Shown here: positions 1-37,723 of the stretch, one piece after another
Position numbering within the stretch: position 1 is the stretch's first letter
Layout of the letters: each line of letters starts with the position of its first letter
Source of the DNA: a virus
IMG/VR virus record: IMGVR_UViG_3300030380_004558
Location: 7,597-45,319 of that record
Length of the DNA: 37,723 bases
Reading direction: 5' to 3' (one strand)
Program-made: the position numbers and the translations under genes
Notes under the pieces: model-generated
Told to the model about the DNA's origin: nothing
What the model saw: only the letters and a program-made list of their open reading frames with translations
The model's database searches: none

Positions 1-857
1 TGGGAGGAATAATGGTACAAAGCTTCAAATTGTTCTTCACAACATTTGCTGCCAACGTATTTATTACGTTTTGAGAACAAGGCGCTACTATTAATAATTT
101 CTTATTCTCAGCTATGATCGGTTTTAGCACGTTCTCAATGGAGAGAATATTATTTATGTCGCTATCAGACACCAAGACATGTACATCCTCAAGTATACAC
201 TCATCCTTTTTGTGGTTGTTTATAAAAAGATGGCTAGAATATCCTCTATCAATCTTAATCCCTTGCGTGGTTTCAAATGTGGTATCAGAGGTTTGGCTTT
301 TCTCTACGGTTACTATCCCATTTTTACCAACCGCTTTGTAAGTGTCGGCAATTATTTTCCCTATCTCTGGGTCATTATTCGATGAGATCGTAGCCACGTC
401 CAATAGTTTCTTCTCAGTAACAGGCTCAGCCTGTTTTTTCAATTTTAGAATAACCTCCTCGGTAAGTGAGACAAGCTCCCTTAGTATCTCTGTCTTATTG
501 TCTTTTGGTTTTATCATCTTCAAACCATTCTTTACCAGAGCTTCAGTAAGTACAATAGCCGTTGTTGTACCATCACCTGCTTCAGCGGCGGTACGGTCAG
601 CTGCTTCTTTCATCATCTGTACTGCTAGATTCTCTACTGGATCCAAAAGCTGTATACTCTTGGCTACTGTTACCCCATCCTTAGTCACTGTAATTCCATG
701 TGTGTGGTTTGGGCTTTCGATTAAAACAGTATTACCCATAGGACCAAGTGTGCTCTTAACAGCATTTGATAATTTAGTAATACCCGATATAAGTTTTGAT
801 TGACCGTCTTTGCCGAAGTGCAAATCCTTTGGTGAATATCCTCCCGATTCATTCATT
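1..857 (-). CDS. groEL: GroEL-type chaperonin, partial (C-terminal part off the left edge)
   Basis: The minus strand is open from an ATG at 857 to the window edge (285 codons). The translation is clearly a group I chaperonin (Hsp60): LGPMG at residues 37-41, TKDGVTVAKSI at 58-68, GDGTTTA at 94-100. D60 and D95 correspond to the ATP-binding/hydrolysis aspartates D52 and D87 of E. coli GroEL. Numbering is shifted by 8 because of a slightly longer N-terminus. Most of the equatorial and intermediate domains and part of the apical domain are present. GroEL forms ATP-driven folding chambers, and phage copies usually serve virion proteins. The gene lies in a phage genome, not a host operon: the next genes are phage early genes and I see no groES here. 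A TATATTTG promoter box lies 25 bases upstream. Plus-strand frames over this stretch are shadows. Confidence 0.93.
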
Positions 858-882
858 AGATTAAATTTAATTTGATTAATTC

Positions 883-890
883 AAATATAT
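883..890 (-). promoter_or_regulatory. -7 promoter box of the chaperonin gene
   Basis: TATATTTG on the minus strand matches the Bacteroidota -7 consensus TAnnTTTG exactly and lies 25 bases before the chaperonin ATG. No clean TTG -33 element is visible at the usual spacing. A TGTTGG/CCAACA site (914-919) sits where a -33 region or an operator would be. The leader just before the ATG resembles the leaders of the genes starting at 6246 and 36918. Confidence 0.5.
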
Positions 891-1068
891 AAATTTTATT
901 CGAATTACGGAAATGTTGGTTTTTTTTTTCCTATACTGCTTATTTAAATATGTGTATATATATATACTTTTCTCTGAGCCTCGTGCGTGGAAATATTAAC
1001 ATTTCCAACACTAGTATTGATAATCAGATAGTTAGCTTCAAAATACTAACATTTTTTCTACACTAAAA

Positions 1069-1084
1069 TGTTGGAATTCCAACA
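1069..1084. repeat. Perfect 16-base palindrome, candidate operator
   Basis: TGTTGGAATTCCAACA reads identically on both strands. Its half-site (TGTTGG/CCAACA) occurs alone at 914-919 and 1005-1010, and again in three copies before the primase gene. A symmetric site with satellite half-sites suggests binding of a dimeric protein. Which protein is not known. Confidence 0.55.
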
Positions 1085-1208
1085 CAACTACCTATTTGAG
1101 ATGTCTAAAATCCAAATCCAAAAAATCATCAGAAGAAAAATGTAAAAATCATTTAGGTCCATTTCAACACAAAAATCAATTTCAACACAAAAAATGTAGA
1201 CTTAATGT

Positions 1209-1237
1209 AAAAAAAAAGGCTACCCGAAAGTAGCCCC
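1209..1237 (-). terminator. Rho-independent terminator of the small gene at 1261-1470
   Basis: On the minus strand a six-base-pair stem (GGCTAC with GTAGCC, plus positions 1218-1223 and 1230-1235) is followed by nine Ts. It lies just past the stop codon of the minus-strand gene ending at 1261, so it closes that transcription unit before the chaperonin region. Confidence 0.85.
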
Positions 1238-1260
1238 TTACTAAGATAATAAACCAACAA

Positions 1261-1470
1261 TTATCTAAACAAACCTTTACGCATTTCTGCTCTTTCAATT
1301 CCATCAGCAATCATTTTAATCTTACGATCCTCATCAATGATACGCTTCATGTTTGCAGCCTGCTCAATACCAGTCATCCCATTAGGACGTCCATTTATAA
1401 GCCTACCGTTTTTTACATACAACCCGTCAACCATATCGCTGATCTTCGGGTCTTTATTAATTTTCATCAT
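1261..1470 (-). CDS. Small hypothetical protein (69 aa)
   Basis: A short basic, methionine-rich protein with no recognised domain. The C-terminal half (about residues 30-69) is charged and probably helical. The reading frame extends upstream to 1512, but I place the start at the ATG at 1470 because a promoter-like TATCTTTA box (1487-1494) lies between the two. A starting MMKINKDP also looks more normal than the hydrophobic MYLKILYLY extension. It is transcribed away from the early operon as a single-gene unit with its own terminator, an arrangement often seen for small phage regulators. That role is only a guess. Confidence 0.55.
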   Translation of the reverse strand: MMKINKDPKISDMVDGLYVKNGRLINGRPNGMTGIEQAANMKRIIDEDRKIKMIADGIERAEMRKGLFR

Positions 1471-1473
1471 ATC

Positions 1474-1494
1474 ACACGTGTTTGTGTAAAGATA
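1474..1494 (-). promoter_or_regulatory. Promoter-like box with operator-like palindrome
   Basis: The minus strand has TATCTTTA at 1487-1494, one base off TAnnTTTG. Between it and the ATG at 1470 lies the 8-base palindrome ACACGTGT (1474-1481), flanked by further partial symmetry (CACA/TGTG). This would be a natural place for a repressor of this small gene. No -33 TTG is evident. Confidence 0.35.
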
Positions 1495-1903
1495 CAAAAT
1501 TTTCAGATACACAGGGGTTTTGTATTATAGTATGTCATACGGCGCAGTCTTGTCACAGAAAAGTCAAAAAAAAATTAGCCCCCCCATTGACAAATCTAGG
1601 TCGCATATGAGATTTTTTGCCGAAAAATTTATTGTGATGTGGTACTAGGTTAGCCTAGTGTAGGGTTGGAGACGTTTATCCGTTGACCTTCCCCTAACTA
1701 ATTAAATAATCGGTTAAGGTGAGCCTTCCCTTAGTCCCCGCCCAAAAGAAAACATTGAATAATAAACTTAAATAAATTAGCCATCTCTCATCCCTTTATT
1801 GACGGGCATTTCCAACGACAATCAAATGAGGTACAAAAACATTCAAAGAAATATCTAATATTAATTACTATTTAATAAGAAAATAATTAGGATATAAGAA
1901 TAC

Positions 1904-1918
1904 TATTTTGTACTTTCA
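1904..1918 (+). promoter_or_regulatory. Possible early promoter
   Basis: TATTTTG directly followed by TACTTTCA gives two approximate matches to TAnnTTTG, neither exact and neither with a clear TTG at -33. The position fits a transcript starting near 1920 and carrying the hairpin leader of the first early gene. Weak evidence: location plus partial motif. Confidence 0.3.
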
Positions 1919-1953
1919 CGAAATGAATGACAAACAACATACAAATATTAATC

Positions 1954-1980
1954 GTAACACGCTGACAATCAGCACGTTAC
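1954..1980 (+). other. Hairpin in the leader of the first early gene
   Basis: GTAAC (1954-1958) pairs with GTTAC (1976-1980) and GCTGA (1961-1965) with TCAGC (1969-1973), separated by a symmetric AC/AC internal loop and closed by a CAA loop. It ends 14 bases before the ATG at 1995, so it would sit in the 5' leader and could influence translation or mRNA stability. Confidence 0.5.
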
Positions 1981-1994
1981 ACAATTCAAATAAC

Positions 1995-2345
1995 ATGAAA
2001 AACTTACAACAACTACAAAACAAAGTAAATAACACATTCGAAAACATCGATTCAATCGTTTGGTTTGGGCTTAACTACAACTATGACTTCATCGACCAAT
2101 GTTGGTCTGATAACCCATGCTTAGCTAATCATTTGAATGACAAGTTTTCAATGTGTACACAAGAAATGCTTAAGAGGGATGGAGAAAAGAGTAATGACTA
2201 TGTAGTAAGAAAAGCCGCTATTAGTTATGGAGTCTTCACTAGGTTTATTACAATGTTAGATAGTGCTAATAGAGAAAAGCTATACCAATACATACTTGAA
2301 ACGTATAGTAAAGAATATGGATGGAGCAATACTGATAGGAGATAA
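1995..2345 (+). CDS. Early hypothetical protein (116 aa)
   Basis: No family recognised. It is a mixed-charge soluble protein with several Trp and Tyr residues and a likely helical C-terminal half. The frame is open back to an ATG at 1908. I prefer the ATG at 1995 because the extra 29 residues (Asn/Thr/His-rich) read through a hairpin leader and CAA-rich sequence of the kind found upstream of other starts here. It is the first gene of early operon 1. Its stop codon (2343-2345) directly abuts the type II hammerhead ribozyme. Confidence 0.7.
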   Translation: MKNLQQLQNKVNNTFENIDSIVWFGLNYNYDFIDQCWSDNPCLANHLNDKFSMCTQEMLKRDGEKSNDYVVRKAAISYGVFTRFITMLDSANREKLYQYILETYSKEYGWSNTDRR

Positions 2346-2410
2346 CCGAAACACATCCATGTGGATGTGTCATGCGACAGACCTTAAGTCGCATCTGAAG
2401 AGATGGTCAA
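2341..2410 (+). ncRNA. Hammerhead ribozyme, type II topology
   Basis: All invariant hammerhead nucleotides are present in correct order: C-GAAA (2347-2351); stem III of seven pairs (CACATCC 2352-2358 with GGATGTG 2363-2369, loop ATGT) plus the A15.1-U16.1 pair (2351/2370); cleavage triplet GUC ending at 2371; stem I of seven pairs (ATGCGAC 2372-2378 with GTCGCAT 2388-2394, nine-base loop); core CUGAAGA (2395-2401; the seventh core position may be any base); and the G10.1-C11.1 pair (2402/2347). Predicted cleavage is between 2371 and 2372. Stem II is the open stem and is weak beyond its first pair. The fold starts at the stop codon of the upstream gene and ends about 36 bases before the antirestriction gene, so cleavage would separate the two messages. 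Confidence 0.86.
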
Positions 2411-2437
2411 TTATTAATCAACAAACAACAACAAATT

Positions 2438-3382
2438 ATGACACAAGAACAAATTATCCAAGCAGTAAATGACAGAGTCATTGAGGGCTTAAAAGACAAA
2501 GGTTTACAATGGTTTCGACCATGGAAATCGGGAGAGGAAAATCAACCTCTAAACAGACTATCAAGTAAACATTACAAAGGCTTTAATATATTCCTTTTGA
2601 ATGCTGAGATGATACAACACAATTACACCTCCAACCAATGGCTGACATTCAAGCAAGTATCTCAGATGGATGGCAAGGTTAAGAAAGGCTCAAAGTCAAC
2701 TGAGATTTACTTTTGGAAGTTAGGATATCAAGATATGAAGACTGGTAAATTCTTAACTGACAAACAGATTAAATCAGTCAACCTCAGAGAGAAGTTTACT
2801 AGCAATGGTAAGTCTGTCGATAGGTACAGAAAGACGTTTACTATCAGATACTATAGAGTTTTTAATGTTGACCAAACAACTGGAATTGAGCCAATTGTTT
2901 TTGAGCCGTCAATCAATGCATCCTTTACCAGTAATAAGATGGCTGATTCAATCATTGCTTGCTATATCACAAGACCAAAAGCTGTTAAAGTAAATGTAAT
3001 TAAGTCTTCAGATCAAGCTTACTATAGCCCAAGTAAAGACTTGGTAGTGATGCCTGAAAAAGACTCATTCGTGGACTCTGATTCTTACTATAAGACTTTG
3101 TTCCATGAGTTAGCACATTCAACTGGACATGAGTCTAGACTCAATCGCAAAGGGATTGCCAATGTGAATTTCTTTGGCTCAGAGTCTTATGCTCAAGAGG
3201 AGTTAATTGCTGAGATCAGTTCCATGTATCTTACCGGTCTTTGTGATCTTAATCCAAAAGACTCTGATGATAATAGCCAAGCCTATATCAACGGATGGGT
3301 TAAGAAGTTTAAAGATGAGGCAAAGGAATGCTTTTATGCGATGCAACAAGCAACGAAATGCTCAACCTATATACTAGGATAG
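2438..3382 (+). CDS. ArdC-like antirestriction protein with zincin metallopeptidase domain
   Basis: 314 residues, the usual ArdC length. The N-terminal part (about 1-130) matches the ArdC N-terminal ssDNA-binding domain (DUF1738): a long helix, the W-x-R-P-W segment, YKGFN and a WLTFKQ motif. The C-terminal part is a zincin-like peptidase with HELAHSTGH at residues 223-231 (zinc ligands H223 and H227, catalytic E224). A downstream QEELIAEISS could supply the third ligand. Proteins of this family, found on plasmids and phages, protect incoming DNA from restriction, so early expression makes sense. The start follows a CAACAACAAATT leader and a ribozyme. Function is inferred from family resemblance. 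Confidence 0.88.
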   Translation: MTQEQIIQAVNDRVIEGLKDKGLQWFRPWKSGEENQPLNRLSSKHYKGFNIFLLNAEMIQHNYTSNQWLTFKQVSQMDGKVKKGSKSTEIYFWKLGYQDMKTGKFLTDKQIKSVNLREKFTSNGKSVDRYRKTFTIRYYRVFNVDQTTGIEPIVFEPSINASFTSNKMADSIIACYITRPKAVKVNVIKSSDQAYYSPSKDLVVMPEKDSFVDSDSYYKTLFHELAHSTGHESRLNRKGIANVNFFGSESYAQEELIAEISSMYLTGLCDLNPKDSDDNSQAYINGWVKKFKDEAKECFYAMQQATKCSTYILG

Positions 3383-3389
3383 TATCAAC

Positions 3390-3445
3390 TGCGAGATTGG
3401 ATCATGGAGGGGATCGTTTCCCCTCCTCGCATCGACAATAGTGTC
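3390..3445 (+). other. Structured intergenic element (bulged hairpin plus small hairpin)
   Basis: Stem TGCGAG/CTCGCA (3390-3395 with 3426-3431) stacks on stem GAGGGG/CCCCTC (3407-3412 with 3420-3425), loop ATCGTTT. The 3' strands are contiguous and the 5' side has an 11-base bulge. A second hairpin GACA/TGTC follows (3434-3437 with 3442-3445). It occupies the same position (after a stop, before a CAA-rich leader) as the two ribozyme folds but lacks the hammerhead core, so its class is unknown. There is no U-tract, so it is not an ordinary terminator. Confidence 0.5.
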
Positions 3446-3466
3446 AAACAACAAACAACAATAAAT

Positions 3467-3769
3467 ATGGTACGAGAAAACGTAAAACTAAATTACCCAT
3501 ACGTGGCAGTCTGTTCCTCCAGGAGGAGCAAGATGGCTATAGGATGGACAGTCCACAAGTACACTAGACAAGGTGTCTATCTTGATAAGACTAAAAGACC
3601 AAAGACATACTTTGGTGTATCAACTGACTTTGTCAAAGCTATGACAAACATCCGTAAATGGTATGGTATAAACTTACCTACATCAGGATGGTCAGATAAG
3701 ACTCAAGTGAAGACTAAACGATTCACTACGATGGAAGACTTTTTAATTAACTTAAAAAAACTGATATGA
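3467..3769 (+). CDS. Early hypothetical protein (100 aa)
   Basis: Basic protein without a recognised domain, with Trp and Lys/Arg-rich segments (KTKRFTTMEDF near the end) that could bind nucleic acid. The frame is open from an ATG at 3404, but that start would translate the hairpin region. The ATG at 3467 lies directly behind CAACAATAAAT, the same leader type as its neighbours, and is preferred. The end overlaps the next gene by four bases (ATGA at 3766-3769), so the two are probably translationally coupled. Confidence 0.65.
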   Translation: MVRENVKLNYPYVAVCSSRRSKMAIGWTVHKYTRQGVYLDKTKRPKTYFGVSTDFVKAMTNIRKWYGINLPTSGWSDKTQVKTKRFTTMEDFLINLKKLI

Positions 3770-4026
3770 AAATATTTAAAATAGAAACTTATAAACTAGA
3801 TGAATTAGAAGAACAAGCATTAAATCAAGCATTAGCTTGGCTAGATGAATTCCCTATTGAAACAGAAAATAACGATGGAACAATGTATTTAGATTATTTA
3901 TCTGATGATTGGTTTAATGGTTATAAGGATGATGTCATGGAGTTTTGCGAAATAAACGATTTTCTGTTTGCTTACGATGGAACACCAATCCATAGATTTA
4001 TAAAAGATAATCACAAAACACAATAA
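3766..4026 (+). CDS. Small acidic early protein (86 aa)
   Basis: Acidic protein starting in an ATGA overlap with the preceding gene. The pattern (N-terminal strand, a YKLDELEEQALNQALAWL helix, then an acidic middle and a 'DFLFAYDGTPI' strand) resembles small phage proteins of the form 'kiysfdELseeAkekAi...Fled G', whose role is unknown. Strong negative charge is common in phage anti-host proteins. That is only a hint. Confidence 0.65.
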   Translation: MKIFKIETYKLDELEEQALNQALAWLDEFPIETENNDGTMYLDYLSDDWFNGYKDDVMEFCEINDFLFAYDGTPIHRFIKDNHKTQ

Positions 4027-4030
4027 ATAT

Positions 4031-4048
4031 GGGAGGAGAAATCCTCCC
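4031..4048 (+). other. Strong hairpin with GAAA tetraloop
   Basis: GGGAGGA (4031-4037) and TCCTCCC (4042-4048) close a GAAA (GNRA-type) tetraloop. It directly abuts stem III of the hammerhead-like fold that follows. It is not followed by a U-run, so it is not a typical terminator. It may stack on the ribozyme or protect the 3' end of the upstream message. Confidence 0.65.
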
Positions 4049-4098
4049 TCTGTAGTGGAATGTAGTTCTGCCTGATGATTGCAAAAGCATGAAACAGA
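4049..4098 (+). ncRNA. Hammerhead ribozyme candidate, type III topology
   Basis: Stem III strand TCTG-U (4049-4053) pairs with A-CAGA (4094-4098). The cleavage triplet GUA ends at 4054. Stem I is GTGGAA/TTCTGC (4055-4060 with 4066-4071, two G-U pairs, loop TGTAG). The core is CUGAUGA (4072-4078), stem II is TGC-AAAA-GCA (4080-4089), and the second core is GAAA (4091-4094). Spacing and order match a type III hammerhead. Predicted cleavage is after 4054. Weak points are a U-U mismatch where the nearly invariant G10.1-C11.1 pair should be (4079/4090) and the short stems II and III, so activity could be reduced. It lies between two early genes, 25 bases before the next ATG. Confidence 0.6.
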
Positions 4099-4122
4099 TT
4101 TATTAATTAAACAACAACAAAT

Positions 4123-4401
4123 ATGTTACATTCAAAATTCAGTTTATCGTTTGATCTAGATGATCAATCGGTAACAATTTTCATTCATCACAATGTTAAT
4201 AATGAAAAGACTTTTTTTTACCCATTCTTTTACCTTGATGACAATGGTAAATTAATTATTCCTCCTAATTCAGTGAAAACATTTAACAAGTCTACGTTCA
4301 GCTATTTAGCTAGGCACGTAAAGACTAAAGTGGCTAAATTCAAGGAGTATATTGAAGATTCATACTTACGTGAGAAGTCTTATGAAGACTTACCTTTTTA
4401 A
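4123..4401 (+). CDS. Early hypothetical protein with an SSB-like DLPF tail (92 aa)
   Basis: No domain recognised. The N-terminal 45 residues look like beta strands (FSLSFDLDD...VTIFIHHN...FFYPFFYLDD), followed by a helix. The protein ends in SYEDLPF. DLPF is the C-terminal peptide of many Bacteroidota single-strand binding proteins, the docking tip for replication and repair partners, and the SSB-like protein at 8559-8861 also ends in DLPF. This gene may therefore bind ssDNA itself or borrow SSB partners. The start follows a CAACAACAAAT leader behind the ribozyme candidate. Confidence 0.7.
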   Translation: MLHSKFSLSFDLDDQSVTIFIHHNVNNEKTFFYPFFYLDDNGKLIIPPNSVKTFNKSTFSYLARHVKTKVAKFKEYIEDSYLREKSYEDLPF

Positions 4402-4416
4402 TTTAAACCAACATAA

Positions 4417-4671
4417 ATGAAAGCAAAAGATATGAGGGATAGATTCCCGAATGAGTATTACTACGGAGTATTCTGTATGATTGACGTAGCAAAGGGATAT
4501 AACCTAAGGCGAAAAACAATCATTCAGCCTTATGAGGCTAATGACATAGCATGGGACAAGGGAATTGAACTATACGATAATTTTCTTGAATCCAAATACA
4601 ATAGGGATTACAAGTCTGAGATAGACTGCATGGAAGATTATATTATTAACTTAAACCAACAAATAAAATGA
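4417..4671 (+). CDS. Early hypothetical protein (84 aa)
   Basis: Not recognised. Aromatic-rich, mixed-charge soluble protein. The start follows the leader AAACCAACATAA. Its stop overlaps the ATG of the next small gene (ATGA at 4668-4671), so it is part of a tightly packed run of coupled small early genes. Confidence 0.65.
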   Translation: MKAKDMRDRFPNEYYYGVFCMIDVAKGYNLRRKTIIQPYEANDIAWDKGIELYDNFLESKYNRDYKSEIDCMEDYIINLNQQIK

Positions 4672-4841
4672 AAGAATTAAATATTTGTTTACGTTGTGAT
4701 TATTTATCTGAAGAGGTATATGAAGATGAAACATTTGATATAGATGATTACCACAGAATACAATGCCCAAAATGTTATAGTAGTGAATACTACCTTGCAA
4801 CAGAGGTAGAAGAATTTATACATAAACTTAAATTAAAATAA
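4668..4841 (+). CDS. Small zinc-ribbon-like protein (57 aa)
   Basis: A short gene starting in an ATGA overlap with the gene before it. The protein has two CxxC knuckles, C7-x2-C10 and C33-x2-C36 (CPKC), spaced as in a zinc ribbon, with an acidic insert between them and a basic helix at the end (EEFIHKLKLK). Such mini-ribbons bind nucleic acids or proteins. No specific function can be assigned. Confidence 0.65.
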   Translation: MKELNICLRCDYLSEEVYEDETFDIDDYHRIQCPKCYSSEYYLATEVEEFIHKLKLK

Positions 4842-4847
4842 AATAAA

Positions 4848-5054
4848 ATGACAATAAACGAACTAATGGATTTAGGTATAGTAGGCGAGGACTTACTTGA
4901 TAACCTAAAAGAGATAAAAGAATCAGTCTCAGAGATTAAGAAAGCTGACTTTAAAAAAGAGTCAACCTTTGAAGATACTGACCATCTCCAAGAATATATT
5001 GAGGACACTATCAATATGATTAAAAATAACTTAACTAAACTTAAAGAGAAATGA
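4848..5054 (+). CDS. Small acidic coiled-coil protein (68 aa)
   Basis: A highly charged, almost entirely helical protein (ELMDLGIVGEDLLDNLKEIKESV...), probably a coiled coil. No family recognised. It starts six bases after the zinc-ribbon gene and overlaps the following gene by ATGA. The opposite-strand frame over this gene is a shadow. Confidence 0.6.
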   Translation: MTINELMDLGIVGEDLLDNLKEIKESVSEIKKADFKKESTFEDTDHLQEYIEDTINMIKNNLTKLKEK

Positions 5055-5191
5055 GTACAGATTTACCTTATGCATGGGGGACACCCCCATGGGAAGACGA
5101 ACCACAATTTGAATGTTCAGAATGTGGTAAACTAATGGACGAGGACAAAGACGTTTGTTCCTCAGCTTGTTTTGAAGCATCAATGTTATGA
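5051..5191 (+). CDS. Small cysteine-rich zinc-finger-like protein (46 aa)
   Basis: Both ends overlap neighbours by ATGA (5051-5054 and 5188-5191), strong evidence for a real coupled gene. The protein carries C-x2-C (CSEC) and, eleven residues on, C-x3-C (CSSAC), a plausible single zinc site. The N-terminus is Pro/Trp-rich (YAWGTPPWEDEP). Function unknown. Confidence 0.6.
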   Translation: MSTDLPYAWGTPPWEDEPQFECSECGKLMDEDKDVCSSACFEASML

Positions 5192-5433
5192 AGTTAATTG
5201 AATCCTTCGGCAAAAGACATGGCTATCAAAAAGAGAGTCACGTCTCCTTTGTTATCAAAACAAAATATAGACGTAGAGCAGGTGCAATTATAGAGATATT
5301 TGTAGAGGCTTGTGTTGATCATAACAAAGGAATAAGAGCAGTTTCTCTCAGGGAGAACGGAACAAATGATATGCTTAAGATAGAGCATATTGATAAAGAA
5401 AAATTATATGAACTAATAATAAAACAATTATGA
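5188..5433 (+). CDS. Early hypothetical protein (81 aa)
   Basis: Basic N-terminal half (SFGKRHGYQKESH...KTKYRRRAG) and acidic, helical C-terminus. No domain recognised. Coupled by ATGA to the genes on both sides. Confidence 0.6.
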   Translation: MKLIESFGKRHGYQKESHVSFVIKTKYRRRAGAIIEIFVEACVDHNKGIRAVSLRENGTNDMLKIEHIDKEKLYELIIKQL

Positions 5434-5567
5434 TATTTGATTACACTAACTTAAGCCCTGAAGTAGAGGCGTTACTAAAGAAAAAACTAACTAAACAATT
5501 ATTAAATGATGAATTTACTAAGATTTCTAAAACTCAGACGAATCAAAAGAAAAAGAAAAAGAAGTAG
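5430..5567 (+). CDS. Small early protein with lysine tail (45 aa)
   Basis: Starts in an ATGA overlap with the previous gene. The N-terminal half is helical and mixed-charge. The last seven residues are QKKKKKK, from an A-rich tract also read in another frame by the next gene. Coupling supports reality, but no family is recognised. Confidence 0.5.
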   Translation: MIFDYTNLSPEVEALLKKKLTKQLLNDEFTKISKTQTNQKKKKKK

Positions 5568-5778
5568 AGAGGATCATCTGTGGATACAGATGATGACTAA
5601 CGAGAAAAAGATCAGGGAACAGATAGAGCAGATGGTAGCAAGGAACAAATATGTTTCAGCGAAATCTAGGTATAAAATAACTCTTTCAAAACCTCGACAA
5701 ATTATTTATCTTTATAAACAAAACGAAAACATCAGAGATGAACTTAGACAAATCCAATCCAATAGTAGAGGCAGATGA
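5506..5778 (+). CDS. Basic early protein (90 aa; start uncertain)
   Basis: Open from ATGATG at 5506, giving a strongly basic N-terminus (LKLRRIKRKRKRSRED) that could bind nucleic acid. That start overlaps the previous gene by 62 bases in another frame. A second ATGATG near 5590, after the previous stop, would give a 61-residue protein without the basic arm. I cannot decide between them. The remainder is helical and charged. Confidence 0.5.
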   Translation: MMNLLRFLKLRRIKRKRKRSREDHLWIQMMTNEKKIREQIEQMVARNKYVSAKSRYKITLSKPRQIIYLYKQNENIRDELRQIQSNSRGR

Positions 5779-5893
5779 TCCAGACTTCCTATGGCATTCA
5801 AACAATGCATTGAGAAGGGAGTTATCTCAGGCTAAGAAGGACTTAGCCAAAGCACAAAAGAAAATTAAAGACCTCCATTGGTCTAAAAATTAG
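5738..5893 (+). CDS. Small helical protein (51 aa)
   Basis: ATG at 5738 inside the end of the previous gene, stop at 5891-5893. The protein is acidic at the start (EADDPDFLWHSN) and ends in a Lys/Ala-rich helix (LRRELSQAKKDLAKAQKKIK), probably a coiled coil. It is the last gene of early operon 1, with a terminator 18 bases downstream. Its stop overlaps the stop of the convergent minus-strand gene. Confidence 0.55.
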   Translation: MNLDKSNPIVEADDPDFLWHSNNALRRELSQAKKDLAKAQKKIKDLHWSKN

Positions 5894-6168
5894 TTTTGTT
5901 TGTTTGTTGAAAAGGGGGGAGGCAGAGATGTCTTCCCTTTTTTTGTTGCATCTATATAACCACGCTCGTATTCAATTTGTTTTTCTATTTTCAAAATACG
6001 ATTCTCTAAACCATTGATAACAATTATTTTTTTGTCTAGTCTTTCGTGTACTGTGGTGAGTTCATTCTTAATGCTCATAAACTCAGAGTATATTCCTCCA
6101 GCAGTAAAGACTGCAACTAAAAAAGATATTACAAGCGATATATTATTTTTTAAAAATGTATCAGGCAT
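5890..6168 (-). CDS. Membrane-anchored coiled-coil protein (92 aa)
   Basis: One transmembrane helix near the N-terminus (about residues 9-28, ISLVISFLVAVFTAGGIY), then a charged coiled coil (30-70) and a short Pro-rich tail (SLPPPF). The predicted form is a single-pass membrane protein. Size and layout resemble phage holin-like or spanin-like lysis accessories, but nothing diagnostic is visible. It is the only minus-strand gene inside the early plus-strand block and stands alone, with a TATCTTTA box only a few bases upstream. The plus-strand operon terminator lies inside its 3' coding end. Confidence 0.6.
   Translation of the reverse strand: MPDTFLKNNISLVISFLVAVFTAGGIYSEFMSIKNELTTVHERLDKKIIVINGLENRILKIEKQIEYERGYIDATKKGKTSLPPPFSTNKQN
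5912..5944 (+). terminator. Rho-independent terminator of early operon 1
   Basis: GGGGAGGC (5916-5923) pairs with GTCTTCCC (5930-5937) over eight pairs, two of them G-U, loop AGAGAT, followed by seven Ts (5938-5944). It lies 18 bases after the last early-operon gene and within the 3' end of the convergent gene. Confidence 0.7.
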
Positions 6169-6189
6169 ACAGTAAAGATAAAACTTTTC

Positions 6190-6220
6190 TTGCTAAATTA
6201 AAATAATATTATTATCTTCG
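6190..6220 (+). promoter_or_regulatory. Promoter of the recombination operon
   Basis: TTG at 6190-6192, 20 bases of spacer, then TATCTTCG at 6213-6220, one base off the flavobacterial TTG-N17-23-TAnnTTTG promoter. It precedes the first gene of the operon (6246) by 25 bases and follows the terminator of the previous operon. Confidence 0.55.
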
Positions 6221-6245
6221 TTATTATAAATTTAAATCTAATCAA

Positions 6246-6431
6246 ATGGATAAAACCAACAATCCTACGTTTGACCAATTCCTAGACGATGAGTACCAAT
6301 CAAAAGGATATGTTCAAGCACACAAAGTAATTCAAGAATTAAGAACTACAATATTCAAAGACCTTAACGACAAAGAACTAGATGATTTCCGAAAGGAATT
6401 TGCCTATGCACTTGACATGACACTTAAATAA
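6246..6431 (+). CDS. Small acidic hypothetical protein (61 aa)
   Basis: Acidic helical protein, no family recognised. First gene of the recombination operon. Its leader TTTAAATCTAATCAA before the ATG is identical to that of the minus-strand gene starting at 36918. The next gene begins three bases after its stop codon. Confidence 0.65.
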   Translation: MDKTNNPTFDQFLDDEYQSKGYVQAHKVIQELRTTIFKDLNDKELDDFRKEFAYALDMTLK

Positions 6432-6433
6432 AT

Positions 6434-6733
6434 ATGAAAGAATATATATTTGACCAATTTGTAGACAACATCCTTAGTCATACAGGACTGACTAAGGAGC
6501 AACTTTTTGAGAACAGTCGTAAAACAGAATTCTCAAATCCTCGTAAGTTTTTATATAAACTATGTGTAGATAGAGGTATTTCTGTTGCTGATGTAGTTCT
6601 GTACATGAACAAGAATAATTTTCCATGCACCGATGCAACAATTCATCAAGGGATAACATCTCTAAATAAAATGATGGAAAAAGATTCAGACCTGAGCATT
6701 ATACTTAACAAATTATCAAACGTTGAGGCTTGA
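6434..6733 (+). CDS. DnaA domain IV-like DNA-binding protein (99 aa)
   Basis: The C-terminal two thirds (about residues 30-95) resemble the DNA-binding domain IV of the DnaA initiator: an 'NPRKFLYKLCVDRGISVADV' helix, a second helix, then 'CTDATIHQGITSLNKMMEKD', which lines up with the DnaA signature D-H-S/T-T-V/I-h-A. There is no AAA+ ATPase domain. Stand-alone proteins of this kind occur in Bacteroidota phages and could recognise DnaA-box-like sites in the phage origin or in host DNA. It sits at the head of the recombination genes. Moderate confidence, from pattern only. Confidence 0.5.
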   Translation: MKEYIFDQFVDNILSHTGLTKEQLFENSRKTEFSNPRKFLYKLCVDRGISVADVVLYMNKNNFPCTDATIHQGITSLNKMMEKDSDLSIILNKLSNVEA

Positions 6734-7106
6734 AGATATATTTCAAGAAGCAAGGACTGATTTTGGATCAGCAAATTTGGATGGCGAAGGTCATGAGTCT
6801 CGTATGATGTATGGTGTTAAGATAAGTCGAGACACTTTATCAGGAGAGATAAAGATATTTAATCCACGTGGCAAGGATTACGATGAGGAGTTAACCTCAG
6901 AAGAGTATTTAATATTCAGTCAGGGATGGCGTAAGGGAGTTTACCGATTGGTTCTTCAAGTTTATAGACAACGTTTGGATATTATTGAGAAAAGAATCCC
7001 TGAATTATTAAACAATAAGAAAAGTCTGTTAGCTTTAAAAGAAAGGCGAACTGGCTTGATGCAAAAGTATTATAAGATAACACAAAAATTAAACCAACTA
7101 AAATGA
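6723..7106 (+). CDS. Hypothetical protein (127 aa, TTG start)
   Basis: Not recognised. The C-terminal half (65-127) is a long basic coiled coil (VYRQRLDIIEKRIPELLNNKK). The first in-frame start is a TTG at 6723 inside the end of the preceding gene. The next ATG, 27 codons on, would shorten the protein. It overlaps the annealing-protein gene by ATGA (7103-7106), placing it in the recombination operon. Confidence 0.6.
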   Translation: MRLEDIFQEARTDFGSANLDGEGHESRMMYGVKISRDTLSGEIKIFNPRGKDYDEELTSEEYLIFSQGWRKGVYRLVLQVYRQRLDIIEKRIPELLNNKKSLLALKERRTGLMQKYYKITQKLNQLK

Positions 7107-7762
7107 AAAATTTAAAATCACCATTTAAAGAACTAACGGCTATAAATGTAAATGAAAAAGTAGAAAAAAAAGGAAAGTATAAATATTTATCTTGGGCATA
7201 TGCTTGGGCTATAATAAAAGATAAATATCCTAATGCAAACAGAAAAGTTTATGAATCAAAGACAACAGAATTAAATTATTTTACTGATGGTAAAACTGGA
7301 TACGTAAAAGTAGGAGTCTGTCTTGAAGGTTATGACAACACGGAAGAAAAAAATGCTCTTGGATTGGAACATGTTGATTATTTACCCATAAAAGGTAATA
7401 ATAATCAATCAATACCACTTGGTAATATTACGTCCTTCTCAGTAAACACATCCATCCAAAGGAGTACAGCTAAAGCAATTGGAATGCATGGACTAGGACT
7501 TTCTTTATGGGCTGGAGAGGATCTTAAAGACATAGGCGATGATACTGATAGTGTAGCAGATGAAGGGTTAGACCTTGGAATTCCTAATACTAAGAAAAAG
7601 AAAAAAGAAGTCACTCCGCCCACTGGTGATCCTACTGTTGATATTCCTGTTATACAAAATTTAGTTAAAGCTAAAAAAACATGGGATCAAATTGAGGAGT
7701 GGCTTAGGCTAATTTATGATGATTTAACAATAGAAGAATATAAAAACAAATATAATGAGTAA
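7103..7762 (+). CDS. Sak/DUF1071-type single-strand annealing protein
   Basis: 219 residues. Family signatures are clear: 'LSWAYAWAIIKDKYPNA' near residues 29-45, and 'NTSIQRSTAKAIGMHGLGLSLWAGEDL' near 114-141, which matches the DUF1071 consensus (N-x-x-IQR-x-x-K-AI-x-MHGLGL-x-x-x-AGEDL). These are Rad52-like phage recombinases that anneal complementary single strands, usually paired with a 5'-3' exonuclease. Such an exonuclease is encoded immediately downstream, overlapping by eight bases. A Lys-rich linker (TKKKKKEV, about residue 165) separates a small C-terminal domain. Confidence 0.85.
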   Translation: MKNLKSPFKELTAINVNEKVEKKGKYKYLSWAYAWAIIKDKYPNANRKVYESKTTELNYFTDGKTGYVKVGVCLEGYDNTEEKNALGLEHVDYLPIKGNNNQSIPLGNITSFSVNTSIQRSTAKAIGMHGLGLSLWAGEDLKDIGDDTDSVADEGLDLGIPNTKKKKKEVTPPTGDPTVDIPVIQNLVKAKKTWDQIEEWLRLIYDDLTIEEYKNKYNE

Positions 7763-8555
7763 GAAAAAATTAACAGAGAAACAGATCATAGATAAACTAC
7801 GTATCGATGAGCATTACTATGGAGAGTTTGGAAGGCAATGGCTATCTAACTCTGACATTCAGAATCTTTCACCAAACACCTTTAAGCAGTTCGGAAAGGT
7901 AGAGCCTGACAATGAGAACTTTGTAAAGGGTAGGTATTTCCATCAACTTATTTTAGAACCTGAGAAGGCAAAAGACTTTCCAATATGGTCAGCAACTGAG
8001 ACTAGAGGAAAGGCTTATAAAGAATTTTTAAAAGAAAAAGGTCTGAACTTTGTTTTAAAAGAGTCAGAGGCTTTAGTAATTGAGAATATGGCTAAGGAAA
8101 TTGTAAGTCGTCACGATCAGTTAACTGAACTGATTACCAACAAGGAAGCACTAAGAGAGGAGCCTTTTGTCGGAAAAATTTTCGGACATGATTTTAAATG
8201 CAAATGTGACTTGATTAGTCAGCAGGGCATAGTGGTTGATCTCAAAACAACCTCAGCCAAAAGCATCGAGGAGTTTATATGGCTAGGTAAAAACAAATAT
8301 TACTATGACACACAGGCTTTTATTTATCAATCGCTGACCGGAAAATCAATGACTTTTGTGGCTATTGATAAGCAACAAAAAGAATATGGAAATAGTGGCG
8401 AGTTCTACCACGAGATTTATGTCTGCCCTACGAGTGAGGAAACTGTACTCCAGGGAAAACAAAAGGTAGAACAAGCCCTCCAAACCTATGAGAAATACTA
8501 TGGTAAGGATAAAAAAGAAGACATAAGAAAAGTAATATATAATTTAAAATTTTAA
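7755..8555 (+). CDS. RecE/YqaJ-like PD-(D/E)XK exonuclease
   Basis: 266 residues. Motifs of the phage-type PD-(D/E)XK exonucleases (PDDEXK_12-like, RecE C-terminal domain) are visible: GRYFHQLILEP at 59-69 (H63), D152 in KCKCDLI, D162-x-K164 in VVDLKTTS, and Q187 in YYYDTQAFIYQ. It would degrade one strand of double-stranded DNA to feed the annealing protein, giving a RecET/Red-like recombination pair. The gene overlaps that of the annealing protein and is followed three bases later by the SSB-like gene. Confidence 0.85.
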   Translation: MSKKKLTEKQIIDKLRIDEHYYGEFGRQWLSNSDIQNLSPNTFKQFGKVEPDNENFVKGRYFHQLILEPEKAKDFPIWSATETRGKAYKEFLKEKGLNFVLKESEALVIENMAKEIVSRHDQLTELITNKEALREEPFVGKIFGHDFKCKCDLISQQGIVVDLKTTSAKSIEEFIWLGKNKYYYDTQAFIYQSLTGKSMTFVAIDKQQKEYGNSGEFYHEIYVCPTSEETVLQGKQKVEQALQTYEKYYGKDKKEDIRKVIYNLKF

Positions 8556-8558
8556 ACT

Positions 8559-8861
8559 ATGAGTGAAAAGATTAAACAAAAGTTTTGGGGAACGTTACAG
8601 CTTGACAATTTAGGCAACGCTGTGAGAAGTCTTCCTAGTAAAGTAAAAAAATCAGAAAAGTATGGTCATCAATTTGACGTGAAAGCCGCACTATGGGTTG
8701 ACGGAGGGATATCCATTGACGTTTGGGATAATGAAAACAAAACCTCAATAAAGCTAGGCAAGTTAAATTTAGATCAAGACTATGTCCAACCTTCTCCATC
8801 TGATAAACCTGATCAAGCAACTCCAAAAGAAGAGGAGTCTAGTCCTGATTTACCGTTTTAG
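8559..8861 (+). CDS. SSB-like protein with DLPF C-terminal tip
   Basis: 100 residues. The first about 70 look like a small beta-rich OB-fold candidate (KFWGTLQLDN...QFDVKAALWVDGGISIDVWDN...IKLGKL). A flexible acidic Pro/Ser tail ends in PDLPF. That layout (compact domain, disordered acidic linker, D-L/I-P-F tip) is typical of bacterial and phage single-strand DNA-binding proteins, whose tip recruits partner enzymes. Position next to the annealing protein and exonuclease fits. The OB fold itself is inferred. Last gene before a terminator. Confidence 0.7.
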   Translation: MSEKIKQKFWGTLQLDNLGNAVRSLPSKVKKSEKYGHQFDVKAALWVDGGISIDVWDNENKTSIKLGKLNLDQDYVQPSPSDKPDQATPKEEESSPDLPF

Positions 8862-8877
8862 GTAACCCCAATTAAAC

Positions 8878-8907
8878 TAGGGGGATTAGTTTCCCCCTAT
8901 TTTTTTT
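8878..8907 (+). terminator. Rho-independent terminator of the recombination operon
   Basis: TAGGGGGA (8878-8885) pairs perfectly with TCCCCCTA (8892-8899) around a six-base loop, followed by eight Ts (8900-8907). It lies 17 bases past the SSB-like gene. Confidence 0.9.
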
Positions 8908-9070
8908 GTGTAAAATGTTAAAAATATTTTTATATATACTATATATATATATTTATAATTATATTTAACTTTTTTGAATACAGAATGAGATTTAAAACCA
9001 ACATTTTCAACACAATGCACGTCTATGCAAGGCTATGCAATTATAAAACCAACATAAAACCAACATTTTA
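8908..9070. repeat. AT-rich repeat region upstream of the primase gene, candidate origin
   Basis: No gene here. It contains an alternating TA tract (about 8931-8952), three CCAACAT copies (8998-9004, 9049-9055, 9060-9066), and three ATGCA copies at an exact ten-base period (9015, 9025, 9035). An AT-rich unwinding-like tract beside short helically phased repeats, directly before the replicative primase/helicase, is what a phage origin can look like. The CCAACA copies may instead be operators or translation leaders. No clear promoter box is seen. Confidence 0.45.
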
Positions 9071-11485
9071 ATGTCAAATACCGTCACAATATTCAAAAAC
9101 ATCAACGAAACTAAAGCTCCATTCTTCAGAGATGTAACTACAATTTTGGAAAGAATACAAAAAGGAGCAAGCAAAAAATTAGTTTTATCTATCAGAAAAG
9201 AGGATGATAAAGGGAAACGAAACGAATTAAAAAAACAACTACCTAGTATATGTTTCTCTGGAAAGTTTAATAAGAGGTCAGACGTTTCATTAGTAGAGCA
9301 TAGTGGCATCATATGTTTAGACTTTGATGGTTATAAACTTCAAAAAGATTTACTTGACGAGAAAAGAAAGTTTGCCAAAAACAAATACGTCTTCAGCGTT
9401 TTTATCTCTCCTTCAGGCAAAGGACTAAAGGTGCTGGTAAAGATACCAGCCAAACCTGAGAACCACATAGGATACTTCATGGCTTTGGAAAAGCATTTTA
9501 AGTCTAAATACTTTGACAAGACCTCCAAGAATATAAGTAGAGTTTGCTATGAGTCTTATGATCCTTTAATTGAAATAAATGATAAAGCCTTGATATGGGA
9601 GACTGCTGAAGATTTAGAATATAAAGAACACACAACTAGTAATGGTGTCAAAACCATTCCCATAAGAGACGAAAACAAAATTGTTGAAATCCTAGTTAAG
9701 TGGTGGCAAAAAAAATATCCTATGTCTCAGGGACAAAGGAATCAAAATGCATTTGTTTTAGCCATGGCATTTAATGACTTTGGAATTGATCAGCTTACTG
9801 CAAGTCTAGTTATAAATCAATATAAGAGCAGAGACTTTAATGCTACAGAAATTAATAATACAATAAAGTCTGCATACTCCAATACTAAAAATTTTAATAC
9901 TAAGTTCTACGAGGATGAGGATAAGATAAATGAAATACAGCAAAGACTTAGAAGAGGAGAATCAAAAAAAGCAATCCGTCAAGACCTCAAGGAGTCGAAC
10001 TTGACGGAGGAAGTAATAGACTCCGTGTTAGATCAAGCCGAAGAGAACAACTCGGTTAAGTTTTGGACTATGAGCAGTAAGGGTGTAGTTAAAATCATAC
10101 CCTTAATATTTAAAAAGTTTTTAGAAACTAATGGTTACTATAAGTTCTGTCCTGAGGGACAGAAACATTATGTGTTCGTTAAAGTTACTGATAACTTAAT
10201 AGATCATACCTCTGAAAAAGAGATTAAAGATTTTATTTTGAATCACTTACAAGGCATGGACGACATGGCTATATATAATTATTTTGCTGATCAAACAAGA
10301 ATATTCAAAGAAGACTTCCTGTCTTTGTTGGGCACTATTGAAATCTTTTTTATTCAAGACTCTATGGATACGGCTTATCTCTATTATCAGAATTGTGCCG
10401 TACAAATAACAAAAAATACTGTAAAGTCTATTGACTACTTAGAACTCAAAGGTTATGCGTGGAAAGATCATGTTATTAAAAGAAATTACAATAAATGCGA
10501 TACTGTCGAAAGTGATTTTAAACAATTCATCAGCAACATATCTAGCAATGATCCTGGAAGAATATTAACCTTTGAATCTACGCTAGGCTATATGATGCAT
10601 GGTCATAAAAATATATCTTATTGCCCCGCCACCATATTAAATGATGAGCGCATATCTGATTCTGCAAATGGTGGAACTGGCAAGGGAATACTTTTGCAAT
10701 CACTTGAACACATGAAGAAGTTAATAATGATAGATGGAAAAGCGTTTGCATTTGAAAAATCTTTCCCTTATCAATTAGTTTCTGCTGATACACAAATACT
10801 AGCTTTTGATGATGTTAAAAAATACTTTGACTTTGAGAGATTATTCTCTGTGGTTACAGAAGGATTAACGCTAGAGAAAAAAAATAAAGACGCCATAAAG
10901 ATACCATTTAGCAAGTCTCCTAAAGTAATTATAACTACTAACTATCCTATCAAAGGAAGTGGTGCGTCGTTTGCTAGAAGAAGATGGGAGTTAGAATTGG
11001 CTACACATTATACTGAGGACTATACTCCTACACACGAGTTCGGTAAGTTCTTATTTGGAGAAGAGTGGGAGGACGATGACTGGTGTAGGTTTGATGACTA
11101 TATGATCAAATGCATCCAGTTATATTTAAAAAGAGGACTTATAGAAAGTGATTCAGTAAATGCTGACAAGAAACGATTAATCATTAATACTAACTCAGAT
11201 TTTATTGAGTGGTGTGGTTTATTAGACACTCATGCTGCGAATGCTTTGCTTAAGGTAAACGAGAGGATTCATTTAAATGGATTGCATTATGACTTCACAA
11301 CCCAATATCCTGACTATGCTAAGTTTTCTAAGCGTTCAGTGTCTCAATATCTATTTAAAAAATGGATGATTGCATACTGTGTATATAAAGAAGGCCTTGA
11401 GCCAGAGCTTGGTCGTGATGCTGTGGGTAATTGGATAAGAATAAAGCCTAGGAGTGAAGGTGTTATACAAAAGAAACTATTATGA
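9071..11485 (+). CDS. Primase-helicase (VirE_N/BT4734-type N-terminus, SF3-like helicase C-terminus)
   Basis: 804 residues. The N-terminal 190 match the VirE_N/BT4734-like domain, a primase-polymerase relative: ICLDFDGY at 81-88 (acidic D84, D86) and SPSGKGLKVLVKI at 113-125. Residues about 210-280 (VEILVKWWQKKYP...RNQNAFVLAMAFNDFG) look like a PriCT/primase C-terminal helical domain. The C-terminal ATPase has Walker A GGTGKG at 534-539 (K538), an ILAFDDV Walker B-like stretch, and VIITTNYP with FARRRWEL (sensor/arginine region), as in SF3/DUF5906 phage helicases. It would unwind and prime phage DNA at the fork. The gene follows the candidate origin and overlaps the next helicase gene by ATGA. 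Confidence 0.85.
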   Translation: MSNTVTIFKNINETKAPFFRDVTTILERIQKGASKKLVLSIRKEDDKGKRNELKKQLPSICFSGKFNKRSDVSLVEHSGIICLDFDGYKLQKDLLDEKRKFAKNKYVFSVFISPSGKGLKVLVKIPAKPENHIGYFMALEKHFKSKYFDKTSKNISRVCYESYDPLIEINDKALIWETAEDLEYKEHTTSNGVKTIPIRDENKIVEILVKWWQKKYPMSQGQRNQNAFVLAMAFNDFGIDQLTASLVINQYKSRDFNATEINNTIKSAYSNTKNFNTKFYEDEDKINEIQQRLRRGESKKAIRQDLKESNLTEEVIDSVLDQAEENNSVKFWTMSSKGVVKIIPLIFKKFLETNGYYKFCPEGQKHYVFVKVTDNLIDHTSEKEIKDFILNHLQGMDDMAIYNYFADQTRIFKEDFLSLLGTIEIFFIQDSMDTAYLYYQNCAVQITKNTVKSIDYLELKGYAWKDHVIKRNYNKCDTVESDFKQFISNISSNDPGRILTFESTLGYMMHGHKNISYCPATILNDERISDSANGGTGKGILLQSLEHMKKLIMIDGKAFAFEKSFPYQLVSADTQILAFDDVKKYFDFERLFSVVTEGLTLEKKNKDAIKIPFSKSPKVIITTNYPIKGSGASFARRRWELELATHYTEDYTPTHEFGKFLFGEEWEDDDWCRFDDYMIKCIQLYLKRGLIESDSVNADKKRLIINTNSDFIEWCGLLDTHAANALLKVNERIHLNGLHYDFTTQYPDYAKFSKRSVSQYLFKKWMIAYCVYKEGLEPELGRDAVGNWIRIKPRSEGVIQKKLL

Positions 11486-12708
11486 AGCTTAGAGATTATC
11501 AGGAGGAAATAATATCTAAAGGAATAGATGTAATAGCTGAGCATGGATTTGTATACTTAGCTATGGAGGTCAGAACTGGAAAAACCCTTACAAGCTTGGG
11601 TATAGCTAAAGAAATGGGAGCCAAGCGGGTTCTGTTCATTACTAAAAAGAAAGCGATTAGCTCAATCGAGGCTGACTATCAGATGCTCAGACCTCGCTTT
11701 AGCCTTGATGTGATTAACTATGAGAGCTTGCATAAGATAGAAGGGAGCTTTGATCTAGTGGTATTGGATGAGGCTCATTCGATGGGAGCTTTTCCGAAGC
11801 CAAGTAAGCGAGCTAAGCAGGTAAAGATAATTATTCAAAAGAATGATCCATTAGTTATTTTATTATCGGGAACTCCTACGCCTGAGTCTTACAGTCAAAT
11901 GTATCATCAGATTTATGCTATACCTAGAAATCCATTCAGAAGGTTTATAAATTTCTATCGGTTCTGTGATGAGCACGTCAACGTAACTCAAAGACCCATC
12001 AATGGTATATACATTAAAGATTATTCTAAGGGACTACCAAGCATAATGGATTCAATGCAACCTTACTTTATATCATACAGTCAAAAGGAGGCGGGTTTTC
12101 AAGTGAAAACTAATGAGCATATACTACACGTTAAGATGAACCCATTGACCTATAATCTTGCAAAAAAACTTCAGAAGAATTTAGTAGTGGAGGGAAAGAA
12201 TGAGGTAATACTGGCAGATACACCGGTTAAGCTTATGATGAAGCTTCATCAGATATATTCTGGAACAGTTAAATTTGAGAGTGGAGCCTCTAAAACATTA
12301 GACTATACCAAGGCTCAGTTTATAAAAGACAAATTTAAAGACAAGAAGATAGGCATCTTCTATAAGTTTAAAGAAGAGTTTAAGGCCTTAAAAGAAATTT
12401 TTCAAGACAATCTTACTACTGAGCTTGAAGAATTTGTTAACACCAATAAGTCAATCGCACTACAAATTGTGAGTGGAAGAGAGGGCATAAGTCTTCGACA
12501 AGCTGACTGCTTGGTTTATTACAATATTGACTTTAGCGCTACTAGTTATTGGCAGTCTCGTGATCGCATGACAACCAAGGATAGAGAAAAAAACGAGGTT
12601 TATTGGATATTCTCTGAGAGGGGAATTGAGGATCAGATATATAAAGCAGTTGTTAATAAGAAGGATTATACCCTGAATCATTTTAAAAAAGATTTGTTAA
12701 ATTTATAA
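11482..12708 (+). CDS. SF2 DEAH-type DNA helicase
   Basis: 408 residues with the superfamily 2 motifs in order: Q-like LRDYQEEII at the start, motif I RTGKTLTS (about 31-38), motif II VVLDEAHS (DEAH, about 92-99), motif III LLSGTPTP (about 128-135), motif V IVSGREGISLRQAD and motif VI YWQSRDRM (about 353-360). It resembles compact SNF2-like phage helicases, which remodel forks, recombination intermediates or protein-DNA complexes. Co-translated with the primase-helicase through the ATGA overlap. Confidence 0.87.
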   Translation: MKLRDYQEEIISKGIDVIAEHGFVYLAMEVRTGKTLTSLGIAKEMGAKRVLFITKKKAISSIEADYQMLRPRFSLDVINYESLHKIEGSFDLVVLDEAHSMGAFPKPSKRAKQVKIIIQKNDPLVILLSGTPTPESYSQMYHQIYAIPRNPFRRFINFYRFCDEHVNVTQRPINGIYIKDYSKGLPSIMDSMQPYFISYSQKEAGFQVKTNEHILHVKMNPLTYNLAKKLQKNLVVEGKNEVILADTPVKLMMKLHQIYSGTVKFESGASKTLDYTKAQFIKDKFKDKKIGIFYKFKEEFKALKEIFQDNLTTELEEFVNTNKSIALQIVSGREGISLRQADCLVYYNIDFSATSYWQSRDRMTTKDREKNEVYWIFSERGIEDQIYKAVVNKKDYTLNHFKKDLLNL

Positions 12709-12710
12709 TT

Positions 12711-12845
12711 ATGATAGACGGATTACCAAAAATGAACGCTAATTATCTTACAGAAAATGATCTGTGGGATAGCTCATGGCTCAAAGAAAAATATCCGGAA
12801 AGATTTATAAATGACCGAACAACAGATACAAACAAAAAAAATTAA
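12711..12845 (+). CDS. Small acidic hypothetical protein (44 aa)
   Basis: ATG at 12711, two bases after the helicase stop, TAA at 12843-12845. Acidic, with several Trp/Tyr residues (LTENDLWDSSWLKEKYPERF), probably helical. The last 35 bases overlap the nuclease gene in another frame. No family recognised. Tight spacing favours a real gene. Confidence 0.45.
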   Translation: MIDGLPKMNANYLTENDLWDSSWLKEKYPERFINDRTTDTNKKN

Positions 12846-13050
12846 ACAATTAGAAGCTGATGGATACTATGTCCTCAAGCTTATTAAAACCAATAAGAAT
12901 GGTATTCCAGATTTGTTAGCACTACACCCCAACAACGAGGTCTTATTCGTAGAAGTTAAAACTAAAAAGGGTAGAGTATCTAAGCTTCAGGAATATCGAA
13001 TGAAAGAACTAAAAGACCATGGATTCAATGCGGAAGTATACAGAGGCTAA
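12811..13050 (+). CDS. VRR-NUC nuclease
   Basis: 79 residues, the typical size of minimal phage VRR-NUC proteins. It carries the PD-(D/E)XK active site as GIPDLL (D34), EVLFVEVKTKKG (E48, K50) and Q60 in LQEYR. These enzymes cut branched DNA such as flaps and junctions. In this operon it would process replication and recombination intermediates. Confidence 0.88.
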   Translation: MTEQQIQTKKIKQLEADGYYVLKLIKTNKNGIPDLLALHPNNEVLFVEVKTKKGRVSKLQEYRMKELKDHGFNAEVYRG

Positions 13051-13351
13051 TACCAGTTACAAAGGGTATCTCTATACCTTTGACAGCGATTTTGTTTTGG
13101 AACTTATGCGTCTTGACCTTACAACTTCGGTACCCATAGTAATGCAAGTAGAGCGGTATGTTGACAGAAACTATACTTATTCACCTGGTGCTACCTTCGA
13201 GTTAGCAGGAGTTGTGGGAAAAGAAAACCCGTTTTATTTTTTGATTGAAGTTTATCACAATGATGACATGATTTTTGAAAACCTACATCAAATTGATTCA
13301 GACACTTTCCTAGATTACTACAATAAAAACATGCTTCTCTCTCCAAAATAG
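13019..13351 (+). CDS. Hypothetical protein (110 aa)
   Basis: Not recognised. Acidic, beta-rich looking, with many Tyr/Phe residues. The start is at the ATG at 13019 or 13028, both inside the end of the nuclease gene in another frame. Overlap suggests coupling to the replication operon. Confidence 0.6.
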   Translation: MDSMRKYTEANTSYKGYLYTFDSDFVLELMRLDLTTSVPIVMQVERYVDRNYTYSPGATFELAGVVGKENPFYFLIEVYHNDDMIFENLHQIDSDTFLDYYNKNMLLSPK

Positions 13352-13394
13352 TAAAGTATTTTTTTTTTGCGAAATAATTTATATCTTAGAAGGC

Positions 13395-13586
13395 ATGAAT
13401 GGATTACCTCCAGTAGAGAATAAGCGCATACAAAATATAAACTTTGTTATGGCTGATCTTCATGCATCACTGAACTCAATTTACGAACATCTTATGGATA
13501 AAGAATACACCCCTCTGAAAGGAGAAGTAAGTTCATTAACTAAAAAGCTTCGTAGTGTTGGCGAGTCAGTAACCGATGAAGTTTAG
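13395..13586 (+). CDS. Small helical protein (63 aa)
   Basis: Mostly helical with a coiled-coil look (IQNINFVMADLHASLNSIYEHL). No family recognised. It overlaps the following membrane microprotein gene by 11 bases (13576-13586). Confidence 0.55.
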   Translation: MNGLPPVENKRIQNINFVMADLHASLNSIYEHLMDKEYTPLKGEVSSLTKKLRSVGESVTDEV

Positions 13587-13662
13587 ACCTGACTATGATT
13601 TTATAGGTGCTGTTTGCATCACCCTTATAGTGATGTACTTACTTTCTATTCTTATATTTTAA
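13576..13662 (+). CDS. Single-pass membrane microprotein (28 aa)
   Basis: ATG at 13576 within the end of the preceding gene, TAA at 13660-13662. After a charged start (MKFRPDYD) the rest is one hydrophobic helix (FIGAVCITLIVMYLLSILIF). Position at the end of the early strand and size could suit a small membrane effector or holin-like peptide, but there is no direct evidence. Its 3' end overlaps the convergent late gene by 24 bases. A CATCAC/GTGATG hairpin (13617-13635) lies inside it and may help separate the converging transcripts. Confidence 0.45.
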   Translation: MKFRPDYDFIGAVCITLIVMYLLSILIF

Positions 13663-13827
13663 CACTTTCCTTCGCCTTCTTCTTTGTGAAATTATTGATG
13701 GTCCTTTCTTTTTTGGGTGTATACGTTTAGGTAGAGTTCCAGAGGTTGTCTCTTTCTCCCACTTCTCTGCTATCTCAGGGAGGTTCTTATACATATACGC
13801 TCTTTGGGCTTGACTTTTGAATGGCAT
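13639..13827 (-). CDS. Small basic phage protein (62 aa)
   Basis: Begins MPFKSQAQRAYMYKNLPEIAEKWEKET, the pattern of a widespread small phage protein family (MPFKSxAQRRYLyakhPEIAkrWe), and ends in a very basic stretch (QRRRRRKVLKYKNRK). Function is not established. It is often found near structural genes. Last gene of the late strand, one base after the giant internal protein gene. Confidence 0.75.
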   Translation of the reverse strand: MPFKSQAQRAYMYKNLPEIAEKWEKETTSGTLPKRIHPKKKGPSIISQRRRRRKVLKYKNRK

Positions 13828-13828
13828 A

Positions 13829-16800
13829 TTAATATAAATTTTCTAAGATATCTTTTTCAATATCCTCTAATTCTTTTTCTAAAGCTTTTATTTCATCATC
13901 CTCTCCTTCATATAACTCGTCATATAGCTCTGGAAACATTTTTTTCATTTCTTTTTTAGATTCTTTTGATCTTCCACTGCTTCTTTTTTTACTACCTTTT
14001 ATAGCATATTCAGAAAAATTAAACATTCTTAATATAGCTTCACCCATATCCTTCGAATCCATTACTTTAGAGTAGTTGTTGGCTAATTTTTTTATAGTTA
14101 ATAATGGTAGACCTGTTGCTTGTGCTAAGTCTAAATAAAAATCTTGCATGTATTGAGCCCGCTTCGCTGGATTTTTAGTTTTAGAAGCTCTTTCATATCT
14201 TTCTGATAAACTTTTAGCAATTGCTAAAACACCGACATCTTTACTACTAGTCCAAGGCTTTCCTGTTAATTTATCTCCGATGATTGTAAAAACTTCCCCA
14301 TAAATAAATAAGGCATTTAAATTTCCAAGTATTGCGGATCTCCAAAGATCATCATCATCATCTTCTCTAAAATCTCTTAACAATCCAGGTAAGCCCAGTG
14401 TGACATACTGAAATAAAACCGGCATAAACACGTGATACATGACAAATGTCCTTATATTCTCCCCCCTTGTTCCTTTCCCAGCTTGCTTGTCCCACGCCAT
14501 AAGCTTTCTGTTTAGCGCTCTAACAGCTTGTATTTCTTTTCTTAAATATTGTTTTGGTGTAGTTAAAAACATATTAGCAGCTCTATACAAAGGACCTTGT
14601 TTTTGTAAGAAATCTTTATCTTGCAAGTCGCTTGACTGCTGTGTTCTTTTGGTGTCACGCTCAAATTTAATTATTGCATGATCAATCGCATCTTGCTCAG
14701 TAGCGGTTGGGTTAGCTTTTTTGAACTGGGCTTTATAATAGGAATAATTTGGCGCGCCTCCCAACATTATTGCTGCACGGTCACCAGCTATTACCTGAGC
14801 CATTAAAAAGTTTACTATCCAATCTTTTGTTTTAGCTCCTACAGGCAATACTTGATTAGCATCTTTTTCGCTATAATTTTCAATCTGCCTAAGAATAGAG
14901 TTATTGTTTCTATCTTGCATGTAAACAGAGTTTTCTCTAATTTCTTTAAACACTTGAAGCTGTTCTGTTTTGTTTTTAGCTGCATACTCTAGCCAATTAA
15001 ATATGCCGATATCATTTGCATATGTAAAAGTAGAAGTTAACTGCTTAATCATAATCACAGGATTTATTCCAAGACGTGAGATTAAAAACACACTATTGGT
15101 CATATCTAAAAAGCCTGTTAAGAACTGTCTTTCACCGCCTCTACTAGCAATCTTTTTAATAGCATCGTTTATTAGATCATTTATTTTCTGTCCATGGATA
15201 TCTCTTATTGCTTTCTTTATATTTTGATTATCAAACAATTTAAACACATCTCTAACAGGAACTGCGTATGCAGCAAAATATTCCATGTCATCTATATAGC
15301 TTGTTAAAGCTGTTGTGCCGTCAGTAGGTATTATAGGTTTATTGTTTTTACTTCTAGCTTTGGTAGAGGCAGAACCTACAGAGGTTTGCATTACGCCTTG
15401 ATCACCCAACAAGTCCATTCTTTCTGGATCTCCCTGTCCCTCCCTATTTAGATAGCCTGCATAAAACTTATTCATAGGCATATCAGTACGATAAATCTGC
15501 TTATAAGTTTTATTATAGTGCTTGTAAAGGGTAGGATACAAGACATTAACTTGCCAGTCTGCAAATTCTTTTAGTTTTGGATTTAATTTATTTTCAATTT
15601 CATTCATAACCCTAACATCTTGTCCATTATACATTTTTTCAAATGCTTTTTTATTTGCAGGATCTTTGTATTGATTGTATAAGTAATACATTTGATTTTG
15701 TGAAAGGATTAACTCTTCTTCATTTAAAGCTTTTGTATAAGCGTTATTTTTTTCAATACTGTTTGGATCTTTTTGTAATGCATCTTCAGCTTTCTTTACT
15801 CTATCAGAATCTATATAAATTTGAGTAGGAGTGAGCTGACTAAATTCTTTATTTTTTTGTCTCCAATTTTTTCCTAGATATCTTGACATTTCGGCATCTA
15901 ACATAACTGATAATTCTAGTTTTCTTTTTTTAAATTCTCTCGTTGCCGCATCTATTCTTTCAGTAACCAAGACTTGAGCTCGTCCACCAAAAAGCTCCCC
16001 AGGCAATGAAGATATTCGATCCATCAATCCATCAAGCGCCTCTGCGGTAGCGATTACCCCATTGTCAATGGATCTCATTATATTATTAACTATAGTAGAT
16101 GCTCTATTGCTTAGGGCTTTTCTTTCTTTTTCTGTTTTTCTACCCTTGCTTTCTTTATCTAATTGTTCTTGTAAATCAGGATCGTCTAGATTTAATTTGT
16201 TTCCTGTTATGTCAAAATATAGCTCCCCAAATTGTCTTCTGTATTCCTGAGCTTGAGCTTCAATTTGAGCTTTTAATATACCCCGGCCTTCCTGAACCAA
16301 CCCAACCAATCCTTCGAAAGCCTGATCAAGCGCCTCGGTTTTGTTTAGATCTGTGTCACCCATCAACAAAGCATTGTTTATGTTAATAGCTATTTGAAGA
16401 TCTACCATTTTATTAATAACATCAGGTGATTGATTGGGATCTTGAGCTAATTTTAAAAACTCTGTGTTTAAAACTTTGTTTCTTTCAGATATTTCTTCTT
16501 CCGTAGCGGACTCACTGAGAATAGTATTTTTTATAGCTATAAGTCTTTTTTTAGACTCAAGATCTATCTTGATGGCTTTTTTTCTACCACTTACTAATGT
16601 TTCATATTTTCCGTTTAAAATATTATCAATTCTATTTAATAAAGATTTATTATTTTTTGCAGTGGCTATATCTATAACCTCATCCAAAATATTTTCAATA
16701 TTTGTTGAAGTAGCTAAAGTAACTTTACTAATTAAGTCATTAACCTCTTTATTAGTATATAATTCAGGTGGCAAACTTTTTCTTATAAAAGCTCTGACCT

Positions 16801-19800
16801 GACGCTTAATCTTCTGTAAATCCTTTTCTGTTTTGGTAGATTGACGTACTAATATCCTGGCATTTTTAAGACGTGCCGCCATGTTTTTGGTAGGTCTTTG
16901 ACCTATAGACTTCTGAAGATCAATCTCCATTAGCCTTTGTTGATTGGACAAACTTATTTTAGTTTTTCCTTTTACTTTTGTTTTAACACCTTCATCAACA
17001 TACTCCGGTTGTTTTTGCATGAACTCAATAGCTTTATCCATAATTTGAGCTTCAGACAATTTTTTCTTACGTCTTTTATTTTTTACTCGCTCTCCCTTAC
17101 GAAATGATTCTATTTTATTATAAAGACTTAATCCGGCCTTAGCTCCTCCAATTAAATTAGTAAAACTTTGAGGTAAGGTATTCTCAAGACCTAATGGAAT
17201 ATCCATTACCTCACGAATCTCTTTCATGGTTAACCTTTTGCCATCACTTTTTTTATATTTTCTTTTAAAAAAATCAACTATTAATTCATCTCGAAAACCT
17301 GCGTCTCTACCTTCAGTAACTATATTTAAAGGAGATTTCTGTTGTCTTCTGCGTAGTGGTGTAGGCTTGTATCTTGGTCTGCCTGGTTGTTTTATATATA
17401 ATCCGCCGCCTCTCCCAAATTGATCTTCTCTTGACTTAAACGCCTCAAATCCAAAAGGCTCAACAGCTTTTCGCAGTTCAGATAAATTTGCTGTTTTTGG
17501 AATAAATCCTCGATCATTCATATTAAATAAACGAGTTACATCTTCAATACTTCTTTGTTGTCTTTTTCTTATTTTAGGATCGCCTGTTGTATCTATATTA
17601 TCCGGCACCTTAGCAATATACTGTCCGCCCATTGCTGATCTTGCCGCTTGAGGTTTGGCTCTTTGGCCTAGAGGAGTTTTGTTAACCCCCTTTGGTCGAG
17701 CTGCAGTTTTTTCTGGACCTGCCGGCACGGCGTTAGGATATACTTTTCTTACGTCGACCGCATTATTAAAAACCATAATTGGTTTTCCCGAAATAGTATA
17801 AGGATATGAGGGATGATATCCTGGATCTCCTTCTCTTACTTCTATTATGTCTGAGTTTTTGTCAAACTGAATTGCCGAAATAATATCTCCGTAACCAACA
17901 TCTTTTAAACTTGGAGCGTTAACATAGTCTAACACACCCACGTCAACTTTTGCAGTTGGTGTGATTGGAGGTATTCCAAACTTATCTGCAGATTCTGCAC
18001 TAAAAAATGTTTTAGCAAAAGTTCCTCTAGATAAATAGGATATTTTATTTTCCCCTTCAAACGGCATCAAAGTATTTAACTCATCTAAGTTGCTAATTTG
18101 ACCTGGAAGTCCTTTAGCTTTTAAGGCTGAAGAAATTTCAGTTAATTTTAATTTTTGATTAACATAGTTTAAAAGCTCTTGCGGGCTTACTCCTTTATTA
18201 ATAGCATGTGCTATTTCTGCATTTAGATACTGGAAAAACCGAAAGCTTCCTGTAATACCATCAGGAACTTGAGACATGACAAGGCCCACCCCATCACTCT
18301 GTTTTACCTTGTTTAATATTTTTTGAGCTGCAATCTTCTCTGTAAAAGCCCACCCATATGGTGTGCCGTAAGGATATAAATAACCGCCATAAAAATCAAA
18401 CTCTAACCCTGTAGGGCTTTTTATCCTTCCAAAAGTGGCTTTGTCTGCTGCAAAAACAAAAGCATTTGTTCCGGACAACTCATTAATACTGCCACGCTTT
18501 ACGTTTTTAAAATCGATTGCACCATAGTTTATTTGAAAAGGATCGTCTCGCCGCTGCCTCGGTAGATTTATTGATGGACCATCATCTTCTATATTATCTG
18601 GAATAATACCATCCGCCTCTTTTATTAATTCTCCTTGCTCTAATATTTCGACATCACCCTCGGTTATTTCTTCTCCCGTTCCTACTTTGGTAGCCAAAGT
18701 GTTTAAAAGATCTATTACATCTTCATCTGTTTTGGTAAATTCAGAAATATTTAAATCAACACCAAAAGTGCTTGCTAAATTTTCAATAAATTTAATTACT
18801 ACATTTTTTTGTGGCTTACTTAAGGTTTTATATTCAGAAGACATTATGCCTATTAATTCAGCTAGCCTTTCTTCGTTTTGCAATTCACTTACATTTTCGT
18901 AAGACTGAGCAAATGTGTCAATTCTTTTAGCAAGATCGCTGTCATCAGGCAAAGTTTTTCTTACAGAAGTCATCATTGTTTCTGCAACTTGAGCGGCTTT
19001 TGGATCAGTTTTTATTTTACTCAGAAATACTGCGTGAAATATCTCATGAGGAACTGTGGATGCTGTTGCGCTTGAAAGATTTACATGTATTGTGTCTCCA
19101 ATAAGCTCCGCTCGCCCTGGAGCAGCATACTTTTCAAACTCTTCGTTTGATTCATGTAGTATTATTCTAGTATTAGGGAGTAGTTTAGCAATAGATTGTG
19201 CTCCTAATCTTGCTAGACCTATAACTCTATCAACCCTAGTTTTATTGTCAACTGTCAGCGTTTGCTTTTTGCCGGCCCTATTGATGCTTAAATTATCAAA
19301 AACTGTATCTGTAGTGTCGGCAGTTTCATCACCAAAAAAAGCATCTATGTCTTGTTGTTCCTCCGTTAAAACGGTGTCATCTTCTACCGCTGCATTTAAA
19401 TCAGCATCTTTAATATCAGCAGTCTTAACTGATTCTGCCCTACTAATAGCTTCTATTTCAGAATCTATTTTTTTAATTTCCTCTAACTGCTTAGTATATA
19501 AAACAGGATCTTTATTTTCTATTTGTTTTTGCAACGATTCTTTACGCTGTAACCGTCCCATTATTTGTTTTTGAGATTCTAAAGGAAGGTCAGCGGGAAT
19601 CTGATCTATTAATGCAGAGGCCTGATTAAAATCATCTATTTGTTTTTGTCCTTGTTCTTTAGTAAGCTCCCCGTTATTTATTTTTTGTTTAATATCGGTA
19701 ACAAAAGCTGACTGAAACTTAGAGTCTTTTCTTATAGCTTTAAACATGTCAAAAACATCATTATCGACTTGTGTGAAATCTTGTTTACTGTAAGCATCAC

Positions 19801-21739
19801 TTATTGCTGGAAGAGTTCCTAGGACAAATCCACCTACAGCCTCCTGAGCCCCAGCCCTAAATACTTCTCCCAATCCTTCAGCAAAGTTTTTAGGATTTTG
19901 AAATAGATCTTTTTCTTTTATGTTATTAAAAAGTGCCTTTCCACCTATGTCAGCTATCTGTTGCATTGCCCCTGTTTCGAACTCAGCTAATGTAGCTGCT
20001 GTTACTGTTGCACCACCTCTTCCAAGGCTATTTGTTACATACTTTCGAACAAAATTTCTAAACGTGCCTTCTGTTACATCATCCGGCATATTTTTTATAA
20101 TCCTTGAAAATATCTTTCGTACAAAAGGTTGTTTGTCTATTATGTTTCTAAAACCTACATTTTCCAAAACACCAGAAACAATGGCAAGGGGAAGTTTCAA
20201 TGATGCTTTTTCATTTTCAGTAAGATCCAAGTCTTGAAATTCCTCTTCGTAATAATCTGATACTTGAGAAACTAGATTAGCAACACGAGTAAACTTCTCT
20301 GGATTTAAAAAAGCGGGAATAGACCCAGCAAGTCCTATTAAGGCACCTGCCCAAAACTCTTTCTTTTTTGCTTCCATGTATTGTTCGCTTACATTCTTTC
20401 CTCCAGTAAGCTCAACAAAATACTCTCTTATGCCAGGTAAGGTTTCTCCTTTTTTTGTTTTTTTTACTTCATCAATAATTTCACTTACTAGTTGGCCGCT
20501 TTGAGTTATATTCTCTGTAATTATTTGACCTGGCGCACCTACACCTGCGCTTGTTGTCGTAGTTTTTGTGTCTATAATCTCAGGATATAAACCTTTTATT
20601 TGCGTGTATGTTAGTTCTTCAAAGTTATCAGGAAGTGTTTTTCCTATTGCAATAGCCTTTTCTCTAAACCTTTCTTTAAACTCTGAAGGAGGTAGCCCTG
20701 CAAACTCTCTAAGCTCTGTGGCAATATCTATACCATATCCCGTATATCCCGCTCCTATACGTCCCACTCCTCGTGCAAATTCCTCTCTAAGTGCTTGTCC
20801 TAAGTTTCCTTGTCGAGCACTCATAGCAGTGTATTCTCCAATACTCTCTTCTAATTTAGCGCGTCTATTAAAATAAGAGTCTTTGTATTTTATTATTTCC
20901 TCTAAAGACTTATTAAGTTGTTTTTGCTGATTGTTGTAATTTATAATACGCTGACGCTGCGCAGATCTTTGCGCGTCACTCAATGACTCCAATGCTTTTT
21001 TTTCTTGATCTAATAGAGACTGGTTTTTTAAATAATTCTGCATTCCCTCGTTTAAAGTTTCTGCTTCCATATTTAAAACTTTGATAGACTCCACTACTTC
21101 TTTATTTGTTTCAAATATTATTTTGTTTCTATCATATACCTTCTCGTCTTTTCTAATATTTATACTTTGTTGAATATTGTCTTTTATAAAGTCATCTAAT
21201 TTTCTCGCTTCTTCTATGTTTGTTTTTGTTGTAAAAGCATCAAGACCAATAGTCATCTCATTTCCATTGGCTGATTTAACATTCATTTTATCATATCCAA
21301 CTCCTGTTTCTTCAAAAGTAAACCCTTCATTGCCGTATAAATAATTTAATCTTTCGACCACAAACTCTTCATCTTTGGCAATAAGATCAGGTTTAATTTT
21401 AAGTTCAGAAAAATCTTCAGGCTCTTCTACGGTAGAAACTACTGTGGCTGTAGGCGCTGTTGTTTCAGTTTGTACTTCAGTTGGTGCTGTTTGAGGAGTC
21501 GTGGGAGACACCGATAAACCATCCCCTGAATCTGAAGCCATACCTTCTTTTTTTTTTAAGCCCCATGGCTCGCTAAAATTTTCAAGAGAAGTTTTTGACA
21601 TTAAACCTTTTTCAATACCCATATCGTATATGGATTTGATCTGGTCTTCGTTAGCTTGAGAAAAAACATCAAAGCTTACAGCGTCAGTGATTAATCCCGC
21701 TTTTAAGTACGCATCATATATTTGTTGTAGCTTATCCAT
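13829..21739 (-). CDS. Giant internal/ejection virion protein with HEIFH metallopeptidase motif
   Basis: 2636 residues, largest gene in the window. A Pro/Thr-rich linker lies near 75-110, long coiled coils at about 160-310 and 680-780, then a zincin motif VPHEIFHAVFL with H898, E899 and H902. A compact domain follows at about 1050-1330, a basic Lys/Arg-rich helical region at 1400-1800, and a C-terminal domain (about 2200-2560) resembling the large polyvalent protein-associated domain LPD38 (SRLGINPVIMIKQLTS, GDRAAIMLGGAP, KQYLRKEIQAVRALNR), with a hydrophobic stretch near 2430-2450. Position after gp14-like and gp15-like genes suggests the role of T7 gp16: ejected first to form a trans-envelope channel. 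No transglycosylase is obvious, and the peptidase motif may replace it. Its ATG overlaps the previous stop (TAATG). Confidence 0.75.
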   Translation of the reverse strand: MDKLQQIYDAYLKAGLITDAVSFDVFSQANEDQIKSIYDMGIEKGLMSKTSLENFSEPWGLKKKEGMASDSGDGLSVSPTTPQTAPTEVQTETTAPTATVVSTVEEPEDFSELKIKPDLIAKDEEFVVERLNYLYGNEGFTFEETGVGYDKMNVKSANGNEMTIGLDAFTTKTNIEEARKLDDFIKDNIQQSINIRKDEKVYDRNKIIFETNKEVVESIKVLNMEAETLNEGMQNYLKNQSLLDQEKKALESLSDAQRSAQRQRIINYNNQQKQLNKSLEEIIKYKDSYFNRRAKLEESIGEYTAMSARQGNLGQALREEFARGVGRIGAGYTGYGIDIATELREFAGLPPSEFKERFREKAIAIGKTLPDNFEELTYTQIKGLYPEIIDTKTTTTSAGVGAPGQIITENITQSGQLVSEIIDEVKKTKKGETLPGIREYFVELTGGKNVSEQYMEAKKKEFWAGALIGLAGSIPAFLNPEKFTRVANLVSQVSDYYEEEFQDLDLTENEKASLKLPLAIVSGVLENVGFRNIIDKQPFVRKIFSRIIKNMPDDVTEGTFRNFVRKYVTNSLGRGGATVTAATLAEFETGAMQQIADIGGKALFNNIKEKDLFQNPKNFAEGLGEVFRAGAQEAVGGFVLGTLPAISDAYSKQDFTQVDNDVFDMFKAIRKDSKFQSAFVTDIKQKINNGELTKEQGQKQIDDFNQASALIDQIPADLPLESQKQIMGRLQRKESLQKQIENKDPVLYTKQLEEIKKIDSEIEAISRAESVKTADIKDADLNAAVEDDTVLTEEQQDIDAFFGDETADTTDTVFDNLSINRAGKKQTLTVDNKTRVDRVIGLARLGAQSIAKLLPNTRIILHESNEEFEKYAAPGRAELIGDTIHVNLSSATASTVPHEIFHAVFLSKIKTDPKAAQVAETMMTSVRKTLPDDSDLAKRIDTFAQSYENVSELQNEERLAELIGIMSSEYKTLSKPQKNVVIKFIENLASTFGVDLNISEFTKTDEDVIDLLNTLATKVGTGEEITEGDVEILEQGELIKEADGIIPDNIEDDGPSINLPRQRRDDPFQINYGAIDFKNVKRGSINELSGTNAFVFAADKATFGRIKSPTGLEFDFYGGYLYPYGTPYGWAFTEKIAAQKILNKVKQSDGVGLVMSQVPDGITGSFRFFQYLNAEIAHAINKGVSPQELLNYVNQKLKLTEISSALKAKGLPGQISNLDELNTLMPFEGENKISYLSRGTFAKTFFSAESADKFGIPPITPTAKVDVGVLDYVNAPSLKDVGYGDIISAIQFDKNSDIIEVREGDPGYHPSYPYTISGKPIMVFNNAVDVRKVYPNAVPAGPEKTAARPKGVNKTPLGQRAKPQAARSAMGGQYIAKVPDNIDTTGDPKIRKRQQRSIEDVTRLFNMNDRGFIPKTANLSELRKAVEPFGFEAFKSREDQFGRGGGLYIKQPGRPRYKPTPLRRRQQKSPLNIVTEGRDAGFRDELIVDFFKRKYKKSDGKRLTMKEIREVMDIPLGLENTLPQSFTNLIGGAKAGLSLYNKIESFRKGERVKNKRRKKKLSEAQIMDKAIEFMQKQPEYVDEGVKTKVKGKTKISLSNQQRLMEIDLQKSIGQRPTKNMAARLKNARILVRQSTKTEKDLQKIKRQVRAFIRKSLPPELYTNKEVNDLISKVTLATSTNIENILDEVIDIATAKNNKSLLNRIDNILNGKYETLVSGRKKAIKIDLESKKRLIAIKNTILSESATEEEISERNKVLNTEFLKLAQDPNQSPDVINKMVDLQIAININNALLMGDTDLNKTEALDQAFEGLVGLVQEGRGILKAQIEAQAQEYRRQFGELYFDITGNKLNLDDPDLQEQLDKESKGRKTEKERKALSNRASTIVNNIMRSIDNGVIATAEALDGLMDRISSLPGELFGGRAQVLVTERIDAATREFKKRKLELSVMLDAEMSRYLGKNWRQKNKEFSQLTPTQIYIDSDRVKKAEDALQKDPNSIEKNNAYTKALNEEELILSQNQMYYLYNQYKDPANKKAFEKMYNGQDVRVMNEIENKLNPKLKEFADWQVNVLYPTLYKHYNKTYKQIYRTDMPMNKFYAGYLNREGQGDPERMDLLGDQGVMQTSVGSASTKARSKNNKPIIPTDGTTALTSYIDDMEYFAAYAVPVRDVFKLFDNQNIKKAIRDIHGQKINDLINDAIKKIASRGGERQFLTGFLDMTNSVFLISRLGINPVIMIKQLTSTFTYANDIGIFNWLEYAAKNKTEQLQVFKEIRENSVYMQDRNNNSILRQIENYSEKDANQVLPVGAKTKDWIVNFLMAQVIAGDRAAIMLGGAPNYSYYKAQFKKANPTATEQDAIDHAIIKFERDTKRTQQSSDLQDKDFLQKQGPLYRAANMFLTTPKQYLRKEIQAVRALNRKLMAWDKQAGKGTRGENIRTFVMYHVFMPVLFQYVTLGLPGLLRDFREDDDDDLWRSAILGNLNALFIYGEVFTIIGDKLTGKPWTSSKDVGVLAIAKSLSERYERASKTKNPAKRAQYMQDFYLDLAQATGLPLLTIKKLANNYSKVMDSKDMGEAILRMFNFSEYAIKGSKKRSSGRSKESKKEMKKMFPELYDELYEGEDDEIKALEKELEDIEKDILENLY

Positions 21740-23217
21740 TAAGGTAAATTAAGGGTGGTATCGGTTTTAAAAATATCGTCAAGGGGACCCCCTTCAGGAT
21801 TATCTGGATCTGGATCTGGTTTCGGAGTAGTGTTGGCTGGACTTAATTTATTTTTTAACGCAGATAAGGATCTAGCGTTTACATTTTCTAAGACAAAAGT
21901 TATAATTGATTGTTTAACATCTTCTGCATTTTGACCTTCAGAGAAAATTATATCTCTGCCTCTATTAGAAGGAAGTAAAATTTCTTCAGTTACTTCTTTA
22001 CCCTCTTTATCTACTTGAGTCAATCTAATACTCTGTCCATCTATTAAATTAATAGGATTATCAATTGAAATACCAAATTCACTTAGAGTTTGATTAATTG
22101 AAGTAATTACATCAGCATCATCTTTTTGTTTTAAATCCTCTAATAAAATATTTTTTTCTAAATAAGACTTAGCATCTGCCATTATTGTGCTTGCTACCTT
22201 TTCTTTTCCTTTATCTTTTCTTGCCTGAATTCTTTCAGCAAGCTCATCCCTTCGTAACTGCAAAGAATCTTTTTCGTACTCAGATAACTCTTGACGCTCC
22301 TTAACCTCTCTAGGTAGAGCTTTACGAAGCTCTCCTGCCATAAAGTCTACAGCTTTTTGTTCATCACCTTCAGCAAAACCAAAAGTGCCATCGGGTTTTC
22401 TATAGACTGACCCCGGTTTTAAGTCTTTTTCATTATACACCACGTTATACCCCATTCCATCAACGAGAATAGAAACAGTAGGCGCTTGTGCTCCAGCTAA
22501 TAAAGCCTTAGCCTCATCTTGCATTATAGTATCTAGTTCTTTTCCGCTCATATTTGCATAAACACCCGTAATCGTTTTTCCACTGCCTTTAGTAATTCCT
22601 CTTTTTCCAAACTGATCAACTAGATTTTTAGCAACCGTACTGTAATCATACTTAGGTAAATTACCATTAGTTAAGTCGCTCAGGTATGAAGGGCTAACTA
22701 TGTCTCCTGTTTCTTTGTTAAATAATTTTAACCCACCTCTGCCATCGCGCTCTACTTCCATTGCCCCTGGCTGAAACACCTTATTAAAATGATTTAAATT
22801 AGCCGTATTAACCTCACTAGACTTTCCACTAGCTACATCATCCGCAATTTGTTGAGCTGTTTTTTGATAAGAAGTTTGAGCGGCTATCATTTGTTCATTT
22901 GATTGATTTAGATTTCTCCACTGCGCAGCATATTCACTGGAATTTATTCGACCAGACTCTAATTGTTTTTGCAACGTAGTAGAAACATCCATAATTCCTT
23001 GGCTAAACTTTCCAAAAAACTGATTAGCATTCTGATTGGCTGTCGGGGTAAGATCTCGCTGGCTTTTTCTAAGCGCATCTTGCTCATCCCTCCACGTTTG
23101 TCTTTGCTTTTCTCTTTTATCTTCTTGTGCTAAAAGCGTATCTGACAAATCAAACAATGTTGAAGCGTCTGGAACTATTGCTTTATCTTGTAGCTTGAAC
23201 CCTATTTTAGTTGCCAT
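21739..23217 (-). CDS. Internal virion protein (gp15-like position)
   Basis: 492 residues, no sharp family match. Coiled-coil and Gln/Ala/Asn-rich N-terminal third (DKREKQRQTWRDEQDALRKS), a beta-rich middle (about 250-310) and another coiled coil (about 315-350). Order between an Ala/Gln-rich gp14-like protein and the giant ejection protein matches the internal-core cassette of podoviruses. It ends in a Pro/Asp-rich tail (KPDPDPDNPEGGP). Confidence 0.6.
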   Translation of the reverse strand: MATKIGFKLQDKAIVPDASTLFDLSDTLLAQEDKREKQRQTWRDEQDALRKSQRDLTPTANQNANQFFGKFSQGIMDVSTTLQKQLESGRINSSEYAAQWRNLNQSNEQMIAAQTSYQKTAQQIADDVASGKSSEVNTANLNHFNKVFQPGAMEVERDGRGGLKLFNKETGDIVSPSYLSDLTNGNLPKYDYSTVAKNLVDQFGKRGITKGSGKTITGVYANMSGKELDTIMQDEAKALLAGAQAPTVSILVDGMGYNVVYNEKDLKPGSVYRKPDGTFGFAEGDEQKAVDFMAGELRKALPREVKERQELSEYEKDSLQLRRDELAERIQARKDKGKEKVASTIMADAKSYLEKNILLEDLKQKDDADVITSINQTLSEFGISIDNPINLIDGQSIRLTQVDKEGKEVTEEILLPSNRGRDIIFSEGQNAEDVKQSIITFVLENVNARSLSALKNKLSPANTTPKPDPDPDNPEGGPLDDIFKTDTTLNLP

Positions 23218-23227
23218 ATTTTATTGT

Positions 23228-24010
23228 TTAAGATACTGCTGTTTGTCCTCCACTAAATGCTGATATATCTCCACCAAAAATAGGATTGAACAGATCATTT
23301 ATTTGGTTTGCAGGGTTGATTTGTTCTAACAATGCATTTTCGTTTATAGTGTCCATAGTCCTGTTTCTTATATTAACTCCAGTGTTTGGCAGGGTAGTTT
23401 TACCACCTATATTTAAATACTCAGGTATTTGTTGACCGGCTATTGAACCCATTTTTGCTATTCCTTGTAATGCGCCACTTTGTGCTGCGGCTCTGTTTTG
23501 TGCTGCTTGTTGGGCTGCAGCCGTCTGACCTTCTACTTCTTTTATATCTAAACCAACTCTAAGGTTTTGAAGCCTAGACTCTTCTTGAGCTGCTGCCCTT
23601 TGTAAACCGGAAAGCTCTTTTCCCATAGCTGCTCTTGTTTGAGCTTGTTGCGCTTGATTAAGTGCTGCTGCTCTACCGGCGGTAGCCGCTGCTCCTCTTT
23701 GCTCACCCTCTTGACCAGCTTGCAAGACTTGTGCTGCACTTGATAACGCCGCTTCTCTTTCAAGCTCATAAGGTTCTTTTTGAATAGATAAACCTTTCAT
23801 ATAGTTTACCTCTAATTTATTTCTTGCCTCAGTAAGCGCCTTATCAGCTGCATCCTCAGCCTTTTGTTGAGCTTTTTTTTGTTTAGATGCATTAGATAAA
23901 TTTACTGCTGTTCCTGCGGCTGATGCCGCAAAAGCTGCTCCTGAAGCTATTGTTCCTGCAGTTATTGCAGCAGTGCCTGCAGTTATTGCTGTTCCTGTTA
24001 TTATTGCCAT
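23228..24010 (-). CDS. Internal virion protein (gp14-like)
   Basis: 260 residues. A small-residue hydrophobic N-terminus (TAGTAAITAGTIASGAAFA, about 7-35) looks membrane-inserting. Residues 40-195 form an Ala/Gln/Glu-rich coiled coil (AAAQQAAQNRAAAQ). This composition is typical of podovirus internal protein gp14, thought to form the outer-membrane pore during DNA ejection. Starts one base after the acetyltransferase gene. Assignment rests on composition and order. Confidence 0.65.
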   Translation of the reverse strand: MAIITGTAITAGTAAITAGTIASGAAFAASAAGTAVNLSNASKQKKAQQKAEDAADKALTEARNKLEVNYMKGLSIQKEPYELEREAALSSAAQVLQAGQEGEQRGAAATAGRAAALNQAQQAQTRAAMGKELSGLQRAAAQEESRLQNLRVGLDIKEVEGQTAAAQQAAQNRAAAQSGALQGIAKMGSIAGQQIPEYLNIGGKTTLPNTGVNIRNRTMDTINENALLEQINPANQINDLFNPIFGGDISAFSGGQTAVS

Positions 24011-24011
24011 A

Positions 24012-24422
24012 TTAAAACGATTTAATCATTTCTTGCGTATATGTGTCTCCCTTGATATAACCTAACCTCTCGTATGTTTTTACAAGACCGTCATGTTTTA
24101 TAAGGGCATATGTGTATTTGTTTCCATTGTTTTTACAAGTATTAGTGAGGGACTCTACCAGCATTTGCACAGCTTGGTGCTTTCTTTTTTTCTTTGTGTA
24201 TTTTTTATTTGATATTATCCAGTCCACCCAGGCCACTTTTGAATTTGTTATATATATAAACCCTGCACAAACAGGGGTGTCATTATCTAATACTATTAAA
24301 CCGCCTTCTCCATCATCTGGCAAAAAATCTTTTGCCGGAGGCTCCCATCCCCAGTCTTCCCACCAACCCACAAGTATATCCTTGTAGTCGGTAGAATTTA
24401 GTTTACGAATATTAAATTCCAT
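24012..24422 (-). CDS. GNAT-family N-acetyltransferase
   Basis: 136 residues with a GNAT layout: N-terminal strand-helix (NIRKLNSTDYKDI), central strands (GLIVLDNDTPVCAGFIYI, then VAWVDWIISNK), a basic acetyl-CoA-binding loop region (KYTKKKRKHQAVQMLVESL, in place of the usual R/Q-x-x-G-x-G/A), and a C-terminal 'YERLGY' strand. Such genes commonly lie beside phage internal proteins. The substrate is unknown. A TATCTTTG box lies just upstream. Confidence 0.75.
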   Translation of the reverse strand: MEFNIRKLNSTDYKDILVGWWEDWGWEPPAKDFLPDDGEGGLIVLDNDTPVCAGFIYITNSKVAWVDWIISNKKYTKKKRKHQAVQMLVESLTNTCKNNGNKYTYALIKHDGLVKTYERLGYIKGDTYTQEMIKSF

Positions 24423-24429
24423 ACTCTAA

Positions 24430-24437
24430 CAAAGATA
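24430..24437 (-). promoter_or_regulatory. -7 promoter box before the acetyltransferase gene
   Basis: TATCTTTG is an exact TAnnTTTG match seven bases upstream of the ATG at 24422, implying a very short or absent leader. No TTG at -33. Confidence 0.45.
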
Positions 24438-24444
24438 CTAATTT

Positions 24445-25266
24445 TTACGGATAGCTTTTCATTATCTGAGACTCCACCGCAAAGAGCTCGGCTCGCCCTG
24501 GCCCAATGTTTTCTAAAGTCATTAACGCATAGTGTCCAAGGATCCCATGAGACTCGGCTATTGAGTTTTTTAACGCCATCATTAAAGGCGTATTAGTAGT
24601 AGGGTTAGTAGCTCCAGATATTGTACTGTCTACTGTAATAGATGTTGCGTCTTTTGTAGTAATTACACCAGCTAATGCAGGAGAGTTTGTAAACTCATTA
24701 ATGTAATATAAATAGTCTCCAATACTTATTATAGAGTCAATAGGCACAACAAAAGAAAATACCCTAGGATTAGTCATTGTAAACCCAGTGGTCTTACCAA
24801 TTCCATTTACAGATCTAAAATCAAAATCTGCTAGAGTTGAAGGGGATTGTGAAGTGTTTTTTATAGCCGCATAATAAGCTCCTTCCTTTAGCTCAAACCA
24901 CGTATTATTAATAAACGCTTGATTGTTCATGTCAGTATTTAGACTTATATTCCAAGGCGAGTCTGCCTCTAGTGCTATGGTTTTAAATAGCTTATTATTT
25001 AACGGAGAGTCGTTTATAACTGTAGTCATTTTACTGTTGTATTGTACTCCATAAAAATTATTCCGAGACGAATTAGTATTATGTCTATATAAATTCCCGC
25101 CTGAAAAAGTATAAAAGTAATTATTCATACCCACCATATAGTCAGGATTGTATGAGTAAAAAGACGGCCACCCTTTCACACCATTACTATAGGTAAGAGT
25201 GTAAAGCTCTCCATCAGGTATCTGAGGAGTAGCAATTGGGTTAGGAGAAGAAGGAATTTGTGCCAA
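24445..25266 (-). CDS. Putative tail appendage protein (273 aa)
   Basis: No family recognised. Beta-rich, Asn/Ser/Thr/Tyr-rich, as phage fibre or receptor-binding proteins are. Location among the tail genes supports this. The first in-frame start codon is a TTG at 25266 (LeuAlaGln...), since a stop lies just upstream and the next ATG is about 40 codons in. An exact TATATTTG box lies 20 bases before that TTG. Confidence 0.6.
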   Translation of the reverse strand: MAQIPSSPNPIATPQIPDGELYTLTYSNGVKGWPSFYSYNPDYMVGMNNYFYTFSGGNLYRHNTNSSRNNFYGVQYNSKMTTVINDSPLNNKLFKTIALEADSPWNISLNTDMNNQAFINNTWFELKEGAYYAAIKNTSQSPSTLADFDFRSVNGIGKTTGFTMTNPRVFSFVVPIDSIISIGDYLYYINEFTNSPALAGVITTKDATSITVDSTISGATNPTTNTPLMMALKNSIAESHGILGHYALMTLENIGPGRAELFAVESQIMKSYP

Positions 25267-25286
25267 AACTATTTATTTTTATAAGA

Positions 25287-25294
25287 CAAATATA
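25287..25294 (-). promoter_or_regulatory. -7 promoter box before the 273-aa appendage gene
   Basis: TATATTTG on the minus strand, exact TAnnTTTG, 20 bases before the TTG start at 25266. No clear -33 element. Confidence 0.45.
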
Positions 25295-25310
25295 CAAAAA
25301 TATAAACCAG

Positions 25311-25835
25311 CTATGGAATTGGAGTGGCTGTTGGAGTTGGAGTTGGAGGCACGGGAGTTGGAGTTGGAGTTAATGTAGGAACAAACGTAGGTGTCGGGGT
25401 GGGTGTTATTTGTGTACCTCCAATACATATTTGTCCCGAGCCTTTGGTTCGTCCCGTCTCATCATTAATAACAAGCTGAAAAGTCAACACTGTATAATCA
25501 CCACTAGGCATAGGTGTCACTGGATTTGACGGAAAAAAAGCTTGAGTTGGCCCAAAGCTATGAGCTGGAGTCATTATTTCTGCAGGGTAAAATCTAACAT
25601 ACTCATTACCTAAAGAATCTAATATAACACCCACGGCTATTACTTGACCTGAACCACTTAGCCAGTTGCTTCTTATATAAGGACTCAGCCCTGCAGTAAG
25701 AGTTAAGTTGTTAGGAAGTGATATTATTTCTCTATTAGCAACGTTATAAGTGACTCCATCTCCACCTAAATATTGTGTAATTACAGGAGCTGATGATCCA
25801 GTTCTAACTTCAGCTGTACATGTGATGTAACTCAT
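25311..25835 (-). CDS. Virion appendage protein with Thr-Pro repeat tail (174 aa)
   Basis: The first about 140 residues form a beta-rich domain with no recognised family. The final about 32 residues are nearly all Thr and Pro (TPTPTPTFVPTLTPTPTPVP and further TPTPT). At DNA level this is a degenerate GGAGTT tandem repeat (about 25320-25400 on the plus strand), able to change length by slippage. Such Pro/Thr tails are extended stalks and typical O-glycosylation targets. A GlcNAc-type glycosyltransferase is encoded just upstream in the same transcript direction. Confidence 0.65.
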   Translation of the reverse strand: MSYITCTAEVRTGSSAPVITQYLGGDGVTYNVANREIISLPNNLTLTAGLSPYIRSNWLSGSGQVIAVGVILDSLGNEYVRFYPAEIMTPAHSFGPTQAFFPSNPVTPMPSGDYTVLTFQLVINDETGRTKGSGQICIGGTQITPTPTPTFVPTLTPTPTPVPPTPTPTATPIP

Positions 25836-25840
25836 AAATG

Positions 25841-25848
25841 CAAATTTA
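25841..25848 (-). promoter_or_regulatory. -7 promoter box before the Thr-Pro protein gene
   Basis: TAAATTTG, exact TAnnTTTG, five bases upstream of the ATG at 25835, implying a nearly leaderless transcript if used. No -33 TTG. Confidence 0.4.
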
Positions 25849-25865
25849 CAATTTTTTTGCTTTGT

Positions 25866-27089
25866 TTATTTTACCTCTCCCTCTATTTGATTTACCCACC
25901 CTTTGGATTTGCTGTAGGGCCACACAATATATTTCTTAGGATATTTGCCGATATACTCTGTGTCTATAATAATTTCTTTTACCCCTTTCCAGTGCTTTAT
26001 TTGTTTTGGCAGTAAATCGTTTCTATGGATTTCTTTGTTGTTTTCATCTTGATATATTACCGCAACAAAAGAATAATCATTTTCCATTAAGCTTTTTGGC
26101 GACAGCATAACTTTATGTCTTACAAGTTTATGATAAACTTCTGATCTAACTCCCGGTGGCTTATTATCTAAAGTAGATTGTTGAACAGATCGTTCTTTAA
26201 AATTAATTCCTGCAAACATTTGATACCATGACAAAGATGAGATAGGCCCTAAATCATAACCTTTTAATGCGCGCTTTGCACAAGGAGAACACTTTTGATT
26301 ATCAATTTGTAATAAATTTCTTACTCGTGTTTTAGATGCTTGATCCATTTTATCCCACTGCACATTATCATCCCAATGTTTGGCGCGTCCTTCTCGTGTG
26401 TATTCATGCCATGCTATGATAGTATTAGGATGAAACATTTCGTAGCCCCAACTAGTAGCCCTTACTGCTATACTTATTTCTTCACCATGAAAATACAATA
26501 AAGGATCATGAGGGACTTCTCTACAAAACCCCCCTATAGTAAATGCAAAATGTCCAGAATAAAACCTAGCCGGAATTGGTTGTTTGGTATTTTTCTTGAG
26601 GTGATAAGGGATAAATAAAGCCATACCATCTGGAGAAAATCTATCAAACGACATTCCCCATGGGACTTTCGATCTGTGTTTTGGGTCATTATTAGGGTCA
26701 TAAGAAGGTAGATAACTAGTTATAAGAGGTCTTTTAATTCCTTTCTTCCGTAGTCTAAAAAACATTTTTATACATTTATCATCCCAGTTTTTCACAAACC
26801 GATGATGAGAGTCTAGTTGTAAAGTAAAAAACTCCTTAGTGTAATGCTGTTGAATCTGATTGCGGGCCCAACAAGTTCCCAGCGATTCCTCATAAGGAAT
26901 ATCTATTATTATAAAACGAGAGTCATCTTTAAACTCTTCTAGTGTGTCCCATTTATCCTTAGAACTATGTTGATGTGCGACACATATAGTAAGTTGCTCT
27001 GGGTATTTAGCATTATTTATTAAGCTATGCAGCGTTGGTATTAACTCAGGGTCACGATAGCTAGCTATCTGAACAAATATAGAATACAT
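25866..27089 (-). CDS. GlcNAc-family glycosyltransferase
   Basis: 407 residues. The N-terminal about 270 match the GlcNAc family (Skp1 hydroxyproline N-acetylglucosaminyltransferase-like): IFVQIASYRDPELIPTL at 4-20, CWARN at 73-77, LQLDSHHRF at 90-98 (metal-binding D93-x-H95), and LYFHGEEISIAVRATSWGYEMFHP at 198-221 (catalytic-type E203/E204). These GT-A enzymes transfer a sugar from UDP-sugar. The C-terminal about 130 residues are unassigned. Its place between virion appendage genes suggests it glycosylates phage structural proteins, possibly the adjacent Thr-Pro protein. Confidence 0.87.
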   Translation of the reverse strand: MYSIFVQIASYRDPELIPTLHSLINNAKYPEQLTICVAHQHSSKDKWDTLEEFKDDSRFIIIDIPYEESLGTCWARNQIQQHYTKEFFTLQLDSHHRFVKNWDDKCIKMFFRLRKKGIKRPLITSYLPSYDPNNDPKHRSKVPWGMSFDRFSPDGMALFIPYHLKKNTKQPIPARFYSGHFAFTIGGFCREVPHDPLLYFHGEEISIAVRATSWGYEMFHPNTIIAWHEYTREGRAKHWDDNVQWDKMDQASKTRVRNLLQIDNQKCSPCAKRALKGYDLGPISSLSWYQMFAGINFKERSVQQSTLDNKPPGVRSEVYHKLVRHKVMLSPKSLMENDYSFVAVIYQDENNKEIHRNDLLPKQIKHWKGVKEIIIDTEYIGKYPKKYIVWPYSKSKGWVNQIEGEVK

Positions 27090-27108
27090 TAGATTTGATT
27101 TTATATAT

Positions 27109-27134
27109 CAAATATAATAAATATTAAACTACAA
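27109..27134 (-). promoter_or_regulatory. Promoter before the glycosyltransferase gene
   Basis: Exact -7 box TATATTTG (27109-27116) with a TTG at 27132-27134, spacer 15 bases, slightly short for the flavobacterial consensus. The ATG at 27089 is 19 bases downstream. Confidence 0.45.
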
Positions 27135-28458
27135 AAGATGGTCCTCCTGGGCCTGGCCCTTGTAAAGTACATGCTTGACAATCTGGCCCTACTTCTACAA
27201 CTAAAGTTAACGCTGGGGTAGTATTTGTAATAAAATTTGCTGGCGTGGTTGTTTGATTAATTAATTTCCAACACACCCCTCCGTATGCATCTTTTCCATC
27301 GTCTCTGTACACAAAACCAGCTCCACCATTGTTAAATAAAGGATCATTTACTGGGTTGGTTGATACTCGTAAATTATTTGTCGGTTGCCCACTTGGATCG
27401 CACGCTTGTAACATCCAATACGATTCTGTCGGACACCCAATTACCTTACCTGTAAAGCCTGGCTCTCCATCAACGACACCGTTTACGTCGATAAGTTTCA
27501 AATCAAAAATTTCTGTTTTACCTGCCAACTGAGAATCTGGCAAAAGGTTTTGATTTATTGTGAATATAGTTGCGCCTCCATCATTTGTGTTACGAGTGTA
27601 TGCCTCAAGCGCATAATGATTTTGAGTTCTAAAATAAAAGTCTGTTGAATTGTCGCTACACCTTGTTAATTGAACTACGAGTTCTGTAGTAACGTTAAAT
27701 TCTGGACAGCCTGTTTCACCTGCTAAAAGAGACAGAACTAAATCTCTCCCCCCTGGATTTTCTAATTGATCTGCAACCGAGATGTTTCCTTGAGCTGCCG
27801 TTGCCGAATCATATACATAATATTCCTCTGGTGTAGTATTGGTAGTAACAAACCTTTGATTTACTCCAGGTTTATTAGTAATAGTTCGCTCAATCCAGCC
27901 TCCTACTGGAGTCTCTCCATTAGACCCAGAACACCCATTTAATTTATAAAACATTGTAGGTATATCCGATGGTTTAGGTTCAATGGTTCCTGTTAAAACA
28001 TTTGTCACTGTTGTCCCTGACGGATTAGGAGGCATTAATCCACTTGGATTAGTAGCGTTAAAATCGTTTGATTGAGAAAATTGAAATCCAACTCCTGGGG
28101 TTGCAACTATAACAAAATTGTATGGAGCTTGATCAGGACCCGATTGAGTTACGGGTAGAGGCGCTCCACTCCCGCTATAACCAGATCCAGAAAGAGTGTA
28201 GTTAATACCTAGAGTACCAACAATATTATTTGTAACATTTTGTGTTACATCATAAATAGTTGATGTTGGAGGAGGAGGTGCAGCACAGTTTGCACAAGCA
28301 GCTTGAGGCTGCAGAACTCCGTTTATCTGCTCTCTTGACACCGCGCCATTTGAATAAAAACCATCGGCTGCTAACGTAGTTAGATCTATATCAGTATATA
28401 TAGAGGTAGCTTGCTCTAAAGATAATCCGTCCATGTAAAAAAGTGCTTCTGTTGCCAT
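27124..28458 (-). CDS. Tail fibre/appendage protein (444 aa)
   Basis: The N-terminal about 60 residues (LEQATSIYTDIDLTTLAADGFYSNGAVSREQINGVLQP) form a motif shared by putative tail appendage proteins of marine phages, probably the virion anchor. A CANC + polyproline segment follows (AACANCAAPPPP), then beta-rich Gly/Thr/Asn repeats and a cysteine-containing C-terminus (CQACTLQGPGPGG). It follows the nozzle protein gene by 11 bases, as expected for a fibre attached to the tail. Family name uncertain. Confidence 0.65.
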   Translation of the reverse strand: MATEALFYMDGLSLEQATSIYTDIDLTTLAADGFYSNGAVSREQINGVLQPQAACANCAAPPPPTSTIYDVTQNVTNNIVGTLGINYTLSGSGYSGSGAPLPVTQSGPDQAPYNFVIVATPGVGFQFSQSNDFNATNPSGLMPPNPSGTTVTNVLTGTIEPKPSDIPTMFYKLNGCSGSNGETPVGGWIERTITNKPGVNQRFVTTNTTPEEYYVYDSATAAQGNISVADQLENPGGRDLVLSLLAGETGCPEFNVTTELVVQLTRCSDNSTDFYFRTQNHYALEAYTRNTNDGGATIFTINQNLLPDSQLAGKTEIFDLKLIDVNGVVDGEPGFTGKVIGCPTESYWMLQACDPSGQPTNNLRVSTNPVNDPLFNNGGAGFVYRDDGKDAYGGVCWKLINQTTTPANFITNTTPALTLVVEVGPDCQACTLQGPGPGGPSFVV

Positions 28459-28469
28459 GTTGTTTTATA

Positions 28470-31400
28470 TTAAGTTGGACAATTAATTCTTAAATCCCAT
28501 TCGGTGCTGGATGTCGGAGCATAGACTTTAATAGTACACGTTGTCGTTGCTGTTGTTTTTTGAAAGCTAGTTGAAAACCACTTACCTATAAATCCAGGCA
28601 CACATCCGCCATTTGGTATAGTGGGTAAGGGAGCAGCGCCATTAGGGGCATATGCATTGCCAGCATAAGGACCATTAGGTTCTACATAGAATGTACCGGT
28701 TGCAGGATTTATAGATTTTAAATTATTATGAAGCTGCCTCAAAAGACCATCTGAAAAGTCTCCTAAATATTGAGTGTCAACAACTACTGCTCCATCAAAT
28801 TCCACAATAAGCCTGTCTGGAACTTGTTTTACATTAAATTCTATATTTACAATCCCTGTGCCTGAGCCTAAAGTGTACGTTTGTTCATCTGGATACGCAA
28901 CTCCACCAGAAAACGCTGAAGCGCTGCCGCAAGGCGTGGTAGGAGTCAAGGGAACACATCCACAACAAGCATTGAACGCAGTAGTATTATTGCATAACGT
29001 TGCCGCAATAATGTTTCTATAATCCCATATCAAATACAAATTGTCATCATCCTTTGTCATAGTTGGCATAGTAAAAGTGGCATAATTAGTTGTGCCGTCT
29101 GTTATTATAGGGGAGGCCTCTGCAGAAGCGGCGACTAAGGAATTTATATCTGTGACGTTATTATTATATACAGTTGCGCTTCTTAAAAAACGCAACTTAT
29201 TAGAGCCTTGATTAAAATCATAAGTGTCCGTTGAAAACTTATTACTTATTATGCTTACGATTGCGCCTTCATCTGGAACAGTATTAGACCCTAAAGATCC
29301 TTTTAGGGTTTGATATTGCGATATTATAGTCCCAGATCCCTCATTAAATTGAACTAAATTACTTTGTGTTGGGGAAGAAAATACATTGTCTGTCCATCGA
29401 TATTCATTATGTATTGTTTGTGTTGCACTAGAGTTGCTAGTTAAGGCAATATTATAAACAGTAATTAAACTTTCTACAGGACAACTTACCGTAACCTCCG
29501 CTGAATCTGCCACTAAAGCAGAGGTGCTTGCTTCGATAGTCACTTCTGTTTCCTCTATACTATTTTTCGGTATAGTAAAACTTCCGCTTACATAAACTAA
29601 ACCACTTGAAAACTTAACCCCATTATAATATGCATTAAATGTATAACCAACTCCAGTGTTTGTTCTCTCAGTAACAATTGGTGAAACACCAGCTTCTGTT
29701 TCTATTTCTTCTAAACCTCCGGCAGGAGTATTTGGCTCTGTAATAATATCATCTTGCGAGGCATTAGGGATAATATAAGAAACAGTTACTTGACCTACTT
29801 CTTGACCCACATCGACACAATATAAATTTCTTTTACCTGGCTCTATTAAAAGATTTTCTGACACATCACACGATAGGCAAGATGTAAAATCAAATGTGTT
29901 CTGTAGATTTTTAGCTAGTACAAATTCATTCATGTAAGGGTCATAACCTCCAAGTTTTTGTGTTCCTAAAGAATCAATAAAGAAATCTCTAAACCAACCT
30001 CTCATTCCTTGCTCTGATATAACAGTAAGCTCCTCCATTCCTGCAGCTCCTCCTCTTAATCTTATAACTGCACCTCTTTTTGCGTCTACAAAATATTTAT
30101 CAAATCCCCAAACTGCAAAACTCTCAGGGTTATTACTAATTCCATACTCCTCATCTCTAGAGATTTGAACTCCTAAAACATTAGGAACACTTACTAAAGT
30201 TCCTCCGCCTGAAGCATCAGTTAATAAATCCTTACCTACAGGTACGTAAGAGATTTTATCTTCTTGAAGCGTTAAAATATCAGTTCTTCTTGCGTATAAT
30301 TTTCTAATTGGACCAAATGAATCTTCTAAGGGGCTAAAGTTTGCAAGCCCTAAATTAAATTCATTTAGTTTATTTACATTACTCTCATCATTAAACACCC
30401 CGCTGTAAGTTAAATCAGCAAAACGATGAGCTTCTTTAAATATCTGAGACGATGTAGTTGTTGTTCTGTTACCAAAATTCATTGGCTTACCTGTAATAGA
30501 GTCTCTAATTTTATAACTTTCAATACCGTTTCCAAAAGCTATACAATTATAAAACCCTGTATCAATAATGGCATCTTGGCCTGTAACTAAAGCGGAATTA
30601 TTAAAATCTATAACTTGATTTTGTCTATTCCCCACGTGTTGTCCAAATGCATCTATAGGAAATGATAGGTCATTTTCATACCATACATCTGGCAATGCAT
30701 CAAGAGGTTGAGTTTCAAAAACTATATTAGTGCTAGTTCTAATTACTTGTATATCCACTTCTAAACCACCTGTTCTTGATGCGCAACTTCGATCTCCTGT
30801 TACTCCTAAAAAAGTCTCACCAGTAGCACTCCCCCCGCTAGAGCTTTCAAAAAACTGAAAAAAGAATTTTGCATTAGCTTGAGATCCAGCAGGCCAGTCT
30901 GAATTATTAGGTGTGGCTGTTGTAATAGGAACTATAGCTGAGTTATAAATTATTTCTCCTTGGAACTCTCCAGCTTCATGACCACATATAAAATTTGAGT
31001 TGGTTTGAATTAATCCTGTAGTTGCAGTTCCAAGCCCTTCGCTGTCAAAAAATTCTTTAAAATTTGCATAATTATTTTTTGCTATAATTGTTTGTTCATA
31101 TCTCCAAACTCTTCTTTCGCATCTTTGCGAACATTCTGCTCTACCGTTTCTAATTCCTTCTATGGTAATTTTAACTTGACTTGCCGCTGGTATATCGTAG
31201 TCTATGTATTGAGATGTCCCAGTACCCCCTGGATTTTCTATGCTTACTGGATAATATATTTTAGGATAGCGATCAGCACCACTAACTGATTGAGTTATAT
31301 TTCCGTAACTAATAACACTTCCCAAACTATCACCAGATTCAACAGCAAAATTATTGGGAATCATTTTCATATAGGTTCCAGCTGGGGCTTTTATCTTGTC

Positions 31401-33056
31401 TCCACTTGGATTTAATGGATTAGTAAACTCTACAAAGCCTGCGGCCATGTTTTCTTTTTCCAAGACTACCGCATTAACACAGGATATTTTTGCACCAGTA
31501 GAGTCACTCTTTACAATTAATCGATCTCCTGCCTCTACCTTATTTGCATTCTCTCCTTCTAGTAAAAAATAAACTGCATTGGAATTATCAGCCTGAACAA
31601 AAGTAGAAACATAGATGGTTTCATAAGTCGACTTATCAGGTTTTATACAAAATTTGTATCGGGTTGCCCAGTACGGAGCGACTTGTGCTGTAGGCCCTCC
31701 TGATTGTCCCCCTGGAATATTTACTATAATACTGTTTTTTGTTGCAGACGCTCCACAAGGAGTTGATACAGTATTAAAAGGGCTGACTAAAGCTGTTGAT
31801 GATCTATTAAAATCATCCATATAAATAACACCTATCTCATAACCCCTGTTACTGTGAAGACTATAATTGTCCGATGAAGTAATAAAGGATGAAGCAACAC
31901 TAGTTAGCTCATAATACTCATAAGTTACATTTAAACCATCAATCCATTTCATAGCAACTATTTGTATCACGATACTATTAGGTTGGCTTATTTGACCTGA
32001 AACTAAAAACCCTTGTGCTCCTGCAGTTATACCGCTTTCGCTTTTAGTAAAAGAATCTAAATTATTGGGTATTGCACAATTAAATGCGTCTGTAAATGTA
32101 AACCCATTACATGAGTTTGGAACTGTTTGTATGCTAGAAGCGTCACCTATGGCATCAATAAAATCAGCATCTTGAGTTAGTTCATAAGCATTAGTATAAT
32201 CTCTTAGAAGCTCGTAGCTAAAACTAATAGATGTTACACCTGTAGCTGTTGTCGGAGCTGGGCCTTGAGCTTGATAAAAAGAACTATGGGTAAACGCTAT
32301 ATCCCAAGATATTTGAGTGCCTCTTTTTAAGTCTTTGCTCTCTAAATTAATTCCAAAAGTCGAATTAGGCACTGTTCTAGTTGTGCCATATGAATAGACG
32401 CTATTTTGACCTATAACACTATTAAGCTCTGACTGTTGTATTTCTTTTTGTTCAAGGGAAGTTTGATAACTAAAATTAACTGCATTATTAAACCTGTCTT
32501 TTAAATTGTACCCTTCAAAATAATTACCATACACAAGCCTGTTGCCCATTAATGTTTGTGCTTGTGCTTTTAACGGAACATTATCATAAAGCCTAAGTAT
32601 TTCATTTTCAGGTAATACAGTAAATATTTTTTGATTGTCAAAATTAAACGTAAAGCTATTGTTATTGCCCAATCCCATTACTGCTTTATCAAAGCGTTCT
32701 ATAATTTTAATCGTGGGATCAGACATTTCTTTAAACAAAAGCTCCACTCCTGTTACTAAAGGGCCACCAGTGTCAAAAACAATATCTACGGCATTTATGG
32801 TATTAACCATTCCTTCGTTTAAAAAACTATTGGGGGTAAATTCAAAAGAACCAGCCCTAAAAGCTGGATCACTAAATTGCGATACAGCTGAAAACTCTCC
32901 GTTTTGATACTGATATCTATATGCAAAACAAATAAACCTGTCTTCTAAAAAAGTACCACCGTTTGGTATAGTTTTTAAAACAATAGAAGGCGCAGCAATT
33001 GGTGGTTTTTTTATTACCAGTATACTTTCCGCGCTAAATTGATCTGTATATGACAT
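28470..33056 (-). CDS. Tail nozzle/stabilisation protein, main part (1528 aa)
   Basis: Resembles the main body of the P22 gp10/T7 gp12-like 'stabilisation' (nozzle) proteins of Bacteroidota podoviruses: LEDRFICFAYRYQYQNGEFSAVSQFSDPAF near residues 37-66, LLFKEMSDPTIKIIERFDKA near 105-124, and LRLYDNVPLKAQAQTLMGNRLVYGNY near 154-179. The rest is beta-rich, with Cys clusters (CSQRCERRVW; CLSC) and Ig/adhesin-like repeats at the C-terminus. It would form the distal tail tube. The usual N-terminal domain is encoded separately just upstream, with one base between stop and start. Confidence 0.75.
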   Translation of the reverse strand: MSYTDQFSAESILVIKKPPIAAPSIVLKTIPNGGTFLEDRFICFAYRYQYQNGEFSAVSQFSDPAFRAGSFEFTPNSFLNEGMVNTINAVDIVFDTGGPLVTGVELLFKEMSDPTIKIIERFDKAVMGLGNNNSFTFNFDNQKIFTVLPENEILRLYDNVPLKAQAQTLMGNRLVYGNYFEGYNLKDRFNNAVNFSYQTSLEQKEIQQSELNSVIGQNSVYSYGTTRTVPNSTFGINLESKDLKRGTQISWDIAFTHSSFYQAQGPAPTTATGVTSISFSYELLRDYTNAYELTQDADFIDAIGDASSIQTVPNSCNGFTFTDAFNCAIPNNLDSFTKSESGITAGAQGFLVSGQISQPNSIVIQIVAMKWIDGLNVTYEYYELTSVASSFITSSDNYSLHSNRGYEIGVIYMDDFNRSSTALVSPFNTVSTPCGASATKNSIIVNIPGGQSGGPTAQVAPYWATRYKFCIKPDKSTYETIYVSTFVQADNSNAVYFLLEGENANKVEAGDRLIVKSDSTGAKISCVNAVVLEKENMAAGFVEFTNPLNPSGDKIKAPAGTYMKMIPNNFAVESGDSLGSVISYGNITQSVSGADRYPKIYYPVSIENPGGTGTSQYIDYDIPAASQVKITIEGIRNGRAECSQRCERRVWRYEQTIIAKNNYANFKEFFDSEGLGTATTGLIQTNSNFICGHEAGEFQGEIIYNSAIVPITTATPNNSDWPAGSQANAKFFFQFFESSSGGSATGETFLGVTGDRSCASRTGGLEVDIQVIRTSTNIVFETQPLDALPDVWYENDLSFPIDAFGQHVGNRQNQVIDFNNSALVTGQDAIIDTGFYNCIAFGNGIESYKIRDSITGKPMNFGNRTTTTSSQIFKEAHRFADLTYSGVFNDESNVNKLNEFNLGLANFSPLEDSFGPIRKLYARRTDILTLQEDKISYVPVGKDLLTDASGGGTLVSVPNVLGVQISRDEEYGISNNPESFAVWGFDKYFVDAKRGAVIRLRGGAAGMEELTVISEQGMRGWFRDFFIDSLGTQKLGGYDPYMNEFVLAKNLQNTFDFTSCLSCDVSENLLIEPGKRNLYCVDVGQEVGQVTVSYIIPNASQDDIITEPNTPAGGLEEIETEAGVSPIVTERTNTGVGYTFNAYYNGVKFSSGLVYVSGSFTIPKNSIEETEVTIEASTSALVADSAEVTVSCPVESLITVYNIALTSNSSATQTIHNEYRWTDNVFSSPTQSNLVQFNEGSGTIISQYQTLKGSLGSNTVPDEGAIVSIISNKFSTDTYDFNQGSNKLRFLRSATVYNNNVTDINSLVAASAEASPIITDGTTNYATFTMPTMTKDDDNLYLIWDYRNIIAATLCNNTTAFNACCGCVPLTPTTPCGSASAFSGGVAYPDEQTYTLGSGTGIVNIEFNVKQVPDRLIVEFDGAVVVDTQYLGDFSDGLLRQLHNNLKSINPATGTFYVEPNGPYAGNAYAPNGAAPLPTIPNGGCVPGFIGKWFSTSFQKTTATTTCTIKVYAPTSSTEWDLRINCPT

Positions 33057-33057
33057 G

Positions 33058-34155
33058 CTATATTGTTAAAGTATAAGTTATACCGTCAGCTAAATTTAAT
33101 CCGCTAAGTTGAAGTGCTCCTGTAGATTCTGAATTGTAAACATTACCATTGTCGTCTATATTTGCTATTGATTTAACAGAGTAATTACAAGAAAAAATTC
33201 CAGAAGACCCATCACTTCCTGATATATTACCTGATATAACCCCTGTCCCTGGGTTTGAAACCCCTGAAGATAAAATTAAACTCATCACACCGTTTCCATC
33301 TGTGTCTTGAATAAATTGTGTTAGGGCTAAGCCATTTGCGTCATTCACTCCTTGTATGCCGTAGCCAGGAGTTGTTTTTGGAAACCCAACAATTGGAGTG
33401 TTTGAGTTAAACACTGTAATGTTAGGATTATAGCATCCTACCCCAGGTAAATTTATTTGAGTAGTTGTTGGTGCTACTCCTAAACCTATACCCGCTGGGG
33501 ACCCTGGACATCCAAAAAGTGTTCCTCTATGAAATCCTACAGTACCTGTTCCACTTATAATAGTTGAACCGGCGGTGAAAACAAAAGCTGTTGTTTGATT
33601 AGGGTTAACTATTACTGAAGTAGTTTCTGCTGGTTCTCCATATGCATTTTTTACATTTATAAACCTTGGAGGATTGAGAAAATCAGTAAAAAACAACAAA
33701 TCACCTACCTTATCGGTTCCAGTTATTAAAAACTTTGGGTTAAAATTTAAAGTAGTATTTTCACCTGTGCCATCATCTATGCTAATTATATGATAAGTTA
33801 ATTGTCCCGTTAACACATTTAAAGAGACTATCATGTCTAGTTTTCCTGTATTACCTAAAGAAAAATTAGGGTCGTGGACAAACCAATACAAGGTTTCGTT
33901 TGCTCCGTCTTCATAAACACCGATTGTTCTAGCTTCACTACTCAAAGGTGTGTTAGAAGCTGTAATCGGATCTATAAAATATAACTCGGTTAATCGAGAA
34001 TTACCTTTAGCGTTTTCTACTGATCCTACTTCTGATTCTTCAGTCGATCCTAGCCTTACATTTAACGCATCTACATACTCGCCGTTAGGTAGCAGCCTTT
34101 CGTCAAGGCTTTTGTTCATTCGCCCTAATACAAAATTTCTTTGCGTTTTTGCCAT
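33058..34155 (-). CDS. Tail nozzle/stabilisation protein, N-terminal part (365 aa)
   Basis: Starts MAKTQRNFVLGRMNKSLDERLLPNGEYVDALNVRLG, the N-terminal signature of phage stabilisation/nozzle proteins (NFVLGKMNKDLDERLvPnGEYrDALNi), followed by a beta-propeller-like segment (TLYWFVHDPN, KVGDLLFFTDFLNPPRFINV). The last about 150 residues are a Gly/Thr/Asn-rich beta region that looks like an inserted or terminal Ig-like module. It ends in a stop one base before the ATG of the 1528-residue protein, which carries the remaining family motifs, so one ancestral gene appears split here. Confidence 0.75.
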   Translation of the reverse strand: MAKTQRNFVLGRMNKSLDERLLPNGEYVDALNVRLGSTEESEVGSVENAKGNSRLTELYFIDPITASNTPLSSEARTIGVYEDGANETLYWFVHDPNFSLGNTGKLDMIVSLNVLTGQLTYHIISIDDGTGENTTLNFNPKFLITGTDKVGDLLFFTDFLNPPRFINVKNAYGEPAETTSVIVNPNQTTAFVFTAGSTIISGTGTVGFHRGTLFGCPGSPAGIGLGVAPTTTQINLPGVGCYNPNITVFNSNTPIVGFPKTTPGYGIQGVNDANGLALTQFIQDTDGNGVMSLILSSGVSNPGTGVISGNISGSDGSSGIFSCNYSVKSIANIDDNGNVYNSESTGALQLSGLNLADGITYTLTI

Positions 34156-34156
34156 T

Positions 34157-35071
34157 TTATTTTAGCCACTTGTTTTCCCCTCTCATGTTCATCAACAAAC
34201 GCCCTGGGTGAATATTACTTAACCGTATTTTTGCATTTCTTAACAATGCTGATTTATCTTTTCTTGCTCTATTTATTATATATTCCTGAACTCCGAACTT
34301 GCTATTTAATACCGCATACTTAATATAGGCGTATATGTAATCCTCAAAAAGTTTATTCAAAGTAACTTGAGAATCATCCCCGCCTTCCATACCATCTGAA
34401 ATATACTCTAATATACACTGCTCGTTAGCCATGGTAGAATTAAAATTAATAACCCCTGCTTTCTTGTCTATGGTAAAGGTAGGGTTTATGTTAGCTGTTT
34501 CTGTGTTAAGCCCATAGCGAGCGCCTATGAAGGTATCGTAATAATCCTCATTGTAAGGTGGATTATTATCTTGATCTAAGTTGGCTTGATTTAAATAAAT
34601 ACTATTTAACGATCCGTCTGTTCTAGCAGTGTCTAGAGCTGATGTTTGTGTGTTAGCATTATCATCAGCGTCATAAGTAAAAGTAGCTGTAGCAGATTGC
34701 ACGTATGATAAGGCTGACTGAACTTGTATATTTTCAACTAACGGTCGTATTGTATTGTTTTTAAACAACGAAACACGAACCCAATTTACATAGTCTGAAG
34801 GCAACACAAATCTTAAATCAGAATAAACAGTAAGCTGTAAAGATTTTATTTCTTTAAACGCATCATAGTTTAATTCTTGAATACCCCGTTTAGCATGAAA
34901 CAATATTTTATACCTTTCTTCGTTATTAATTAACGAATGGTTTCCATCATACATCAATAGAAAATTATTTACTATATCAGTTAAACTAATGTATTGATAT
35001 GATCCCCAGTTTAAATCTGTAGGGGTAACACCATCATTAGTATAATATTTTTTTTGATCTATATATGCCAT
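34157..35071 (-). CDS. Neck/head-tail adaptor-like structural protein (304 aa)
   Basis: No sharp motif, but the order (between MCP-proximal and nozzle genes) and features such as LTDIVNNFLLMY, 'RYKILFHAKRGIQELNYDAFKEIKSLQLTV' and 'VLPSDYVNWVRVSLF' are typical of the podovirus gp4/gp11-like adaptor or tail accessory proteins of Bacteroidota phages. Starts two bases after the preceding gene. The C-terminus is basic (RRKs, KIRLSNIHPGRL). Confidence 0.65.
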   Translation of the reverse strand: MAYIDQKKYYTNDGVTPTDLNWGSYQYISLTDIVNNFLLMYDGNHSLINNEERYKILFHAKRGIQELNYDAFKEIKSLQLTVYSDLRFVLPSDYVNWVRVSLFKNNTIRPLVENIQVQSALSYVQSATATFTYDADDNANTQTSALDTARTDGSLNSIYLNQANLDQDNNPPYNEDYYDTFIGARYGLNTETANINPTFTIDKKAGVINFNSTMANEQCILEYISDGMEGGDDSQVTLNKLFEDYIYAYIKYAVLNSKFGVQEYIINRARKDKSALLRNAKIRLSNIHPGRLLMNMRGENKWLK

Positions 35072-35073
35072 AA

Positions 35074-36066
35074 TTATTGTTCTTGATTTTGCATTTGTTC
35101 TTCAACTTGACCAAACTTAAACACATCTCCCTCTCTAATAGATATACCAACATATTGAAGAATTTTAGAAACCAAATCATTTCCATCGTCTATCGGTAAT
35201 TCAAAATCCTGATAATCAGCTTGACTCTGATCAAAAATAGGAGCTCCGCCTGCTATTGTAGTAAAAGTCCACTTCGGATCTTTTGGGTATCTTATGTATT
35301 GTGCCACCACTTGTCCCATTGAAGAGACAGTATTAGGATGTAAGATTATATTATTAGCTTCTTGAGTGTAAGCTGGATATGTTATATTCGGCGATGTAAG
35401 CGATGAATTGTTTAGCATAGTTATTTTACTATTATTTACTAGTTCCGCTTCAGCCGAAAGATTGGATGATGAATATATTTTATAATTTTTTCCTGTAACC
35501 GTAATTAATGTAGTATTAATAACAAGGGTTGTTGTGTTTGTAAAACCTGTTATTAAAGCTGTCGTAACAACATTGTCATTTAATACAATAGAAAGAGTTT
35601 TTCCTACAAGGTCTGCAGTAAAATTAGCTGCTGCATCTATTAATTCGTTTCCAGCATTTGCTGCCGCTACACCCGTTGTGGTTCCTGTTGCTGTTACTGT
35701 AGAGTATATTAGAACTTTATTTAACAGATAATAATCAGCTCCTGTTGTTGCCGCTGATGGCATTGTGTATACATTGCCTAAACCTGAAGGGGCTTGTGTG
35801 GTAGAAGTGGTATAGGTTTGTGCTAAACTAGCTGTGTCTGAAAATGTATCAATAACCTCTTCATATCCTTTTTTAATATCCGCATATCCTGTTCCTGATA
35901 GTCGTGCGTTTTCTTCGTTTATTTGTTGATTATATTGAAAGAAATATTCGTCAAACAAATCTAATTGAGCTTGTTTTGCAAATAGATTAAAATCACTTGG
36001 TGAAATATAGCCGTAGTTATTCTTGTTTATAATTGCTAAAACTGTATTTCGTACAGAATTTATCAT
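35074..36066 (-). CDS. Neck/structural protein (330 aa)
   Basis: N-terminal motif NNYGYISPSDFNLFAKQAQLDLFDEYFFQYN occurs in head-completion or neck proteins of marine Bacteroidota phages; the rest is beta-rich Thr/Ala/Asn sequence. The frame reaches an ATG at 36084, but that codon lies inside the -7 promoter box TATCTTTG. The ATG at 36066 (MINSVRN) is therefore the likely start. Exact function not known. Confidence 0.68.
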   Translation of the reverse strand: MINSVRNTVLAIINKNNYGYISPSDFNLFAKQAQLDLFDEYFFQYNQQINEENARLSGTGYADIKKGYEEVIDTFSDTASLAQTYTTSTTQAPSGLGNVYTMPSAATTGADYYLLNKVLIYSTVTATGTTTGVAAANAGNELIDAAANFTADLVGKTLSIVLNDNVVTTALITGFTNTTTLVINTTLITVTGKNYKIYSSSNLSAEAELVNNSKITMLNNSSLTSPNITYPAYTQEANNIILHPNTVSSMGQVVAQYIRYPKDPKWTFTTIAGGAPIFDQSQADYQDFELPIDDGNDLVSKILQYVGISIREGDVFKFGQVEEQMQNQEQ

Positions 36067-36081
36067 TGTTATTCTTTTACA

Positions 36082-36110
36082 CAAAGATAAGTAAAAAAAA
36101 AAGAGGTCAA
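36082..36110 (-). promoter_or_regulatory. Late promoter (TTG-N18-TATCTTTG)
   Basis: Best promoter in the window: TTG at 36108-36110, 18-base spacer, TATCTTTG at 36082-36089, all matching the flavobacterial consensus. The ATG at 36066 is 15 bases downstream. It overlaps the terminator of the upstream gene, and the TTG lies inside the terminator stem. Confidence 0.75.
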
Positions 36111-36124
36111 TTTTTCATGACCCC
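36093..36124 (-). terminator. Rho-independent terminator after the capsid-associated gene
   Basis: On the minus strand GGGGTCA (36124-36118) pairs with TGACCTC (36109-36103, one G-U pair), loop of eight, followed by ten Ts (36102-36093). Located 42 bases past the stop of the 250-aa gene. Confidence 0.8.
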
Positions 36125-36165
36125 TTCTCTAAATAGTAAAAAATAAAAAGGATATTAAAATAGAT

Positions 36166-36918
36166 TTACATGTTGTTAGCCAATCCAGACAAATGTTTTA
36201 ATGATTCTAAACCTTCATCGGTTTGAAAAAAAGACGCTATTATATATATAGGATCTTCTTGATAAGGAACATTTAACATTTTCTTTTTATTAGATGGAGT
36301 GTTAAACCACACCTCTTTGTTATTATTTCTAAATTGCAAAATCTTTTTATCAAAGAATAATTGGATCTTGGCATTTAATTTTAATGCTGGATCTTTGAGT
36401 AACAATAAAAAGTCTTTAGGCTGATTTTTTGCAAACACCAGAATATCTCTTCTTAGTTCAGCAGTAGTTATAGTTGTAACATCTTGCTGAAATAAAACTC
36501 TTCCAACGTTTTCCACTTGGTCTACAGTTAACTGCCTAGCTTCTATTAATGCGTCTACCTCAGCATTTAAGTCGTCAACAATTTGCGCTGCATCTTTTGC
36601 TTTATCAACCTCAACATAGACCCGTCCGTTTCCTGGGTGGTATGCTAAGAATTTTTGTAGGACTTGATTTTCTTTACGCACCGTTAAAAAACCATTCTCA
36701 AAAACTATAGGCTCTAATATTGCATTATCATCTTGATCTTCTTGAAATGGAGAGTTTTGGTTTCTTGCATAACGCAAAGCTTTATTTGTTCCTGTTTTTT
36801 CGTCAAACCACAATAAAGGAAACCTCTGAGTATGTCTTGACGCTAAAATTAAGGATAGTGGCGCTGTTTCGCGCGTTAGTTTGTAGATTTTATCTACGTA
36901 TTTAGTAGTAGTTTTCAT
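36166..36918 (-). CDS. Capsid-associated hypothetical protein (250 aa)
   Basis: Next gene after the major capsid protein. N-terminal region 'KLTRETAPLSLILASRHTQRFPLLWFDEKTGTNKALRYARNQNSPF' followed by 'AILEPIVFENGFLTV' resembles a conserved protein found beside capsid genes of marine phages. Function unknown; candidates are decoration, scaffold or head protein. The middle is a helical coiled coil (about 108-145). Flanked by terminators on both sides. Its leader matches that of the gene at 6246. Confidence 0.65.
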   Translation of the reverse strand: MKTTTKYVDKIYKLTRETAPLSLILASRHTQRFPLLWFDEKTGTNKALRYARNQNSPFQEDQDDNAILEPIVFENGFLTVRKENQVLQKFLAYHPGNGRVYVEVDKAKDAAQIVDDLNAEVDALIEARQLTVDQVENVGRVLFQQDVTTITTAELRRDILVFAKNQPKDFLLLLKDPALKLNAKIQLFFDKKILQFRNNNKEVWFNTPSNKKKMLNVPYQEDPIYIIASFFQTDEGLESLKHLSGLANNM

Positions 36919-36939
36919 TTGATTAGATTTAAATTTTAT

Positions 36940-36968
36940 AAAAAAAGGGGGAATCCTAAGACTCCCCC
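36940..36968 (-). terminator. Rho-independent terminator after the major capsid gene
   Basis: GGGGGA/TCCCCC stem (36947-36952 with 36963-36968) followed on the minus strand by seven Ts (36946-36940). It ends the capsid transcript, common after highly expressed capsid genes, and may allow partial read-through. Confidence 0.85.
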
Positions 36969-36985
36969 GAAAAAATACTCATTTA

Positions 36986-37723
36986 TTACTCTTGGAAGAT
37001 AAAGAAGTTGTTAGCACCTAAAGTACAAACAGCTCTTTCTGACAAGAAGTTTACTTGCATGTTATCAACATCACTTGTCATTGCACCACCAGCAGAACCA
37101 GTAATCCAAGTCTTGTAACGTCTGTCTTCTGTTTCAGAAGCTCTATATCTAACATGTAAGAAAGGTCTCTTAGCATTTTTACCAAGGATTTGGTCATAAA
37201 CACTAGTTGATCCAGCTGGTACAAGAAGTCCGTTAACACGTCCTGATCCTGCTCCTGTTGGAAGTCCACCTCTCATAGTTGGGTCATTTAAGTATTTCCA
37301 GTCAGTCTTGTAGAAGTCATAACCTCTTCTGAATCCAGAAAAACCTAAGTTTAACGCCATCTCTTCGTCATTGTCAAAAAGACCATATGAAGTACCATTA
37401 GCTCCGTAAGAGTTTTGTGCAGCTAACATATCATCAATATCAAAAGCAAACTGACGATCAACAAACAATACGTTCTCTTCAATTGCTCCTTGCTTATCTA
37501 GACGACTAATTACATTGTCAAAGTCAGCCAATACTGTTGGGTTTCCACCGTCCCAGATATTACCTCTTTGTTGTACAGCATAAAATATACCATCTGACCC
37601 AGCTCCTGGATCAGCAGCAGCACCAGCGCTACCAAGAATAGCAGCAGCACCTGAGTTTTGCTCAGCAGGTACAGCTTCAATCATTGCTGTTTCTAAGAAA
37701 TCATCAAAACGTAGTCTTGTTTC
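36986..37723 (-). CDS. Major capsid protein, C-terminal part (N-terminus beyond the right edge)
   Basis: 245 residues to the stop at 36986. The frame stays open through the window end (ETRLRFDDFLETA before the first visible Met), so the gene is partial. The C-terminal stretch, with 'RRYKTWITGSAGGAMTSDVDNMQVNFLSERAVCTLGANNFFIF', matches the end of HK97-fold major capsid proteins of crAss-like and related Bacteroidota podoviruses as I know them. Strong termination just downstream fits a highly expressed capsid gene. Absence of the N-terminus prevents checking the E-loop. Confidence 0.8.
   Translation of the reverse strand, partial: ETRLRFDDFLETAMIEAVPAEQNSGAAAILGSAGAAADPGAGSDGIFYAVQQRGNIWDGGNPTVLADFDNVISRLDKQGAIEENVLFVDRQFAFDIDDMLAAQNSYGANGTSYGLFDNDEEMALNLGFSGFRRGYDFYKTDWKYLNDPTMRGGLPTGAGSGRVNGLLVPAGSTSVYDQILGKNAKRPFLHVRYRASETEDRRYKTWITGSAGGAMTSDVDNMQVNFLSERAVCTLGANNFFIFQE

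Follow-up and report, generated by a model that had tools for sequence, protein, structure and literature searches.

A type II hammerhead ribozyme ahead of ardC in a viral genome, and the recurrence of hammerheads beside ardC in other phages

The ardC Locus

The window analyzed here is a stretch of 37,723 nucleotides that forms part of a 45.3 kb virus record. An early gene of 116 amino acids is followed on the same strand by an antirestriction gene, and a complete type II hammerhead ribozyme lies between them at 2344-2412(+), confirming what the initial annotation had observed. The features of the locus are:

1995-2345 (+): upstream early gene, 116 aa, assigned to no known family, with a stop codon (2343-2345) that adjoins the ribozyme
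2344-2412 (+): type II hammerhead ribozyme; covariance-model envelope, supported by models R1 and R2 and by shuffles
2345-2347 (+): stem II 5′ strand ACC; C2347-G2402 pair, C2346.A2403 mismatch, A2345-U2404 pair
2348-2350 (+): core G12-A13-A14, from sequence; A15.1 is 2351
2351-2370 (+): stem III hairpin ACACAUCCAUGUGGAUGUGU, including the A15.1-U16.1 pair
2371 (+): C17; cleavage predicted between 2371 and 2372 from the hammerhead consensus and the GUC triplet
2372-2394 (+): stem I hairpin AUGCGAC-AGACCUUAA-GUCGCAU
2380-2383 (+): loop I pseudoknot strand GACC
2395-2401 (+): core CUGAAGA (C3-A9), from sequence
2402-2404 (+): stem II 3′ strand GAU, from sequence
2405-2408 (+): pseudoknot partner GGUC; alternatively its GGU pairs with ACC 2345-2347
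2410-2437 (+): ardC leader, AUUAUUAAUC and a CAA-rich stretch up to the start codon
2438-3382 (+): ardC antirestriction gene, 314 aa, by Pfam, PHROGs, and PDB matches

The upstream gene has no match in Pfam or PHROGs, and no relatives were found among the viral contigs (viral_contigs). A nucleotide-similarity search of the phage collection with the window also returned no match. The downstream gene, initially described as ArdC-like, is a true ardC. Its product matches PF08401 (e-value 9.9e-25) and PF18818 (1.1e-32) in Pfam, the anti-restriction family phrog_7245 in PHROGs (1.1e-69), and the ArdC structures 6i89/6sna in the PDB (4e-33). The protein combines ArdcN and MPTase-PolyVal (zincin-like metallopeptidase) domains, and the HE..H motif consists of the invariant residues H223, E224, and H227. 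With the upstream stop codon at 2343-2345 and the ardC start at 2438, the ribozyme sits between the two genes as first proposed, 2 nt from the stop and 36 nt from the start. It is a single-copy element; no second hammerhead was found in the remainder of the 45.3 kb record. Elsewhere in the window, one open reading frame (ORF) of 2636 aa (13829-21739, - strand) lies on the same strand as the structural genes.

A box, ATTACTAATC, that resembles the window leader precedes genes of related phages, and ATTATTAATC occurs once in the window, before ardC only. In two of the related contigs the order is hairpin, ATTACTAATC box, start codon (L290 at 851, 1251, and 2250; L003 at 1396, 1703, and 3007), and this unit is repeated before most of their genes. 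We considered whether this hairpin and leader could be a decayed hammerhead and rejected the idea because the core letters are absent.

Structure of the Ribozyme

All of the invariant hammerhead nucleotides are found in order and in the place first reported: GAAA at 2348-2351, the UH cleavage site at 2370-2371, and CUGAAGA at 2395-2401. Loops close stems I and III and stem II is open, which is the type II topology. The initial annotation had read two seven-pair stems. Stem I does have seven pairs (2372-2378/2388-2394, with loop I AGACCUUAA at 2379-2387), whereas stem III is longer (2351-2359/2362-2370), with nine pairs possible and realistically eight, closed by an AUGU loop, in the predicted fold. 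Both hairpins are present in the minimum-energy and centroid structures, and the folding z-score is -2.24. The GUC cleavage triplet (G2369-U2370-C2371, predicted cut after C2371) and the G10.1-C11.1 pair (G2402-C2347, the first pair of stem II) were likewise read correctly.

Stem II is short. The G2402-C2347 pair is followed by an A2403.C2346 mismatch and then by a possible U2404-A2345 pair, in which A2345 is the last base of the upstream stop codon. Directly after stem II, GGUC (2405-2408) can pair with GACC in loop I (2380-2383) to form a four-pair pseudoknot. A pseudoknot of four pairs is weak on its own, as about 7% of random tails would yield one. Across the family, a Watson-Crick pseudoknot of at least four pairs at the right offset is found in 35/71 phage hammerheads, against a mean of 6.0 and a maximum of 15 in 2000 permutations. 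One phage hammerhead (L087) has a stem II of G-C, A.C, and C-G followed by a six-pair pseudoknot, and it passes the Rfam Hammerhead_II cut-off. In the four closest look-alikes (L188, L195, L199, and L201), the core is followed by GAC-GGTCA and loop I contains TGACC; the counterparts in the window are GAT-GGTCA and GACC. These four are short viral contigs, and the L201 hammerhead is located between a stop codon and the next start, like that of the window. In a competing fold, stem II would be formed by ACC/GGU with a three-base insertion after A9, which excludes the pseudoknot.

In type II hammerheads, such a pseudoknot is common but not universal. Its occurrence and its importance for speed have been described, and a single pair in stem II can suffice for activity (Perreault et al., 2011; PMC3088659). 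The initial annotation had called stem II weak and open. The weakness is confirmed, and the stem is better described as backed by the pseudoknot between loop I and the 3′ tail. Judged from sequence, the weak stem II is probably offset by the loop I pseudoknot, a known type II arrangement.

Chance and Family-Model Searches

A descriptor that combines the complete core with the two stems matches once in the window. We shuffled the window with a first-order Markov model and searched both strands of 17,118 shuffles. None carried the core with at least 7 + 7 pairs, and 14 matches had at least 6 + 6 pairs. The view that the combination is very unlikely to arise by chance is thus upheld, as 0/17,118 shuffles equalled both stem lengths.

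The initial annotation had proposed a covariance search with the Rfam type II family as a check, and here the outcome was negative: Hammerhead_II does not report the window element. When Rfam's 4227 models were run on the window, no hammerhead was found at gathering scores or by e-value. The element scores below the 37-bit gathering score of RF02276, which is a detection threshold and not a defining property. At nine positive-control loci Rfam reports 10 hammerheads, where the descriptor finds about 30; the Rfam type II model is therefore insensitive in these phages.

We built covariance models from type II hammerheads of other phages, leaving the window out. A pattern scan of viral contigs yielded more than 120 stretches in which 126 distinct type II hammerheads are readable, the window included. 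Model R1 was built from 12 sequences and R2 from 104 matches; a simpler MAFFT alignment (A1), in which several rows were misaligned, was kept out of model building. With filters off, both R1 (26.9 bits, e-value 2.3e-6) and R2 (36.4 bits, 1.2e-8) rank the element first in the window, and the next-best window matches (0.21 and 0.79) are about five to eight orders of magnitude behind. With default speed filters, R1 found nothing in the window. AU-rich type II hammerheads of phages escape the standard Rfam search, and published counts are probably too low for this reason.

Hammerheads Beside ardC in Other Phages

About 135 viral ardC neighborhoods contain 32 hammerheads, which include types I, II, and III and without exception lie on the ardC strand. 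A three-topology descriptor identified them: 19 (window counted) came from an initial set of 66 ardC loci and 13 from another 70, where shuffles predict 0.13 and about 0.10, respectively (about 0.2 in total). Matches of R2 over the ardC neighborhoods adjoin the gene, again all on its strand, and inspection by eye recognized type I and type III hammerheads among them. Rfam matches were obtained beside ardC in four contigs (L292, L043, L052, and L045), of which only L292 reaches its family cut-off (RF00008, 48.5 bits, at the cut-off). Two RF00008 matches in L043 (46.2 and 37.4 bits) flank ardC on both sides, and the RF00163 and RF02275 matches are sub-threshold.

Three control sets totaling 2.1 Mb of phage DNA contained no hammerheads: 79 loci around a PD-(D/E)XK (exo)nuclease gene (483 kb), 79 loci around a helicase gene of the window's own phage group (522 kb), and 120 stretches not selected by gene (1.12 Mb). 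A Fisher test of about 22/135 ardC loci against 0/158 control loci gives a p-value of about 1e-8, with related contigs treated as independent and with control loci drawn from fewer phage groups. In nine contigs scanned over almost their full length, 15/15 matches of types I-III fall within about 2 kb of ardC; the contigs themselves had been picked for a hammerhead near ardC, but no selection applied to their remainder. Conversely, ardC is present in 5/84 loci picked only for a hammerhead and in 0/278 others, and for this reason we regard ardC as one preferred neighbor of hammerheads and not the sole one. The phage collection gave one match in 13 scanned ardC regions, located one gene downstream of ardC (ctQWt234, MW202801), and the ardC loci of 14 bacterial or archaeal genomes gave none.

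The hammerheads usually begin no more than about 10 nt from the upstream stop codon, with a gap of 13-40 nt between their end and the following start codon, and the window hammerhead, with spacings of 2 and 36 nt, fits this pattern. The ardC boundary holds 14/29 hammerheads, where a random choice of gap would give about 6, a rough comparison as ORFs were called simply.

Relatives and Evolution

On a tree of 118 ArdC proteins, the presence or absence of a nearby hammerhead requires at least 14 changes (the labels exclude a weak match in L044 and a match inside an ORF in L318). Type III hammerheads form one clade, and types I and II need several changes. The window ArdC belongs to a well-supported group of 13 in which there is no other hammerhead. 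Its nearest ardC relatives (L002 and L290, 73% identical, and L003) have ardC without the ribozyme, and L290 and L003 have plain hairpins and the ATTACTAATC box before ardC and neighboring genes. Close relatives by other genes have neither ardC nor a hammerhead. A homologous hammerhead was sought in the close relatives examined and none was found; with no relatives of the upstream gene found either, no orthologous hammerhead was obtained, and hence no within-lineage covariation. The simplest reading is a recent joint gain of ardC and ribozyme, or gain of the ribozyme at ardC.

Proposed Mechanism and Alternatives

The element is probably a functional type II hammerhead in the early transcript, whose co-transcriptional cut would separate the ardC message. 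The interpretation of type, cleavage site, and position made initially is supported. Sequence, predicted fold, family match, position, and the recurrent placement beside ardC can be read directly; cleavage, its timing, and its effect on ardC expression we infer. As RNA polymerase moves from the upstream gene into ardC, the nascent RNA would fold stems III and I, the short stem II would be held by the pseudoknot between loop I and the 3′ tail, and the RNA would cut itself between C2371 and A2372. The upstream message would then end in the stem III hairpin right after its stop codon, with a 2′,3′-cyclic phosphate, and the ardC message would start with the stem I hairpin and a 5′-OH, 66 nt ahead of its start codon. 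Such a cut would uncouple decay and translation of the two messages, and the 5′-OH and hairpin should resist 5′-end-dependent decay of the ardC message. Hammerheads that phages carry at such junctions, three of them around ardA, cleave both in vitro and upon expression in E. coli (Perreault et al., 2011), and cleavage by these published relatives at comparable junctions raises the prior for cleavage in the window.

Two unrelated intergenic hairpins, e.g., terminator-like ones, could happen to bear the letters of a hammerhead core, and the intergenic regions of relatives are indeed rich in real hairpins, which shuffles do not model. This origin is nevertheless highly improbable in view of the shuffle result, the lack of strong matches in the 2.1 Mb of genuine phage sequence used as control, the full-length covariance match, and the recurrence of hammerheads beside ardC elsewhere. 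The element could also be a decayed or slow hammerhead that has kept its fold, with a damaged stem II and short pseudoknot, and cleaves too slowly to matter. In that case its hairpins would act only as passive ends of the RNA, as a weak terminator, or as a site for an RNase. Decay would fit the A2403.C2346 mismatch and four-pair pseudoknot as well as the plain hairpins at the equivalent place in L290 and L003. In a ribozyme whose stem II has a single pair, shortening the pseudoknot from six pairs to four reduced activity about 20-fold (Perreault et al., 2011). We consider decay unlikely, however, as all catalytic bases and both closed stems are intact, which would not be expected in a drifting relic, and the L087 hammerhead with the same G-C/A.C/pair stem II still passes the Rfam cut-off.

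A different question is whether hammerheads near ardC process its mRNA at all. They may instead hitch-hike with early-gene cassettes that are mobile or recombine, or they may serve another function, such as circularizing or ligating RNA. The joint absence of ardC and hammerhead from close relatives would fit this, as would the 15/29 hammerheads that are beside neighboring genes and not adjacent to ardC, and the confinement of type III cases to one ArdC clade. Against it, three topologies occur at the same type of junction beside homologous genes, and the ArdC tree needs at least 14 presence/absence changes, with the window in a 13-row clade without another hammerhead. On balance we find hitch-hiking or another role rather doubtful, though not far-fetched.

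Comparison with Known Systems

The window element shares with the RF02276 type II family (Perreault et al., 2011) the order GAAA-stem III-UH-stem I-CUGANGA, an open and short stem II, the pseudoknot between loop I and the tail, and an intergenic location in phage. It differs in the A.C mismatch of stem II, the AU-richer stems, and the pseudoknot of four pairs. The type III (RF00008), type I (RF00163), and HH9 (RF02275) hammerheads beside ardC in L292, L043, L052, and L045 have the same junction position and strand but a different circular permutation. In T7-like phages, RNase III processes the early transcript between genes. Our proposal resembles that system in that a polycistronic early transcript is cut between genes and left with hairpin ends; there a host protein cuts, whereas here the RNA would cut itself.

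ArdA and ArdC are unrelated proteins. Like the window element, the ardA hammerheads directly adjoin an antirestriction gene within a phage-type operon, but in the window a single type II copy precedes ardC, and other phages have types I and III there. Hammerheads flank ardA in an Agrobacterium tumefaciens prophage and precede it in Legionella; both these and type II hammerheads were published in 2011, when a link between phage hammerheads and antirestriction was suggested for ardA (Perreault et al., 2011). Our literature search, which covered sources outside subscription journals, found no report that names ardC with hammerheads. The window element thus belongs to a known ribozyme class, and its greater interest lies in how often hammerheads recur beside ardC. 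We put forward, tentatively, that phages may repeatedly and independently have placed hammerheads of all three topologies at antirestriction-gene boundaries (ardC in the present survey, ardA previously), where a separate message would give an advantage at DNA entry. If true, ribozyme processing would be a counter-defence expression strategy. A sharp and repeated link to antirestriction makes the role of phage and bacterial hammerheads, a question since 2011, testable.

Other Hammerhead Arrangements

Several viral contigs carry more than one hammerhead. In L043 (2889-2937 and 3959-4009), and also in L063, type III hammerheads bracket ardC; a strong GGGGGACTTCGGTTCCCCC hairpin precedes the upstream hammerhead in L043, and that contig, of 36.5 kb, has no further match. 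Between successive genes, L091 has nine type II hammerheads and L078 has four. L112 has tandem type II hammerheads (1864-3430), five in one contig, in which an additional U separates A9 from stem II (CTGACGA-T-GGTC). A type II hammerhead directly after ardC in L062 (3854-3928) has an A-A opposition at 10.1/11.1 and a six-pair pseudoknot (CTTCCC/GGGAAG), and may be a core-proximal variant.
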